Assembly: GCF_001278755.1 (NCBI RefSeq)
Contig: NZ_CP012601.1
Coordinates: 2,108,001 to 2,172,000 of the forward strand
DNA from: Bacillus sp. FJAT-22090
GTDB taxonomy: Bacteria > Bacillota > Bacilli > Bacillales_A > Planococcaceae
DNA length: 64,000 nucleotides
Direction: 5' to 3'
Below are positions 1-64,000 of the stretch, piece by piece. The translations under genes and the position numbers were made by a program. The stretch's first letter is position 1, and every line of letters starts with the position of its first letter. The notes under the pieces are model-generated. The model ran no database searches. It was not told the DNA's origin and was given only the letters and a program-made list of their open reading frames with translations.

Positions 1-680
1 ACATGGGTAATATTTTCTTCTTGAAATGTAAAACGCTTAATTACTTGGACCGTTGTTTTTGCATACTTACCTTCTGAAGTAATGATTCGTTCAATGATAC
101 TTCCATTCTTACGACCTATTGGTGCTTCAATTGTAAAAGAATCTTCCATCACATGTCCATGCACAATCGCTTCATATGTCCTATAAATCGAACCTGTTTT
201 TTGCATTTCACTTAACAAATGATGAGCATGTCTATGCTTAGCAATACAAATAATTCCTGAAGTATCCTTATCTAATCTTGTAACAATATGAATTGTAGAA
301 GCAATTCCTTTTGATTGATAATAGCCTGCAACTTTATTGGCTATCGTTCCATTTGGATGCTCTCTAGAAGGAATTGTACTTATTCCTGCTTCTTTTAAAA
401 TTATTAGTATATGATCATCTTCAAAAAGAATTGGAAAGTCACCAAATTCGGGGATAAGTCCCTCACTTTTTTTCTCTTCTGGAAAAATAAGGGATACAAT
501 ATCTCCAACTTTTAGTTCATGTCTTACAGTCTTTTCTTCCCCATTAACTAAAATTTTTCCACCTTCATATTTAATACTCGTCAAAGCTTTTTTTGAAATA
601 CCATACTTTCTGATTGCATCTCTAAGTAGTATATGATCTTCCTTCATTGTAAATGTTAGCGTTAATTTTGTGTTTTTCAT
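1..680 (-). CDS. RluA/RluD-family pseudouridine synthase (YjbO-like), 3' end cut by window edge
   Basis: This enzyme would isomerise uridine to pseudouridine in RNA; which RNA is not evident. The visible 226 residues begin with an S4-like RNA-binding segment (about residues 15-65, ending in a KVGD turn). The catalytic motif RLDKDTSG follows at about 135-142, with Asp137 as the expected catalytic aspartate. The ATG overlaps the stop of the NAD kinase gene by four bases (ATGA), so the two are translationally coupled. The order relQ-ppnK-this gene matches relQ(yjbM)-ppnK(yjbN)-yjbO of Bacillus subtilis. The C-terminus lies outside the window. Confidence 0.9.
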
Positions 681-1483
681 TCTTTCAAATCACTATCAAT
701 AAACGAATCATGCACACGTTGCCAAAATGGAAATGAACGAAAACGAGCAAAACGTATTTTTTCATTGGCAACTCGATACATAATAGATTGAACATCTTTA
801 TGCAAAAGTTGCAAATGATCTACTGTTACCATAAAATCTGGACCTTTTACTGGTTTTAATAAACACGAATGATGCTTCGGTAATACAAGGGGTGAACCAA
901 CCGTACGGAAAACACGGTTATTAATAGAAGCAATTTCTGCTAATTGCATCGCCTCTAACGATGGATGAACGATAGCACCACCAAGTGCTTTGTTATATGC
1001 CGTACTTCCAGATGGAGTAGACATACACAATCCATCACCTCTAAAACGTTCGAAGTGCATACCGTTTAGCTCTACGTCCATTACTAAAGTAACGTCAGGA
1101 GATTTTACGGTTGATTCATTCACCGCTAAATAAACCGAGCTATCTTCTTCATGACGATAGTTAATCGTAACTTCCAGTAATGGATATTCTATTACATCGT
1201 ATTCTTTCTTAGCAATACTAATAACTAACTTTTCAATTTCAACCGGTTTCCAATCCGCGTAAAATCCTAAATGTCCAGTATGAATACCAACAAAAGCTAC
1301 GGAAGATGTTAAGTGCTTATACTTATGAAAAGCATGTAATAATGTTCCGTCACCACCAATGGATAAAACGATATCAGGATTTTCTTCATCAAATGTAAGA
1401 CCGAAATCCACTAGATACAATTTTGCATCTTCCATTAACTTATTGGAAAGATCATCATTTCGAGACTGTATGAAAAATTTCAT
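677..1483 (-). CDS. ppnK: NAD kinase
   Basis: ATP-dependent NAD kinase that makes NADP in the cytoplasm. The 268-residue protein has the family signatures: the GGDGT nucleotide-binding loop at residues 43-47, the NE pair at 122-123, and the conserved GDGL...[10 protein letters not shown] block at 149-164. The length is normal for Bacillales. Its ATG overlaps the last base of the relQ stop codon (TAATG), and its own stop overlaps the start of the downstream pseudouridine synthase. The genes from UPF0738 to the synthase therefore look like one operon. Identity is secure. Confidence 0.96.
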
Positions 1484-2160
1484 TATTCACGAGACCTCTC
1501 TTCTGTTTGGTTTAGATGTAGTTTTGGATTGGACAATTCTTTTATTTCGCTAAAATATTTTTGAGCTTCTTGAATTTCTCCTCTGATTAAGGACATTTCT
1601 TCATCTAAGCGAAAGGCCGCTTCTGCTGCGTATTGTAATCTTTTTTTAATTTCTTCAGGAAATACGCCTTTGTATTTATAGTTTAAAGAATGCTCAATAG
1701 ATGCCCAAAAATTCATTGCAAGCGTACGAATTTGAATTTCAGCTAATATGTTTATTTCTCCATGGATTGTTTGAACTGGGTATTCAATTATCATATGATA
1801 CGATCTATATCCACTCTGTTTTTTGTGAGAAATATAGTCTCGTTCTTCTACAATTGTTAAGTCATTACGTGCACGTAATAAATTAACGACGGTTTCAATA
1901 TCATCAACAAATTGACACATCATCCTTACCCCTGCAATATCCGGTATTTCTTTCGCTAATACATCAGAAGGCACGAATACAATTCCTTTTTCTAATGATT
2001 TATCATATATACTTGCTAATGGTTTAACCCGTCCAGTTACAAATTCAATCGGGGAGTTTATATTTTCTATTTCATATTGTGTACGCATTCCCTTTAGCTT
2101 AATTTTCAGCTCTGAAACTGCTTGCTTGTACGGCTCTAAAAAACGTTCCCACTGCCCCAT
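1483..2160 (-). CDS. relQ: Small alarmone synthetase RelQ (SAS1, YjbM)
   Basis: Single-domain (p)ppGpp synthetase that transfers pyrophosphate from ATP to GDP or GTP; there is no hydrolase domain. Visible motifs are [12 protein letters not shown] near residue 43, [18 protein letters not shown] and [12 protein letters not shown]...EHSLNYK, the G-loop and catalytic region of RelA/SpoT-type synthetases. The start at 2160 is preferred over an upstream GTG because GGAGGTC lies a normal distance before that ATG; it gives 225 residues, close to B. subtilis RelQ. It is followed directly by ppnK (TAATG overlap). Confidence 0.94.
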
Positions 2161-2188
2161 AAGCGTGACCTCCACTCCACATGACTTT

Positions 2189-2572
2189 CTATGCTTTAAG
2201 AATCTCGTTAAATGCTTCCTCTACCGCACTTGAAAATTCAACACCATAGTTTTCATTTCCTTCGATATTGAAAATTAGCATCTCAAGTTCTTCTCGAAAC
2301 ATATCTAACACTAATTCATCCTCACCATATTGCAAAGTTGGATCTTTTGTTGCTTTTAATGTAGTAACTAAAAGCGGCCATACATCTTGTCCAAACTTAA
2401 CATAATGATATCCGGTTTCATCTTCTAGTAAATAAACAAATGCTAACGAATCTGAATCCGTTATCATTTGACCGCCTGCTTTTATTTGTGGATTTATTGG
2501 ATTGTCATCTAAAATAAATCTGATATCATTTTCTAATTGCACACCACTGTGCACATTATAAGTAATAGGCAA
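2189..2572 (-). CDS. UPF0738 family protein (YjbL-like)
   Basis: Small acidic cytoplasmic protein of unknown function, 127 residues, with no membrane segment or signal peptide. Position (between relQ and the divergent CYTH gene) and size match yjbL of B. subtilis, family UPF0738. The start is a TTG preceded by AGAGGAAG at a suitable distance. It is probably the first gene of the relQ-ppnK-pseudouridine synthase operon, since only 28 bases separate its stop from the relQ ATG. No function can be assigned from sequence. Confidence 0.82.
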   Translation of the reverse strand: MPITYNVHSGVQLENDIRFILDDNPINPQIKAGGQMITDSDSLAFVYLLEDETGYHYVKFGQDVWPLLVTTLKATKDPTLQYGEDELVLDMFREELEMLIFNIEGNENYGVEFSSAVEEAFNEILKA

Positions 2573-2605
2573 AGTATATCTTCCTCTCTATCCATTCTTC
2601 CCCTA

Positions 2606-2643
2606 TTTTATCATATTGAATGTCGTTGCAAAGCGTCTATAAT
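2606..2643. promoter_or_regulatory. Divergent promoter region between UPF0738 operon and CYTH gene
   Basis: On the plus strand a -35 TTGAAT (2616-2621) and a perfect -10 TATAAT (2638-2643) with 16-bp spacing precede the CYTH gene by about 30 bases. On the minus strand a TTGCAA and a TAAAAT 15 bp apart lie in the same segment and could serve the relQ operon. The plus-strand promoter is convincing; the minus-strand one is weaker. Confidence 0.6.
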
Positions 2644-2670
2644 AGAAATAATAAGAAAGGTTGTGAATTC

Positions 2671-3246
2671 ATGCATACTGAAAAAGAAATCGAATTTAAA
2701 AACTTATTGACTAAAGATGAATTCGAACAAATGCTCGCTCATTTTCAAGTAGACTCAGATGATTTCTATACACAAACTAATTACTATTTTGATACTTCAA
2801 GTAATTATTTTAAAGAAAAGAAAATGGGCTTTCGCTTGCGAGTGATGGCCAATAAAAATGAACTCACATTAAAAGTTCCTGAGAAAGAGCATATTATGAA
2901 CGAAACAACATATCTACTAACGGATAGTGAAAAAGAAGAGATTTTGCAGAACCTCCATTTTCCAGATATTCCAATTATAAATCAAATAAAGAATGAAGGA
3001 ACTCTCACTTGTATAGGAAGTATGCAAACTAATCGGGCTAATAAAACCTTTGAAAATGGAATGCTCTTTTTTGATCATTCACTTTATAGTCAAACAGAAG
3101 ATTTTGAAGTAGAATATGAGTGTGATAATGTCGAAAATGGAAAAAAAGTATTTGTAAATTTATTGGAATCACTTCAGATACCCATAAGAAGTGCCGATAA
3201 AAAGATTGCACGACTAATAAACTATAATCATACCTTGAAAGGTTGA
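2671..3246 (+). CDS. CYTH-domain protein (YjbK-like)
   Basis: Member of the CYTH (triphosphate tunnel metalloenzyme) superfamily. It opens with the diagnostic EIEFK (ExExK) motif at about residues 6-10 and continues with the alternating charged beta-strand pattern of the tunnel fold, e.g. GFRLRVMANKNELTLKVP. Relatives act on triphosphates or organic phosphates; the substrate of the Bacillus YjbK branch is not settled, and none is assigned here. The ATG at 2671 has AAGAAAGG upstream. The lytic transglycosylase gene follows after 6 bases. Confidence 0.86.
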   Translation: MHTEKEIEFKNLLTKDEFEQMLAHFQVDSDDFYTQTNYYFDTSSNYFKEKKMGFRLRVMANKNELTLKVPEKEHIMNETTYLLTDSEKEEILQNLHFPDIPIINQIKNEGTLTCIGSMQTNRANKTFENGMLFFDHSLYSQTEDFEVEYECDNVENGKKVFVNLLESLQIPIRSADKKIARLINYNHTLKG

Positions 3247-3252
3247 CACCTT

Positions 3253-3900
3253 GTGGATATACAATCATTAAAAACATTATTAGAAATTAATGCTATGCAA
3301 ACCCTAGGATCAGTACAAAGTTCTCAAAACTCTAGTAATTCTTCCTTGTTTTCAGACCTACTTGGAGAAGTACTTCAAGATAGCGGAAGTACTGCGAATT
3401 CCAATACTGCTAACTCTCTTTTTTATAATGGGAATGCTCCAGTATTTATTCCATCAAGTATTTCTATTCAAAATGACAGTCTAGCAACAACTTTATCGTC
3501 TTTCACATCACAAGGCGTTGCTTCTTCTAATTATGATGAAATTATTCAACACGCTGCTTCAAAATACAATTTACCTGAAAAGCTTATTTCATCCGTCATT
3601 AAACAAGAATCGAATTTTAACGCCAATGCTGTAAGTACGGCAGGTGCTTCTGGATTAATGCAATTAATGCCTGGTACTGCAAAATATTTAGGAGTAACTA
3701 ACATTTTGGATCCTTTAGACAACATAATGGGCGGCGCAAAATATTTACGTCAGATGCTTAACCAATTTGATGGGAATATTGAAACTGCTCTTGCTGCATA
3801 TAATGCCGGACCAGGAGCTGTTAAGAAATATGATGGTATTCCACCATATAAAGAGACGCAAAACTACGTAAAAAAAGTGATGAATTACTTCCAAGCTTAA
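3253..3900 (+). CDS. Lytic transglycosylase, SLT domain (YjbJ-like)
   Basis: Likely cleaves peptidoglycan glycan strands. The C-terminal ~120 residues are a Slt70-type domain: KQESNF carries the catalytic Glu, followed by GASGLMQLMPGTA, and then the AAYNAGPGAV motif. The first ~90 residues are Ser/Asn/Thr-rich and of low complexity, with no clear signal peptide; that is also typical of YjbJ relatives, so the export route is unclear. The start is GTG at 3253, six bases after the CYTH stop, suggesting co-transcription. A terminator follows. Confidence 0.9.
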   Translation: MDIQSLKTLLEINAMQTLGSVQSSQNSSNSSLFSDLLGEVLQDSGSTANSNTANSLFYNGNAPVFIPSSISIQNDSLATTLSSFTSQGVASSNYDEIIQHAASKYNLPEKLISSVIKQESNFNANAVSTAGASGLMQLMPGTAKYLGVTNILDPLDNIMGGAKYLRQMLNQFDGNIETALAAYNAGPGAVKKYDGIPPYKETQNYVKKVMNYFQA

Positions 3901-3936
3901 TTCGTCACTTTACTGACCCCTACATGATGCATAATG

Positions 3937-3966
3937 AAACGACCTCATTTAGTGGTCGTTTTTTTA
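3937..3966 (+). terminator. Rho-independent terminator after the lytic transglycosylase
   Basis: Stem AAACGACC/GGTCGTTT (3937-3944 with 3954-3961) followed by a run of T. It ends the CYTH-transglycosylase transcript. Confidence 0.85.
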
Positions 3967-3996
3967 TGGCTCTAACTTTAGAGACAGTCTAATTGT

Positions 3997-4025
3997 TTGA
4001 GATATTTGATGCAGATTGATAGAAT
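3997..4025 (+). promoter_or_regulatory. Candidate promoter of globin-spxH operon
   Basis: -35 TTGAGA (3997-4002) and -10 TAGAAT (4020-4025) with 17-bp spacing, about 30 bases before the globin start codon. Confidence 0.5.
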
Positions 4026-4056
4026 ATAAATAGAGCTAAGCAAAGGAGTCAGAAAG

Positions 4057-4455
4057 ATGACAGAAAAACCAATTCTTCCTTTTGATGAAATCGGAGCAGA
4101 AAAATTATCAGAGTTAGTCGATGCATTCTATAGTAATGTAGCAAAACATCCTAAGCTGAAGCCAATCTTCCCAAATGATTTAACAGAAACTGCAAGAAAA
4201 CAGAAACAATTTTTAACTCAATATTTAGGTGGCCCTAATTTATATACTGAAGAACACGGACATCCTATGATGAAGATGCGCCATAATCCGTTTCCAATCA
4301 CATCCGAACGTGCAGAAGCCTGGCTTGCTTGTATGAGTGATGCAATGGATAAAGTGGGTCTAGAAGGAAAGTTCCGTGATAATTTTTTTAGAAGACTTGT
4401 ACTTACTGCCAACCACATGGTCAATCAAATGAGTCATGAGGAGGAAAAAATGTGA
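4057..4455 (+). CDS. Truncated haemoglobin, group II (YjbI-like)
   Basis: Haem-binding 2-on-2 globin of 132 residues. The proximal histidine is expected at His76 in the KMRHNPF motif, the same position as in B. subtilis YjbI, and group II residues such as FYSNVAKHP and the WLACM segment are present. In the Bacillales this gene is coupled to spxH, as here, where the ATGTGA junction overlaps the spxH GTG start. A role in oxygen or NO chemistry near thiol stress proteins is an inference. A good Shine-Dalgarno (AAAGGAG) precedes the ATG. Confidence 0.93.
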   Translation: MTEKPILPFDEIGAEKLSELVDAFYSNVAKHPKLKPIFPNDLTETARKQKQFLTQYLGGPNLYTEEHGHPMMKMRHNPFPITSERAEAWLACMSDAMDKVGLEGKFRDNFFRRLVLTANHMVNQMSHEEEKM

Positions 4456-5267
4456 CAAGAATACAAATTCCGGCTGAAACGATTGCACATTCTTTAATAA
4501 ACAAGCCAATTGAAATGTATATTTTTCTTGATCCTCTTTGTTCAGCTTGTTGGGATTTGCAACCAATCATTCGGAAATTGCAAGTGGAATATGGACAGTA
4601 TTTTACAGTTCGCACAGTACTAAGTACTCAAATTAGTAAATTGAACACTGTTTGCAAAAAACCAAAGGAACAGATACTAAAAACAGAATATGATGTATCT
4701 GAAATAGAGCACCCTGTTTTCCCTACAATTGCAGTTAAAGCTGCAGAGTTTCAAGGAAAAAAAGCAGCAATACGTTATTTTAATAAACTACAAGAACATC
4801 TCTTTCTAAAAACTAGAAACGTAACCTCCTTCTCTGTGCTTCAAGATTTAGCAAATGAGGTTAAAATTGATGTGAAGGAATTTACAAATGATTTTCAGTC
4901 AAAAGAATGTGCTCGTTCTTTTCAAAATGATTTATCGATAACAAGTGAAATGGAAGTAACTTCTTTTCCAAGTATCGTTTTCTTCAACGAAAATATAGAA
5001 GACGAAGGCATTAAAGTGTCCGGCATTTATCCTTATGAAATTTATGTACAAATATTATCGGAAATGCTTTATGAAGAACCTAAGAAACAACAACCGCCGA
5101 CCCTAGAAAAGTTATTTGACTGGTTCCATTCAATATCAACTAGTGAAATAGCTTGCTATTATAATATATCTGAACAACTAGCCGAGCGTGAAATGAAAAA
5201 ACGTCTATTATTACAAGAGGTGGAAAGAGTTTTCATAGAGGGCAACGTTTTGTGGCAATTAAAATAA
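4452..5267 (+). CDS. spxH: SpxH (YjbH), ClpXP adaptor for Spx
   Basis: DsbA-like thioredoxin-fold adaptor that delivers Spx to ClpXP in Bacillales. It has the CSAC redox motif at Cys30-Cys33 (YIFLDPLCSACW) and the family's long C-terminal helical region. The length of 271 residues is slightly below that of other SpxH proteins. The GTG start overlaps the globin stop by four bases. The substrate gene spx lies about 5 kb away on the opposite strand in this window. A strong terminator begins three bases after the stop codon. Confidence 0.93.
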   Translation: MTRIQIPAETIAHSLINKPIEMYIFLDPLCSACWDLQPIIRKLQVEYGQYFTVRTVLSTQISKLNTVCKKPKEQILKTEYDVSEIEHPVFPTIAVKAAEFQGKKAAIRYFNKLQEHLFLKTRNVTSFSVLQDLANEVKIDVKEFTNDFQSKECARSFQNDLSITSEMEVTSFPSIVFFNENIEDEGIKVSGIYPYEIYVQILSEMLYEEPKKQQPPTLEKLFDWFHSISTSEIACYYNISEQLAEREMKKRLLLQEVERVFIEGNVLWQLK

Positions 5268-5270
5268 ATA

Positions 5271-5324
5271 AAAGCAGTCTAACATTTCAGTGTTATAAAA
5301 CTAGAATGTTAGACTGCTTTTTAA
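5271..5324 (+). terminator. Strong terminator after spxH
   Basis: A perfect 16-bp stem, AAAGCAGTCTAACATT (5271-5286) with its complement at 5305-5320, then a short T run. Its descending arm contributes the -35 element of the next predicted promoter. Confidence 0.9.
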
Positions 5325-5337
5325 ATTGGTCTATAAT
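5309..5337 (+). promoter_or_regulatory. Candidate promoter embedded in the spxH terminator
   Basis: TTAGAC (5309-5314) lies in the terminator stem and TATAAT at 5332-5337, spacing 17. The predicted start near 5344 is only about 7 bases before the ATG at 5351. Confidence 0.45.
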
Positions 5338-5350
5338 TCTTGTTAGGAGC

Positions 5351-5506
5351 ATGAAAAAAGAACAAGAGGTGCGTAGGAGAGGTGCAACACCGCGAACAGT
5401 ACAAGCTGAAAATCCATCCCCCCGAAACGTAGCGAAAATCAAAGCCTTCGCAAAAAAGAGTGCAGTGAAATTGTCTGAACAAAATCACTACACCTCAACA
5501 TTTTAA
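5351..5506 (+). CDS. Possible small basic protein, 51 residues
   Basis: I do not recognise this. It is rich in Lys/Arg (about 13 of 51), has the repeated patterns TPRTVQAENPSPRNV and KIKAFAKKS, and no membrane segment. AGGAG ends one base before the ATG, which is too close for efficient initiation, and the predicted transcript start leaves almost no leader. The region could instead be a non-coding transcript. It converges on the roxS terminator, which has a T run on this strand too. Coding status is uncertain; an extended reading frame from 5252 overlaps spxH and is less likely. Confidence 0.35.
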   Translation: MKKEQEVRRRGATPRTVQAENPSPRNVAKIKAFAKKSAVKLSEQNHYTSTF

Positions 5507-5554
5507 TTAGATTCTTTAAATAATAAGTTATACTTTATATTTACATAAAAATAA

Positions 5555-5673
5555 TGAAAAAGAAAAAGCCCATTCCTCCAATTGAGGAAAAGGCCTTTTC
5601 TTTTTACAAAGGGGATGGGAGAAATGTTCACGTTCAAACAAAGGGGTGTATGTTATCTTGTGATTTATTTCAC
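5555..5673 (-). ncRNA. roxS: RoxS/RsaE trans-acting small RNA
   Basis: Redox-responsive regulatory RNA that base-pairs through C-rich loops with mRNAs of central metabolism; known from Staphylococcus aureus as RsaE and from B. subtilis as RoxS. Read on the minus strand, the sequence contains GTGAAATAAATCACA, then ACACCCCTTTGTTTGAACGT, then TTTCTCCCATCCCCTTTGT, the conserved RsaE/RoxS order with two CCCCTTTG single-stranded motifs. It ends in a GC-containing hairpin (5561-5600) with a T run. The predicted size, about 118 nt, matches the family. To my recollection the B. subtilis gene also lies in the spxH-pepF interval. Identification rests on recalled sequence. Confidence 0.92.
5561..5605. 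terminator. Bidirectional terminator of roxS
   Basis: Hairpin of GAAAAAG-CC...TTCCTC and GAGGAA...GGCCTTTTC with T runs on both strands. It ends roxS on minus and could end the 5351 transcript on plus. Confidence 0.85.
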
Positions 5674-5708
5674 ACTCTTACTTTAACATGTCATTTTTAA
5701 AAATACAA
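5659..5708 (-). promoter_or_regulatory. roxS promoter with Rex/Fnr-type palindrome at the start site
   Basis: Minus-strand -35 TTGTAT (5703-5708) and -10 TAAAGT (5680-5685) are 17 bp apart, placing the start near 5673. The palindrome TGTGAAATAAATCACA (5659-5674) covers the start. It differs by one base from a TGTGAA-N4-TTCACA Rex-type box and exactly fits the TGTGA-N6-TCACA Fnr/Crp pattern. Its position suggests repression. In B. subtilis roxS is reported to be repressed by Rex and activated by ResD. Confidence 0.7.
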
Positions 5709-6076
5709 TATATTAGATACTCTTTTCACAAAATCGTCATACATAGGACGTCTAACCTTTATTAATTACTTTATTAATTACTTAATCAATACCTTTATCC
5801 GCATTGGTCATCACAACCAGCACCTGCCAAATACACGGATGTGCGCTTGCTGCACAGTACGCATCCGCCCCGCAGGATAAGTCGCTCCTTCGTCCAATCC
5901 CTCATTACTTTACGAGACTCCATTCTGCTCATTCCAGTGGCGTGTTTGGCGCACATCCTGATAACTTCTGAAAGATGACCATCAGATCAGATAACAATCG
6001 ATTAAATAGATACAATTCAATGAAAGAAGTATGCCAAATTCAGTTTTTCAGTATTATTTATTAACATTCTTGCTGA
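5709..6076. other. Gene-free interval between roxS and the phased array
   Basis: It holds a TTTTGTGAAAAG half-site (minus strand, near 5725-5735) upstream of roxS, a short direct duplication ATTAATTACTT near 5760-5785, and element A copy 1. I see no gene. Confidence 0.7.
5837..5958. repeat. Dispersed GC-rich element A, copy 1
   Basis: A GC-rich stretch bounded by the perfect inverted repeat GGATGTGCGC (5837-5846) and GCGCACATCC (5949-5958). The interior shares blocks with 48973-49093 and a decayed copy at 53172-53285: GCTTGC..CAC..TACGCAT, TCCGC/CCGCAGGAT, GTTGCTCCTTCGT. Downstream sequence ACAATTCAATGAAAGA (about 6009-6025) recurs after the 53-kb copy, so the mobile or amplified unit may be longer. 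No reading frame of note. Confidence 0.75.
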
Positions 6077-6325
6077 ACCATCTGATTGTATACGTGGACC
6101 AACCGATTATTGAGACAAACCATCCAATTATCTAGGCGAACCAACCGATTATTGAGACAAATCATCCGATTATCTAACCGAACCAACCGATTATTGAGAC
6201 AAGCCGTCCGTTTCGGCCGAATAAGCATTTTTTCTGACCGGATAGAAAAAATTGTGTCCGGATAAACGTAAATATGATCGGATAATAAACTTTGTACCCG
6301 GATAAATTACTATCTGTCTGTTTAA
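6077..6325. repeat. 21-bp phased degenerate tandem array
   Basis: About seven units at a 21-bp period start near 6077, 6098, 6119, 6140, 6161, 6182 and 6203. Units at 6098, 6140 and 6182 are identical (ACCAACCGATTATTGAGACA plus A); those between resemble ACCATCCAATTATCTAGGCGA. From 6238 the pattern changes to CCGGATA or TCGGATA every 20 bp (6238, 6258, 6278, 6298). The array fills the gap between roxS and the pepF terminator. No coding frame or CRISPR-like unique spacers. Confidence 0.85.
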
Positions 6326-6355
6326 CATCTTTTCTACATTAAAAATGGACTAATT

Positions 6356-6392
6356 ATAAAAAAAAAGACCGACATAAAAGATGTCAGTCTTT
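6356..6392 (-). terminator. Terminator of pepF
   Basis: AAAGACCGACAT (6364-6375) pairs with ATGTCAGTCTTT (6381-6392); a run of T follows on the minus strand. It lies just after the pepF stop. Confidence 0.9.
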
Positions 6393-6397
6393 CGATC

Positions 6398-8218
6398 TTA
6401 TTCTCCTAAAAGCAGCTGCTCTAGTTCATTTAGTTTTTCTTCGAATACACGACATGCTTCCTCAATTGGAGCGGCAGTATTCATATCTACCCCAGCCTTT
6501 TTCAACACTTCAATTGGATAATCTGAGCATCCAGCTTTTAAAAATTCATTAATATAGCGATCAACTGCTGGCTTGCCCTCTGTCAGTATTTGATTGCTAA
6601 GCGCAGTAGCAGCACTTAATCCTGTTGCATATTGATACACATAATAATTGTAGTAGAAATGTGGAATGCGTGCCCATTCTAGTCCAATTTGCTCATCAAT
6701 AATAATTTCATCACCAAAATACTTTTTGTTTAAATTGTAATATTCCTCTGTCAGCTTATCTGCAGTAAGGGCTTCTCCGTCTTGATCTAGTTTGTGAATG
6801 ATATGCTCAAATTCAGCAAACATTGTTTGACGGAAAACTGTCCCACGGAAACCTTCTAACCAATGATTTAATAAATATATACGTTTTTTAGGATCTTCAA
6901 TTGTTTTCAACAAGTAATCATTTAACAATGCTTCATTACTTGTTGATGCAACCTCTGCAACGAATATAGAATAATCTCCATAAACATATGGTTGATTTGC
7001 TCGAGTATAATAACTGTGTATACTATGTCCAAACTCATGTGCTAACGTGAATAAATTATTCACGTTATTTTGCCAGTTCATTAATATATATGGATTTGTT
7101 CCATACGAACCCGAAGAATATGCTCCTGACCGTTTTCCCTTCGTTTCTACAACGTCTACCCAACGATTTTCCAATCCTTTTTTCACTAGGGATACATACT
7201 CTTCCCCTAGTGGTTCAAAGCTCTTTAGCATTGTATTGCATGCTTCTTCATACGTATACTCCATATCTACCTCTTTAACAAGTGGTGTATATAAATCCCA
7301 CATATGAAGTTCATCTACACCTAACACTTTCTTCCGTAATCCTACATACTTATGAAGTAAATGCACATTTTTATTGATCGTACCTACTAAATTATCGTAT
7401 ACACTTTCCGGAATATGATTTTGGGACATTACAGCTTCACGAGCAGACGCATAATTTCTAATCTTTGCGTTTACATTGTCCCCTTTCACATTACCACTTA
7501 AAGTGGAGGCAAAAGTATTACGAAACTTACCATAGGTGTCATACATCGCTTTGAATGCATCCTCGCGTACTCTTCCATCTTCACTTTCTAATAAGCGAGT
7601 ATATCTGCCGTGTGTAAGTTGTATTTCATTACCATCTTCATCTTTTATAAATGGAAATTCTAAATCAGCATTATTTAATTTACCAAATGTATCGGCAGAT
7701 GCACCAGCTATTTCGGAATATTGAGCAAGGAGTGCTTCTTGTTCTTGTGAAAGAACATGAGGGCGTTCCTTATTAATTTCTTCTAACAACTGGTTGTATA
7801 ATTTCAAGTCATTATTCTGTGATAAATAACTCGAAATGATTGCTTCATCTATAGATAATATTTCAGGAACTAAGAAAGACAATTCAGTGGAAACCTTTAC
7901 AAAAAGGGATTTGATACGGCTCTCCATTGCTTGATAAGTGCTATTTGCTGTATCTTGATCATGACGCATATGTGCATACGTATATAGTTTGCGTAAACGT
8001 TCCGTTAGTTCATCTCTATATTTTAAAACAGCTAATAGTGCGTCTGCTCCATTATTAATGGTTCCTTTGTATGAAGCTGCTTTTTTAGATAGCTCTGAAA
8101 CTTCCTTGAACTCCTTTTCCCATACATCATTAGAAGCAAAAATATCTTCTAATTTCCATGTTAAATGCTCATCAACTTCTTCTCGTGATAAGATTTTGTT
8201 CTTTGTTACTGCAGTCAT
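6398..8218 (-). CDS. pepF: Oligoendopeptidase F
   Basis: M3-family cytoplasmic zinc metallopeptidase that hydrolyses short oligopeptides. The protein has 606 residues, with the zinc motif HEFGH at His394-His398 in TLAHEFGHSIHSYY and the M3B-type N-terminal helical domain. The ATG at 8218 is preferred because AAGGGGAG lies six bases before it; an upstream in-frame ATG at 8257 lacks such a site. It stands next to coiA, mecA and spx as in B. subtilis (yjbG). Peptides imported by the two transporters in this window are plausible substrates, by inference. Confidence 0.95.
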   Translation of the reverse strand: MTAVTKNKILSREEVDEHLTWKLEDIFASNDVWEKEFKEVSELSKKAASYKGTINNGADALLAVLKYRDELTERLRKLYTYAHMRHDQDTANSTYQAMESRIKSLFVKVSTELSFLVPEILSIDEAIISSYLSQNNDLKLYNQLLEEINKERPHVLSQEQEALLAQYSEIAGASADTFGKLNNADLEFPFIKDEDGNEIQLTHGRYTRLLESEDGRVREDAFKAMYDTYGKFRNTFASTLSGNVKGDNVNAKIRNYASAREAVMSQNHIPESVYDNLVGTINKNVHLLHKYVGLRKKVLGVDELHMWDLYTPLVKEVDMEYTYEEACNTMLKSFEPLGEEYVSLVKKGLENRWVDVVETKGKRSGAYSSGSYGTNPYILMNWQNNVNNLFTLAHEFGHSIHSYYTRANQPYVYGDYSIFVAEVASTSNEALLNDYLLKTIEDPKKRIYLLNHWLEGFRGTVFRQTMFAEFEHIIHKLDQDGEALTADKLTEEYYNLNKKYFGDEIIIDEQIGLEWARIPHFYYNYYVYQYATGLSAATALSNQILTEGKPAVDRYINEFLKAGCSDYPIEVLKKAGVDMNTAAPIEEACRVFEEKLNELEQLLLGE

Positions 8219-8280
8219 GATGAACTCCCCTTCCATTTGCTTCGAATTTCGAATCACTTTTTATTTTCTCAATTTTCTAG

Positions 8281-9447
8281 TTAATATGCAAGAAAATCAC
8301 TGTACAATAGTTTAACCATTTTAGGAAAATTGATATGACCATCATAACCATCTTCCCCAATTTTAAGCATACTTTCATTTAAAATATTTATATAAGCTTT
8401 TACCGCTAGTAGCTTTTGTTCATCTCCCGCTAGTCCAATTGGTCGGATTCGAATAAATTCCTTAGCATGCGAAACGTTGGCAGAGTCAATTGGTACATTT
8501 ATTTCTTTTAAATAATCAAGAAGTTGAATTTGCCATTCCACTGCATGGACACCAAATACTTCTGCATAGGCAGTTGGAATTCCAATAAACAACGGGAGTT
8601 TTAATGGAGATATTCTCCATCTATAACATACTTGTAAAAAGGCAGATTGGATTCCTCTTCTATTATAGTAATACAAGTGATTAATATGCTTGAACCTATG
8701 GTTTTGATATAGATAAAGATATTTTTGAAATTCTTCCATTGATATGCGCTTTAAAACCGCAAATGGCCATGTTTGATCGTTTATAGATAATTTTTTCGTT
8801 TTGATAATATAAGTATTTGCTTTAATATGAAGCATATTTGAAATATATTGAAATTGTTTTGTACGGGGACAGTAGGTGATAATGGTTTTTCCATCAGTAG
8901 GATATCTAACAAAGAAGTGTTTTTTAAATGCGGATAACTTCATGATACCAATGTCATTAATAGGGAGCTCAGTGATAGGGGGAGTTCTTAGTATCCATAA
9001 TGGTGTTATGGATTGTTTCTTATAGCCTTTTGACCGATCAATTACAAGAGAGGTAGGTATTTGACTACATTGAAATTCAATAGCGATGGACTGCCTCTTG
9101 TCTTTGATTAATATATCAGGTCTCTGTTTAATTGAAGGTATATATCCCTCTAAATAAGCTTGTACTTTTTTCTGTTGAAAAAATGAAAACAATTGAAGTT
9201 TACCGTTTAGATGATCTTCGGTTTCTCCTTCAGAAAATGAGCTGACACAATCCGAACTACTTCTGTGAGCAAAATGCGGGATATTAATTTGTCCATTTTT
9301 TAATATGACTTCTTCTCTGCATTGTAGACAATAAAAAGTTGTATGCTTCTTACATTCCGATAGATGTTCTTTTGTATAGTGCGCTGGCACAAAAATCTTT
9401 CCATGTTTTGTAATTGCGGTAAGAAATTTAAACACCTCCTTACTCAA
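8281..9447 (-). CDS. coiA: Competence protein CoiA
   Basis: Competence-associated protein with a nuclease-like domain, involved in processing or recombination of incoming DNA. The N-terminus contains a zinc-ribbon-like pattern (ECKKHTTFYCLQCREEV ... HFAH), then the nuclease core around RPDILIKDKR...AIEFQCSQIP (the D...EFQ pattern). 388 residues, normal size. The start is unclear: AAGGAGGTG lies inside the first codons after the TTG at 9447, and no ATG is available at the right spacing, so the true start may be TTG, GTG or a rare codon. The protein identity is not affected. Confidence 0.9.
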   Translation of the reverse strand: MSKEVFKFLTAITKHGKIFVPAHYTKEHLSECKKHTTFYCLQCREEVILKNGQINIPHFAHRSSSDCVSSFSEGETEDHLNGKLQLFSFFQQKKVQAYLEGYIPSIKQRPDILIKDKRQSIAIEFQCSQIPTSLVIDRSKGYKKQSITPLWILRTPPITELPINDIGIMKLSAFKKHFFVRYPTDGKTIITYCPRTKQFQYISNMLHIKANTYIIKTKKLSINDQTWPFAVLKRISMEEFQKYLYLYQNHRFKHINHLYYYNRRGIQSAFLQVCYRWRISPLKLPLFIGIPTAYAEVFGVHAVEWQIQLLDYLKEINVPIDSANVSHAKEFIRIRPIGLAGDEQKLLAVKAYINILNESMLKIGEDGYDGHINFPKMVKLLYSDFLAY

Positions 9448-9527
9448 AGTTACGAATATTCAGATAAAAAGTCAAGTCCATACAATATTTTGTATTGTAC
9501 AAACTTTAGTAGAAAATAGTTCTCAAA

Positions 9528-9557
9528 TAAAAAAAAACCTTCTATTACAGAAGGTTT
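9528..9557 (-). terminator. Terminator of mecA
   Basis: AAACCTTCT (9535-9543) pairs with AGAAGGTTT (9549-9557), with a long T run on minus. The hairpin includes the mecA stop codon, and coiA is therefore mostly expressed separately. Confidence 0.88.
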
Positions 9558-10224
9558 AAAAATGTTTGTTTAGTTCTTGAAATGCATCGTTTGCTATTAT
9601 TTCTTTCCCGTATTCTTGAATTATATGAATTGTTTTATTTGTTTTATTAGCAAATTCTGATATAACACTTAGCGTATCCAGAATAGATACCAGTTCATTC
9701 ATATCAAAGTTAAAGTGTACATTCAAGTAATATTTATCTTCATAATAATATAACGATGACTGGGTTATTTTTTTATCCATTTTTTTAGCCAGAGGGAGCA
9801 AGTCATCAAAATTTTCAAATACAAACGTATAATCTGATGGTAATTCTTCTAAATCGTCCATATAGTTTGGAAAGTCTTCAAACTCATGGGGACCTATAGA
9901 ACTTGATACACCGTTTTTGAAAATTTTTCCTGATTGATCTTCCAATTCAAAACTTGATTCTGATCGGTCATTTCCTTTAGTCATTTCCGTTCGAGTAACA
10001 ATTACTTCCAAACCTTTTTCCATCGCATGAACTTGAATCCATAATGGACCATCTAAATCGTCAAAATGATCATCATCATGAACCTCATCCATCATCTCCC
10101 AAAAAAGCTGCTCGCTCTTATCTTTGTTAAACCATATTTCATCTCGGCTGAAGCCTCTTTCTTCAATGTCGATGTATGAAATGTATACTTTGAAAGTGTT
10201 ATCATTGATACGCTCGATATCCAT
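9556..10224 (-). CDS. mecA: Adaptor protein MecA
   Basis: ClpC adaptor that targets ComK and other substrates for ClpCP degradation. The 222-residue protein begins with the typical MDIERINDNTFKVYISYIDIEER segment (first 20 residues and on). It has a very acidic linker (residues about 45-60 and 110-125) and a C-terminal ClpC-binding domain ending in EYGKEIIANDAFQEL. The interval to the upstream spx contains the spx terminator, so mecA has its own promoter. A good AGGAGATGTG site precedes the ATG. Confidence 0.95.
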   Translation of the reverse strand: MDIERINDNTFKVYISYIDIEERGFSRDEIWFNKDKSEQLFWEMMDEVHDDDHFDDLDGPLWIQVHAMEKGLEVIVTRTEMTKGNDRSESSFELEDQSGKIFKNGVSSSIGPHEFEDFPNYMDDLEELPSDYTFVFENFDDLLPLAKKMDKKITQSSLYYYEDKYYLNVHFNFDMNELVSILDTLSVISEFANKTNKTIHIIQEYGKEIIANDAFQELNKHF

Positions 10225-10390
10225 TTAACACATCTCCTTTCGCTTCTGACCGTTTCTTGCTGCAATGTCTACTACTATTGTATGTTGTTTAATAAAAAAA
10301 GAAAAGGATTCATGCTCACCTTTTCATAATAATAAGTAGACTATCTGCATTGTAAGAAAATTTAGGTAACAATGCAAGTACTAAAATAAA

Positions 10391-10440
10391 AACGCAAGAC
10401 AATTTTCAGGCAAATGCCTAAATTGTCTAGCGTCTGTTCA
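10391..10440 (-). terminator. Terminator of spx
   Basis: ACGCAAGACAATTT and AAATTGTCTAGCGT form an imperfect stem around the loop TCAGGCAAATGCC. A T-rich stretch follows on the minus strand. Confidence 0.75.
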
Positions 10441-10504
10441 TTTTATAATTAGAATTAAGTTACTAAGATAAATGATTATTATCTTAAAATAATACACATT
10501 GCTA

Positions 10505-10900
10505 TTAGTTTACAAGTCGTTGAGCTTCTAGCAATTGATACGCTCGAACTTTTCTCGGCAAAAATCGACGAATTTCGTCTTCGTTGTATCCAACTTGTAA
10601 TCGTTTTTCATCTAAAATGATTGGACGGCGTAATAATCCAGGATACTCTTGAATTAACTCATATAGACGTTGAAGTGGTAAGCTTTCCACATCAACATTT
10701 AATTTTTGGAATATTTTAGAACGAGTTGAGATAATTTCATCAGTCCCATCCTCTGTCATTCGTAAAATCTCTTTTATTTCACTTATGCTAAGTGGTTCAG
10801 AAAAAATGTTACGCTCTGTATAAGGAATATCATGCTCTTCTAACCATGCTTTTGCTTTTCTACAAGAAGTACAACTTGGTGAAGTAAATAATGTAACCAT
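10505..10900 (-). CDS. spx: Spx, RNA-polymerase-binding thiol-stress regulator
   Basis: ArsC-like regulator that binds the RNA polymerase alpha C-terminal domain. The redox switch CTSC is at Cys10-Cys13 ([19 protein letters not shown]), and the [12 protein letters not shown] segment and C-terminal helix are present; 131 residues. The ATG at 10900 is chosen over an upstream GTG (10912): AAAGGAAGTG lies about ten bases before the ATG, and known Spx proteins begin MVTL. SpxH, which promotes its ClpXP degradation, is encoded 5 kb away. Confidence 0.96.
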
Positions 10901-11242
10901 CAATAAAAACACTTCCTTTCAATTAGTGATTGTGTTATATGAAGTAGATTATAATTAGTTTAATGTAAGAACTTTACTTTTAAAGTATACACCAATTTTA
11001 TATTAATTAAAATATGTTTATAAAAATTTTTTTACTATTTATATACGTAGACACAAATTCGTTGAAAATATAAGCTCTTCTTGCTATTAAAGGACAAATT
11101 ACTCTATGTTTACCTTATACCCATCTCTTTTCTTATTTAAACCTACTTAAAAATATTTTTTATATTATTCTCAATTAGAAAAGTCATATTGAAAATGCCT
11201 GTTATACTTAATAGTACGTTTTTGATGAAAAAAGGTTTCAAA
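10901..11242 (-). other. spx upstream region, AT-rich
   Basis: About 340 bases with no credible gene. A minus-strand TATAAT (10948-10953) about 48 bases before the spx ATG is the best -10; I see no good -35 with it. A second TATACT lies about 40 bases further upstream. Spx in B. subtilis has several promoters, so multiple weak ones would not be surprising. Confidence 0.4.
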
Positions 11243-11277
11243 AAATAAAAAAAACACAAGATTTTCATCTTATGTTT
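11243..11277 (-). terminator. Terminator of the putative glycoside hydrolase gene
   Basis: AACACAAGAT (11253-11262) and ATCTTATGTT (11267-11276), with a T run on the minus strand. Confidence 0.85.
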
Positions 11278-11290
11278 CTTCATAAATGCT

Positions 11291-12502
11291 TCAATTTGGT
11301 GTGTAATCCACCCCTGGAGAATACTTATTGCCAGCATTCCAAAGTAAAAATTCTTTAATACCTGCTTCATTTAACGCTTTAATTTGTGCTTCTACTTCTT
11401 CCTTACCATACGTTTGATAATTGCCAGCACCTAAATAAGAAGCAGTAAAATCCTGTAGCCAAGGTCGTGATACTGGTGGATTTTCCAGTTCTCCCAATTT
11501 AGCATTCTCTACCTTAGCATATTCCTGAACTAATCGATAAGGTTCGAGATCTGGTTTAGCAATCCCGAAATAAGATGTCCAATGACTTGGATATATCATA
11601 GATGAAATGACATCTACGTTTGCCGATATTTTAGAAAAGTTTTGTCCAATGCCTGGTGCTTCCGGAAGTGTTGCAGAATAACCAAAAATATCTACAGATA
11701 CTTGTGCTCCGTAAGGTTCCAATTTTTCCTTAGCATAGGCAACAAAATCTGTAACGGCTTGTACTCGTCTTTGAACAGGATCAAGCTCTGAAGTTTCATA
11801 GTCCCCCATGTTGTATTTGAGCGTGCTATCTCTTTTTTCAAATCCCTCGGGGAAACGTACGTAGTCGAATTGAATTTCTTTAAAACCCATTTTAGCAGCT
11901 TCAATTGCGATTTGGACGTTATGATCCCATACTTCTTGTAAAAATGGATTAACGAATGCTTCACCTCTTCCATTTTTCCACACAGAATCTCCTTCCACAA
12001 ACGACCATTCTGGTTTCATTTCAGCAAGCTCTGTATCTTTAAAAACTACTACTCGAGCAATCGGATAAATTTGTTTCTCTTCCATTGTTTTCAACATTGC
12101 TTGAGGGTCCTTTATGTATGGTTTGCCAATTTCATATTTTGCTAAAGATGAATCCTCCTTTGGTATGTATGTTAAATTTCCAAAGTCATCTTTTATATCT
12201 ATTACCATAGCGTTTAGTTCAGTGGAGTCCATCAGTTTTACTAAATCGTTAAATCTAGAGCCTCCTGCGGAATGACCAGTCACATATACCCCTCTTACTG
12301 CATCTGGATATGCAAATTTAAGCCCAGAATCATATATGAATAACTTGGAAGTGGAAACGAGAGACTCGTCAATTGCTTGAAAGCTATATTCTTTAGGTGA
12401 AAAGCTTTCCGAGAACAAATTGCCTTCGGCTGACACAGAAGTAGGAATAATAAGTGTAGTTGCAATGCCAAATGTTGTTAACAATCTTAAAGAATTCTTC
12501 AT
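11291..12502 (-). CDS. Secreted putative glycoside hydrolase (DUF4015 family)
   Basis: A 403-residue protein with a signal peptide (charged start, hydrophobic core, predicted cleavage near SVSA-EG at residue 25). The body matches the DUF4015 putative glycoside hydrolase family: RGVYVTGHSAGG near the start of the barrel, then VIDIKDDFGN, IQFDYVRFPEG, VDIFGYSA and the C-terminal LLWNAGNKYSPGVDYTP. The fold is expected to be a TIM barrel; the substrate is not known. It is monocistronic, with its own terminator, between spx and the opp operon. An earlier frame inside it is antisense noise. Confidence 0.88.
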   Translation of the reverse strand: MKNSLRLLTTFGIATTLIIPTSVSAEGNLFSESFSPKEYSFQAIDESLVSTSKLFIYDSGLKFAYPDAVRGVYVTGHSAGGSRFNDLVKLMDSTELNAMVIDIKDDFGNLTYIPKEDSSLAKYEIGKPYIKDPQAMLKTMEEKQIYPIARVVVFKDTELAEMKPEWSFVEGDSVWKNGRGEAFVNPFLQEVWDHNVQIAIEAAKMGFKEIQFDYVRFPEGFEKRDSTLKYNMGDYETSELDPVQRRVQAVTDFVAYAKEKLEPYGAQVSVDIFGYSATLPEAPGIGQNFSKISANVDVISSMIYPSHWTSYFGIAKPDLEPYRLVQEYAKVENAKLGELENPPVSRPWLQDFTASYLGAGNYQTYGKEEVEAQIKALNEAGIKEFLLWNAGNKYSPGVDYTPN

Positions 12503-12577
12503 ATGTTATAGACTTCCTTTCTGCTTTATTTATTCATTCTATCAGTAGTACTTATAGATTGAAAGAATATATATAAT

Positions 12578-12610
12578 AAAAAACGGCCATTCCAATTAGA
12601 ATGACCGTTT
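12578..12610 (-). terminator. Terminator of the opp operon
   Basis: AAACGGCCATTC (12581-12592) pairs with GAATGACCGTTT (12599-12610), followed by T-rich sequence on minus, just after oppF. Confidence 0.9.
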
Positions 12611-12617
12611 AAACAAA

Positions 12618-13559
12618 CTATAAACGTGCGCTTGCAGCTGCCTTTAATGCCACATATTCTTTTTCTGAGCAATAAACAAAATGCCCAGGTGTAATTTCAC
12701 GCATAGCTACTTCTTCTCCGTCTTGATAGTTATGAGAAGAAGGATCATATGATTTACGAACACGAGTGCGTTCATAATCAGGATCCGGAAGCGGAATAGC
12801 GGATAATAAAGATTGAGTATATGGATGTAGAGGATTGTTATATAAATCCTCCGCAGGAGCTAGCTCGACCAGTTTACCAAAATACATTACACCAATTCTG
12901 TCTGAAATGTATTTAACCATCGATAAGTCATGGGCTATAAACAAATACGTCAATCCTTTTTCTTTTTGCAATTCCTTTAATAAGTTAACAACCTGCGCTT
13001 GAATAGAAACATCAAGAGCTGAGATAGGCTCATCGGCAATAATAAACTCAGGATTTACTGCAAGTGCTCTTGCAATTCCTAAACGTTGACGTTGACCACC
13101 AGAAAACTCATGTGCATAGCGATCAGCATGTTCACGATTTAAACCTACTGTCTCTAATAATTCCACTACGCGTTCTTTACGTTCTTTTGGATTTTTCACT
13201 AGACCATGAATATCTAAACCTTCTGCAATAATATCCAATACTTTCATACGTGGATTTAATGAAGCATAAGGGTCTTGGAAAATCATTTGCATTTTGCGAT
13301 TAAATATTTTTAAATCTTGTTTAGATTTTTTATCGTGAACATTTACACCATCATAAATTACTTCGCCATCTGTTGCATCGTAAAGACGAATAATAGTACG
13401 ACCTGTTGTAGATTTTCCACAACCCGATTCTCCAACAAGACCTAGTGTTTCACCTTTATAAATATCAAAGCTTATATCATCTACCGCTCGAACTTCGTTT
13501 GGCTTACCTGGATTGAAATATTGCTTTAAATTTTTAATTTCTAGTAATTTTTCAGCCAT
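12618..13559 (-). CDS. oppF: Oligopeptide ABC transporter ATP-binding protein OppF
   Basis: Cytoplasmic ATPase subunit of the oligopeptide importer, 313 residues. It has Walker A GESGCGKST at about residues 39-47, the signature FSGGQRQRLGIARAL, Walker B FIIADEPISALD and the C-terminal oligopeptide/dipeptide extension (about residues 235-290). Its ATG overlaps the oppD stop by one base (TAATG). It is the last gene of oppA-B-C-D-F and is followed by the terminator. Confidence 0.95.
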   Translation of the reverse strand: MAEKLLEIKNLKQYFNPGKPNEVRAVDDISFDIYKGETLGLVGESGCGKSTTGRTIIRLYDATDGEVIYDGVNVHDKKSKQDLKIFNRKMQMIFQDPYASLNPRMKVLDIIAEGLDIHGLVKNPKERKERVVELLETVGLNREHADRYAHEFSGGQRQRLGIARALAVNPEFIIADEPISALDVSIQAQVVNLLKELQKEKGLTYLFIAHDLSMVKYISDRIGVMYFGKLVELAPAEDLYNNPLHPYTQSLLSAIPLPDPDYERTRVRKSYDPSSHNYQDGEEVAMREITPGHFVYCSEKEYVALKAAASARL

Positions 13560-14623
13560 TAGTAAGTACCTCCTTCAGTTCCATTATAATAGCGGCTTCC
13601 CGGGAATTTTTTCATTCGCTCCACAATTGATACAGGTGGTTCTACTTGAGGCGCGTCTGGGTGTAATAACCAAGTTGCTGCATAATGTGTATCACTTACT
13701 TTAAAGAATGGTGGCGCTTCTTCTAAATCGATTTTCAATGCATAGTCACTACGTAATGCAAAGGCATCTCCTTTTGGGGGATACAATAAATCCGGAGGAG
13801 TTCCTGGAATTGCATACAGTTTTTCTTCCGTCACATCTAGAGAAGGCATCGAACTTAATAGTCCCCATGTATATGGATGCTGTGGATTATAGAAAAGTTC
13901 ATCAACCGTCCCAATCTCTACAATTCGTCCACCGTACATAACTGCCACTCTATCTGCTACGTTCGCTACAACTCCTAAATCATGTGTAATGAATATAATT
14001 GATGTGTCAATTTTCTTCTGAAGATCTTTCATTAACTCCAAAATTTGCGCTTGAATGGTAACGTCAAGTGCAGTTGTAGGCTCATCTGCAATAAGTATTT
14101 GTGGATTACATGCCAAAGCTATTGCAATAACAATACGTTGACGTTGTCCTCCAGAAAATTGATGAGGATACTGTTTAATACGTGCCTCAGGTTTCGGCAT
14201 TCCTACTAAACGTAACAAGTCTACCGCAATTTTACGAGCCTCGGTCTTACTAACTTTTTGATGTTTCAAAATAGGCTCCATAATTTGTTTGCCTATTGTC
14301 ATAGTAGGATTCAAAGAAGTCATAGGATCTTGGAAGATCATTGAAATATCTTTCCCGCGAATCTTCTGCATTTCTTTATCCGTTAATTTAGTTAAGTCTT
14401 TCCCGTTAAAAAGAATTTGACCATTTTTAAATTCTGAACTATGTTCAGGTAATAAGCGCATAATTGCTTTTGTTGTAACTGACTTTCCAGAACCAGACTC
14501 TCCAACGATTGCAAGAGTTTCCCCTTTTAATAAGTCGAAATTAACGCCTCGAATAGCTTTAACTTCTCCTGCAAAAGTATGGAAGGAAAGCTCTAAGTCT
14601 TTTACTTCTAATATTTTATCCAT
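13559..14623 (-). CDS. oppD: Oligopeptide ABC transporter ATP-binding protein OppD
   Basis: Partner ATPase of OppF, 354 residues. Walker A GESGSGKSV, Q-loop MIFQDPMTSLNP, signature FSGGQRQRIVIAIAL, Walker B ILIADEPTTALD, H-loop ITHDLG. The C-terminal extension, typical of oligopeptide transporters, runs to the end and contains no four-Cys cluster. 17 bases separate it from oppC. Confidence 0.95.
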   Translation of the reverse strand: MDKILEVKDLELSFHTFAGEVKAIRGVNFDLLKGETLAIVGESGSGKSVTTKAIMRLLPEHSSEFKNGQILFNGKDLTKLTDKEMQKIRGKDISMIFQDPMTSLNPTMTIGKQIMEPILKHQKVSKTEARKIAVDLLRLVGMPKPEARIKQYPHQFSGGQRQRIVIAIALACNPQILIADEPTTALDVTIQAQILELMKDLQKKIDTSIIFITHDLGVVANVADRVAVMYGGRIVEIGTVDELFYNPQHPYTWGLLSSMPSLDVTEEKLYAIPGTPPDLLYPPKGDAFALRSDYALKIDLEEAPPFFKVSDTHYAATWLLHPDAPQVEPPVSIVERMKKFPGSRYYNGTEGGTY

Positions 14624-14639
14624 CTCGGCTTTCCTCCTT

Positions 14640-15659
14640 TTAGTCTTTCATCTTCGGATCAAACGCATCACGTAAACCATCACCCAATAAGTTAAATGCT
14701 ACCATCAGTAAGCTTAAAATTAACGCAGGGTACAATAAAATATGTGGTTGGAATTTAATTAACTTGTAACCGTCATTTATTAGTGTCCCCAAAGATGCTT
14801 CAGGAGGTTGTAAACCTAAACCTATAAAGCTTAAAAAGGCTTCAAAGAAAATGGCAGTTGGAATAGTAAACATCGTATTAATAATAATTACACCCATAAT
14901 ATTAGGTAATATATGCTTGGTAATAATTCTACCATTGGTTGCACCTAGAGTTCGGGATGCAAGGACAAATTCCTGGTTTTTGAATTTTAAAACTTGACCA
15001 CGTACGATACGAGACATTCCGGTCCATCCTGTTAAAGTAATAGCGATAATGATCGCTGTTACACCAGGTTCCATGAACAGAAGCATTAAGATGATAATTA
15101 CTAAACTTGGAATACCAATTAGGATTTCCACAAATCGTTGCATAACATCATCTATACGACCACCATAATATCCGGAGATACCACCGTAAGCAACACCAAT
15201 TACAACATCAATCAAAGCGGCAACAAATGCTATGAATAACGAAATTTGTGTCCCTTCCCATACACGAGAAAAAGAATCGCGCCCAAGACCATCTGTACCA
15301 AACCAATAGTACGTATCTACTTTTTTCATTTCATATAAATCTACTTCTTTACCTGCTAGAGTACCAACACCGTCAAATATCCCTAGTTTTTCAAGCCCTG
15401 GAACTTTAGGTGGTAAGTTCGCATGTGTAATTGTTTGAGTTTCGGCATCATGTGGACTAATCATTGGCCCAACAAAAGACATGATAATGATAAATACCAA
15501 AATAAAAATACTAACAATCGCAGCTTTATTTTTGCGTAATCTCAACCAAGCATCTTGCCAAAAACTAACACTAGGTTTAGAAATTCGCTCAGCATGGGTA
15601 CTATCAAGATGAACCCTATCAAAAGCATCAGCAGGTAGGTTTTTTAAATCTTGAGTCAT
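14640..15659 (-). CDS. oppC: Oligopeptide ABC transporter permease OppC
   Basis: Integral membrane permease, 339 residues. A ~45-residue cytoplasmic N-terminus is followed by a first membrane helix (about 48-70) and the binding-protein-dependent transport domain with its EAA loop, QEFVLASRTLGATNGRIITKHILPN. Its ATG overlaps the last base of the oppB stop. The large external loop after helix 1 is standard for OppC. Confidence 0.94.
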   Translation of the reverse strand: MTQDLKNLPADAFDRVHLDSTHAERISKPSVSFWQDAWLRLRKNKAAIVSIFILVFIIIMSFVGPMISPHDAETQTITHANLPPKVPGLEKLGIFDGVGTLAGKEVDLYEMKKVDTYYWFGTDGLGRDSFSRVWEGTQISLFIAFVAALIDVVIGVAYGGISGYYGGRIDDVMQRFVEILIGIPSLVIIILMLLFMEPGVTAIIIAITLTGWTGMSRIVRGQVLKFKNQEFVLASRTLGATNGRIITKHILPNIMGVIIINTMFTIPTAIFFEAFLSFIGLGLQPPEASLGTLINDGYKLIKFQPHILLYPALILSLLMVAFNLLGDGLRDAFDPKMKD

Positions 15660-16591
15660 TATTTATTACCTCCTGATAAACGAATTCGTGGATCAATAAT
15701 TCCATATAGAATATCTACTATGAATATTACGACAATTAAGAACGCAGAGAAGAACAACGTTGTCCCCATTATAATAGAGAAGTCATTGGACATAATAGAC
15801 TTAACAAATTGCTCACCAATACCTGGAATGGCAAATATTTGTTCAATAACAAGAGAACCTGTAAGTAGTCCTGCAGCTAATGGTCCTAATACTGTTACAA
15901 GTGGAATTAATGCATTTCTAAAAGCATGCTTAAAAGCAATTTCAAAACCACTAGCACCTTTAGATTTAGCTAGAGTTATATAATCCGAACTTAATACCTC
16001 AATCATTTCAGTTCGGATGAAACGAGAAGCTGTTGCAAGTGGTCCCATAGCTAGAGCTATTGAAGGAAGTACACTCGACATCCAACCATCTTTCCATAAA
16101 GCTACAGGGAATATTTCCCATTTTACACCTAACCAATACTGAAGAAAAGTCGCAAAAACGAAAGATGGAATAGAGATCCCGATAATAGCTATTAATGTAC
16201 TACCGTAATCCCAAATTGTATTTTGTCGTAATGCAGCAATCATACCTAACATTATTCCAATAGCAACACCTAATATTAAACCTTGTGAACCAAGAATAAA
16301 AGATGGTCCTAAACGATTTGTTATTAAGTCAGTGACACTTGCATTTTTGAATTGGAAAGAGTTACCTAAATCACCTTTAGCTAAGTTTAGCATGTATTTA
16401 CCGTACTGGACTGCTACTGGTTGATCTAATCCATATTTCGCTTCTACTATCGCAAGTTGTGAAGGGGATAGTTTTGAAGCAGAACTAATCGGGGAACCTG
16501 GAAGCGCCTTCATTAAGAAAAACGTTGCCGTTGCAATCAAGAAAAACGTAATCAAGGCATAAACCACTCGTCGAAAAACATATTTGGCCAT
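15659..16591 (-). CDS. oppB: Oligopeptide ABC transporter permease OppB
   Basis: Integral membrane permease, 310 residues, about six membrane helices. The N-terminal YVFRRVVYALITFFLIATATFF helix and the EAA loop LAKSKGASGFEIAFKHAFRNALIP are characteristic. It is separated from oppA by about 210 bases containing a hairpin that should reduce read-through, as expected for making more binding protein than permease. Confidence 0.95.
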   Translation of the reverse strand: MAKYVFRRVVYALITFFLIATATFFLMKALPGSPISSASKLSPSQLAIVEAKYGLDQPVAVQYGKYMLNLAKGDLGNSFQFKNASVTDLITNRLGPSFILGSQGLILGVAIGIMLGMIAALRQNTIWDYGSTLIAIIGISIPSFVFATFLQYWLGVKWEIFPVALWKDGWMSSVLPSIALAMGPLATASRFIRTEMIEVLSSDYITLAKSKGASGFEIAFKHAFRNALIPLVTVLGPLAAGLLTGSLVIEQIFAIPGIGEQFVKSIMSNDFSIIMGTTLFFSAFLIVVIFIVDILYGIIDPRIRLSGGNK

Positions 16592-16720
16592 CTTAGCACC
16601 TCCTAAATAAAATAATTTTTAATAGATTTGATTAATCTATTAATATATAAACAGAAAAGACTAGTAATTGTCAAAGTCGAAAAAAATAATAAAATATTTG
16701 GTTAATTCTGATTCATTTAA

Positions 16721-16760
16721 AAAGAGAGTATATGATCCAAATGGACACCATATACTCTCT
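16721..16760 (-). terminator. Attenuating hairpin between oppA and oppB
   Basis: A perfect 12-bp stem AGAGAGTATATG (16723-16734) with CATATACTCTCT (16749-16760), and a T-rich stretch after it on the minus strand. Its place inside the operon suggests partial termination that makes more oppA than oppBCDF mRNA. Confidence 0.8.
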
Positions 16761-16801
16761 AATTATGAGATTTTTAACACTCTAATATTCTTAGATGATT
16801 A

Positions 16802-18505
16802 TTAGTTTTTACCTTCAATGTAAGCCCATTTGTAGCTATAGTCTCCACCGAATGGGTGAGCAATTATACCTTTAACATATGGTTTTTGAAGGAACATTAA
16901 TCCACGTTGGTAAATTGGTCCAATACCGAAATCTTTTTCAATAAGAAGTTTTTCAGCATCAGCCAATGCTTGCCAACGAGCAGCTGCATCTAAAGCTAAT
17001 TCGTTGTTAGCAGAGTTTACTAATTTATCATATTCTGGGTTAGAGTATGACATTTTGTTATTTCCGCCACCAGTTAACCACAAGTTCATGAATGTATAAG
17101 GATCTTGATAATCTGGTCCCCATCCTGCAACTTGAATCTCGTAATCTTGGTTTGTATCAAGATCTAAACGAACGTTAAAAGGAACTTCTTTAAGAGTAAC
17201 AGTTAAACCTGGTAAATTAGTTTCAAGTTGAGACTTGAAGTACTCATCCATTTTTTTAGAAAGTTCAGTGTCTCCACCAAGAATTTCGATAGAAAGTTCT
17301 TTAACACCTAGTTCTGCTAAACCTTTTTCCCATGCTGCTTGAGCTTCTTCTACATTAAATGTAGCCATGTCACCGTTTACATCACGGAAATCATTACCAT
17401 CTTCATCAAAAGTAAAGTCTTTAGGTACTAAATAGTTAGCTGGAACTGAACCGTTAGCTAAAACAACAGAAGCTAAATCTTCTTTGTTGAAAGCTTTTGT
17501 AATTGCTTCACGAATATTTACGTTAGCAAGTGGAGTTTTTTCTCCATTACGTTCTTGATTGTATTTGAAATAGAACACAGAAGTTTCTGATTCTTTTAAT
17601 AGTTCTGGGTCAGCAGCGTATTGCATTGCATATTCTCCAGAAAGACCTGCACGATCTTTTTCACCATTTGTATAAAGGTTAACTGCAGTAGCAGGTTCTT
17701 TAACTACGTCATAATTGATTTCAGTAAGTTTTACAGTATCTTTATCCCAGTATTGCTCATTTTTAAGTAATTGCCAAGATAAACCTGTTCCGTCCCAGTT
17801 AGCAAGTGTAAATGGACCGTTGTATAAAAGTGATTCTGAGTTTTTCGCATAGTTTTCACCTTGCGATGTAACGAACTCTTCTTTTTGTGGTAAGAATGTT
17901 CCAAATGACATAAGTGATAAGAAATAAGGAGTTGGTTTTTCAAGAGTTACTTCTAACGTTTTTTCGTCAAGAGCTTTAACACCTAATTCAGTGTACTCAA
18001 CCGCTCCTTCTGAAATTTCAGTAGCGTTTTTAATAACTCCACCCATCATGTATGGACCATATTCAGATGCAGTATCTGGGTTCATAGCACGTTTCCATGA
18101 ATATTCGAAGTCATTTGCAGTAACTGGAGAGCCGTCAGACCAATTAGCATCACGTAATTTGAACGTATAAACTAAGCCGTCTTCAGATACTGTTGGTTCG
18201 CCATCAGCAATGGCAGGTACAGCAACGTTTTCTTGATTCAAACGATATAAACCTTCATTTACATTGTTTAGAAGATCAAATCCAACTGCATCAGTTACTA
18301 AAGCTGAATCCATTGTTGGAATTTCTGCTGTCATGATTAAGTTAAGTACTTGTTCTTCATCTACAGCTACTTCTTCTGTTGTTGCTGGATCTTCTTCTTT
18401 TTCTGTAGTTGTAGTAGTACCTTCTTCTTTGTCGCCACAAGCAGCAAGGAAAATACTAAGAACTAACAGAAGGCTAAAAAGCCATAAAAACTTGCTATTC
18501 TTCAA
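16802..18505 (-). CDS. oppA: Oligopeptide-binding lipoprotein OppA
   Basis: Extracellular substrate-binding protein of the Opp importer, 567 residues. Lipoprotein signal with lipobox LAAC, lipidated Cys23, then a Thr/Glu-rich linker and an SBP_bac_5 domain (e.g. LRDANWSDGSPVTANDFEYSWKR split over residues ~115-135). The start is TTG, eight bases after AAAGGAGG. It heads the operon under a promoter overlapped by CodY-like boxes. Confidence 0.95.
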   Translation of the reverse strand: MKNSKFLWLFSLLLVLSIFLAACGDKEEGTTTTTEKEEDPATTEEVAVDEEQVLNLIMTAEIPTMDSALVTDAVGFDLLNNVNEGLYRLNQENVAVPAIADGEPTVSEDGLVYTFKLRDANWSDGSPVTANDFEYSWKRAMNPDTASEYGPYMMGGVIKNATEISEGAVEYTELGVKALDEKTLEVTLEKPTPYFLSLMSFGTFLPQKEEFVTSQGENYAKNSESLLYNGPFTLANWDGTGLSWQLLKNEQYWDKDTVKLTEINYDVVKEPATAVNLYTNGEKDRAGLSGEYAMQYAADPELLKESETSVFYFKYNQERNGEKTPLANVNIREAITKAFNKEDLASVVLANGSVPANYLVPKDFTFDEDGNDFRDVNGDMATFNVEEAQAAWEKGLAELGVKELSIEILGGDTELSKKMDEYFKSQLETNLPGLTVTLKEVPFNVRLDLDTNQDYEIQVAGWGPDYQDPYTFMNLWLTGGGNNKMSYSNPEYDKLVNSANNELALDAAARWQALADAEKLLIEKDFGIGPIYQRGLMFLQKPYVKGIIAHPFGGDYSYKWAYIEGKN

Positions 18506-18552
18506 AAGAATAACCTCCTTTAAATAGTCAGAAAAAATTCATTACATTAATT

Positions 18553-18596
18553 ATTATACATTTTCAGAAAGACTTGTACAGGTTTTTCGGAAAATT
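18553..18596 (-). promoter_or_regulatory. oppA promoter with two CodY-like boxes
   Basis: Minus-strand -10 TATAAT (18553-18558), with a weak -35 TGTACA about 16 bp upstream. Two segments resemble the CodY consensus AATTTTCWGAAAATT: 18582-18596 (GTTTTTCGGAAAATT, three mismatches) and 18559-18573 (CATTTTCAGAAAGAC, four mismatches, between -35 and -10). CodY control of peptide import is well known; binding here is inference. Confidence 0.5.
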
Positions 18597-18692
18597 TTTT
18601 ACATTATTGTAACAAAATCATTACATTGTCCTAACAATTGTGAATCTTTGGTAAAAGATTTGCGAGTTTTTTACAACTATTTCTCTAAAATT

Positions 18693-18721
18693 TTGATTAA
18701 TTCTATTAAATCTTCTATAAT
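18693..18721 (+). promoter_or_regulatory. Promoter of the DUF3899 gene
   Basis: TTGATT (18693-18698) and TATAAT (18716-18721) with 17-bp spacing, 21 bases before the start codon. The spacing and -10 are ideal. Confidence 0.65.
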
Positions 18722-18742
18722 CAAATCTTGTAGAGGTGAAAT

Positions 18743-19087
18743 ATGAAGACAAAAATTGTTTACTTTTTAGGATTACAACTCCTAATTTTCATTCTTATTA
18801 TCATAGTATATGGAAAATTAAACCTAGTTTCATATGCCAATATGTCTTTCTATGTTGGAGGAACCATAACGTTTTTTGGATTTCTGACATATGTTGTATC
18901 AGGAGGTTTTTTTGACTTCTTTACAGAAAGCACAAGGAAAGTATTCACTCCTAAACATTTTAAAAAGCATGCCAGTGAAATGCGGTTACCATCAGAAATT
19001 TTCTCCTTTCCACACAAGCCTATTATCGCTTTAGGATTGTCTAGCTTATTCTGTATGTGTATAGCTCTGTTCGTTTATTATAGTTAA
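18743..19087 (+). CDS. DUF3899 family membrane protein
   Basis: Small integral membrane protein, 114 residues, function unknown. There are three hydrophobic segments: about 7-25 (FLGLQLLIFILIIIVYG), 35-55 and 93-112, with a soluble basic loop (about 60-90) containing the FTPKHFKKHASEMR stretch. The arrangement matches the DUF3899 family. AGAGGTG precedes the ATG, and it has its own promoter. It lies between the divergent oppA and the trpS leader. Confidence 0.75.
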   Translation: MKTKIVYFLGLQLLIFILIIIVYGKLNLVSYANMSFYVGGTITFFGFLTYVVSGGFFDFFTESTRKVFTPKHFKKHASEMRLPSEIFSFPHKPIIALGLSSLFCMCIALFVYYS

Positions 19088-19096
19088 GTTTTCAGC

Positions 19097-19126
19097 TTGA
19101 TTTTTGAGTTTCTTCTATACTATAAT
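19097..19126 (+). promoter_or_regulatory. trpS promoter
   Basis: TTGATT (19097-19102) and TATAAT (19121-19126), spacing 18 bp, about 25 bases upstream of the T-box leader. Confidence 0.6.
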
Positions 19127-19149
19127 GTTCAAAACACTATAATATGCTT

Positions 19150-20568
<1,419 letters not shown>

Positions 20569-20586
20569 TCCTTATTTAACCATATG

Positions 20587-20627
20587 AAAAACCGTTCCTA
20601 AACTTTCGTTAAGGAACGGTTTTTTAT
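20587..20627. terminator. Bidirectional terminator between trpS and appA
   Basis: Stem AAAAACCGTTCCT (20587-20599) with AGGAACGGTTTTT (20612-20624), with T runs on both strands. It ends the app operon on minus and can stop trpS transcripts on plus. Confidence 0.9.
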
Positions 20628-20663
20628 ATTATTTCGTATGCAGCCTTCTACGCTTTTCAAGAA

Positions 20664-22523
20664 TTATTTTGTAGATTTAACACCTGTATCTGATACTAGT
20701 TCAACCTCTTGTAAATTACTGAAAGATTCATTAGTATAATCAATGCTCCAGTTTTTCACACGTTTGTTAACTGGTACTAACTCATAACGATACATAGTCG
20801 GAATAACTGGCGCTTGTTCAGCCATGTACTCTTGCCATGCACGGAATTCTTTCGCGCGGTATTCTGAATCGAATGCCTTTGGTGAGTCGATATTAGTTAA
20901 CGTTGTTTCTAAGAAATCAGAAGAATAACGGCTAAAGTTATATTGAGCAGTTTTTGAGTATAATCCTGATGGTGATGGGTTTGTACCTGTACCCCATGCT
21001 GCCATAAAAATATCGATTTCTGGATCGTCTGCCTCAACTTTATCATAGAAGCTATTGAACTCAATCGTACGACCTGTAGTCAATGTTACGTTTAAACCAA
21101 CATCTTTCCAGTTTTGTAAGTAAAATTGAGTGATGTCTTCTGCAATATCATCGCCAGCCATAGTAGCAAATTTAATTTCTAATGGCTTACCTGCTTTGTC
21201 TTCGCGAATTCCATCGCCATTTGTGTCCTTGAATCCTGCTTCATCTAACAATGCGTTTGCTTTGTCCGGATCGTATTTATATCCTTCTAAAGAAGAATCA
21301 TAGAATGATTCAAATACTGGAGGGATTAAAGAGTTCGCACGTTCACGTAATCCACCATAAAATACTTCTGCAACTTGTTCAACATCGATTGCGTAACCCA
21401 TTGCTTGACGTAATTTTACATCTCCCATTTTAGAACCTTCAATATCAGTTACTACTGTGCTATTTTCAAAATCGTATTTACCAAGTTTGAAACCAAGGTA
21501 AGCATAGTAAAGCTCTTGACGACCTAATACTTCGATATTATCAAAGTCTTTGATTTCTTCCATTTTTGAAGCACTGAAACTTGAAGCAATATCATACTCA
21601 CCTTGTTGTATTGCTACTGAAATTGAGCTTGTTGGTACAATTTTCACTAGAACTCCGTCTAATTTCGGTTTACCTTTCCAGAAGTGTTCATTTGCTACAA
21701 ATTGTACTGATTCTCCAGGTACAATTTTATCAAATTTGAAAGCACCTAAAGTAACTGGATTTTTACGAACTGCATCACTCTCTACAAGTTCTGCAACTGG
21801 AATATCTTTAATAATATGGCTTGGCTCAGCGTAACCCCAAAGTCCATCCCCACCACTAAAGATAGCAGGAGATAATTTATTAAATGAAATTTCTAATGTT
21901 GTTTCATCTACTTTCTTTAGACCCGAAATTGTGTCTGCTTTACCATCATGGTATTCAACAGCACCAATAATATTTTGGAAATCCACGTCATAACGTACAC
22001 CAGTATAATCTTTATGTCCGATGATTAAGTAGGGTTGGATTAAATCCTCGATCTTAAGCGGTTCCCCGTCAGACCATTTTACACCCTCGCGAATTTTTAT
22101 TGTAGCTTTGTTGTTTTCTTGATCTACAGTCATACTTGCAATACCTGCATCAGTTATTAAAAAGTCACCGTCTGTTTCGAAAAGTGAGTTAGATGCGAAT
22201 TTCATAATATCATCATCGTAAGCATCCTCGTATAATACATAAGAGAATATACCTTGGAAAGGCTCATCTTTAGCCATAGCAACTTTTAGTGTACCACCTG
22301 TAACTGCATCTCCATCATTTGTTACGTCTAATGGGAATAATGCTGAATCCTCAGCTGCTGGCTCTTCCCCTTCTTCTGTATCTTCTTCTGTACCATCTTC
22401 AGTTTTTGAAGTGTCTTCTGTTTTTGTACCTTCAGAGCCTTCCTTTGTATCCTGATTACATGCACCTAGGACTAGCATGAAAGCTAAAAGAACTGCAAGT
22501 AAAGCCCAAAGCTTTTTATTCAT
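20664..22523 (-). CDS. appA: Peptide-binding lipoprotein AppA-like
   Basis: Substrate-binding lipoprotein of the second oligopeptide transporter, 619 residues. The lipobox is LGAC with Cys22, followed by an acidic linker rich in Glu/Thr (about 23-55) and an SBP_bac_5 domain. The length and position at the end of an app-type cluster support AppA. Unlike B. subtilis, where appA lies between appF and appB, this gene is the last of the cluster (appD-F-B-C-A), separated from appC by 79 bases. Confidence 0.9.
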   Translation of the reverse strand: MNKKLWALLAVLLAFMLVLGACNQDTKEGSEGTKTEDTSKTEDGTEEDTEEGEEPAAEDSALFPLDVTNDGDAVTGGTLKVAMAKDEPFQGIFSYVLYEDAYDDDIMKFASNSLFETDGDFLITDAGIASMTVDQENNKATIKIREGVKWSDGEPLKIEDLIQPYLIIGHKDYTGVRYDVDFQNIIGAVEYHDGKADTISGLKKVDETTLEISFNKLSPAIFSGGDGLWGYAEPSHIIKDIPVAELVESDAVRKNPVTLGAFKFDKIVPGESVQFVANEHFWKGKPKLDGVLVKIVPTSSISVAIQQGEYDIASSFSASKMEEIKDFDNIEVLGRQELYYAYLGFKLGKYDFENSTVVTDIEGSKMGDVKLRQAMGYAIDVEQVAEVFYGGLRERANSLIPPVFESFYDSSLEGYKYDPDKANALLDEAGFKDTNGDGIREDKAGKPLEIKFATMAGDDIAEDITQFYLQNWKDVGLNVTLTTGRTIEFNSFYDKVEADDPEIDIFMAAWGTGTNPSPSGLYSKTAQYNFSRYSSDFLETTLTNIDSPKAFDSEYRAKEFRAWQEYMAEQAPVIPTMYRYELVPVNKRVKNWSIDYTNESFSNLQEVELVSDTGVKSTK

Positions 22524-22602
22524 TCTGTTTCCTCCTTTTTATTCTCTTTAATTTATATATCAAACGTTAAACGTCTAATACCACTACATATTTTGGTTGG
22601 GT

Positions 22603-23502
22603 TTAGCCTAGTCGTTGCTTCGCATCAGCTGAGCGGCGTAATGCTTGACCTACATAGTTGATTCCGAGCATCATTAACAATATAAATAATGATGCAGGTA
22701 ACCAAACCCACCATTTTTCTTGCAATACAAGCGGATTATTTGCATAGCTTACAAGTGTTCCTAAGCTTGGTGTTTGTGGCGGTAATCCAAATCCAAGAAA
22801 TGATAATCCTGTTTCTATACCAACATTACCAGCAAAATTTAAAGTTAATTCAACAATTAATATGGAACTTAGGTTTGGCATGATTTCTTTAAAAATGATA
22901 AAGACTCCTCGCGTACCCATTGTTTTTGATGCGTTTACATAATCTCGCCTACTCTCCGAAAGAGCTTTACTTCGAACTAGCCGAGCTGTAGATGTCCACA
23001 AAAATATACTCATGATCAGAATGAACACGGTCACTGTGTATTTAGGGACAATCGTAACAAAAACGATAATCAGCATTAAGGAAGGAATAGTAATAAAGAA
23101 ATCAATGATACGCATAAAAATGTTATCAATCCAGCCACCGAAATAACCACATACCAGACCAATAATTACTCCAATAACACCTGTGATCAGTGTAATCGAG
23201 ATAGCAATCGCAATACTATTTCTAGCTCCAATAACTAACTGTCCCAGAATATCTTTGCCGCCCTGGTCAGCTCCTAAAAAGAATTTGTCTCCTGGTGCAG
23301 CATATTTATCTCTTAGGCTTACACGCATTAAAGTTTCTTGGTCAATAAGCCAAGCCCATATAAAAACTCCGATAATTACAACGATGAGTGATATCAGTGA
23401 AAACATTGCTAATTTATCTTTTTTAAACTCTCTAAAAATCACTTGTATACCTGTTGGAGGAGAGTTTAATTCTATTAATTTGTCATCTGCTAATTTTTCC
23501 AT
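22603..23502 (-). CDS. appC: Peptide ABC transporter permease AppC-like
   Basis: Permease of about 299 residues with an N-terminal helix (about 35-57) and the transport domain with EAA loop DYVNASKTMGTRGVFIIFKEIMPN. The ATG at 23502 (MEKLADD) is preferred: AAGGAGAGG is eight bases before it, whereas the GTG at 23511 is only two bases from the same site. Ends before appA; 29 bases follow the appB stop. Confidence 0.92.
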   Translation of the reverse strand: MEKLADDKLIELNSPPTGIQVIFREFKKDKLAMFSLISLIVVIIGVFIWAWLIDQETLMRVSLRDKYAAPGDKFFLGADQGGKDILGQLVIGARNSIAIAISITLITGVIGVIIGLVCGYFGGWIDNIFMRIIDFFITIPSLMLIIVFVTIVPKYTVTVFILIMSIFLWTSTARLVRSKALSESRRDYVNASKTMGTRGVFIIFKEIMPNLSSILIVELTLNFAGNVGIETGLSFLGFGLPPQTPSLGTLVSYANNPLVLQEKWWVWLPASLFILLMMLGINYVGQALRRSADAKQRLG

Positions 23503-23531
23503 ATTATTCACCTCTCCTTAACATAATTCGC

Positions 23532-24494
23532 CTATTCTATCCTAATTCTTGGGTCAACAATACTCATGATAATATCGGACAGTAGACTACCTAATAATGT
23601 TAAGAAGCCGTATAACATAACAAGCGCAGTAATTACACTGTAATCACGTGATTGAATAGATGAAATAAACAACTGTCCCATGCCTGGATAACCGAAGATT
23701 GTTTCAATAAAAATCGAACCACCCAATAATCCGGTAATTGTGAATCCGAAGAAAGCTGCAATAGGAAGTAAAGAATTTCTAAAAATATGTCTAGAATACA
23801 CTTTACTTATCGGAATTCCCTTACTTCTTGCAGTACGCACATAATCCAAGGCCTTAGCGTCAATAATTTCAGAACGTAAATATTGAATAACACTAGTTGT
23901 ACCTAGTATCGCTGTCGTAATAGCAGGTAAGAGCATGTGATAAAGCTTACTCCAAGAGTATCCAAAGGTCCCTGTATCATATTTAATATCTACACTACCT
24001 ACTGTTGGAAACCAGTGAAGCTGATAGCCAAAAATAAATAAAAAGATTAATGCTAGAACGAATGTCGGAATCGCATAAGTAACAAAACTATACAATACGA
24101 CCGTTTTGTCTAAAAAGGTATCTTGGTAACGGCCAGCTAAAACCCCTAACGGAATAGCTAGTAAATATAACAAAATGACACTTACTAAAGATAACCAAAA
24201 TGTATTTAATGCCCGTTCTCCTATTAAAGTAGAAACTCCAATTTTATACGTGTAACTTTTTCCAAGATCTCCTTGTACAGCATTGGTAATCCACGTAGTA
24301 TACTGTACGTACCATGGATCATTTAAACCTGCTTTTTCGCGAAGTTCCTCAATCCGAGCTGGATCTGTATCTGGTGTAATCATTCCTGTAAAGGGATCTC
24401 CAGGCATAAATTTTGCCATAAAAAATATTAATAAACTTAAGACTAGTAACTGTGGAATCATGATTAGTACTCGTCTTACGATTGTTTTCCACAT
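23532..24494 (-). CDS. appB: Peptide ABC transporter permease AppB-like
   Basis: Permease of 320 residues from the ATG at 24494 (MWKTIVRRVLIMIPQ), which follows the appF stop by one base (TAATATG) with GGGGGG upstream; the longer frame to 24521 lies inside appF and is unlikely. Six membrane helices and the EAA loop RTARSKGIPISKVYSRHIFRN are visible. Final residues SIVDPRIRIE are typical. Confidence 0.92.
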   Translation of the reverse strand: MWKTIVRRVLIMIPQLLVLSLLIFFMAKFMPGDPFTGMITPDTDPARIEELREKAGLNDPWYVQYTTWITNAVQGDLGKSYTYKIGVSTLIGERALNTFWLSLVSVILLYLLAIPLGVLAGRYQDTFLDKTVVLYSFVTYAIPTFVLALIFLFIFGYQLHWFPTVGSVDIKYDTGTFGYSWSKLYHMLLPAITTAILGTTSVIQYLRSEIIDAKALDYVRTARSKGIPISKVYSRHIFRNSLLPIAAFFGFTITGLLGGSIFIETIFGYPGMGQLFISSIQSRDYSVITALVMLYGFLTLLGSLLSDIIMSIVDPRIRIE

Positions 24495-24495
24495 A

Positions 24496-25443
24496 TTAAA
24501 TGCCCCCCTTTTCATGAGCATTCATCGCTACTTGATGTGATTCGTTTAATTGTTTTAAATCATATACTTTCCCATTTTCATCGTAATAACTTCTATGGTT
24601 TACAACATAATCTGATTCAACTTTAATTCTTTCTCTTTTTCGTATGTCTCGCCCTATTGGATTTACATCTGGTATGGCAGATAATAAACGCTTTGTATAA
24701 ATATGTTGAGGATTATTATAAATATCATTTCGATTTCCAGACTCAACAAAACGTCCTTTATACATAATTGATATATGGTCGCACATATGTTTCACTACAC
24801 CTAAGTCATGTGATATAAACAAATAGCTAAGTCCAAATTCCTGTTGGATATCTTTCATAAAGTTAAGAACTTGAGCCTGCACGGAAAGATCAAGGGCGGA
24901 AACTGGTTCATCTGCTATGATCAATTTTGGATTACATGAGATCGCTCGCGCTATACCGATTCTTTGCTTTTGTCCTCCCGAAAACTCATGTGGATATTTT
25001 AACTTCACATCTTCACTCATACCAACTATCGCTAGAAGTTCGTTGATTTTACGTTTTTCTTCATCTGGAGATAATTTCAAAAAATTTCGAATTGGTTCCG
25101 CAATAATGTCTTGAACTCGTTTCCTAGGATTTAAACTAGAGTGTGCATCTTGAAATATCATTTGAATATCTCGATTATAGGAAGAATTTAGACTTCGACG
25201 CTTATGCGTCACGTTCTCTCCCTCATATATAATCTCACCGGAGGTAATTTTCTCTAATCCAATAATCGCTTTACCAGTAGTTGATTTACCACAACCAGAT
25301 TCACCAACTAATCCATAGGCTTTTCCTTTTTCAAATTCCAAGTTGATCCCATCTACTGCATAGACATTGTCTATTACTGTATTAAAAAATCCACCTCTAA
25401 TAGGATAATGGACTTGTAAATCATTGATTTTCATAAAGCTCAT
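24496..25443 (-). CDS. appF: Peptide ABC transporter ATP-binding protein AppF-like
   Basis: ATPase subunit, 315 residues, with Walker A GESGCGKST, signature FSGGQKQRIGIARAI, Walker B IIADEPVSALD and the C-terminal oligopeptide extension. The start codon overlaps the end of appD by four bases. The protein carries an unusual long C-terminus (about 270-315, rich in Asn/Tyr/His) beyond the usual oligopeptide motif. Confidence 0.92.
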   Translation of the reverse strand: MSFMKINDLQVHYPIRGGFFNTVIDNVYAVDGINLEFEKGKAYGLVGESGCGKSTTGKAIIGLEKITSGEIIYEGENVTHKRRSLNSSYNRDIQMIFQDAHSSLNPRKRVQDIIAEPIRNFLKLSPDEEKRKINELLAIVGMSEDVKLKYPHEFSGGQKQRIGIARAISCNPKLIIADEPVSALDLSVQAQVLNFMKDIQQEFGLSYLFISHDLGVVKHMCDHISIMYKGRFVESGNRNDIYNNPQHIYTKRLLSAIPDVNPIGRDIRKRERIKVESDYVVNHRSYYDENGKVYDLKQLNESHQVAMNAHEKGGI

Positions 25444-26456
25444 CTTGCTATACCTCCCTCTTCACCTTCAAAGTGAAAGTGTTTCCAGCAAGTACATCTA
25501 ACTAAATGACCTGGAGAAATTTCATGAAGTGTTGGATTTTCTTCATGAGCTATCGCTGGAATCCATGGGATTCGTGCAGAAAACCTACATCCATTACGTG
25601 GAAGTTTCATAAGAGATGGCACCATTCCTTGAATAACTTGCAGCCTTTCATTTTCACTGTTCATTTGCGGTATAGAGTTGAATAATGATCTTGTGTACGG
25701 ATGTTGTGGATTTGAGAATAATTCATGCACAGGTGCTTCTTCAATAATTTGACCCGCATACATAACCGCAACGCGATCGGCTACTTCTGCTACAACACCT
25801 AAATCATGTGTAATTAAAATAATTCCTGCTTCTGTTTCTGCTTGTAAATCTTTTAAAAGATCCAGTATTTGTGCTTGAATCGTAACATCTAATGCAGTTG
25901 TCGGTTCATCGGCAATTATTACTTTTGGTTTACATGAAATGGCAATTGCAATAATAACCCTTTGTCTCATTCCACCAGAAAGCTGATGAGGAAATTGTCT
26001 AGCAACACGCTCAGGGTTAGGAATTCCTACTTGGTTAAGTAATTCAATTACTCGTTTATCCCGAACCTCTTTTGTCATTTTTGTATGAAATATTAAACTT
26101 TCTTCAATTTGTTCTCCAATTCGCATAAGAGGATTTAATGCTGATAATGGATCTTGGAAGATCATCCCTATCTCTTCGCCTCTTACTTTATTAAATTGTT
26201 CTTCATCAAGGGTCGCTAGGTTCACTCCGTTGTAATTAATCTCACCTTGTACTCTAGTTTTTATGTGGTCATGAAGCCCTATAATCGATGTTGCTAATGT
26301 ACTTTTCCCACATCCGGATTCTCCAACAATTGCAAGAATCTCATTTTTCTTTAATGTAATCGATACGCCATCAACTGCATCATAATATGTATCTTTGATT
26401 CTAAAACCAGTGTGTAAGTCATTAATCTTTAAAAGTTCACCAGTCATAATTATCAT
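25440..26456 (-). CDS. appD: Peptide ABC transporter ATP-binding protein AppD-like
   Basis: First gene of the app operon, 338 residues. Walker A GESGCGKST, Q-loop MIFQDPLSALNP, signature LSGGMRQRVIIAIAI, Walker B IIADEPTTALD. The C-terminus has the oligopeptide motif with cysteines (NGCRFSA...HLVRCTCWKH), as seen in OppD/DppD relatives that bind an iron-sulphur cluster or metal. AAAGGAG lies four bases before the ATG. Confidence 0.92.
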   Translation of the reverse strand: MIIMTGELLKINDLHTGFRIKDTYYDAVDGVSITLKKNEILAIVGESGCGKSTLATSIIGLHDHIKTRVQGEINYNGVNLATLDEEQFNKVRGEEIGMIFQDPLSALNPLMRIGEQIEESLIFHTKMTKEVRDKRVIELLNQVGIPNPERVARQFPHQLSGGMRQRVIIAIAISCKPKVIIADEPTTALDVTIQAQILDLLKDLQAETEAGIILITHDLGVVAEVADRVAVMYAGQIIEEAPVHELFSNPQHPYTRSLFNSIPQMNSENERLQVIQGMVPSLMKLPRNGCRFSARIPWIPAIAHEENPTLHEISPGHLVRCTCWKHFHFEGEEGGIAR

Positions 26457-26867
26457 TAAGCTCCTTTCGATGTAGGCAACCTTCTGCTTTTAGCTCCTGA
26501 TTTATTCTATGGAATTTTTCGTTAACTAATGAAATGGATTTTTTAACTGTATACACAACCCTAAATTTCAATTTTTCTGTTAATTCAACTCTTAAGTGTA
26601 AATTCTATTACAGGTTTGTTACAATCGCAATACATTTTTTTAATTATTTCATTAATTTACTCTTTTTTGAAAATGTAAAATTATCTACTAATTCAATCTT
26701 ATCAACAGTTTTTATTACATTTTATTAATGTAAAAAATTTTTAAATAGAATAAATAGCAATGTTACATTCTACAAATTTCGACATGGAATTGGTAAAAAT
26801 AATGAGCTCACTTTAATGATTCAACCTGCTAAACAGTTGAAACAAATGCAATTTCTTTAGTCAAAAC
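26457..26867. other. AT-rich gap between appD and the fabF terminator
   Basis: About 410 bases, presumably holding the app promoter on minus. A 64-codon plus-strand frame (26534-26728) has no ribosome site and low-complexity composition and is not counted. Apart from the CodY-like box I see no structured element. Confidence 0.4.
26571..26585 (-). promoter_or_regulatory. CodY-like box upstream of appD
   Basis: ATTTTTCTGTTAATT differs at three positions from AATTTTCWGAAAATT and lies about 115 bases before the appD start. I could not fix the promoter itself. Confidence 0.35.
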
Positions 26868-26912
26868 AAAAAGAGTATTTTCCATTTTTTCTTGGAAAAT
26901 ACTCTCTTTTTT
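26868..26912 (-). terminator. Terminator of fabHF
   Basis: AAAGAGTATTTTCCA (26870-26884) and TGGAAAATACTCT (26893-26905), with T runs on both sides. It lies 60 bases after the fabF stop. Confidence 0.85.
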
Positions 26913-26971
26913 AGATATTTTTTTGTAAATAAAAACCATTTATTATTATAAATTTTTATTAAATTTAATAA

Positions 26972-28204
26972 TTATTTTTTGAAAAGTATAGATGCATTAT
27001 GACCACCAAAGCCTAAAGAATTGCTCATTGCGTATTGAATATTTGCTTCTCTAGCTTCATTTGGAACATAGTCTAAATCACATTCTGGATCAGGTGTTTC
27101 TAAATTCATCGTTGGTGGCAATATTCCTTCTTTTAAAGCTAACACAGTGAATATCGCTTCAACCCCACCAGCTGCCCCAAGCAAATGGCCTGTCATAGAT
27201 TTAGTAGAACTCATTGCTAATTTGTATGCATGTTCACCGAAAACAGATTTCACAGCCATCGTTTCGAATTGATCATTATATGGTGTACTCGTTCCATGTG
27301 CATTAATATAATCAACTTGTTCAGGAGTAACTCCAGCATCTTCAAGTGCTTGTTGCATAGCACGAGCTGCCCCTTCTCCTTCTGGCGCTGGAGCAGTTAT
27401 ATGATGTGCATCACCAGTTGATCCATAACCAATAATTTCAGCATATATTTTTGCTCCGCGTGCTACTGCATGGTCATACTCTTCTAAAATGATAATCCCA
27501 GCACCTTCACCAATAACAAATCCATCACGGTTTGCATCAAATGGTCTAGAAGCAGTTTGTGGATCTGTATTTAATGTAAGTGCCGTGTTTGAACAAAATC
27601 CAGCTACAGACATATGTGTAATTGGGGATTCTGCACCGCCTGTTATCATTACATCTGCATCTCCACGTTCTATAACTTTAAATGCATCTCCAATGGAGTT
27701 TGTACCCGATGCACACGCAGTTACAGTACAGGAATTAACAGCTTTTGCTCCAAAATGAATTGAAACTTGACCTGCTGCCATATCCGGAATCATCATAGGT
27801 ACAAAAAACGGGCTAACACGTCGAGCACCTTTTTCTAAAAATACACGGAACTGTGCTTCGTATGTTTCCATACCACCAATACCAGAACCAATCCAAACCC
27901 CAGTTCGAAGGCCTAATTCCTCCGTAATTGTTAAATTAGCATCTTCTACAGCCATGATAGATGCTGCAAGCGCATAGTGTGTAAAGCGATCCATCTTACG
28001 TGCATCTTTTTTCTCAATATATTTCTCAATATCAAAGTCTTTTACTTCAGCTGCTACTTTTGCTGGGAACTGACTTGCGTCAAGTCGTGTAAGCATTCCT
28101 ACACCCGATTTACCTTCTTTAATACCAGACCAAGTTGTTTCTATATCATTTCCAAGCGGAGTAACTGCCCCAATTCCTGTTACTACTACTCTACGTTTCG
28201 TCAT
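26972..28204 (-). CDS. fabF: Beta-ketoacyl-ACP synthase II
   Basis: Elongating condensing enzyme of type II fatty acid synthesis, 410 residues. Catalytic Cys is in [14 protein letters not shown] (about residue 163), with the His residues of [11 protein letters not shown] and [13 protein letters not shown]. It follows fabH after 28 bases, forming the classical fabHF pair, and should respond to malonyl-CoA through the FapR operator upstream of fabH. Confidence 0.97.
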
Positions 28205-28232
28205 GAATATTCATCCTTCCGAAGTTCATTTA

Positions 28233-29168
28233 TTATTTTCCCCACTTTAATGTAATAGCACCCCAAGTTAATCCGCCACCAAAACCTACCATCACTATGA
28301 TATCGTCATCTTTTATTTTCCCATTGTTAACTTCATCATTTAATGACAGTGGAATAGATGCTGATGATGTATTTCCATACTTATGGATTGTTTTAGACAT
28401 TTTTTCAACAGGGAGTCCTAATCTTTCTCTTGAAGCATCCATTATACGAATATTTGCTTGGTGTGGTATTAACATATCGATATCTTCTTTTGTTAAACCG
28501 GCTTTCTCTGTTACATTAACTGCAGACTCACCCATTTGTCTAACGGCAAACTTAAATACTTCTCTACCATTCATAGCAAGATAAGGTCCATCTTGGTATA
28601 AATGCTTACCACCACTACCATCTGCGCCAAGCTCGAATGACAAGATTCCTCGTCCTTCTGATACTTTACTCACAACTGCAGCTCCTGCTCCATCACCAAA
28701 TAACACAGCTGTATTTCGATCTTCCCAATCTGTTATCTTAGAAAGTTTTTCAACTCCTACTACTAACACATGTGAATATGCATTAGATTCTACAAATTGT
28801 TTTGCAGTAACCAACCCATATATAAATCCTGCACAAGCTGCAGACAGATCCATTGCCGCTGCATTTGTTGCACCTAGCTGATATTGCAACATGGAGGAAA
28901 CACTTGGAAACGGTTGATCAGGTGTAACTGTTGCAACAAGAATAAGACCAATTTGCTCAGGAGATATTCCAGCATTCTCGATTGCTTCTTTTGCTGCTTT
29001 ATACGCTAAATGAGAAGTGTTTTCTTCCTCTCCTGCAATTCTTCTTTCTTCTATACCAGTTCTAGTTCTAATCCATTCATCGGATGTATCTACTTTTTTC
29101 TCAAGGTCTGCATTAGTTAAAATATGCTCAGGTGAATAAGTTCCTAAACCAATTATTCCAGCATTCAC
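28233..29168 (-). CDS. fabH: Beta-ketoacyl-ACP synthase III
   Basis: Initiating condensing enzyme that joins an acyl-CoA primer to malonyl-ACP, 311 residues. The triad is visible: Cys in [13 protein letters not shown], His in PHQANIRIM and Asn in [10 protein letters not shown]. Branched-chain primer use is expected in Bacillales but not proven by sequence. AAAGGGGAAC precedes the ATG, with a FapR operator in the promoter. Confidence 0.96.
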
Positions 29169-29197
29169 GAAAGTTCCCCTTTTCTTATAATCTATTA

Positions 29198-29242
29198 TTA
29201 GTACCTGGTAATAATAATACCGAATATATGAACATTTTTCAA
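29198..29242 (-). promoter_or_regulatory. fabHF promoter with FapR operator
   Basis: The plus-strand sequence TTAGTACCTGGTAATAA (29198-29214) closely matches the FapR palindrome. The minus-strand -35 TTGAAA (29237-29242) and -10 TATTAT (29214-29219) are 17 bp apart, so the operator lies directly downstream of the -10 over the transcription start. Malonyl-CoA-responsive repression is expected. Confidence 0.85.
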
Positions 29243-29330
29243 CAACATAGTTTGAAATCGTAAATATTCTTTTGAATTAGGAAGGGTTATGATATGATTA
29301 ACATAGTAAAAATAGCTTGAGGTGAATGAA

Positions 29331-29522
29331 ATGAAATATATTATGACACTTGTATGGTCCGTAATACTAGTTTCTATGTTAAATTACGTAGTAAGCTCTG
29401 TACAAAACGTAGAATTTGATCTTAACAACGGCTTAATCATGTCAATCCCGGTTGCAATTTTGGTTATCCTTATTTCTGCAATCCTTCCAAATGATCCAGT
29501 AGCAACACCAGAACATCATTAA
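29331..29522 (+). CDS. DUF2929 family small membrane protein
   Basis: A 63-residue protein with two hydrophobic helices (about 3-23 and 36-56) separated by a short polar loop. The MKYIMTLVWS...NYVVSSV start resembles DUF2929 proteins, which occur beside fabH in related genomes. The ATG at 29331 is chosen because GAGGTG lies seven bases before it; the GTG at 29322 overlaps that site. Function unknown. Divergent from fabH. Confidence 0.75.
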   Translation: MKYIMTLVWSVILVSMLNYVVSSVQNVEFDLNNGLIMSIPVAILVILISAILPNDPVATPEHH

Positions 29523-29553
29523 GAAAAGCACAATAGTGCTTACCGTGTTTTTT

Positions 29554-29592
29554 AGAGGAGGCTCGTGACTGTTTCACGAGCCTCCTCTTTTT
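29554..29592 (+). terminator. Terminator after the DUF2929 gene
   Basis: A perfect 15-bp stem AGAGGAGGCTCGTGA (29554-29568) with TCACGAGCCTCCTCT (29574-29588), then T run. Confidence 0.92.
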
Positions 29593-29783
29593 TCGGTAGG
29601 TTTATGGCTATTGTCTATCCGTAACCCTCTTAAAAAACATAAGAATCAGTTAAAGGATATGAATTTCTATTTATTTTGTATGCTCCCGAAGATTCAAATT
29701 CGGAGCTATATTGCTACTAGACTATGGTGGCGTGCGGCAGCGCAATTCCAGGTTGTATGCGTTATAATGTCTTTAAACCAATA

Positions 29784-29809
29784 AAAACAGCTCCCAAAGT
29801 ATGGGAGCT
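29784..29809 (-). terminator. Terminator of clpB
   Basis: AGCTCCCA (29789-29796) with TGGGAGCT (29802-29809) and TTTTTATT on the minus strand, just after the clpB stop. Confidence 0.85.
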
Positions 29810-29815
29810 CTTTTC

Positions 29816-31942
29816 TTATTTAATCATTAATTGATTATCTTCAATGGTCGCTACAATTGTACTTCCTGGAAGAACCGTACCAGCGATTAATAATTTTGCA
29901 ACAGCAGTTTCTAAATTTCTTTGTATAAAACGTTTCAACGGTCTTGCTCCGAAAGCTGCGTCTGTACCTTCTTCCACGATCCACTTAATCACTTCATGAT
30001 TTACTTGTAAATTGATCTCTTGTTCTTGAACACGATTTTGTAGCTGTTTTACATATTTTTCAGTGATTTTTTCAAAATGATGAATAGTTAAAGAATGGAA
30101 CATGATAATGTCATCTAAGCGGTTTAATAACTCAGGTTTAAAATGTTCCCTTAAAGCTGCCATTACAAGACTTTCTTCTTCTTCCCCGATGACTCCAGTC
30201 GTATTTCCAAGATATTGTGAACCAATATTAGAAGTTAGGATAACTACCGTATTTGTAAAATTAACTATTCTTCCTTGGCTATCTGTAATACGTCCATCAT
30301 CCATTAGTTGTAATAATATATTCGCTACATCTGGATGAGCTTTTTCTATTTCATCTAATAGTACGACAGAGTATGGATTTCGACGAACTGCTTCTGTTAA
30401 TTGGCCACCTTCTTCGTACCCAATGTATCCTGGAGGTGCTCCAACTAAACGAGAAACACTATGTTTCTCCATATATTCAGACATATCGATACGTATAAAA
30501 TGCTCTTCCGAATCAAACAGGTTCGCAGCCAACGATTTAGCAAGTTCCGTTTTCCCTACACCTGTTGGACCTAAAAATAAGAAGGAACCAATTGGCTTTT
30601 TAGGATCCTTTATCCCGGCTCTTGCACGCCAAACCGCTTCAGTTACTAATTGCACTGCTTGATCTTGTCCAACAACTCTTTCACCAAGTGTCTCTTTTAA
30701 ACGAAGGAGTTTTTCTCTTTCTCCTTCGACCAATTTCGTTACTGGAATTCCTGTCCATCTTGATACAATAGAAGCAATTTCTTCTGAAGTGACTTCTTCA
30801 CGTAACAAGCGAACATCAGATTGATCATTAATTTGTTGTTCATATTGTTGCAATTCTTTTTCTAATGAAGGTATTTTCCCATGCCGTAGCTCAGCTGCCT
30901 TGTTCAAATCATATTTATTTTCTGCTTCTTCCAGTTCTCTTCTAAATCGATCTAGTTCTTCTCTTTTTTGTTGAATGACCTGAATAGATTCTTTTTCCTG
31001 TTTCCATTTGTTTCGCATGTCACTTGTAGATTGTTCTAATTCCAATAGGTCTTGGCGTAACTGTTCAAGTCTTTTTTGACTGGCAGCATCTTTTTCTTTC
31101 ATTAAGGCTTGTTCTTCAATTTGAAGCTGCATCATTTTTCGTGTTACTTCATCTAGCTCTTGGGGCATTGAATCAATTTCTGTTCGAATCATTGCACATG
31201 CTTCATCTACTAAATCGATTGCTTTGTCGGGTAAAAAACGTTCTGTAATGTATCTATTTGATAATTCCGCAGCAGCTACAATAGCTCTATCATGAATGCG
31301 CACACCATGATGTAATTCAAAGCGCTCTTTCAATCCACGTAAAATGGATACTGTATCTTCGACAGAAGGCTCTCGAACAAGCACTTGTTGAAATCTTCTT
31401 TCAAGTGCCGGATCCTTTTCAATATACAGGCGGTATTCATCTAAAGTGGTTGCTCCGATACAATGTAATTCTCCACGAGCAAGCATTGGTTTTAGCATGT
31501 TCCCCGCATCCATTGCACCGTCAGATTTTCCAGCACCTACTATTGTATGGATTTCATCTATAAATAATATAATTTGTCCATCACTTTCTTTAACTTGCTT
31601 CAAAACAGCTTGTAAACGCTCTTCAAATTCTCCACGATATTTTGCACCTGCTATTAAAGAACTCATATCTAGCTCAAAAATTTCTTTTTCTTTTAGTCCT
31701 TCCGGTACATCTTTTCGTACAATTCGTTGCGCCAAACCTTCCACAATTGCAGTTTTTCCAACACCTGGCTCTCCAATTAGGACAGGATTATTTTTTGTTT
31801 TTCTAGATAATATACGAATAACATCCCGTATTTCTTGATCTCTTCCGATAACAGGGTCCATTTTTCCTTCTTTTACTGCGGTCACTAAATTGCGTCCATA
31901 AGTTTCTAATGGACTTTTTTCATCCTGTTGTTTCATTTGCAT
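29816..31942 (-). CDS. clpB: ClpB-type disaggregase lacking the N-terminal domain
   Basis: Hsp100 AAA+ chaperone that, with DnaK, would dissolve aggregates. Two AAA modules are intact: Walker [10 protein letters not shown] (about 57-65), and GPTGVGKTE in the second. The full ClpB-type coiled-coil middle domain (about 270-400, ending near [12 protein letters not shown]) is present, and no ClpP-binding loop is evident, which separates it from ClpC/ClpE. The ~150-residue Clp_N domain is absent: the protein begins at the linker [12 protein letters not shown] after only about 10 residues. The promoter and CtsR box lie right upstream, so this is the designed start. ATG 31942 is preferred; TTG 31948 is possible. 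Confidence 0.92.
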
Positions 31943-31967
31943 ACCCAACCATCTCCTTTTGAAATAG

Positions 31968-32020
31968 TTTGACCTTTTTTGACTAATGTAATTATAATAT
32001 TTTCTTTTATTATTTGTAAA
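31968..32020 (-). promoter_or_regulatory. clpB promoter with CtsR operator
   Basis: On the minus strand the direct heptads AGTCAAA-AAA-GGTCAAA (31968-31984) match the CtsR operator. The -35 TTTACA (32015-32020) and -10 TATAAT (31991-31996) are 18 bp apart, so CtsR would block the polymerase at the start site until heat stress. Confidence 0.9.
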
Positions 32021-32030
32021 GAAAAGCGAT

Positions 32031-32059
32031 TTTACCTATGTATATAGGGTTAATATGCT
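32031..32059 (+). promoter_or_regulatory. Candidate promoter of the Fnr-like gene
   Basis: TTTACC (32031-32036) and TATGCT (32054-32059), spacing 17. No TGTGA-N6-TCACA site was found here. Confidence 0.4.
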
Positions 32060-32095
32060 ATTATTGTTATACAGATGGAAAGGTTGTGATTATTA

Positions 32096-32791
32096 ATGAG
32101 CGAGAATACTCCTTTGTTTGAAGGTATAAATTCATTATTTGACCAATTTGGTTCCATTATGAAAATTGAAAAGGATCGCCCTATTTTTAATGAAGGAGAA
32201 CGATCCGATGAAGTGTATTATATCGTTTCTGGATATGTTAGAATTACGAAGGATTCGGAGAGTGGGCGAATATTTACTTTAAAAATTACCGGACCTGAAA
32301 GTATTATCGGTGAAACATCCGTTTTTTGTGAAACTGTATATCATGCAGTATCTGCACACGCTATCGAGCCAACGCAAATATATGCTCTTTCAAGAACACA
32401 ACTGGAAAATTTTTTAACGTCTTCCCCTCCCCTTATGAAAGAATGGATGAAAATTGTACAAATAAATCATTTAAAGAATGAAACGAGATTTAGAGATTTA
32501 TTGTTACACGGAAAAAAAGGAGCACTCTTTTCTACTTTAATACGACTTACCAATACGTATGGAATTCCTCAAAAAGATGGAAGTATCGTTATTGAACATC
32601 ACTTAACGAATCAAGAATTAGCAAATTTTTGTGCAACTAGTCGAGAAGTTGTGAATCGAATGTTAAATGATTTAAAAAAATCAGGAATTGTTACTTTTAA
32701 AAAAGGTATTATAACCATTCACGATTTGGACTATTTACGTAAAGAAATTGAATGCGATAACTGTCCATTACACATATGCAGAATAGATTAA
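32096..32791 (+). CDS. fnr: Crp/Fnr-family regulator with C-terminal Cys cluster (Fnr-like)
   Basis: Transcription factor of 231 residues. An N-terminal cyclic-nucleotide-binding-type beta barrel (about 20-110), a dimer helix and a winged helix with recognition helix in NQELANFCATSREVVNRML (about 170-190). The last residues ECDNCPLHICRID hold Cys220, Cys223 and Cys228, the CX2CX4C spacing that ligates the oxygen-sensing [4Fe-4S] cluster in B. subtilis Fnr (Cys227/230/235). An oxygen or redox sensor is therefore likely. Divergent from clpB. A Crp-like regulator of another function cannot be excluded. Confidence 0.82.
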   Translation: MSENTPLFEGINSLFDQFGSIMKIEKDRPIFNEGERSDEVYYIVSGYVRITKDSESGRIFTLKITGPESIIGETSVFCETVYHAVSAHAIEPTQIYALSRTQLENFLTSSPPLMKEWMKIVQINHLKNETRFRDLLLHGKKGALFSTLIRLTNTYGIPQKDGSIVIEHHLTNQELANFCATSREVVNRMLNDLKKSGIVTFKKGIITIHDLDYLRKEIECDNCPLHICRID

Positions 32792-32795
32792 AATC

Positions 32796-32880
32796 AGCTG
32801 TCCAAAAAGTCCCTAGAGTACTCCTGCGGGAAAGCGAGACAGTCCGAGACTCCGCATGGAGCGTAGTGAGGTCATTGAAA
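32796..32880. repeat. GC-rich element B, partial copy behind half a terminator
   Basis: Starts with AGCTGTCCAAAAAGTC (about 32796-32811), half of a terminator stem whose near-complement GACTTTCTGGACAGCT sits at about 33388-33403. Then CTCCTGCGGGAAAGCGAGAC...CTCCGCATGGAGCGTAGTGAGG, a Bacillaceae-type GC-rich dispersed repeat. Confidence 0.65.
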
Positions 32881-32928
32881 AAGTCTAAAAAAATTTGACT
32901 TTACTAAATAATGTCGTCCAATAAATAA

Positions 32929-33043
32929 GAAAATCGTTGAATCGGCTCCCTTTCCGCGGGCGTTGCCTTAGCCTCCTCGCTGTGCTGCGGGGTCTTCGGC
33001 TAACGCTATTCCCGCAGGAGTGTCGCCTTTTTCAACGATTTTC
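32929..33043. repeat. GC-rich element B, 115 bp with perfect 13-bp terminal inverted repeats
   Basis: GAAAATCGTTGAA (32929-32941) and its exact complement (33031-33043) bound a GC-rich palindromic interior (CTTAGCC...GGCTAA; CCGCGGG...CCCGCAGG). It is MITE-like in structure but has no visible target duplication. Confidence 0.8.
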
Positions 33044-33120
33044 AAAAAATACTAATTGGAAAAATTTAAGTGATAAAAACTTGCTCTATTAATGGCATGA
33101 TGGTTTTCTAATTGAAAAGC

Positions 33121-33260
33121 GAATAATAGTTGATTGGAGTGGAAGGTGGCGACTCCAGCCGGAATAGCATGAGCTGAAGACCCTGGACTGAGTGTAGCGA
33201 GGGAAGCGGCTGAAGCCATGCCGGCGGAACGCGTCCGCCTGGAACGGAAATTAACGGGTC
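33121..33260. repeat. GC-rich element B, opposite orientation
   Basis: GGAGTGGAAGGTGGCGACTC...CCGGAATAGCATGAGCTGAAGACC...GCGAAGC-type blocks match the reverse complement of 32929-33043 with divergence. An antisense open frame here is repeat sequence, not a gene. Confidence 0.7.
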
Positions 33261-33358
33261 TAAAATAAAAATCAAATATGTGAACAACTTGTCGTTCACT
33301 TACTGTTATGAAATCTCATATAGTATAACGCACTTTTTAAATATAAGCTACAAAGAAA

Positions 33359-33408
33359 GAGGCTGCCCTTAAAAGTCATTATTATGACTTTCTGGACAGC
33401 TCCTTTTC
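33359..33408 (-). terminator. Terminator of yitW
   Basis: Imperfect stem of AGGCTGCCCTTAAAAGTCA with TGACTTTCTGGACAGCTCC, loop TTATTA, CTTTCTTT on minus. It adjoins the yitW stop. Confidence 0.75.
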
Positions 33409-33411
33409 TTA

Positions 33412-33720
33412 TTATCTTATTCCCAATGCAATTTTAGCATATCGTGACATATTTTCTTTTGACCATGGTGGATTGAAAACTATATTTACTTCTGTTTCTT
33501 TTACTTCAGGTAATTCGCCAAGTGCTGTTTTCACTTGATCCACAATCATCGGACCCATTGGGCATCCTATGGAAGTAAGAGTCATTGTTACGGTTGCGAG
33601 CCCCTCATCTGTCAAATCAACATCATATACTAAACCCAAATTGACAATATCAATACCGAGCTCAGGGTCAATAACGTTTTCTAGTGCACCCATCATACTG
33701 TCTTTCATATCTTGATCCAT
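33412..33720 (-). CDS. MIP18/DUF59 iron-sulphur assembly factor (YitW-like)
   Basis: A 102-residue single-domain protein of the MIP18 family that helps iron-sulphur cluster assembly or transfer. The family motif with the conserved Cys, TLTSIGCPMGPMI, is at about residues 50-62, after DPELGIDIVNLGLVYD. The ATG at 33720 follows GGGAGG; the longer frame to 33795 overlaps the broken yitV and has no such site. The yitW-yitV-yitU neighbourhood is conserved with B. subtilis. Confidence 0.9.
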   Translation of the reverse strand: MDQDMKDSMMGALENVIDPELGIDIVNLGLVYDVDLTDEGLATVTMTLTSIGCPMGPMIVDQVKTALGELPEVKETEVNIVFNPPWSKENMSRYAKIALGIR

Positions 33721-33770
33721 TTTTATAAAACCTCCCTGACACTTTATTTCATCATAACAAACTACGTTCT

Positions 33771-34515
33771 TTAAGCCAAATTGTTTGCTAGCCATTTCGT
33801 TACTTCAAGTAATCCTTTTCGGGTAACTGCATGCCCGGCTGATTTATCTTTTATAAATACTAAATTTTCATTTTTAAGATTCAATAAAATATGCAGTCGG
33901 TTCAAAAGGAACAACCTGGTCTTTTACTCCGTGCCAAAAGAATAGGGGTTTATTTTCTAGATTCTTCATATGTATAGAAGCATCGAAAGTAGATAATGTT
34001 TGGAACATATTATCTTTTTCTTCCGAATTCAAAGGAATTTTAAATCCTTTTTGTTCGAATTGTTCGATTTGAGCCTTTGCTAATTGAACATATCCAGGTG
34101 TACCCATCATTATTGCTGCAGCATCAATCCATGGATAAGCTGTTAAGCATCCAAGTGTTGTAATTCCTCCCATGGACGTGCCAGCAACCCCTATTTTTTG
34201 TTCGTTCCCATAGCCTCTATTATTTAATTCCTGTTTTAATTTTCCTACTTCTTCTATAGAAGTCAAAACAGTTTCCCAGAAGCGGAGACTTATTTCTACT
34301 TGATCTAAATTTTCATCTCTTTCGCCATGTAAATGTGCATCTGGCAATATCACTCGACAACCTGCATTTACTAGTTGGTAAGCATAATGTAAATTATGTT
34401 CCTTTGCACTTTCAAAACCATGTAAAAAGATTATAATTGGAGAATTAATCTTCGTCTGTTCGTTATATATATGAAGTAGAGGTATATTTCCCCAAGTTTC
34501 CGATTGTACAATCAT
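33771..34515 (-). pseudogene. YitV-like alpha/beta hydrolase, frameshifted near its 3' end
   Basis: Serine esterase/peptidase-like hydrolase. The open frame from 34515 has HGFESAK and the nucleophile elbow GTSMGG, and the Asp of WHGVKDQVVP, but stops at 33874 after 213 residues (ending AYFIES). In the +1 frame immediately after, LKNENLVFIKDKSAGHAVTR and more continues for about 35 residues to 33771, restoring the family length (about 248) and supplying the catalytic His in AGHAV. A one-base shift at about 33875-33885 explains this. It could be a true pseudogene, a programmed shift or a sequencing error. As annotated the protein lacks its His. Confidence 0.82.
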
Positions 34516-34647
34516 TTAAGAACCGCCTCCCCTATTTAATATTATATTAACAAAGTAAATTGGAATTTACAAAAGAGCCGTTATTTCATTTTGACGTTTA
34601 TTCATGAAAAGGATACACTTTACAATAGAAGGAAAGGAGAATTTTAT

Positions 34648-35460
34648 ATGCAACGTCACTTAATTGTGTTGGATCTAGATGGCACTTTACTAACAGATGA
34701 AAAAATAATATCAGATAAAACTAAAAAAACGATTTTACAAGCAAAAAACGAAGGTCATGAAGTAATGATTGCTACAGGTAGACCATATAGATCAAGTGAA
34801 ATGTACTATAAAGAACTAGGATTAAATACTCCAATCGTTAATTTCAATGGTGCATTTGTTCATCATCCGATGGACACTTCTTGGAATACTGTACATAAAC
34901 CAATTGATTTGAATGTTGTAAAAGAAGTAGTAGAGGCAGTTCAAAACTATTCGATAAAAAATATGCTGGCCGAAGTTCTAGACGATGTATACTTACATCA
35001 TCATGATGAAAAAATGATATCTGCGTTCGCTCTTGGTAATCCACATATTACAACGGGGGATTTACGTACCTTTTTAAAAACTGATCCTACAAGTTTACTG
35101 ATTCACGCTGAAGATGATTCTGTCGACTTAGTACGTAAACATCTACAAGATGTACACGCAGAGGTAATCGATCAGCGTCGATGGGGTGCACCTTGGGACG
35201 TTATTGAAATTATTCGTAACGGTTTAAACAAGGCTGTTGGATTAAAACATGTTTCTGAGTATTTAAATATTTCTAAAGAAAATATCATCGCATTTGGGGA
35301 TGAGGACAATGATCTGGAAATGATTGAATATGCAGGGGTTGGTGTTGCGATGGGAAATGCTATATCCCCACTTCAGAATATTGCAAATGAAATTACATTA
35401 ACGAATAATGAAGATGGTATCGCAGAATTTTTAAAAGATAGATTAAAATTAAATATCTAA
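34648..35460 (+). CDS. HAD-superfamily Cof-type phosphatase (YitU-like)
   Basis: Cytoplasmic sugar-phosphate or nucleotide-type phosphatase of 270 residues. Motif I DLDGTLLTD carries the nucleophile Asp near residue 9, motif II is ATGRPY, and motif IV GDEDNDLEM lies near the C-terminus; the IIB cap lies between. The ATG at 34648 follows AAAGGAG. It may be promiscuous. The degV gene follows 16 bases later, suggesting co-transcription. Divergent from yitV. Confidence 0.92.
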   Translation: MQRHLIVLDLDGTLLTDEKIISDKTKKTILQAKNEGHEVMIATGRPYRSSEMYYKELGLNTPIVNFNGAFVHHPMDTSWNTVHKPIDLNVVKEVVEAVQNYSIKNMLAEVLDDVYLHHHDEKMISAFALGNPHITTGDLRTFLKTDPTSLLIHAEDDSVDLVRKHLQDVHAEVIDQRRWGAPWDVIEIIRNGLNKAVGLKHVSEYLNISKENIIAFGDEDNDLEMIEYAGVGVAMGNAISPLQNIANEITLTNNEDGIAEFLKDRLKLNI

Positions 35461-35476
35461 AATTAGGGGGATGGAA

Positions 35477-36328
35477 ATGAGATTATTTGCTGATAGTGCA
35501 AGTGACTTGCCAAAATCTTTTTATGAGCTACATAATGTTGTATTAGCACCGCTTAGAGTGCATATTGATGATCAAGAATATGAAGATGTGATTGGTATTG
35601 ATTCGAATGAGGTGTATGCAGCAATTCGCGCTGGGAAACAGCCAAAAACCTCACAAGCCTCACCTGAACTTTTTCTAAGACTATTTGAAGAACTTGCAAA
35701 ATCGGGTGAAGAAGGATTATACATTGCGTTCTCTTCAGAGTTATCTGGAACATATAGTACAGCAGTGATGATGCGTGAGCAGTTGTTAGAAACATATCCG
35801 GAGTTAAAATTAACTATAATTGACTCAAAATGTGCATCTCTCGGTTATGGACTGCTAGTAAAAGAAGCGGTGCGATTGAGAGATGAGGGCTTAGACCTAT
35901 CATTGGTAGAAGAAAAAATTAGGTTTACAGCTAAACATATGGAGCATCTCTTTACAGTAGAAGACTTAGATTATATGGCTCGAGGCGGAAGAGTTTCCAA
36001 AGCAAGTGCTTTTATTGGTGGACTTCTTAATATTAAACCTCTTCTTCATGTGGAGGATGGTAAACTTGTACCAATTGAAAAAATTCGCGGACGTAAAAAA
36101 GTTATTAAGCGAATGATCGAAGTAATGGGTGAACGTGGTGAGACATTAGCTGCACAAACTATTGCAATTAGTCACTCAGATGACGAAGCAACAGCACTTG
36201 AACTAAAACAGTTAATAGAAGAACAGTTCCATCCAAAAAGTATTGAAATTCATCGCATTGGTTCTACTATTGGAGCTCATGTTGGTCCCGGTACATTGGC
36301 CTTATTCTTTTTAAACAAACTTTCATAA
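35477..36328 (+). CDS. DegV-family fatty-acid-binding protein
   Basis: DegV proteins bind a fatty acid between two domains and some serve as FakB subunits of fatty acid kinase. The 283-residue sequence has MRLFADSASDLP at the start, SQASPELF, the FSSELSGTYSTA lipid-carboxylate motif and the GRVSKA segment. Which kinase it would serve is not visible here. The ATG at 35477 is preferred because it is six bases after AGGGGG. A terminator follows. The pairing with a HAD gene matches the yit region of B. subtilis (yitS/yitU). Confidence 0.92.
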   Translation: MRLFADSASDLPKSFYELHNVVLAPLRVHIDDQEYEDVIGIDSNEVYAAIRAGKQPKTSQASPELFLRLFEELAKSGEEGLYIAFSSELSGTYSTAVMMREQLLETYPELKLTIIDSKCASLGYGLLVKEAVRLRDEGLDLSLVEEKIRFTAKHMEHLFTVEDLDYMARGGRVSKASAFIGGLLNIKPLLHVEDGKLVPIEKIRGRKKVIKRMIEVMGERGETLAAQTIAISHSDDEATALELKQLIEEQFHPKSIEIHRIGSTIGAHVGPGTLALFFLNKLS

Positions 36329-36338
36329 TAATTATTTT

Positions 36339-36376
36339 GACGAGATTCTAATTCATGTAGAATCTCGTCTTTTTCT
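36339..36376 (+). terminator. Terminator after degV
   Basis: GACGAGATTCTA (36339-36350) with TAGAATCTCGTC (36358-36369) and a T run. Confidence 0.92.
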
Positions 36377-36461
36377 TTCTTTCGAATAGTTTTGCTGATT
36401 CTTCACATAATAAATAAACGTGAAGAAATTCATGAATCTTTTTTCAATAAGGAGAGGAAAA

Positions 36462-36974
36462 ATGGGTATTTTAAGTGGTAATCCTAAAGATGAACCATTA
36501 CATTACGGTGAGGTATTCGGAATTTGGACAAATCTTGCCACCAACAACGGGTTGATAGCAGCCTACCAAACATTTTATAATCATACCGGTGATGATGACC
36601 TAAAAAAGTTAGTAGAAGAAGCTATTCAGGGTATGGAAGAGGAAAACAAGCAATTAGATAGAATACTAAAAGTAAATGCAATTGGTCTTCCCCCTGCTCC
36701 CCCTGCTCGCCCAGTTGCACGATTGGAAGACATTCCTGTAGGAGCTAGATTCAATGATCCGGAAATAAGTGCTGCATTAGCTAAGGATGTTGCTGCTGGA
36801 TTAGTTGCTTGTAGTCAGGCGATGGGAATGTCAATTAGAGAAGATATAGGAATGATGTATGGACAATTCCATGCAAATAAAGCTCAATTTGGAGCTAAAG
36901 TACTTAGACTAAACAAAAGTAAAGGTTGGTTAGTTCCACCTCCATTACATGTAAACTTCCCAGAAAACAATTAA
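36462..36974 (+). CDS. DUF3231 family protein
   Basis: A 170-residue helical, ferritin-like protein of the DUF3231 family, function unknown. A proline cluster (LPPAPPARPVARLED, residues about 76-90) joins the two halves. Members are common in endospore-formers, often in several copies. The ATG at 36462 follows AAGGAGAGG; the earlier in-frame start is not supported. A bidirectional terminator follows. Confidence 0.8.
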   Translation: MGILSGNPKDEPLHYGEVFGIWTNLATNNGLIAAYQTFYNHTGDDDLKKLVEEAIQGMEEENKQLDRILKVNAIGLPPAPPARPVARLEDIPVGARFNDPEISAALAKDVAAGLVACSQAMGMSIREDIGMMYGQFHANKAQFGAKVLRLNKSKGWLVPPPLHVNFPENN

Positions 36975-36985
36975 AGTAGTGAAAT

Positions 36986-37031
36986 ATAAAAGAAGTAGAC
37001 ATCATTAAATCTAGTCTACTTCTTTTTTTTT
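36986..37031. terminator. Bidirectional terminator
   Basis: AGAAGTAGAC (36991-37000) with GTCTACTTCT (37014-37023) and T runs on both strands. It separates the convergent DUF3231 and amylase-like genes. Confidence 0.88.
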
Positions 37032-38466
37032 ATTTGCTATCCAATTTACGTTGTTTTCCTTTTTTCCATACAATAACTAAAAACGCGATAAATAATAAAT
37101 AGGCAATTGCCATAGCTATTATATAAGAAGTGTTTAAACCTTTACGGTCTGTTACTTGGTATAATTCCACAATTTCACGATCCAGCACTAATCGATAATC
37201 CCCATTCTTAGCAGGACGAACTAAATCTTTCTCGAAGATACCTCGTAGCTCTACATTTTCTCCAACGACATCACTTGATAAATCAATTCGTTGAGTACTA
37301 CTTGTATTGTTAACAACTACTATAAATGTTTCTTCATCTGAATATCGCTTAAATACTAAATAACCATCCTCATTTTTTAGTAGTTCTGTTTTTCCTGTCC
37401 GAAGTGTTTCTGACTTGTTCCGAATAGAGTTTATATCTTTGAAATACTCCATTATATCTTCATCCACGCGGAAATTCATAATTTGATGACTTTCTTGTTC
37501 AGTTTGACCGTTCATAGCGATTTCAGTACCATAGCTCATATATGGAACTCCAGGCATTGTAAGAATTGCCCCAATTGCTGTTTTAATACGAGTTGGCGGA
37601 AACATATTTTCAAGGGCACTATAATAAGTGAACCGTTCAGTGTTTAAGTGATCAATCATTAACAAATCGTTATACTCCGTAGAAGCAATTCCTTCTGACG
37701 GCATATCCGTATTTTTAAAAGCGTCTCTAAAGTTTATAAGCAAATCTTCCGAGTACTTCGTATCAAAATTTGCATCTGATTCTTCCAATGAAATAGCATA
37801 GATCGAACGATCAACTTCCTTTATTGCTGAAATCATATCGTTTATAAAAGAAGTCGGAGCACCATCTAATTGAGAAAACTTCACCCCATCAATATTATAT
37901 TGTTGCGTAAAGTCTACAATCGTATCAATTAATGCCTTCTGAACTTCTGTATTGTTCAAGTCTACTTGCATAACGCCATCTTCTGCTTTTAGAATCCAAT
38001 CCTTTTTAGCAGGGTCTGCATTCCAAATATGATTCTCACTGAAATTGTTTAAAGGAAATTCAATCATAATTTTAATTTCTTTTTTATGTGCTGACTTTAT
38101 TAATTGTTGAAATTCCTCTTGGGTACCAAATCTTTGCTCAAGCTCATTGAAATCTAGTACACGCTTACCATCATATCTTTCCGTCGCAAAAACTGGACCA
38201 ATTGAAATAATGGTAAAACCCATATCTTTAATATGGTCCATTTTTTCCATTACACCTAGAAAGTCTCCACCTGCAAAAGCATTTGAATCTTTTGGATTCA
38301 CATTTAAATCATTTGTTGAAGTTTTATTAAAATAGCGATCCACATAAAGATCATAAATACTTTCATTATGTATAGAATTTGTTTCTTCAGCATGTATATT
38401 TTGAGATGTTGTTACCATTAAACCAAACATTATTATTCCGGTAACAAGCAACTTTTTAACATTCAA
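37030..38466 (-). CDS. Membrane-anchored alpha-amylase (GH13) homologue with degenerate active site
   Basis: A 478-residue protein with a signal peptide (to about residue 26, NIHA-EE), a GH13-type barrel and C-terminal beta domain, and a membrane helix near residues 445-467 followed by basic KKGKQRK. The TTG start at 38466 is seven bases after AGGAGG. The scaffold is well kept (VDRYFN, GGDFLGVMEKMDHIKDMGFT, PGVPYMSYGTEIAMNG, NFRVDED). The catalytic motifs are lost: region I reads IEFPLNNF, region II IDGVKFSQ in place of GxRxD, region IV IDHLNTERF in place of DNHD. Glu is seen only in ISLEES. It is probably not a hydrolase but a binding or scaffold protein. Confidence 0.85.
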   Translation of the reverse strand: MNVKKLLVTGIIMFGLMVTTSQNIHAEETNSIHNESIYDLYVDRYFNKTSTNDLNVNPKDSNAFAGGDFLGVMEKMDHIKDMGFTIISIGPVFATERYDGKRVLDFNELEQRFGTQEEFQQLIKSAHKKEIKIMIEFPLNNFSENHIWNADPAKKDWILKAEDGVMQVDLNNTEVQKALIDTIVDFTQQYNIDGVKFSQLDGAPTSFINDMISAIKEVDRSIYAISLEESDANFDTKYSEDLLINFRDAFKNTDMPSEGIASTEYNDLLMIDHLNTERFTYYSALENMFPPTRIKTAIGAILTMPGVPYMSYGTEIAMNGQTEQESHQIMNFRVDEDIMEYFKDINSIRNKSETLRTGKTELLKNEDGYLVFKRYSDEETFIVVVNNTSSTQRIDLSSDVVGENVELRGIFEKDLVRPAKNGDYRLVLDREIVELYQVTDRKGLNTSYIIAMAIAYLLFIAFLVIVWKKGKQRKLDSK

Positions 38467-38883
38467 GTAAAGTCCTCCTCTGTTTAGAAAAGCAGTAGAC
38501 ACCTTAAGCAGCAACTAGCATTCAAGATTTATTATTGCAATTTCTCACCAATGCTGTATTTAGCTCATTTGTATCTGAAGCTTGATGATTAAAATATATC
38601 AACGTTATTTTATCAAAGCTAAGTTTTAATCGCTATTGTTTATACGTATAAGTCCAAAATTTAAACAATAATTCGTCCAAACTGTGTCTTAAAATAGCAA
38701 TAATTACTCTACTCTATCAAATTATGCTGTGGCATTTAAGGAAGAAATGATTCAGTAACCTAAATTCTGTTACGCTTATTATTCCTCCGCTTTTCACAAA
38801 TGTACAAGGGACGTGACTACGTCACGTCCCTCTCATTAAGTAATCTAGATAATTACCACTAATAGCCACTACCAATATGTCAT
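38467..38883. other. Gap upstream of the amylase-like gene
   Basis: About 415 bases without a gene. A perfect 12-bp palindrome TTATACGTATAA lies near 38639-38650. A stem-loop AGGGACGTGAC/GTCACGTCCCT (38807-38831) follows the small membrane-protein gene but has only a weak T tract, and may be its terminator. The amylase-like gene's promoter is not clear. Confidence 0.5.
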
Positions 38884-39042
38884 CTACTCTTTATTAACTA
38901 AATGAATAATACTTTCGTGAGTGTGATCTAATTCACTCCCTACTTTATCACCCATTTTTTGTTGTTTCGAGATAAAATAGGAAGCGATAACGAATAAAAG
39001 CATAAGTAGTATGACAAATAATAGTAAGGATATACCTAGCAT
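38884..39042 (-). CDS. Small single-helix membrane protein, unknown
   Basis: A 51-residue protein from MLGIS: one strong hydrophobic helix (about 4-24, LLLFVILLMLLFVIASYF) then a charged tail, KQQKMGDKVGSELDHTHES. The ATG at 39042 is preceded by AAGGAAG eleven bases upstream; an in-frame ATG at 39069 has no such site. The family is not recognised. It is downstream of yisL, separated by that gene's terminator. Confidence 0.6.
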   Translation of the reverse strand: MLGISLLLFVILLMLLFVIASYFISKQQKMGDKVGSELDHTHESIIHLVNKE

Positions 39043-39071
39043 TTTTCCGCCCACTTCCTTCTCTTTCATTA

Positions 39072-39106
39072 CATGAAAAGGAGCTTCCTATATATGAAAG
39101 CTCCTT
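39072..39106 (-). terminator. Terminator of yisL
   Basis: AAGGAGCTT (39078-39086) with AAGCTCCTT (39098-39106), T-rich sequence on minus. T's on the plus side too. Confidence 0.85.
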
Positions 39107-39111
39107 CTTTT

Positions 39112-39474
39112 TTATGCTAGAAAGTTTATGCCCATTGGTAATTTAAATCCTAGGAAAAGCGCGATGAAGAAAAATACAAAGACCAAGACAAGAAACGTTG
39201 TGTAAGGTTTTTCTTTTTTCTTTTTCGCTAATGTCATTTCCATCATTCCAATGACAAGTAACCCTGCTATAAATTTTAGTCCATACAGCATTCCTTGACC
39301 ATAGTCCATACCTTTCATAAATAGCGCAATACCAGTTAATAAAATTAATAAATAATCTAAACGCAAAATCATTTGAACCACTTTTGGATTAGCTACTGCT
39401 AATGCAACGAAGAACAAGATTAGTGCTAGTACCCATGTTGTAATGTGTAAGTGTGTTGATGCTAAGAAATCCAT
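39112..39474 (-). CDS. yisL: YisL-family (UPF0344) membrane protein
   Basis: A 120-residue membrane protein with four hydrophobic helices (about 13-28, 40-53, 63-82, 92-112). The HLHITTW motif at the start and MILRLDYLLILLTG match UPF0344/YisL. Function unknown. As in B. subtilis, it is next to yisK, on the same strand with 54 bases between. Confidence 0.88.
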   Translation of the reverse strand: MDFLASTHLHITTWVLALILFFVALAVANPKVVQMILRLDYLLILLTGIALFMKGMDYGQGMLYGLKFIAGLLVIGMMEMTLAKKKKEKPYTTFLVLVFVFFFIALFLGFKLPMGINFLA

Positions 39475-39528
39475 TATTTCACCTCGACAATTTATTTACA
39501 TTTCTATCTTACCATTTTTGCCGATTTT

Positions 39529-40425
39529 TTACTCGAATTTGTTTACTAGAGTTCCAATTCCTTCGATAGAAATTTTCACAATATCGTCTGATTTTAAAAA
39601 TTTAGGAGGATTATAACCATTGCCAACCCCTGAAGGAGTTCCTGTTAAAATAATATCCCCTGGCTCTAGGGTAACTGTTTTAGAGATGTCAGAAATAATT
39701 TGTTCCACTGAATATACCATATCCGAGGTTTTTCCATTTTGACGAATTTCATCATTTACTTTCGTTACAACCGTTAGCTCTTGCGGATTTGGAATTTCAT
39801 CTTTTGTTACAACATATGGTCCAATCGGGCATGAGCCTTCCAAACTTTTCCCCAAGAAATATTGTTGATGATTTTTTTGAATATCTCGTGCTGTAAGATC
39901 GTTGGCAATTGTATAACCAAATATATAATCAAATGCAAGCTTAGTCGGAATATCTTTTCCTTTTTTCCCAATGACAATAGCTAGCTCACCTTCGTAATCA
40001 TAAGAGGAAGTTTTATCAGCATGTACAGAAAGAGTTTGTTCATCAGCAGCAATTGCCGTTGGCGCTTTAGTGAAAACAACAAACGTATTTGCTTCTCCAC
40101 CCATTTCTTTTGCATGATCCGCATAGTTTTTACCAACTGCCATAATATTTTTTGGTGTCCGTGGAATAGGAGATAACCACTCGATTTCTGTAAATTGGCG
40201 TTTAAAGCCGTCTGGATTTTCACTTTGCATAGCTGCTTCTACTAGCTTTCTAATTTGTTCCATAAAATCTATCCCAAGACTAACACCTTCGACAATTGTC
40301 TTAGGGAAACTTGGTAACACTTGAAGGGTCTCTTGAATACTTAGTACATCCCAAACTGCTTCTTCTTTTTTTACTTTTGGTCCGAAGTAAATTTTATCAT
40401 TTAATCGGTATGATAATAGTTTCAT
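39529..40425 (-). CDS. yisK: Fumarylacetoacetate hydrolase-family protein YisK
   Basis: A 298-residue FAH-fold enzyme. The metal-binding Glu/Glu/Asp pattern is visible (YDYEGELAIVIGKKG), with NDLTARDIQ and the C-terminal LTGTPSGVGNGYNPPKFL. B. subtilis YisK is reported to decarboxylate oxaloacetate and to affect cell shape. Family membership is certain; whether it has the same activity is inferred. It sits upstream of yisL. Confidence 0.9.
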   Translation of the reverse strand: MKLLSYRLNDKIYFGPKVKKEEAVWDVLSIQETLQVLPSFPKTIVEGVSLGIDFMEQIRKLVEAAMQSENPDGFKRQFTEIEWLSPIPRTPKNIMAVGKNYADHAKEMGGEANTFVVFTKAPTAIAADEQTLSVHADKTSSYDYEGELAIVIGKKGKDIPTKLAFDYIFGYTIANDLTARDIQKNHQQYFLGKSLEGSCPIGPYVVTKDEIPNPQELTVVTKVNDEIRQNGKTSDMVYSVEQIISDISKTVTLEPGDIILTGTPSGVGNGYNPPKFLKSDDIVKISIEGIGTLVNKFE

Positions 40426-40471
40426 TATGTTGACACTCCTTCAAATAGTTTTGAATCATATTCCTAGTCTA

Positions 40472-41668
40472 TTACAAATTTACTTTGTTTTCATCTTTTT
40501 GTGACAAATTATTTGGATAAGTCAGTTTTCTCCATAATGCTTCCACTGGACCTTGCTTATATTTCATAAACCATAGTTCGGCAAATACAAGCTGTAAGAG
40601 ATATATGCCAATAGCCATCCAAGTACCTGTTTGAATGTCAATTCTTCCATATAAACCAAACCCATAAGAATAAAATATAGTTGTTGCAATGATCGATTGC
40701 ATTAAATAGATGGTCATTGACATTCTACCTGCTTTGGCAAAAGGTGAGAATAACCTTTGCATTACGGGAATTGTGCATAAAAGTGCAAGAATCCCACCAT
40801 ATGCAATTGCTTGCAATGGTCCGCCAAATATATCTTGTACAGACATAGTAAACAGATTTGCCTCTTTCATAAAAGGTATCCATTTAATAACAGTACCACC
40901 TATCAGTGTTATAAGGATGGTCACAATCCAAAATACTTTCAATTCACGTGCACGTTCAATTAATTTTAGTTTTGCAGCGGCTGCCCCGATTAACAAAAAC
41001 GGTACAATCGTAAAAAACATAACTAAAATGATTAATCCATATTGTGTCATATATAACCAATCTGCTAAACGTTGATCAAAAATTTCCAACCAAGAGCCTT
41101 GTGAGAACGCTTCTATAGAGGATTCAATTTCTTGAATTCCTGTAAAAATAATAAGACTATCCGAATCGAATTTTCCCATCCAATATAACAAACCATTTAA
41201 TAAGCCATTCGGAATTATGAACAATACTGCACTGATGATAATTAACCAAATAGGCTTTAATCGAATTACCAATAAAAGGACAAATCCTGCAAGTGCGTAG
41301 GTGATTAATATATCCCCTGACCAAATAAGGAATGCGTGAATACATCCGATTAAAAGTAGCACAGACAGCCTACGAGCTGCTAACTTTGCAAAGGAAGTTC
41401 CACGTTCCTGTGATTTCATAAACTGCATGGATAGTCCGTAACCAAATAACATAGCAAATAACGGATACACACTGCCTTGCACAAAAATATCAATCCATTT
41501 ATACGTTTCATAATCTCCAGGTAGATGAAACCAAGTATAAGGATTAATGTAGATATATGGAGAATGAAAGAACAACATATTTACAATGAAAATACCAAGT
41601 AGCGCAAACCCTCTCATTACATCAATCGAAATTACTCGTTCTTTCACTTCTGTTGGACGAATCAACAA
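40472..41668 (-). CDS. DUF418 family membrane protein
   Basis: A 398-residue polytopic membrane protein, with about ten helices. The N-terminal motif SIDVMRGFALLGIFIVNM and the C-terminal ELWFMKYKQGPVEALWR tail define the DUF418/YeiB family. Function is unknown; relatives may be acyltransferase-like or transporters. It starts only 12 bases after the addA end on the same strand, so it is likely co-transcribed with addBA in read-through or has a promoter inside addA. Confidence 0.88.
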   Translation of the reverse strand: MLIRPTEVKERVISIDVMRGFALLGIFIVNMLFFHSPYIYINPYTWFHLPGDYETYKWIDIFVQGSVYPLFAMLFGYGLSMQFMKSQERGTSFAKLAARRLSVLLLIGCIHAFLIWSGDILITYALAGFVLLLVIRLKPIWLIIISAVLFIIPNGLLNGLLYWMGKFDSDSLIIFTGIQEIESSIEAFSQGSWLEIFDQRLADWLYMTQYGLIILVMFFTIVPFLLIGAAAAKLKLIERARELKVFWIVTILITLIGGTVIKWIPFMKEANLFTMSVQDIFGGPLQAIAYGGILALLCTIPVMQRLFSPFAKAGRMSMTIYLMQSIIATTIFYSYGFGLYGRIDIQTGTWMAIGIYLLQLVFAELWFMKYKQGPVEALWRKLTYPNNLSQKDENKVNL

Positions 41669-41679
41669 TTTTTTTCCCC

Positions 41680-44600
41680 CTATAAATTAACTGTTTTGTT
41701 TATATCAAATAAATAAAGTATTTTTTCCTTTATCTCTATTTTCATGATTGCTTCTATTGCTTGTGCATATAAAGATAATTGGATATTGTAACGATTTTTC
41801 ATTTCTTCAAGTAAGTTAGTATCATTAGATACTAAGTGCTGGACACGATCTGTCTTATAATCTAATAACACCCAGCGTCCGTCTTCTTCTTGAAAGAGAC
41901 AGTCTACAACCCCTTGAATAATTTGACTATCGCCATCCTCATCTTTTAATGCATAAGTAAAAGGAAACTCGCGCATAATTTCTTTCGCATGTATTAATCT
42001 ATTTGCTATTTCTGAGTGAAAGAATGGAACCATTTTCTTTGGATTGATGGCAGCTTGCTCAGCTCTTGTAAGAATTTCTCTTTGACCAAGTGTCTCCACA
42101 AATTCTTGTATTTGTTCTGCACTTTTTACATTGGTTAAATCTACATTTTGCATAAATGCGTGCACAGCTGTTCCTACTTCTGCTCCCGTCAATTTTTCTT
42201 CTTTTTGAAGGAAAAATGGTCTTTTTGCAACTCGATTCGTTTTGCCAAGTGTATTACCCATTTGGAAGTAATCCTCCTCTTCTCTTTCTTCTAACAGTTG
42301 TATCTTTTTAATTTCACTAACTGTTTGTTTAGAACGCTTATGTGTAGAAAGTTCAAAAGGATAAGCAGTTTCAAAACGATGCTGAATTGTCGGCAATATA
42401 GATGATATGTCTTTGTTCAAAAGTGTATCCAACGACACTTTTTCGGATGCTTCTACTTCTGAGCGAATCTTTAACTCATCTATACATTTTGTGACAAAGT
42501 TCCACTTTGAGTCACTTTCAACTATATTTACTTCATTTATGTCAGCAATTTGTTTATAGTCCGCATGCCTTGCTACAGCAGGACCTATCCAGTCTAAATA
42601 ACTTTTTGCCTTAGCCCGTATATACCCCGGTAGCATTTCTCCAGGTAAAATCGATTGAGCATCCTCCCATTTTGTTAGGGTCTTAGCCAAATCTTTTATA
42701 GTAGCAATTAGGAATAAATGCTCTTTAGCTCGAGTCATTGCTACATACAATACACGCATCTCTTCAGCTTTTAACTCCATTTGCTTCTTTTCTTTCATCG
42801 CCAAGAATGGTAATGAAGTAAAGGAAATACGTTTGTCAGGATCAATTGCTTTTACAGCGAGACCAAACGATTGATCAAATAAATAATTCTCATTAAAGTC
42901 CATCTGGTTAAAGGGTCTTCCCATTCCTCCTAAAAAGACAATTGGAAATTCTAATCCTTTTGAAGAATGAATCGTCATCATTCGAACGACATTCTCCTTT
43001 TCACTAATAGCTCGAGCTGCTCCTAAGTCATCTCCACGCTTCCTCATTCGATCGATAAAACGTAAAAATCGAAAGAGACCTCTAAATGAAGTCTTTTCAT
43101 AATCCACTGCACGATCATGAAGGACACGCAAATTCGCTTGCCGCTGCTTTCCATTTGGCATGGAGCCAACAATTTCATAGTAATTGGTATCTAAATAAAT
43201 GCGCCATATCAAGTCTGCTAGCGATCCTCTTCTACTTAAGTTTCTCCAATCTTCAAACTGGAGTAAAAATCGTTGTAGTTTCTCTTCTGTTTCAATAGAA
43301 ATACCATCTTTCCCTGTTGACACAAAGACCTTTAGAGCTTCATAAAAAGGTTCTTTTGGAGCAGCCAACCGAATTAAAGCAAGCTCTGTCTCCGTTAATC
43401 CTACAAATGGAGAGCGAAGTACGGATGCTAGTGAAATATCTTGGTATGGATTATCAATCGTTCGAAGTGTATGTAACATTATCAGCACTTCTATTGCTTC
43501 AAAATAACCTTTGGAAAGCTCAGCATATAACGGAATTCCCGCTTCTTTGAATTGATCTGTTACTTCCTGTGACCATGTCATAGAACGCATTAAAATAACA
43601 ATATCACTATATTGTACGGGACGATTTTTTTTCTTCCAAGGATCAAAAACAGTTGCACCAGAATCCATTAAATCATTAATTTTAGAGATAATATAACGTG
43701 CTTCAGCTTGCGATTTCTTTAAATCTTCTTCGGCAATCGCTACTTCGTCTTCTCCATCCTCCTCATCAACTTCCGCGCTTCCATCTTCTACTTCATACAG
43801 AAGAGCAAGTTCAACTGCAGCTTCTGCTTCATCATAAGGAGCCTGTGGTTTTAAAGAAGCTGAGTCATCATAATTGATCTCCCCAACACTTTCCCCCATA
43901 ACTTGCTGGAAAATATAATTCGTTGCATGGAGTACTTCTTTTCTACTTCGGAAATTTGCATTTAAATCTATTTTTACTCCAGAATTAAGAGGAAGTGAAT
44001 CAAAAGCTAAATATTTCCCTAAAAACAGCATTGGCTCTGCTAATCGGAAGCGGTAGATGGATTGTTTCACATCACCAACCATGAACATATTTCCCGTTTG
44101 CTCATTACCGCTTTTTACTAACTGTAAGATTGTTTCTTGAAGTCTATTTGTATCTTGATATTCATCTACCAATACTTCTTTAAAACGGGATTGATACTCT
44201 TTTGCAATTGCAGATGGCCCAATCTCCCCATTTTCTTGACGTTCGCTTAATATTTCTAAAGCATAATGCTCTAAATCGGAAAAATCGACAAGTCCTTTGT
44301 CATCTTTAGCTGCAGTGTAACGTTCTCCGTATGTGATTGCCAACTCAACGAGCGTTTTTAATTGAGGAGCCATCAATCTCATTTCATCTAATAAACGTTC
44401 AGGTGTTCTAGCGAAGTAATCTTCTTTTAAATCATTTACAATTTTCTTCACTTTATTTCGTTTTTCAGCGGCTTGTTTTTTTAATGCTTCGTCACAAGAA
44501 TCTTTTCTGATAGTTGCAGCTTTTCCCCAGGAAATGTTTTGAAAATAGTAGTACACATCTTTCCATGAGCCAATTTTCATTAATGATATCGCTTCATTTA

Positions 44601-45396
44601 TCATTCCTTGATCATTCATCGCTGTTTCAGCAAGAGGAGCAGGTCCATTTGGCAAATTCGCTAGTTTACGAATTTCTTCCGTTACAGCAATAGCCGATTC
44701 TAATTGATGAACAATGGAGAGCTTCAAAGGTTCAATAAAGGATAACTCATCTATCGTAATCAACTCATCTAATGTATATGCTTTTGGTATTTCTTGTAAC
44801 CATTTTTTTGGTTCTGGATGTACTCTCGCATAGGTATATAACTTCTCAATCATTAATTCAATGGACTGGTCATCTCGGTCAGATGTAAAGCTATCTGATA
44901 ATCGATACATGGCTTCTGGATTGTCTACATGATATGCCTCTTCCAATACTTCCGCTAGAATGTCATCACGCATTAAGGCTGCTTCTGTTTCGTTAGCAAT
45001 GCGAAAACCTGGATCAATATCTAGCATATAGGAATATTGACGTACTATATTTAAACAGAACGAATGAAGCGTTGAAATTTGGGCTTTATTTAATAGGCTA
45101 AGTTGTTTGCGCAAATGAGTCGATGATGGGTCTTCTGCAATAGCTTTTTCTAAAGCTTCTCCCATTCGATGACGCATTTCCGCAGCTGAAGCATTTGTAA
45201 AAGTCACAACAAGTAATTCGTCCACATTAATCGGGTTTTCTTTTGCAATCACTTTTTGAATAAGTCGGTCAATCAACACAGCTGTTTTCCCTGAACCTGC
45301 GGCAGCAGAGACAAGCACATCAGAACCACTAGCCCAAATAGCCTTCCATTGCTCTGGTGTCCATGTTAATTCTGCTGGCATATTAGGAATGTTCAC
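41680..45396 (-). CDS. addA: ATP-dependent helicase/nuclease subunit AddA
   Basis: Motor and nuclease subunit of AddAB, which processes double-strand ends for recombination. 1238 residues, superfamily 1A helicase with Walker A AAAGSGKTAV (31-40), VDEYQDTN, and the C-terminal nuclease motif LLDYKTDRVQ. GTG start; its first 14 bases overlap the end of addB. Length is normal. Confidence 0.96.
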   Translation of the reverse strand: MNIPNMPAELTWTPEQWKAIWASGSDVLVSAAAGSGKTAVLIDRLIQKVIAKENPINVDELLVVTFTNASAAEMRHRMGEALEKAIAEDPSSTHLRKQLSLLNKAQISTLHSFCLNIVRQYSYMLDIDPGFRIANETEAALMRDDILAEVLEEAYHVDNPEAMYRLSDSFTSDRDDQSIELMIEKLYTYARVHPEPKKWLQEIPKAYTLDELITIDELSFIEPLKLSIVHQLESAIAVTEEIRKLANLPNGPAPLAETAMNDQGMINEAISLMKIGSWKDVYYYFQNISWGKAATIRKDSCDEALKKQAAEKRNKVKKIVNDLKEDYFARTPERLLDEMRLMAPQLKTLVELAITYGERYTAAKDDKGLVDFSDLEHYALEILSERQENGEIGPSAIAKEYQSRFKEVLVDEYQDTNRLQETILQLVKSGNEQTGNMFMVGDVKQSIYRFRLAEPMLFLGKYLAFDSLPLNSGVKIDLNANFRSRKEVLHATNYIFQQVMGESVGEINYDDSASLKPQAPYDEAEAAVELALLYEVEDGSAEVDEEDGEDEVAIAEEDLKKSQAEARYIISKINDLMDSGATVFDPWKKKNRPVQYSDIVILMRSMTWSQEVTDQFKEAGIPLYAELSKGYFEAIEVLIMLHTLRTIDNPYQDISLASVLRSPFVGLTETELALIRLAAPKEPFYEALKVFVSTGKDGISIETEEKLQRFLLQFEDWRNLSRRGSLADLIWRIYLDTNYYEIVGSMPNGKQRQANLRVLHDRAVDYEKTSFRGLFRFLRFIDRMRKRGDDLGAARAISEKENVVRMMTIHSSKGLEFPIVFLGGMGRPFNQMDFNENYLFDQSFGLAVKAIDPDKRISFTSLPFLAMKEKKQMELKAEEMRVLYVAMTRAKEHLFLIATIKDLAKTLTKWEDAQSILPGEMLPGYIRAKAKSYLDWIGPAVARHADYKQIADINEVNIVESDSKWNFVTKCIDELKIRSEVEASEKVSLDTLLNKDISSILPTIQHRFETAYPFELSTHKRSKQTVSEIKKIQLLEEREEEDYFQMGNTLGKTNRVAKRPFFLQKEEKLTGAEVGTAVHAFMQNVDLTNVKSAEQIQEFVETLGQREILTRAEQAAINPKKMVPFFHSEIANRLIHAKEIMREFPFTYALKDEDGDSQIIQGVVDCLFQEEDGRWVLLDYKTDRVQHLVSNDTNLLEEMKNRYNIQLSLYAQAIEAIMKIEIKEKILYLFDINKTVNL

Positions 45397-48300
45397 TAGT
45401 CCCCATCTCCTCTCTAATTTTTTCAGCCACCACGTCAGGTTGCTCTACTTTAAGCAATCGTACTGGTTGTTCTGGATCTTGTGGGTCAAATTGACAAACA
45501 CTCTGATACGAACAATATTGGCATGGCATTTTATCCTTGAGACGGTATGGATATACACGTGTATCCCCTGCATTCATACCATTTCCAGCCTGTTCATGTT
45601 TTTTACGCACAAATGATTGAAGTAGTTTCATATTTTCGGTATCTACTACTTTTGATGAGGATTTGGATAAGTTCCCATCTTTATTTATTCGAACTGGAAT
45701 AACCTTTGAAAAGCCATCCATTTGCTCATCCATTTCCATAATGACTTCTGAATCGTCTATTAATAAGCCATTCATTTTATAAGATTTATAAATTGCTTCT
45801 TCCAACTCAGCTTCTGCCATCTCTTTTTTAGATTGAATAAAAGGATTATGAAGATGTACATATAGCACTCCAGCAGGCTCAGCATCCTCTTGTAACCAAC
45901 TTGGTGCATTCGCGATTGCAACATCTAAATAGGTTAACATCTGCAGTGATAAACCATGATACACTTCGTTCAAATCAATCCCTTTTTTAGAAGACTTATA
46001 ATCGACAATTCGCACAAACATATTCCCATTTATGTTTGCTGCATCCACTCGGTCAATTCTGCCTCGTAATTGCATTTTTCGTCTATTTTTTAGTGGTATT
46101 CCTAATGCGGGCAATGCTTCTCCAGGACCGAATCCTGCTTCAACAGCTATAGGAACGAAGCTAGAAACATTTGAGTGTTTACTTAATGCAATAAGTGTAG
46201 AAGCTACGATTTGCTCTAATTTTCGTTGAATATATCGATATCGATTTGTACTTAACAAAAGCTGATGGACAAATACCGGTACGATGTGATCTACCGCTTG
46301 TTTAGCAAGCTTCATACATTGCGCTTTTGATAAATCTCCCCACATAATATTTAAACGGTTTGTTTCATCTGATATCCATTTTAATGCCGCATGAAACAAA
46401 TCACCCATTGCCGGCGGCTCCAAATGATATTCAGCCCGCTCCTCTAACTTCAATCCATATGATGCATAATGGGCAAATGGACAGCTGTAATATTTTTCTA
46501 CTCTTGAAACGCTCGAAATAATTGTTTCTCCATAAAGAGCAGATGTCATATCCTGTGAAAGTCTTTCGGTTTTATTCCCATGTATCATAGGCCGTGTTAT
46601 TCGTTTCATTAGTTTAGACCAATACGGATCATCCATATAATAGCTATACACTGCTTGCCAAACTTCCGATAACTTGCCTGTATTCAGTGCTTCACGCAAC
46701 TGCATGACAACATACGGTAACGTAGTACGTGGATGACTGATGGTTGATAGATCAACAACAGCATTCGTTGAATCACTTGAATCCATAACTGCTAACTCTA
46801 CCTCAAGATTATCAATCATTTGCTGAAGCTTCTTAATATACATGGAAGGAAGCAATGCCTTTCCTTCGCTATCTGCTATTGGATACGATACAAATAAATA
46901 GTTGGATGCTCCAGTAAAAGCTTTGTAGACTAAGTAATTTTCATCTAGCAAGCGCATTTTAGAACTTGGTGCAAGTTCAAATCCGATATGATTAAACCAC
47001 TCCCGATCCATATCGGAAAGTAGTCCTTCATGATCCATACGTTTTGGATAGATCCCATCGTTTACACCGATAACAAAGGTAGCCTTCATATTCACAACTC
47101 GTCCTATGTCAACACTTGCAACGACTACTTGATCTAAGGTAGGAGGTATCCTTGAAAAGGCTAATTGATCAAAGCCTTCATCTAATATTTTGGAGGCCTC
47201 CTCCAGTGACATCTCTTTTTCTCCGAACATTAAAACGAATTGGTCTAACACATCCACCCATTCATTCCACGCCTGCTCATGTTCTGTAGCAAGCAATAAT
47301 TGACCTTCTTCCTCTTCTGCCTGCTTTAATACTTGTAATTTATCGTAAACTTGTAATGTCTCCATAAAAGTATATAAAGCTGTAGCAATATCGATGCCGG
47401 TATTACTAACTGTCAATTGTTCAGAAAGAACCTTCAAAGGATTAACCACTATATCTCTCACAGCATGAATATCTGCTTGAGTACTTAATTCTTCATCTGT
47501 TTGTACTTTTGAATAAAATTCAAGACCTCGATACTTTTTATAAATCCAGCGTTTTTCATCAAACCATCTATCTCCGTATATTCCAAAAGATAATACGAAA
47601 TTCTCTAATCGATCTGCTCGCTCTCTCCATTCCCTTTTGGAAGCATTTAAAGGGAAAAATAAATCAGTTTTAATCGCTCTAAACATAGACTCATATTTCC
47701 AATCCGAGCGAATTATCTCCAAGGCAGATCTACTAAGTTCAATAAGCGGATGGTGTAGCATTGGTTTCTTACGACTAATAAAAACCGGAATATCATATTG
47801 AGCAAAAATAGTTTCTATTAGTCCCTCATAAGTTTCCGAATCTCTATGTAAAATTGCCATCTCTTTATATCGAACATCATTTTGCTGCATGAGAACACGA
47901 ATATTCCTCGCAATGGCATGAACCTCTGCTCGTCGATTTGCAGCTTCTATTACATGAAGATTTCCTTCTGTCCCTATTACTTGTGGTGGAAGCTGGTCAA
48001 AATTTGCTTCTAAATGGGCTAATTCTATCGATTCAAAACGTTTTTGTTCTGTTTGGTGCTCTGTCGGTTCAATTTCTACATTTTCTTTGTATGCGATATC
48101 TAACAACTTTTGACAAGTATTAGCCGGTTGGAAAAACAAAGATTGCTCATCAAGAGCATCAGCTAGTGACTCCATTGGTAAAGCAATCGTAAGACGTTTT
48201 GTTTTTTTCATCAGCTCTTGGATTATTTCTAGTTCCCTAGGAGTAAACGAAGTGAATCCATCAATATAAATTTCGGAGGTTGCGAGAAGCGAAGAATCTT

Positions 48301-48877
48301 TAATTTTTTGCGCTAGCAACATCAAGTATCCTTCTCCGTCAATATAGCTCGTGCCTAACTTTTGCTCCATAAGTTCAAGCAACATGACTAGGTCTGATGA
48401 TTTATCAATCAATGTTTGAGGTGCTTGTACATTTTCTAAATCATTTAACAAGTTAGACATTGTGTCATAATTTAAACAATAACGGTTGAATTCCTTTAAA
48501 AGCACCTCAATTTGATCGGTAAATCCTCTTTTTGTAGCTGCACGGTTAAACAACTTAAATTGTTCTTTATTTTCCTCTAGTAAACTGCGAATTAGCATAC
48601 GATAACCAAATCCGCTAATTTCCTCTTTTGCGATTCCACCAGTTTCTTGTAGTACTCGCCAAGCTAATCGTTTAAAAGTCGTTACTTGTGCACGTATTAA
48701 CCCTGGAAGTCCTGAATCAGCTGCAAGTGAATATTCACTAGAAAAAGACATTTGGTCCGGCACTATATAAAATAATGGTTCTCCGATAGAATCCTTTTGT
48801 AATATATCAATGATTTCTTGTTGCATAAACTTTGTTTTACCCGAACCAGTTCGTCCAGTTACAATTCGTAAAGACAT
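45383..48877 (-). CDS. addB: ATP-dependent helicase/nuclease subunit AddB
   Basis: Chi-recognition and second nuclease subunit, 1164 residues. It has an inactive-type helicase fold with GRTGSGKTKF at residues 8-17, and a C-terminal nuclease (VDYKSSKKG) bracketed by the four iron-sulphur cysteines (SCPFAHY and CQYCSYQSVC). It overlaps addA by 14 bases, ensuring coupled synthesis. ATG start after AAGGTG. Confidence 0.96.
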   Translation of the reverse strand: MSLRIVTGRTGSGKTKFMQQEIIDILQKDSIGEPLFYIVPDQMSFSSEYSLAADSGLPGLIRAQVTTFKRLAWRVLQETGGIAKEEISGFGYRMLIRSLLEENKEQFKLFNRAATKRGFTDQIEVLLKEFNRYCLNYDTMSNLLNDLENVQAPQTLIDKSSDLVMLLELMEQKLGTSYIDGEGYLMLLAQKIKDSSLLATSEIYIDGFTSFTPRELEIIQELMKKTKRLTIALPMESLADALDEQSLFFQPANTCQKLLDIAYKENVEIEPTEHQTEQKRFESIELAHLEANFDQLPPQVIGTEGNLHVIEAANRRAEVHAIARNIRVLMQQNDVRYKEMAILHRDSETYEGLIETIFAQYDIPVFISRKKPMLHHPLIELSRSALEIIRSDWKYESMFRAIKTDLFFPLNASKREWRERADRLENFVLSFGIYGDRWFDEKRWIYKKYRGLEFYSKVQTDEELSTQADIHAVRDIVVNPLKVLSEQLTVSNTGIDIATALYTFMETLQVYDKLQVLKQAEEEEGQLLLATEHEQAWNEWVDVLDQFVLMFGEKEMSLEEASKILDEGFDQLAFSRIPPTLDQVVVASVDIGRVVNMKATFVIGVNDGIYPKRMDHEGLLSDMDREWFNHIGFELAPSSKMRLLDENYLVYKAFTGASNYLFVSYPIADSEGKALLPSMYIKKLQQMIDNLEVELAVMDSSDSTNAVVDLSTISHPRTTLPYVVMQLREALNTGKLSEVWQAVYSYYMDDPYWSKLMKRITRPMIHGNKTERLSQDMTSALYGETIISSVSRVEKYYSCPFAHYASYGLKLEERAEYHLEPPAMGDLFHAALKWISDETNRLNIMWGDLSKAQCMKLAKQAVDHIVPVFVHQLLLSTNRYRYIQRKLEQIVASTLIALSKHSNVSSFVPIAVEAGFGPGEALPALGIPLKNRRKMQLRGRIDRVDAANINGNMFVRIVDYKSSKKGIDLNEVYHGLSLQMLTYLDVAIANAPSWLQEDAEPAGVLYVHLHNPFIQSKKEMAEAELEEAIYKSYKMNGLLIDDSEVIMEMDEQMDGFSKVIPVRINKDGNLSKSSSKVVDTENMKLLQSFVRKKHEQAGNGMNAGDTRVYPYRLKDKMPCQYCSYQSVCQFDPQDPEQPVRLLKVEQPDVVAEKIREEMGTSEHS

Positions 48878-48972
48878 AAGTGCACCTTCTTTCTTTAAAT
48901 AAGGCTATAGTTGTTAATGATTTATGATGTGCTAAATAGAATGTGTTTCAAAATCTTATAGTGCAGAGACAC
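48878..48972. other. addB upstream region
   Basis: 95 bases between element A copy 2 and addB; no distinctive element noted. The addB promoter presumably lies here or is carried from sipV. Confidence 0.3.
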
Positions 48973-49093
48973 GGATGTACGCTTGCCGCACGCTACGCAT
49001 GAGCCTCCGCAGGATGAGTTGCTCCTTCGTAGCTCCCACATCCCTTACGGGGTCTCCTTCTTCGCGCTCCTGCGGCTTGTAAGGCGTACATCC
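48973..49093. repeat. Dispersed GC-rich element A, copy 2
   Basis: Bounded by the perfect inverted repeat GGATGTACGC (48973-48982)/GCGTACATCC (49084-49093). Compared with copy 1 the ends differ by a compensatory G-C to A-T change. The interior has CGCTTGCCGCACGCTACGCAT and CCGCAGGATGAGTTGCTCC blocks. No coding sequence. Confidence 0.8.
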
Positions 49094-49188
49094 TGGAAAT
49101 ACTCTTTCAGAGGCAATCTAAGTTAACCGTTGATTCGCTTTTCATCTACAGTGGAGGGTAACATAGAAACTTCCCCTCAGAAAATTAA

Positions 49189-49251
49189 AAAACCGAATAA
49201 TCTCTTACTACTATTGTACAAAACATACAGTAGAGTGTGAAATTATTCGGA
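49189..49251 (-). terminator. Terminator of sipV
   Basis: CCGAATAAT at 49243-49251 on minus pairs with ATTATTCGG at 49193, with a long loop that itself pairs (ACTGTA/..), and a T run beyond. It contains the sipV stop codon. Confidence 0.7.
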
Positions 49252-49794
49252 GTCAAAATTTAAAGTTGCTCTGGAAAACGGCCAATATCTTATTTTTACT
49301 TCTCCAATGACTTCTTCTTGATCTATAAATTGGAAATAACGACTATCTAAACTGGATATTCGATTATCTCCTAACACAAATAACTTGTTTGGAGGAACTT
49401 TATTACTTCCAGTCAACTCTTCTAAATCGAAGTCTTCGGTAAAATTTTCTTCCGGATTCTGATATGCAGGATAAGACGCAAGAAATTTTTCTTCTACTTT
49501 TTTATTATTTACATACAATTTATCATTTTCATACTTGATAATATCACCTGGTAAACCAATGACACGTTTTACATAGTCTTCTTTTTGGTCGCTATGAAAG
49601 ATCACAATATCCATGCGGTCTATATCAGAAAGCTTACTCACAAATACTTTATCTTTGTCATGAAGTGTAGGCATCATTGATTCCCCGACTACTTCATAGT
49701 TCGTTAAAATGAAAGAACGAACAATAAATACTACTAAAATTCCAATGAAAATGGCCACTAACCATTCCAGCAATTCTTTTTGTGTATTACTCAA
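49243..49794 (-). CDS. Type I signal peptidase (SipV-like)
   Basis: Membrane-anchored serine protease that removes signal peptides, 183 residues. One N-terminal helix (about 12-32), Ser in GESMMPTL, Lys in DYVKRVIGLPGD and the box LFVLGDNR...SLDSR. The TTG at 49794 is chosen: AAGGAGAAAAGAT stands right before it and it overlaps the end of the TVP38 gene by eight bases, while upstream ATG starts have no good site. It matches yhjE-sipV-yhjG-addBA in B. subtilis, minus yhjG. Confidence 0.92.
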   Translation of the reverse strand: MSNTQKELLEWLVAIFIGILVVFIVRSFILTNYEVVGESMMPTLHDKDKVFVSKLSDIDRMDIVIFHSDQKEDYVKRVIGLPGDIIKYENDKLYVNNKKVEEKFLASYPAYQNPEENFTEDFDLEELTGSNKVPPNKLFVLGDNRISSLDSRYFQFIDQEEVIGEVKIRYWPFSRATLNFDSE

Positions 49795-50428
49795 ATCTTT
49801 TCTCCTTTGTATTTCGTCTTTCATCGCGAATTGATCTAAAATCTGCATCTACTTTCTTATCAATTTTTTTCTCCACAGCTTTTCCAACAAACCATAGTAT
49901 AACCATTATTCCAATCATTATTGCTGTTCTTAAGGGTTGTGTAATGAGTGCTTTAATATCGGAACCAATAAAGCTTACCACTAATATCATAATTAGTTTC
50001 CCTAAGACAACTGTCCATAAATACGTATTTTTTTTCATATTAGATAGACCCGCTACTATATTCACAAGTGCGGAGGGTGTAAATGGAAAACAAATAAGTA
50101 AAAATAATGGTCCAAAACCGTTTCTCTCTACCCATAATATTAATTTTTGAATCTTTTCATGCCTTGTAATAAAACCTAAAACTCTAGCTCGTCCATATTT
50201 TCTAATAACTAAAAATACGGTATAAGCACCTGCAACCGAACCTGCCCAAGATAATAAAAACCCAAACAACATTCCGTAAGCAGTCACATTTGCCACGATA
50301 AAAACTACTAAAGGTAGAAACGGCAAAAATGCTTCAAGAAAAGGTAGTAATAGCCCAAATAGTGGTCCAAGTGCTCGGTAATCTTGTGTTAAATTAGATA
50401 AAGTTTCGAATGATAACCAACTTGGCAT
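49787..50428 (-). CDS. TVP38/TMEM64 (SNARE-associated) membrane protein, YhjE-like
   Basis: A 213-residue membrane protein of the DedA/TVP38 superfamily. It has helices around 25-45, 50-75, 130-155, and 175-200, and the conserved SWAGSVAGAYTVFLVIRKYGR motif (split between residues ~58 and 80) plus RNGFGPLFLLICFPFTPSALVNIVAGLS. Function in B. subtilis unsettled, perhaps lipid scrambling or transport. First gene of the unit with sipV. ATG with GAGGAGAG upstream. Confidence 0.88.
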   Translation of the reverse strand: MPSWLSFETLSNLTQDYRALGPLFGLLLPFLEAFLPFLPLVVFIVANVTAYGMLFGFLLSWAGSVAGAYTVFLVIRKYGRARVLGFITRHEKIQKLILWVERNGFGPLFLLICFPFTPSALVNIVAGLSNMKKNTYLWTVVLGKLIMILVVSFIGSDIKALITQPLRTAIMIGIMVILWFVGKAVEKKIDKKVDADFRSIRDERRNTKEKRFE

Positions 50429-50542
50429 GGTAACTCTCCTCTTCTATGTATATTTATACTCTTCCCAATTTTCAACTATATAAAACTTTATAGATATAGT
50501 ATAATTTGTTCACTATCATAATTGAAGGTGGTGAAATTCGAC

Positions 50543-51271
50543 ATGAATAATAATTCATTCGTAAAGGGTTTAAAAGCCGGTACGAGTATTGCTATCGGCT
50601 ATTTTCCAGTTGCATTAACATTTGGTTTATTGGCAAAAACCACTGGACTTTCCATTATTGAAGCAACAGCAATGAGTATTTTTGTTTACGCCGGCGCTGC
50701 TCAGTATATGTCACTGACGCTTATAGCAAAAGGTGTTGATCCTATTTTAATCGTTCTAAATACATTTGTCGTGAACATTCGACACTTTTTAATGACGGCT
50801 GCACTCAATGAAAAGATGCATAGTGAAAAAAGATGGGTCAAAGGAATATATGCATTTGGGATTACAGATGAATCTTTTTCCGTATTAGCAACTCAAAAAG
50901 ATGAAAAAATACATACTTCTTTTGCATTTGGTGTTGCGCTTATCGCATATGGTAGTTGGGTTGTATTTACAGCGGTTGGACATGTTATAGGTGCCAATCT
51001 ACCAGCATTTTTACAAGCGGCCATGTCGATTGCTCTATATGCAATGTTCGTTGGTCTTCTAGTACCCTCTATGCGAGGAAACCGCAAAGTAGTCATGCTG
51101 GCCCTCATTGCAGCTATTATAAACGGATTTTTTTACTGGACAGAATTATTATCGACAGGATGGGCTATTTTAGTCGCTACCCTAGCATCCTCTATTTTAG
51201 TCGAAATTATATATGCCAATCATCAAAAGAGGACTAGACTACGAGGAAAAAACTTAGCGAAAGGAGCATAA
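50543..51271 (+). CDS. azlC: Branched-chain amino acid exporter, large subunit AzlC
   Basis: AzlC/YgaZ-type membrane protein of 242 residues, with about seven helices. The GYFPVALTFGLLA motif and AAQYMSLTLIA near residue 50-60 are typical. The ATG at 50543 is ten bases after AAGGTGG; an upstream TTG at 50522 would overlap the site. It acts with AzlD (encoded directly downstream) to move branched-chain or related amino acids out of the cell. Confidence 0.92.
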   Translation: MNNNSFVKGLKAGTSIAIGYFPVALTFGLLAKTTGLSIIEATAMSIFVYAGAAQYMSLTLIAKGVDPILIVLNTFVVNIRHFLMTAALNEKMHSEKRWVKGIYAFGITDESFSVLATQKDEKIHTSFAFGVALIAYGSWVVFTAVGHVIGANLPAFLQAAMSIALYAMFVGLLVPSMRGNRKVVMLALIAAIINGFFYWTELLSTGWAILVATLASSILVEIIYANHQKRTRLRGKNLAKGA

Positions 51272-51275
51272 TGGA

Positions 51276-51584
51276 ATGGAAGCATGGTATTGGTGGATGC
51301 TATTAGGAATGGCTATTGTTACCTATATTCCGCGAGCATTTCCCTTAACTTTTTTAGAAGGCAAAGAATTACCTCCTGTTGTTTCAGGAGTATTACGTAA
51401 TATTCCATTTGCAGTATTAGGAGCATTAATTTTCCCAGCTATTTTATATGTTCAAGAAGGTAATCTATTATTTGGAATTATTGGAGCCATTGTGGCATTC
51501 GCACTTGCATTTATTTTTTCAAATGTAATGGTTGTAGTATTAGGAACAATTGGTGTTTTAGCTGTATATAGTCTTATCTTTTAA
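51276..51584 (+). CDS. azlD: Branched-chain amino acid exporter, small subunit AzlD
   Basis: AzlD/YgaH-type partner of AzlC, 102 residues, with three or four helices; begins WYWWMLLGMAIVTYIPRAFPL, the family's hallmark. The ATG lies nine bases after AAAGGAG at the end of azlC, five bases beyond the azlC stop, so the pair is co-translated. Confidence 0.92.
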   Translation: MEAWYWWMLLGMAIVTYIPRAFPLTFLEGKELPPVVSGVLRNIPFAVLGALIFPAILYVQEGNLLFGIIGAIVAFALAFIFSNVMVVVLGTIGVLAVYSLIF

Positions 51585-51651
51585 ATACTACTTGACTACT
51601 AGGAATAAATTACTTAATATTGGAATTAGTTCTTATAATACATAGAATATC

Positions 51652-51838
51652 ACTTTCTTATCGAGAGAAACTGAGGGACAGGCCCAACGACGTTTCGGCA
51701 GCAGATTCAAAATGAAAACTGTGCCAATTCCTGCAAGCAATTTATTGCTTGAAAGATGAGAAGAGAAGGTTTTTCGATCATACGAAGAGCTCTCTTTTTC
51801 TTATCATACAAGATAAGATTAGGAGAGTTCTTTTTTGT
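51652..51838 (+). ncRNA. S-box (SAM-I) riboswitch with terminator
   Basis: Leader with the S-box core: GAGAGAAACTGAGGGACAGG, then CGACGTTTCGGCAGC, TGTGCCAATTCCTGCAAGC and GAAAGATGAGAAGAGAA (aptamer about 51652-51773). A terminator follows: AGAGCTCTC...CTTATC with GATAAG...GAGAGTTCT and T's at 51786-51838. A -10 TATAAT is at about 51634. High SAM should switch the M20 gene off. Classic sulphur-metabolism control. Confidence 0.93.
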
Positions 51839-51871
51839 TATGAATAATAAATGTAAAAGGAGCAGATATAA

Positions 51872-53107
51872 GTGAGTTTCCTAGTAGAAAAAAGAGACTA
51901 TCTCCATAAATTAATAGAAGACAACAAGAATGTATATATTCAAATAAGTCATCAAATACATGAAAACCCTGAGATTGGAAACGAAGAATTTTTTGCTAGT
52001 TCTACGCTAATTGATTTATTAGAAAGTGCAAATTTTCAAGTCGAAAAAGGAATAGCAGGGCATGAAACGTCTTTCTATGCGATTAAGGATAGCGGTATCG
52101 AGGGACCTACTGTTGCTTTTTTAGCAGAATACGACGCTTTACCTTCAATTGGACATGCCGACGGACATAACATTATTGGTACGGCAAGTGTGGCTGCTAG
52201 CATCTCTCTAGCTGAAATGCTGAACGAAACCGGTGGAAGAATAATCGTCCTTGGTACTCCCGCAGAAGAAGGTGGATCAAAAGGAAGTTCAAAAGGAAAC
52301 TTTGTAAGGCTTGGTTATCTAGAAGATGTAGATGTGGCTTTAATAATTAGCCCTTCAAGCAAAACTACTTTAAGTTGCGAAACACTTGCTCTGGAATCAT
52401 TAGATTTTCATTTTATTGGACAAGCTACTCACCCAACAGCAGCTTCTAATAAAACAATAAATGCATTGGAAGCTGTCGTTCATTTTTTCAACGGAATCCA
52501 TGCGCTTCGTTCACAATTACCATCTGATGTTAGCATACATGGAATTATTACGCATGGAGGTGACTCACCGAACATTATCCCTTACTTTGCATCTGCTCGT
52601 ATTAATGTCAGCGCAAAGAATTGGAAAAAAACAGAGGAAATCTCCGAAAAAGTTCGATTCCTTGCTAACGGAGCAACACTTGTAACAGGAACTTCTGTAA
52701 AAATCGAACGTTTTCAAAATGAGGTGCAAGATTTTGTAGTAAATTCAGTGTTAGATGAGGTTATTCATTCGGAATTTGAAGCTATTGGAGAAGTCATATA
52801 CACAGAAAGTAAACATTACAATGACTCTACGGATGCTGGAAATATTAGCTACGTAGTACCAACTGCAAGACCATCCATTAAAATTGGACCAGATGATTTA
52901 GTCGCCCATACAATAGAATTCCGTGAAGCTGCCAAATCTAAAGCTGCGGATGAAGCACTAATCAAGGGAGCTAAAGTCTTAGCTACAACCGGTTATCGAA
53001 TATTAACAGATGCAAAACTACTTCATCAAATCAGAAAAGAATTTAATGCATCCTTAGCTCGTAAAGCAAAAGCAGATGGTATGGGCGTTTGCGATTTGAA
53101 AGATTAA
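51872..53107 (+). CDS. M20-family hydrolase under S-box control
   Basis: A 411-residue zinc-dependent amidohydrolase/peptidase of the M20D/AbgB-like branch. Motifs present are AEYDALPSIGHADGHN (about 81-96), GTPAEEGG with the catalytic Glu, HPTAA, HGGDSPNIIP and VAHTIEF. Two expected metal ligands are altered: the Cys of the usual GHACGHN is Asp (HADGHN), and the His of the usual HPxxKT segment is Ser (ISPSSKTT). Substrate unknown; SAM-dependent control points to sulphur amino acid salvage, by inference. GTG start nine bases after AAAGGAG. Gene function may therefore diverge from relatives. Confidence 0.85.
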   Translation: MSFLVEKRDYLHKLIEDNKNVYIQISHQIHENPEIGNEEFFASSTLIDLLESANFQVEKGIAGHETSFYAIKDSGIEGPTVAFLAEYDALPSIGHADGHNIIGTASVAASISLAEMLNETGGRIIVLGTPAEEGGSKGSSKGNFVRLGYLEDVDVALIISPSSKTTLSCETLALESLDFHFIGQATHPTAASNKTINALEAVVHFFNGIHALRSQLPSDVSIHGIITHGGDSPNIIPYFASARINVSAKNWKKTEEISEKVRFLANGATLVTGTSVKIERFQNEVQDFVVNSVLDEVIHSEFEAIGEVIYTESKHYNDSTDAGNISYVVPTARPSIKIGPDDLVAHTIEFREAAKSKAADEALIKGAKVLATTGYRILTDAKLLHQIRKEFNASLARKAKADGMGVCDLKD

Positions 53108-53171
53108 TATTGTAATTTATATTCTTTATCTTTCGGATTATGAAGTGTGTTTCGACAACATAAAGATTAGT

Positions 53172-53285
53172 CGGATATGCGTTTGCTATACAATACGCAT
53201 AAGCTTCCGCTGGATGAGTTGCTCTTTTCACTACGGCAGCCTGAAAACACCAGATGAAAATAAAACAATTCAATGAAAGACAATA
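53172..53285. repeat. Dispersed GC-rich element A, decayed copy 3
   Basis: CGGATATGCGTTTGC...TACGCATAAGCTTCCGCTGGATGAGTTGCTC matches copies 1 and 2; the closing inverted end is missing. ACAATTCAATGAAAGA follows at about 53270, as after copy 1. Confidence 0.65.
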
Positions 53286-53295
53286 CATTCCAAAA

Positions 53296-53330
53296 GAAAA
53301 AATCCACCTCTTCTTAAGAGGTGGATTTTT
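53296..53330 (-). terminator. Terminator of csbA
   Basis: AAAAATCCACCTCTT (about 53298-53312) with AAGAGGTGGATTTTT (53316-53330); T runs on both strands. The csbA stop lies in the loop. Confidence 0.9.
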
Positions 53331-53571
53331 TCTTTTTGTCTCGACTTTTCATATGTGTTGCGTACCAAAAACCTAAAGTCAACGATGCTGCATCAATAAT
53401 ATAAATCCACCATCTATGCGTGTAACCAGCATAGACAGATGCGGCAAATAGAGCAACGGTCAATAATAATGCCACATAATGATTAAAGGTAACACGTGTA
53501 AATAGAATAACGAGCAATGCTGGAGTAAAAATGGCTAATGTAACTTGAGTTGATATTGATAAAGTTTCCAT
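53314..53571 (-). CDS. csbA: CsbA family (DUF2198) membrane protein
   Basis: An 85-residue membrane protein with about three helices and a basic C-terminus (SRDKKKKSTS). The LLVILFTRVTFNHYVALLLT block is nearly the same as B. subtilis CsbA, a SigB-controlled protein of unknown function. I see no SigB promoter in the nine bases before it, so it is probably made from the minJ transcript here. Confidence 0.9.
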   Translation of the reverse strand: METLSISTQVTLAIFTPALLVILFTRVTFNHYVALLLTVALFAASVYAGYTHRWWIYIIDAASLTLGFWYATHMKSRDKKKKSTS

Positions 53572-53580
53572 AGTTATCTC

Positions 53581-54753
53581 CTATCTTACTAATATTAAGC
53601 CTAGACGATAGTGATCATGTCTAAACAAAATATGTTGGCGTAAACGAAGTTCTCCGCTAATATCTAGTACTTCTAAGCGACAATGTGCAGCATTTATTTG
53701 AACTGCTTCATAAAACTCTTGTTCATTTGTTACTTTTTGTCCGTTTACTTTGACAATTTTCTCACCGATTAATAGACCCATTTTCTCTGCTGGTGAGTCA
53801 GCAAGGACTCCGGCTATCATAACACCGTCGGATTGCGGTGAGATAGCAAACGTTCCTGCCATTTCTTTTTTATAAGCTATGTAAGAAATGACTAATCTTG
53901 CGGTGGCTCCAAGAATTAATGCAAGTCCACTTACTAATGGCATAAAATAACCAACTGCCGCTACTACAACCACGATAATTCCTAATTGCCAAACTTTTTT
54001 CCCAAGGCTAGGGAAAAATTCTACAGCTAGTGTTTTTCTGCTCTTTTGCTGGAATCCTATAACAAAGGGAAATAAAATCAATGAGAATGTCAATTCTCCA
54101 AGTGTAAATTGCGGCCAATATGGAATATAGGAAGAAATCGCATCACCTGGAATGACTAACAAAATAGGTAGTATCCACAACCGTTTTGTAACATATTCAA
54201 TTGCTTCAATTCCTCTTGGTGTTTTTACTAGTTTAGGAGAAGCATTTTGTGCTCCGTGTTTTTGTATAAGAATTCCTTCTATGATTAATAGTAACCCTGC
54301 TATGACTGCGATGGTCACGATAGATTTTTGTAAAAAATCCATACCAGTTAAATTCCACGGAAGAATATTAAATGACCAATCATACAGATTCATAATATAT
54401 AACGTAACAGCTCCTAATGACATTGCATAAATTGCAGAACCAAGCTGGTACATAAATAATAAAACAAACAAGATCATCCATGTGCTATAAACAAATAACC
54501 AAGAAGTAGGTACGACTAGCCCTAACCCTACACTGATAATGGAAAGAATAATTGCCCAAACATAACCATCAAATAAATGCTTGGCTTCTGTCCACCCCCA
54601 TAGAATTCTAGTACGGAAATGCTTTCTCTCTCTCTTTACCCGAAAATAACCAATTAATATGGAGAAAAGAAGCGTAATATAAATTGCTGGGTGAAGGAAA
54701 AAACGTCCAATTCCTTTTGCCAATTCGATAATAATTTCTTCCACGATACGCAT
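53581..54753 (-). CDS. minJ: Cell-division topology protein MinJ
   Basis: A 390-residue protein with seven or eight membrane helices in the first ~290 residues and a C-terminal PDZ domain (about 295-385, with VLADSPAEKMGLLIGEKIVKVNG). This layout is that of MinJ, which links DivIVA at poles and septa to MinCD. It precedes csbA by nine bases and follows the ctpB gene in the order of the B. subtilis yvj region. Confidence 0.88.
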   Translation of the reverse strand: MRIVEEIIIELAKGIGRFFLHPAIYITLLFSILIGYFRVKRERKHFRTRILWGWTEAKHLFDGYVWAIILSIISVGLGLVVPTSWLFVYSTWMILFVLLFMYQLGSAIYAMSLGAVTLYIMNLYDWSFNILPWNLTGMDFLQKSIVTIAVIAGLLLIIEGILIQKHGAQNASPKLVKTPRGIEAIEYVTKRLWILPILLVIPGDAISSYIPYWPQFTLGELTFSLILFPFVIGFQQKSRKTLAVEFFPSLGKKVWQLGIIVVVVAAVGYFMPLVSGLALILGATARLVISYIAYKKEMAGTFAISPQSDGVMIAGVLADSPAEKMGLLIGEKIVKVNGQKVTNEQEFYEAVQINAAHCRLEVLDISGELRLRQHILFRHDHYRLGLILVR

Positions 54754-54828
54754 CCCCCTCTATTACAATACTCGTTCTATTATTGTAACAAACGAGGAGG
54801 CCTTTGCGTATAGGATTTTGGAATAATC

Positions 54829-56256
54829 TTATTTTTTCATTTCATGAACCAAATAACTGATACCCATTTGTAGCTGCTTATCATTTTCTTTTCTAGTTTT
54901 GTATTCCATCAGTGTTTTAGTAAGAGACTGGAACAGTGCATCATCTATATCGGAACTAGGCTCTAAGCTTCTCTCTTGTCGATACTTTTCTACTCCATCC
55001 ATCGTATCTTCATCAAAATAACCATCTTTGCGTCCAATATTATATCCTAAAGCTCCTAGTACATTTTGAACATACTTTATTTCCTCTCCAAAATCTCCAA
55101 CTCGGAATTCTCCGTGAGGATATTTAATATCCATTGTATATAGTTCCTCTGGCTCAACCTCCAAATCAGCTTGAATTCCTTTATGGTGAATCCATTCTTG
55201 TTTTGGTGTTAACCATTTATGAGTAGATATTTTTAATTTACCACCATTCGATAATGGATGAGATTCTTGTACAGTTCCCTTCCCGTAGCTTGTTTCACCA
55301 ACAATCATCGCACGATTATTATCTTTTAAAGCACCCGCTAATACTTCACTAGCAGAGGCACTACCACCATTTTGCAATAAAACAGCTGGTATTTTATTTA
55401 GATAAGGCTTTTCCTTATTTTCTGTATTCAACATTTCTAAAACTCCATTTGCATCTTGCATATAAGCGAATGTTTTTCCATTTTCGAGTAGGGTACTGAC
55501 AATGGAAGACACACTATATAAATATCCGCCTGGGTTTCCTCTTACATCAATCAGAAGACCATCTATTCCCCGATCAACTAAAGCCTTTGTTTGTTTAGCC
55601 CATTCTTCTCCAGTTTTCTCTCCAAAAATAGAGATTGTCACAATACCAATTGAAAAATCCTCGACTTCATAAACTTCACTAGATACGGTGTGCATAGCAA
55701 TTACTTCTCGCTTCATATGTAACTCTACATGGCGTTCTTCACTTGAACGATAAACAGTCATCTTAAGACTAGTTCCTTTTTCGCCACTTAACAATTTCAC
55801 AAGTTCAGCCATGGACTTACCATCCAGTCTTTCCCCATTCACTCTAACAATCTCATCCTGTGGCTTTAAACCAGCCCTATAAGCAGGAGAATCTTTAAGC
55901 GGGGAAACAACTACAAATTTTCCACCTGATAGTGTTATTTCTACTCCTATTCCAACTCTCTCTTCTGCAAGTGAAGACTCTTGAGCTACCGCTTCTTCTT
56001 TAGTCAAATAACTACTATGAGGATCTTCTAATGCCTCTGCCATCCCTCGAATTGCACCTTCTACAAGTATATTTTCTTTTTTGGCGAATACGGCTTCTTT
56101 TCTAATTAATTGAAAAGCTTCATCGATGACTTGGTTGTTACTAATAGACGTAGTAGTTGTTGATTGATCTTTCGCTGGTTTTACCATCCAAAAATAAAAG
56201 ATTCCTAGTAAGATAACAAACAAAATAACATATAAAAAAATCCGACTTTTGCGCAA
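54829..56256 (-). CDS. ctpB: Carboxy-terminal processing protease CtpB-like (S41)
   Basis: Exported serine protease of 475 residues. N-terminal helix (about 6-25), PDZ domain (about 100-170), and catalytic residues matching the CtpB Ser-Lys-Gln spacing: Ser301 in NGGSASASE, Lys326 and Gln330 in TSYGKGTVQ. A C-terminal peptidoglycan-binding-type domain (about 395-450, LGYNIGRKDGYFDEDT) is present. In B. subtilis CtpB activates pro-sigma-K processing; here the location by ftsEX and minJ fits a wall or division role as well. Confidence 0.92.
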   Translation of the reverse strand: MRKSRIFLYVILFVILLGIFYFWMVKPAKDQSTTTTSISNNQVIDEAFQLIRKEAVFAKKENILVEGAIRGMAEALEDPHSSYLTKEEAVAQESSLAEERVGIGVEITLSGGKFVVVSPLKDSPAYRAGLKPQDEIVRVNGERLDGKSMAELVKLLSGEKGTSLKMTVYRSSEERHVELHMKREVIAMHTVSSEVYEVEDFSIGIVTISIFGEKTGEEWAKQTKALVDRGIDGLLIDVRGNPGGYLYSVSSIVSTLLENGKTFAYMQDANGVLEMLNTENKEKPYLNKIPAVLLQNGGSASASEVLAGALKDNNRAMIVGETSYGKGTVQESHPLSNGGKLKISTHKWLTPKQEWIHHKGIQADLEVEPEELYTMDIKYPHGEFRVGDFGEEIKYVQNVLGALGYNIGRKDGYFDEDTMDGVEKYRQERSLEPSSDIDDALFQSLTKTLMEYKTRKENDKQLQMGISYLVHEMKK

Positions 56257-56327
56257 GCTATACCTCCTACTTTTCCACTAATATATGTGAGAAAAGAAGA
56301 GTTTAATACTTGCCCAAAAATCGGAAT

Positions 56328-56906
56328 TTATTTTAAATTACTTACTAAGTCTGTGAGCATTTGTTCGTCCATTGGACCAACAATTTTATTTTGGATTGTT
56401 CCAGTCGTATCAATCATATAAGTAGTAGGAATAGTAATAGCTTGATACGTTTCACCTACTATACCCTCTTCATCAAGAGGTATAGGAAAACTTAGAGCAT
56501 AATCTTCTTGAAAAGCTTGCACTTTATCAAGTCCAGAATCTGAACTAGTCAAATTAACGGCCAAGATTTCTACATTTTCTTGTTCAGCCTTATCTTCGTA
56601 ATAGTTTTGCATATGTGGCATTTCAGCTTTACAAGGTGGACACCAAGTAGCCCAAAAGTTTAATACTACCTTTTTCCCTTTATAATCGGACAATGTCACT
56701 TCTTTACCATCAAGTGTCGTAAGTGTAAAGTCTGGTGCAGCATCCCCTTTTCCGGTACCATCATTTGCCGGATTTGTTGCAAGATCAGAACCTAATTGCT
56801 CATTTGAAATTGCTTCAGTTCTATCCGTATTACTTTTTACAAAGGTAATCGTTGCAATAGCCACTAAACTCGCAATTATCAATAACCCAAATATCTTTTT
56901 TTTCAC
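56328..56906 (-). CDS. TlpA/ResA-like membrane-anchored thioredoxin
   Basis: A 192-residue extracytoplasmic thiol-disulphide protein: N-terminal helix (about 4-22), then an AhpC/TSA-like thioredoxin domain with WCPPC at about residue 88-92 (NFWATWCPPCKAEMP) and a cis-Pro segment TIPTTYMID. Start GTG at 56906 after GGAGG; a longer frame up to 56987 is unsupported. It likely reduces haem-binding or other external cysteines; cccB, a c-type cytochrome, lies 3.5 kb away, an inferred link. Confidence 0.88.
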   Translation of the reverse strand: MKKKIFGLLIIASLVAIATITFVKSNTDRTEAISNEQLGSDLATNPANDGTGKGDAAPDFTLTTLDGKEVTLSDYKGKKVVLNFWATWCPPCKAEMPHMQNYYEDKAEQENVEILAVNLTSSDSGLDKVQAFQEDYALSFPIPLDEEGIVGETYQAITIPTTYMIDTTGTIQNKIVGPMDEQMLTDLVSNLK

Positions 56907-57107
56907 TTTTGTTCCTCCACTCAATTTGTTAGACGTACAAGAGTTTAAGAATTCTATCGCTCCTATTATACGCATAAATGAAGTCAAATACTAATTAATT
57001 GTTCAAATCGATTTTACCTATGGAGGAATAAGAAAAACTCGAATTCCATCTTCTAATACTGTTTTCAATCGTTTCCGGAGGTACTTTGGACAGATATTCA
57101 ATCAAAA

Positions 57108-57136
57108 TAAAAAAACGGCCGAAGCCGTTTTTTTAT
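57108..57136 (-). terminator. Terminator of the M23 hydrolase gene
   Basis: AAAACGGC and GCCGTTTT around CGAA, with T runs on both strands. It includes the M23 gene's stop codon. Confidence 0.85.
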
Positions 57137-58440
57137 AAGGAAATATATCTAAGTGGGTTAACTGAGTTTGCTGTCATACCTTCCCAGTTTCCTATATGAA
57201 TTTCAAAGTGTAAATGAGATCCAGTGGAGTTACCAGTATTACCCATTCCACCAATATGTTCGCCTTTTGATACAACTTGTCCAACACTTACGTTAATTTT
57301 ACTCAAATGAGCATATAAAGAAGTGAATGTTTGGCCATCAATGGAATGTGTCACCATAATAACATTTCCGTATGTGCTAAGTGGTGATGCATAGGAAACT
57401 ACTCCATCTGCAGCAGATACCACAGGTGTACCTACTGAGTTAGCAAAATCTACACCATAATGCATTTTACCTTTACCATAAATCGGATGAATACGATAAC
57501 CGTATCCTGAAGTGAACGTTCCGTTCGCAGGTTTTGTCCATGCCCCAGAAGATACTTCTGGAATAGCTACGGAAGAACCACTTGATGATTGCTGACGTTT
57601 TCTTTCTTCAGCAGCTTTACGTTTCTTTTCTTCTGCAATCTTTCTAGCTCTTTCTGCTTGACGCTTTTGTTCTGCCACAATTTTATTTTGTAAATCTGCA
57701 CTTATATTTAATACTTCTTCATATTCCGTTTCCATCACTTGTTTTTGTTCAAGTAATTTCGATTGTTCTGCCTCTAATTGGTCCACTAAAGTTCCTTTAG
57801 AAGCTTTTTGTTTATCAAGAGAAGCTTTTAAATTTACGAGCTTATTTTTACTTTCCTCTTGCTCTTCTAACTTTTTCTCTAAACTAGCTCTTTCTTCTTC
57901 TAATTGTTTTTTATCATCTGCTTGTTCTTTTAAAATAGTACGATCCGCTTCCATCAATGTATTTACAGCTGAAAAACGGTCGATGAAATCAACGAAGCTA
58001 TTAGCACCAAGCAATACGTCTAAATAGCTTACAGAACCACCACTAACTTGTACTGCACGGATACGTTCTTTTAAAAGCTTGTCTCGTTCTTCAATTTTTC
58101 GTTCTAATTCTACAATAGAAGCCTTTAATTTTTCAATTTCATCTGTAGTAAGCTTAATCTCATTCAAAACATTAGAAATGTTCTTTTCAGTATCTAAAAT
58201 TTCCGTGTCTAATGCCTGAATCTGAGCCATGATTTGGTCGATTTTAGACTCATTTTGATCTATTTTACCTTCTGTTTCTTTAATGTTTGAGTTAATAGAT
58301 TCTTTCTTTTGCTCTATCTCTTTTTGTTGACTTTTTAAATCATTTAAAGAATTCGCTAGTGCACTCGGTCCTGTGAATAAAAGTGCTCCAGATGTTGCTA
58401 TCGCTAATACTCGTAGCGTCCACTTAGACTGTTTTCTCAA
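57133..58440 (-). CDS. EnvC/PcsB-like coiled-coil M23 peptidoglycan hydrolase
   Basis: Exported wall hydrolase or hydrolase activator of 435 residues. Signal peptide to about residue 29 (PSALA-NS), a long coiled coil (about 30-270, heptads rich in Lys/Glu/Gln), a Ser-rich linker, and a C-terminal LytM/M23 domain (about 305-435) with both zinc motifs (MHYGVDFAN and GSHLHFEIH), so it is probably active. It is directly downstream of ftsX with 44 bases between, suggesting that FtsEX controls it as in EnvC and PcsB systems. TTG start after AAGGGAG. Confidence 0.9.
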   Translation of the reverse strand: MRKQSKWTLRVLAIATSGALLFTGPSALANSLNDLKSQQKEIEQKKESINSNIKETEGKIDQNESKIDQIMAQIQALDTEILDTEKNISNVLNEIKLTTDEIEKLKASIVELERKIEERDKLLKERIRAVQVSGGSVSYLDVLLGANSFVDFIDRFSAVNTLMEADRTILKEQADDKKQLEEERASLEKKLEEQEESKNKLVNLKASLDKQKASKGTLVDQLEAEQSKLLEQKQVMETEYEEVLNISADLQNKIVAEQKRQAERARKIAEEKKRKAAEERKRQQSSSGSSVAIPEVSSGAWTKPANGTFTSGYGYRIHPIYGKGKMHYGVDFANSVGTPVVSAADGVVSYASPLSTYGNVIMVTHSIDGQTFTSLYAHLSKINVSVGQVVSKGEHIGGMGNTGNSTGSHLHFEIHIGNWEGMTANSVNPLRYISL

Positions 58441-58484
58441 AACTTCTTGCTCCCTTCAAGCTTCCTTCTTATCTTATCTAACTC

Positions 58485-59372
58485 TTAAACCCGTAAAAAC
58501 TTACGAACTGACATAAAACTACCCCAGATTCCGATTAGGACACCCATTAATAAGATCAAGGCATTGACTTGATAGATGAATGGTGAAAATTCGAGTAGTT
58601 CAAATAAATTACCCTGTGCCAATTTAGGCCCTAGAACATTGTAAATATTATAGTAGAGTATTGTTATCAGTGTAATCGGAATAATAGCTCCTAATATACC
58701 AAGCCACATACCCTCTAAAATAAATGGAATTCGAATAAACCAGTTAGTAGCACCTACGAGCTTCATTATTTCAATGTCACGTCGTCTAGCAACAATGGTA
58801 ATACGAATCGTATTAGAGATTAAGAACATTGCAGTAAATAACAATGCTAAAATTAGCACTAATCCTATATTTCTACTTGTATTTAAGAAAGAAAAGAGTT
58901 TTTCAATTTTTCCTTCTCCATACTTCACTTCGAATGTGTTATCTAATTTATCAAGTTTCTTCGCAACCGCTGCTGTTTCTTGTGGATTTTCCGCTTTAGC
59001 ATAAAACACATTATGTAATGGGTTTTGCTGTTCAAATAATCGTAAGTCTTCCCCAAAATCTAACACTAACTTATTTAGTTCATCTTCTTTTGGCGAAAAA
59101 GCAACTTCAGCTATTCCTGATGTATTTTTAATCTCTTCTTCTAATTTTGTAATAGCAGCTTCATCAGCTGTTAACTCTACGATTACTTTAATTTCAACAT
59201 CTTTTTCAAGATCATCCGCAACTTTACTTAAATTCATCATAATCATGACGAAAACACCAACAAGTAATAAAGTTACTGTTACTGCACTAACCGAGGCAAA
59301 AGTCATCCAACCATTACGGCTTATACTCTTAAGGCTATCTCTGAAGTGTCTTCCTGCTGTTCTAGCTTTCAT
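58485..59372 (-). CDS. ftsX: Cell-division ABC transporter-like permease FtsX
   Basis: Integral membrane partner of FtsE, 295 residues, four helices: about 22-47, 170-192, 217-240 and 265-285, with the large external loop (about 50-165) that contacts wall hydrolases. ATG 59372 lies inside the ftsE end (overlap 11 bases), so it is translationally coupled. Earlier frame starts inside ftsE are not supported. Confidence 0.94.
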   Translation of the reverse strand: MKARTAGRHFRDSLKSISRNGWMTFASVSAVTVTLLLVGVFVMIMMNLSKVADDLEKDVEIKVIVELTADEAAITKLEEEIKNTSGIAEVAFSPKEDELNKLVLDFGEDLRLFEQQNPLHNVFYAKAENPQETAAVAKKLDKLDNTFEVKYGEGKIEKLFSFLNTSRNIGLVLILALLFTAMFLISNTIRITIVARRRDIEIMKLVGATNWFIRIPFILEGMWLGILGAIIPITLITILYYNIYNVLGPKLAQGNLFELLEFSPFIYQVNALILLMGVLIGIWGSFMSVRKFLRV

Positions 59373-60048
59373 AACCGTAATCTCCTCCGTATACATCTCG
59401 GGTGATTAATCCACCCTCAACTGCGATAACACGGTGTCTTAATGTATTCACAATTTCTCTATTATGAGTTGCCATAATAATTGTTGTTCCACGTGAATTT
59501 ATTTCTTCAAAAATATTCATGATCTCCCAAGAAGTATCAGGATCTAAATTTCCTGTCGGTTCATCCGCAATTACTAATTTAGGGGTATTCACAATGGAAC
59601 GAGCAATCGACACACGTTGTTGCTCCCCACCTGAAAGCTCTGTCGGAAACATTCTAGCTTTATGTTTCAAACCAACAAGCTCAAGAACATCCATTACTTT
59701 TTTGCGAATAACTTTAGGTGTTTCTTCAATTACTTCTAATGCAAATGCAACGTTTTCATACACATTTAAACGAGGTAGTAGTTTAAAGTCTTGGAAGACT
59801 ACCCCAATTTGTCTTCTTAAATATGGGACTTTACTATTTTTTAGAGTAGCTAAGTTAACTCCATTAATAATAATATCCCCTGAAGTTGGTCTTTCTTCTC
59901 GATACATCATTTTGATGAATGTCGATTTTCCTGCACCACTTGGCCCGACAACATAAACAAATTCACCTTGCTTAATTTCTACATCAATCCCATTTGCTGC
60001 AACAATACCGTTTGGATATTTTTTGTAGACTTTTACCATTTCTATCAT
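59362..60048 (-). CDS. ftsE: Cell-division ATP-binding protein FtsE
   Basis: ABC-type ATPase of 228 residues. Walker A GPSGAGKSTF (about 33-42), signature ELSGGEQQRVSIARSI, Walker B LVIADEPTGNLD, and the IMATHN H-loop. First gene of ftsE-ftsX-M23-TlpA? stretch; only ftsEX are overlapping. A candidate extended -10 promoter lies 46 bases upstream. Wall hydrolysis regulation in partnership with FtsX. Confidence 0.96.
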   Translation of the reverse strand: MIEMVKVYKKYPNGIVAANGIDVEIKQGEFVYVVGPSGAGKSTFIKMMYREERPTSGDIIINGVNLATLKNSKVPYLRRQIGVVFQDFKLLPRLNVYENVAFALEVIEETPKVIRKKVMDVLELVGLKHKARMFPTELSGGEQQRVSIARSIVNTPKLVIADEPTGNLDPDTSWEIMNIFEEINSRGTTIIMATHNREIVNTLRHRVIAVEGGLITRDVYGGDYGYES

Positions 60049-60271
60049 TTTTAAACCACCTAATTATTTTGCTTTGTAAAATACGACATGCCTATTATAA
60101 CATTAGATGCCTTTTCTTTTGTTACAGTTTCATTTCAATTTATAGGTAAATTTATGCAGTTTCGACACATTTCTTTGTTTCCTTTTTACGAATTAGGAGG
60201 ATTTTCGTACATACAAATTACCTAATTATTTAACATTCTACATTTCTCTTCTCTTTTCCTTCTTTATTAAC
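60049..60271. other. Gap between ftsE and the cccB terminator
   Basis: About 220 AT-rich bases with the ftsE promoter candidate and no gene. Confidence 0.6.
60094..60102 (-). promoter_or_regulatory. Candidate extended -10 promoter of ftsEX
   Basis: TGTTATAAT on minus (60094-60102) has the TGN extension; I see no good -35. Confidence 0.5.
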
Positions 60272-60312
60272 AAAAAAATCAATTGCTTAAAAAAGCAATT
60301 GATTTTTGTATA
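60272..60312 (-). terminator. Terminator of cccB
   Basis: AAAAATCAATTGCTT (60274-60288) and AAGCAATTGATTTTT (60293-60307) form a 15-bp stem, with T-rich flanks. Confidence 0.88.
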
Positions 60313-60348
60313 AAACATTAAATTGTTGACAGAAAACAGAACTTATAA

Positions 60349-60693
60349 TTATTTCTTCTCAGCTAACCATGCTGCAACAGCTTCTGCATCTTCTCCGGTA
60401 ACAAGACCACCTGGCATTGCACCTCTACCGTTTTCAATTACATTTAAAATTTCATCATTAGATAAACGAGATCCTACATCATTAAGTGCTGGGAAGTTTC
60501 CTTGTCCCTCTAAGTTTCCGCCATGACAGCTTGTACATTTTGCATTTACAATTTTTTCGGGATCAACAGATGCGGTTTCAGTTTCAGTTTCAGTTGTACC
60601 TGTATCAGCAGGTTCTGCTTCTTCATCTCCGCCGCCACATGCTGCTAACATTAAACCAGCCCCAAGAATTGCAGCTAATAATTTTTTATTCAT
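60349..60693 (-). CDS. cccB: Cytochrome c-551 lipoprotein CccB
   Basis: Small extracellular electron carrier, 114 residues, anchored by a lipobox (LAAC, Cys19). A Glu/Thr-rich linker (about 24-42) is followed by the cytochrome domain with CTSCH (Cys53, Cys56, His57) and the axial Met93 in GAMPGG. It should pass electrons to a caa3-type oxidase. Same neighbourhood (prfB-cccB-ftsEX) as in B. subtilis. Confidence 0.94.
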   Translation of the reverse strand: MNKKLLAAILGAGLMLAACGGGDEEAEPADTGTTETETETASVDPEKIVNAKCTSCHGGNLEGQGNFPALNDVGSRLSNDEILNVIENGRGAMPGGLVTGEDAEAVAAWLAEKK

Positions 60694-60743
60694 GTTTTTT
60701 CCTCCCTTAACTAATATTGCTTTGCATTCTTAGTATACCAAAG

Positions 60744-61613
60744 TTAGTTCCTTTTAAAACCTTCCCCTAGCACCTCGTATGCACTTGAAACAATCACAAA
60801 GGCTTGTGGGTCATGGGTTTTGACAATTTGTTTCAGTTTTGTGAATTCGGTTTGATAGGCAACTACTAACAAAATTGGTCGTTCTTCCTCAGTGTATCCC
60901 CCAATTGCAGGAAGTTTTGTCACCCCTCTGTCTATTTCTTTATATATAGCATCCCTTATTTCCTCTTGTTTATTCGTAATAATGTAAATCATTTTAGATT
61001 GACTAAATCCAAGTTGAACTATATCAATGGTCTTCGTCGTTACAAACAGTCCAATCAATGCATAAAGTGCTTTTTCAATATCAAAAACGATAGCGGCACT
61101 AAGTACAATTAAACCATCAATTAATAACACACTTGTCCCAAGAGAAAATCCAGTATACTTTGTAATAATTTGAGCTGCTAAATCAGTACCTCCTGTAGAT
61201 GCACCACCTCGAAACACGATGCCTAATCCAAGACCTACCGTGATTCCTCCAAACAAAGCACCTAACAGTGGATTAGTTGTCCATGGTTCCCAGCTAGCAG
61301 ATAACAAAACAACTGCTGGAAGTGTAAGAGTTCCTACTAAAGATTTGATTCCGAACTTAGCACCAAGAAAAAAAAGGCCAGCAATAAATAATGGGATATT
61401 AAATGAATATTGAACAATCCCTGGCTCCCAGCCAAAAACACCTTTTAAAATAGTACTTATCCCACTTACTCCACCCGAAGCAACTTGGTTTGGTAATAAA
61501 AAAACATTAAACCCAATTGCAATGATCGCCGCACCAATAATGACATATAAATAATCTCTTCCTTGTTCCCATAAAGGCGGAAGCTCTTTGTGTATTCTTT
61601 GATTTGTAGACAT
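60744..61613 (-). CDS. YitT/YvjA family membrane protein (DUF2179 C-terminus)
   Basis: A 289-residue protein with six helices in the first ~200 residues (GFNVFLLPNQVASGGVSGIS is the characteristic segment) and a soluble C-terminal DUF2179 domain (about 215-285). Function is unknown. Position between cccB and prfB matches yvjA of B. subtilis rather than yitT, though both belong to one family. ATG lacks an obviously strong site. Confidence 0.88.
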   Translation of the reverse strand: MSTNQRIHKELPPLWEQGRDYLYVIIGAAIIAIGFNVFLLPNQVASGGVSGISTILKGVFGWEPGIVQYSFNIPLFIAGLFFLGAKFGIKSLVGTLTLPAVVLLSASWEPWTTNPLLGALFGGITVGLGLGIVFRGGASTGGTDLAAQIITKYTGFSLGTSVLLIDGLIVLSAAIVFDIEKALYALIGLFVTTKTIDIVQLGFSQSKMIYIITNKQEEIRDAIYKEIDRGVTKLPAIGGYTEEERPILLVVAYQTEFTKLKQIVKTHDPQAFVIVSSAYEVLGEGFKRN

Positions 61614-61816
61614 ATTTTATCCTCTTTCGTTTCAAAATACTTATAGCCCGAACTAGTATAACAACTGATGAGGACTTTGTGAACTTCAGCAAAGTGACTC
61701 GATAAATGGATAAAGTGATTGATTGATGCTATCGATTGTTTCGTTTTTCCAATGATTCTACATTATCTTAAGTATTCACTCGACATTTAACGATATACGA
61801 GCAATTCCTTTTTAAC
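61614..61816. other. YitT upstream region
   Basis: About 200 bases, presumed promoter region on minus; no distinctive motif stands out. Confidence 0.4.
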
Positions 61817-61846
61817 CAAAAAAAGATGCCCAACTTGATGGGCATC
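61817..61846 (-). terminator. Terminator-like hairpin
   Basis: GATGCCCA (61825-61832) with TGGGCATC (61839-61846) and T run on minus. It is related in sequence to the region near 62029-62052, read on the other strand. Confidence 0.65.
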
Positions 61847-61868
61847 CTCAGACTGTAAATAGGATAAA

Positions 61869-61973
61869 TCATGTTTTCCGAAGCTTTCCGCGGACTAGCG
61901 CCGAGCCGCTTCGTCGCTTCGCTCGGCCCCGCCCTCGTAAATCATCCCCCAGTAGCGGAAATCCCAATTTTTA
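61869..61973. repeat. GC-rich element C between two terminator arms
   Basis: A GC-rich stretch with GCCGAGC...GCTCGGC inside and TTTCCGC (61884-61890)/GCGGAAA near its ends. The flanks (about 61825-61860 and 62009-62052) are inverted near-copies of one another, GATGCCyAAC..TT..GGGC..AGACTGT. Nothing coding. Confidence 0.6.
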
Positions 61974-61987
61974 TTTTAATTGAAAAA

Positions 61988-62031
61988 AGACTGTAGACAA
62001 ACTCAAATTCCTTAGAGTTTGTCCACAGTCT
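61988..62031 (-). terminator. Terminator of the chemotaxis protein gene
   Basis: AGACTGTAGACAAACTC (61988-62004) with GAGTTTGTCCACAGTCT (62015-62031) is a 17-bp stem with one mismatch, and then T's on minus. Confidence 0.92.
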
Positions 62032-62055
62032 GCCCAACATGTTAGGCATCATCTC

Positions 62056-63519
62056 TCATTTCTTAATTGATTGTGTTTCTTCGTATGTTTCGTCGATATA
62101 TTTTGCAATTGTCTTTTGTTCATCCGTAATATTAACTAAAGTTGCATTAAGCTCTTCTACTGCAGCGGTACTTTCTTCTATAATAGCTGCAAATTCGTTC
62201 GTACTCGTTTGGATAGCTTCACTATTTTCAGCAATCGCATCCACATCTTTTAAAAATTTTGATAGTTCATATTGTAAAGATTGCATTGTCTCAAATAACT
62301 CGTTGAATGACTTATTCGACTTATCTGCCGTTTGTACTTGGGAATAGATTTGAGTAACACCTATTTCTAGTTTACCCAATGCTGCTTCATTATATTTGTT
62401 TACTTCGTTTAAGTTTGTATCTATCTTTTCTAGAGACTGATCTGTCACTCCAGCTAATTTCCTTATTTCTTCTGCAACTACTGCAAAACCTTTTCCTTGT
62501 TCTCCAGCTCTCGCAGCTTCAATAGATGCGTTTAATGCTAATAAATTGGTTTGCTCGGTTATTTTTCGAATAGTACTCGCGAATTCATTTGTTTCATTGA
62601 TTTTATTGGAAAGATCATTGAATGTTTTATTCAACTCGACAAAAAATACTGTAAATTGATCGATCTCATTTTTCATCTCATTCATTACTATGGAGCCATC
62701 AGCTGCATTTTTTTCAGCTATTTCTGCTTGACGGACAATTGCATTTAAATGACCAACCATTTCTTTTACAGAATCTGTTGTAGCCTCTGTATTCTTTACA
62801 ATATCTACAACATGATCTGCTTGTCGTTGAGAGCCAATGCTTACTTCATCTACTGCCTGAAGCATCTCTTGCTGCGAATATATAGAAGCATGTGTACTAT
62901 TACGTATCTGTTCCAGATTAGTTGTAATGGTTGTCACGGCGGTTTGGAGATGTTGTTTATGTAATTCCTCTTCTTTTACTTTCATTTCCGCATTACCTAC
63001 TAAATTCTCAACATTAGTAAATAATGCTTTACTTTGCCTAACTTGTAGAAAAATACCTAAAGCCATTATAAATTGTACAAAAAAGACATTAATCGTTTTA
63101 CCTTCGAAAATACCAGTTGTATCCAGTAAAACATTTACAATCATTCCAAGAACAGAAAAAATGTAGCCAAATAAAAATACTCCCTGATTATTGTGTAAAC
63201 TACTTAATATTAGTACAAAAAGTGCTAAAACAATTGTAGCAATACTTACTTCATAAAAATAAGCTGTTCCCGTCGCTGTGATTGTGCCTGAAATAATGAC
63301 AATGTACGGAAAGATAATTGCTAATTTGTTTATTAATCTAGTAAGAAAATAAATCGCGACAGTTAAAATTAGTGGTACCCCAATGGAGATAATAACAGCG
63401 TTGTCTTGCTTTAACATAATTTGCGCAATGAGACCTAAAGTACCTGCCAGTCCATAAGCTAAAAATAAAATGAAGTTTTTCCTTTGTAAATCCTGTTTCT
63501 TAATGTCTACAATATTCAT
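62056..63519 (-). CDS. Methyl-accepting chemotaxis-type protein with six-helix membrane domain
   Basis: A 487-residue signalling protein. Six hydrophobic helices (about 18-180) have only short loops, so there is no extracellular sensor domain, and no HAMP domain follows. The cytoplasmic half has the MCP signal tip ([18 protein letters not shown], about residue 340-357, then [15 protein letters not shown]). The ATG at 63519 after GGAGG is preferred. The membrane part itself may sense membrane state, light or a lipophilic ligand, by inference. Unusual neighbour of prfB. Confidence 0.88.
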
Positions 63520-63551
63520 CCTGCTATCCTCCAAAATATTCAAATTAAAGA

Positions 63552-63594
63552 CAAAAAAATACTCCAATGTTACCTAATTATAACATCGAAGTAT
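63552..63594 (-). terminator. prfB terminator, with extended -10 in its loop
   Basis: ATACTTCGATGTTA and TAACATTGGAGTAT pair (63581-63594 with 63559-63572, plus-strand positions), with a T run after. The loop holds TGTTATAAT, a possible -10 for the chemotaxis gene. Confidence 0.75.
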
Positions 63595-63604
63595 GATTCG
63601 TCTA

Positions 63605-64000
63605 TTAATTTATTTTAGATTGTAAATAGGCATGAATAAATTGGTCTAGTTCTCCGTCCACTACAGCGTGAACGTTACCGCTCTCTTCATTTGTACGATG
63701 ATCTTTTACCATTGAATATGGGTGGAATACATAAGATCGAATTTGACTTCCCCATCCGATTTCCTTTTGTTCTCCACGGATTTCAGCAAGTTGTGCTTCT
63801 TGCTCTTCAATTTTCAATTGGTACAATTTAGATTTTAATAATTTCATGGCGTGTTCACGGTTTTTAATCTGTGAACGTTCAGTTTGACAAGTAACAACTG
63901 TGTTGGTTGGTAGATGTGTAATACGAACTGCAGAATCGGTAGTATTGATATGCTGACCACCGGCACCAGTTGCACGATACGTATCAATTTTCAAATCTTC
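63605..64000 (-). CDS. prfB: Peptide chain release factor 2, C-terminal part
   Basis: Class 1 release factor for UGA/UAA. Only the last 132 codons are in the window. The GGQ motif that promotes peptidyl-tRNA hydrolysis is present in [19 protein letters not shown], followed by domain 4. The programmed frameshift typical of prfB would lie near the start, beyond the window edge, and was not examined. Confidence 0.95.

Follow-up and report, generated by a model that had tools for sequence, protein, structure and literature searches.

A membrane-anchored alpha-amylase-like protein with a replaced catalytic triad at the yisL locus of Bacillus sp. FJAT-22090 and its family

Results

The locus and the encoded protein

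The window, meaning the whole analysed stretch of 64,000 nucleotides from Bacillus sp. FJAT-22090, carries on its minus strand a gene for an alpha-amylase-like protein of 478 residues. It is preceded by yisL- and yisK/fahA-like genes, and on its other side lies a gene which we take, by recognition, to be degV-like. The features are listed below.

35471..36328, plus strand: degV-like gene, often seen on the side away from yisL
37030..38466, minus strand: reading frame of the membrane-anchored pseudo-amylase, from a TTG start to a stop at 37030-37032 (478 aa)
37033..37065, minus strand: basic tail of few residues, KKGKQRKLDSK, on the cytoplasmic side should the helix cross the membrane
37066..37128, minus strand: C-terminal transmembrane helix, about residues 447-467, from hydropathy
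37159..37395, minus strand: domain C (Alpha-amylase_C_2), residues 358-436, from Pfam
37522..37551, minus strand: region VII, GVPYMSYGTE, retained, from alignment
37642..37659, minus strand: region IV, MIDHLN, His replaced by Leu274 and Asp by Asn275, from alignment
37777..37791, minus strand: region III, SLEES, acid/base Glu replaced by Leu227, from alignment
37861..37887, minus strand: region II, GVKFSQLDG, nucleophile Asp replaced by Ser198, from alignment
38044..38061, minus strand: region I, EFPLNN, His lost, from alignment
38263..38340, minus strand: retained Ca2-type calcium site within residues 43-68 (N47, N52, D53, G66, D68), by comparison with ASKA residues
38389..38466, minus strand: probable signal peptide MNVKKLLVTGIIMFGLMVTTSQNIHA, residues 1-26, read from the sequence without a predictor
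38474..38479, minus strand: ribosome binding site AGGAGG, read in the sequence, with a comparable element in homologues
38607..38615, minus strand: extended -10-like element TGATAAAAT, TGnTAAAAT, conserved
38672..38686, minus strand: upstream element CACAGTTTGGACGAA, conserved, possible activator site
39112..39474, minus strand: yisL-like gene (DUF1516), conserved upstream neighbour
39529..40425, minus strand: yisK/fahA-like gene (FAA_hydrolase), conserved neighbour

A DUF3231 gene (window 36420-36974) sits between the pseudo-amylase and degV; among loci L001-L007 it was seen at this spot only in L005 and L007.

The TTG start codon at 38466 lies 7 bases past the AGGAGG, and starts at TTG or GTG, as chosen by our own script, were found in 46 of 62 homologues. 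Pfam recognises both Alpha-amylase (PF00128; 4.3e-25, 89.3 bits against a cut-off of 22) and Alpha-amylase_C_2 (PF22026; 4.3e-22, 78.8 bits against a cut-off of 27). The best match in the PDB is 5a2b (E 9.2e-74), near full-length, and the closest solved proteins are ADTA, ASKA and GTA, all assigned to GH13_45 in the available part of PMC11448133. AlphaFold2 models of the pseudo-amylase were poor (mean pLDDT 59.6 and 57.5, obtained with 17 and 15 sequences).

The initial annotation had described a signal peptide and a C-terminal membrane helix. A hydropathy scan (19 residues, threshold 1.6) returned a single passing stretch, near the C-terminus with its peak at residue 449, which upholds the helix; the N-terminus stayed below this threshold, and the signal peptide therefore stands as a reading of the sequence. 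Orthologues likewise possess a C-terminal hydrophobic stretch and a basic tail, judged by eye outside the window protein. The C-terminus of the window protein comprises a membrane helix with aromatic residues followed by the tail; its comparison with the GH13_45 C-terminal region, some 30 residues long and bearing five aromatics, was made at the level of this layout.

Replacement of the catalytic motifs

The motifs were compared with those of the active GH13_45 enzyme ADTA. In this alignment every catalytic motif save region VII is altered, and the Asp-Glu-Asp triad of GH13 is fully replaced, by Ser198, Leu227 and Asn275. An amylase-like reading frame with altered catalytic motifs is what the initial annotation had reported, and its readings of region II (no nucleophile Asp; GYRLD in ADTA, GVKFS in the window protein, with Ser198 at the position) and of region IV (HLN in place of NHD; FLDNHD against MIDHLN) were confirmed. 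Region I was said to lack NH, of which only the His is lost (DFVVNH against EFPLNN), the Asn being retained. The change in region III, where GEVWH is replaced by SLEES and the acid/base Glu by Leu227, had been overlooked. Region VI reads GFTIISIGP against GFTAIWLTP in ADTA, and the LPDLA of region V is lost, the window protein having VMQVD there. The adjacent Trp pair between regions V and II, a GH13_45 feature according to the available part of PMC11448133, is also lost (VDFTQ).

Catalytic, sugar-contact and calcium positions in the family

The 162 aligned rows were reduced by 34 to a set of 128 distinct orthologues from the host's own family. Taken out were a second row for the window protein and two truncated duplicates, eight second copies, two GH13 proteins of other kinds, four rows belonging to other families, and the 17 rows of intact type, among them ADTA and L149. 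The alterations noticed in the window protein extend across this set. The nucleophile Asp and the acid/base Glu were each found in 0/128, with Asp at the latter position in 33, and the third catalytic Asp was found in 17/128. The His of region I was present in 3/128 and that of region IV in 0/128. As none of the 128 has two or more triad residues together, the loss is not due to chance. Considered as triplets, the former catalytic positions drift between species. Arg278 is invariant in intact and broken kinds alike.

Other acidic residues lie nearby, and these bear on the possibility that the protein remains active on another substrate, through a rebuilt active site such as one formed by Glu229 and Asp272. 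Glu occupies position 229 in 88/128 orthologues, Asp272 is found in 128/128, and Asp or Glu at 199, adjoining the nucleophile position, in 32/128. In addition, BmaN1 was reported active with a shifted triad (PMC5347038, available part), and the seven broken copies from other families that keep the acid/base Glu (see below) would fit a rebuilt or residual site. However, an acid at 198/199 together with Glu at 227 occurred in 0/128 orthologues, residues of the -1 and +1 subsites are lost, and the old catalytic positions drift, unlike those of a conserved new site. Asp272 is no sign of novelty, since it is invariant in the 17 intact-type rows too. We therefore regard continued catalysis as quite improbable.

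The ASKA residues touching maltose and calcium, named in the available part of PMC4791539, were transferred to the ADTA row by a constant offset of 11. Retention among the 128 orthologues was 1 for Tyr100, 2 for His217 and 0 for each of Trp101, Tyr143, Lys216, Trp244, His309 and Arg362 (His in 124 at this last position), although Tyr143, Lys216 and Trp244 are variable among intact proteins as well. Arg211 is the sole surviving sugar contact (Arg in 107, Lys in 21). The adjacent Trp pair and the LPD of the LPDlx motif in region V were found in 0/128. The Ca2 site is kept: N49, G63 and D65 are present in 128/128, N44 is Asn in 118 or Asp in 10, and D50 is Asp in 123 or Asn in 5. Of the Ca1 site, the bridge between domains A and B, most is lost (N139 in 45/128, D182 in 12/128). 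Since the sugar contacts were lost along with the triad, the alignment indicates that the cleft itself, beyond its chemistry, is given up.

This bears on the glycan-binding part of the initial proposal, which had been that of a pseudoenzyme binding glycans or serving as a wall or protein scaffold. Because the residues touching sugar are gone as well, glycan binding through the old cleft appears unlikely. The pseudoenzyme part is strongly supported by the sequence. Sugar might still be bound at another site of the protein, and a scaffold role is conceivable. A lectin-like surface protein could instead hold alpha-glucan or a wall polymer by domain C or by a reshaped cleft, and the descent of the fold from starch-binding enzymes, the retained domain C and the C-terminal membrane anchor would all suit such a protein. 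With the sugar contacts of the cleft gone and the Trp pair missing throughout, we consider this unlikely too.

Conservation and selection

A homologue (E<=1e-30) was found in 195 of 200 genomes and in 19/19 sampled genera of the host's family. The five genomes without one are four of the eight sampled from genus g9 and one genome that is 90% complete; yisK is retained in all five. The gene is thus dispensable in the four g9 genomes. Pairwise dN/dS, calculated with our own script, had a median of 0.082 (range 0.043-0.168) in 144 of 152 close pairs, the other eight falling outside the dS limits and the pairs not being independent of each other; for seven intact pairs, all of one family, it was 0.045. 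The median points to purifying selection on the pseudo-amylase gene. The possibility that the window holds a single decayed gene, raised with the initial annotation, is ruled out by this value together with the wide presence and the pattern across the 128 orthologues, none of which has more than one catalytic residue. A relic on its way out throughout the family, retained only for shortness of time, would account for the g9 absences and the drift of the catalytic positions, but is very hard to reconcile with the low dN/dS, the 195 genomes and the calcium and scaffold residues invariant in 128/128.

Second matches of the maltodextrin-operon type were found in only 7/120 family genomes; the copies in three of these seven (G000, G023, G030) were read and are intact. 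The window genome has an intact paralogue, L214, in a maltodextrin-type operon with a solute-binding protein, two permeases and a LacI protein (Pfam). That the pseudo-amylase should generally serve as partner subunit of an intact paralogue was considered and rejected, since so few family genomes have such a second match. The match of this type in genome G004 (G004:C18:226789-228297) has one internal TAA, which may reflect a disrupted copy or an error in the sequence.

Chromosomal place and upstream elements

The gene order at the family locus is addB-addA-yeiB-yisK-yisL-AMY. yisL lies upstream in 53 of 63 family loci with long flanks, and yisK, yeiB and addA precede it among the family loci listed. 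Nine of the ten loci without yisL are second copies elsewhere (L098, L119, L163-L169), all broken; the tenth, L093, has none within its 4.1 kb. The second copies L163-L169 and L119 belong to genus g7 and L098 to genus g10; in L163-L167 the nucleophile is replaced by Lys.

The distance between yisL and the start codon ranges from 87 to 2114 bases, the value for L110 being an artefact of an over-long ORF. In view of this variability the gene probably has a transcript of its own. The extended -10-like element TGATAAAAT occurs in 46/57 of the family's upstream regions (mean after shuffling 0.56), an excess inflated by relatedness; such a conserved promoter-like element suggests production independent of yisKL. 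A looser form of the CACAGTTTGGACGAA element was found in 28/57 regions (shuffled mean 0.74). It resembles a direct repeat, in certain genera of the type TGTCAC-N5-TGTCG, precedes the -10 element by about 60-75 bases, and is a possible candidate for the binding site of an activator. A regulon sharing this element was sought in the host's own genome and rejected: with at most 2 mismatches only the pseudo-amylase promoter was matched, and with at most 3 mismatches there were 9 matches against 13 for the reversed control, which is not beyond chance.

Link to the maltodextrin operon and probable repeated loss of catalysis across Bacilli

Loci from other families of Bacilli were added from 20 of 24 new non-family matches and 40 of 45 further genomes, a partial sample, and 143 Bacilli loci were classified by context. 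A locus was scored as yisL context when a yisL match fell at any point of its stretch, usually 7-8 kb to either side, and as operon context when at least two of three maltodextrin-transport genes did. Operon context was found for 39 loci (36 intact, 3 broken) and yisL context without the operon for 86 (1 intact, 85 broken); one locus had both and is intact, and 17 had neither (1 intact, 16 broken). The 86 yisL loci comprise 58 from the host's own family and 28 from others, so that many are not independent, and in 13 yisL rows, gapped in a triad column, the designation as broken rests on the alignment. The acid/base Glu is retained in seven of the broken yisL copies of other families. The three broken copies within maltodextrin operons, L274 (family f83) and L276 and L283 (family f75), run contrary to a simple rule. 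The triplets of L276, L283 and L274 are LET, IDR and DDD, and the f75 pair retains the Trp pair.

At 14 of 40 loci with the maltodextrin operon degV is also present in the stretch, and in L294 the operon adjoins yisL. Because of these two arrangements, the operon would appear to have once lain between yisL and degV. L277, an intact yisL copy without transport genes, is sister to the broken L270 and L271. Just before its gene lies a frame of 60 codons (L277:8538-8717, minus strand) whose final 19 residues match the last 19 of MalG (79% identity, E 4e-7), likely the leftover malG end of a lost operon to judge from this match.

A quick tree built from 78 selected rows requires at least 5 changes between intact and broken. 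Apart from a deep broken group, broken copies are nested within the intact group at f61, f41, f64 and L207. Several deep forks are weakly supported, and no exact number of losses is claimed; because this tree is midpoint-rooted, the direction of change, from intact to broken, is inferred. An earlier quick tree of 85 rows had placed the 17 intact-type rows on one side of a branch. One of them, L149, carries His at the nucleophile position. L207 (genome G278) is the same protein; the Glu and the third Asp are retained, the nucleophile Asp has become His, and the Trp of region VI has become Cys. In the stretch around it lie degV and fewer than two maltodextrin-transport genes. It is perhaps a recent loss of catalysis.

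Discussion

The best reading of these results is an envelope pseudoenzyme that arose more than once from an operon amylase. We consider it probable that a GH13_45 cell-bound amylase of the maltodextrin operon gave rise to the window protein, now a membrane-tethered ectodomain without catalytic activity, and that it works by contact. The protein would be exported, its C-terminal helix would keep the ectodomain at the external membrane surface, and the retained calcium would lend it rigidity. There it would act on another membrane or wall component by contact, and not by cutting or gripping alpha-glucans; contact rather than catalysis is the most likely mechanism, and this amylase look-alike probably does a different job. 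By analogy with 4F2hc and rBAT the ectodomain may hold a protein partner; an intact paralogue is unlikely to be that partner in general, given how few family genomes possess one.

With ASKA, ADTA, GTA and BaqA of GH13_45 the window protein has in common the fold homology, domain C, the Ca2 site and the C-terminal region; a hydrophobic C-terminal stretch with a basic tail is seen, by eye, in intact copies too. Lost in the window protein are the triad, the -1 and +1 contacts, much of Ca1, the LPDlx motif and the Trp pair, and it is encoded at yisL whereas the amylases lie in a maltodextrin operon. That GH13_45 includes aberrant triads is already in print. The available part of Sarian 2017 (PMC5347038) describes them, reports starch hydrolysis by BmaN1, and mentions a few proteins, Nos 28-34, in which the entire triad is irregularly substituted; for BmaN1 a C-terminal helix is predicted (PMC11448133, available part). 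As far as these texts go, the BmaN1 group and Nos 28-34 are, like the window protein, GH13_45-like proteins of Bacilli with changed catalytic positions. However, BmaN1, reported active, retains Glu231, an Asp adjoining the nucleophile position and the Trp pair. The pair is said there to mark all aberrant-triad GH13_45-like proteins, and it is missing in the window protein. Nor does the BmaN1 pattern (Lys-Asp at the nucleophile, Glu, and His as stabiliser) recur in the window protein, which has Ser198-Gln199, Leu227 and Asn275. The reported activity of BmaN1 nevertheless counts against our preferred explanation, since lost residues are not always lost activity. The literature searched, with most subscription journals outside the search, yielded no report of the family-wide fixation at yisL, of the loss of contacts with retention of a calcium site, or of the recurrent link to the maltodextrin operon.

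An amylase-family ectodomain in an ancillary role, on a single transmembrane domain, is described for 4F2hc and rBAT in the available part of PMC8537225. The window protein resembles these SLC3 proteins in layout only. They are vertebrate heavy subunits whose transporter light chain is known. SLC3 heavy subunits have an N-terminal membrane helix and belong to a different branch of GH13.

Tentatively, the operon amylase may already have had a second, non-catalytic job in the envelope, which was kept alone where the transport genes left the yisL-degV interval; the active site would then have decayed independently in several families after the loss of those genes. The malG remnant at L277 supports descent from such an operon. 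With similar reserve, this second job could make the protein a bacterial counterpart of the SLC3 heavy chains, the amylase fold serving as a membrane-anchored ancillary protein.

The window protein passes the Pfam cut-off for alpha-amylase, and annotation could credit a large bacterial family with starch degradation on the strength of such genes. One enzyme family has seemingly been retired repeatedly at one place, with living intermediates in L294 and L277, and by virtue of these it can be asked which non-catalytic function the amylase had before its catalysis was lost.
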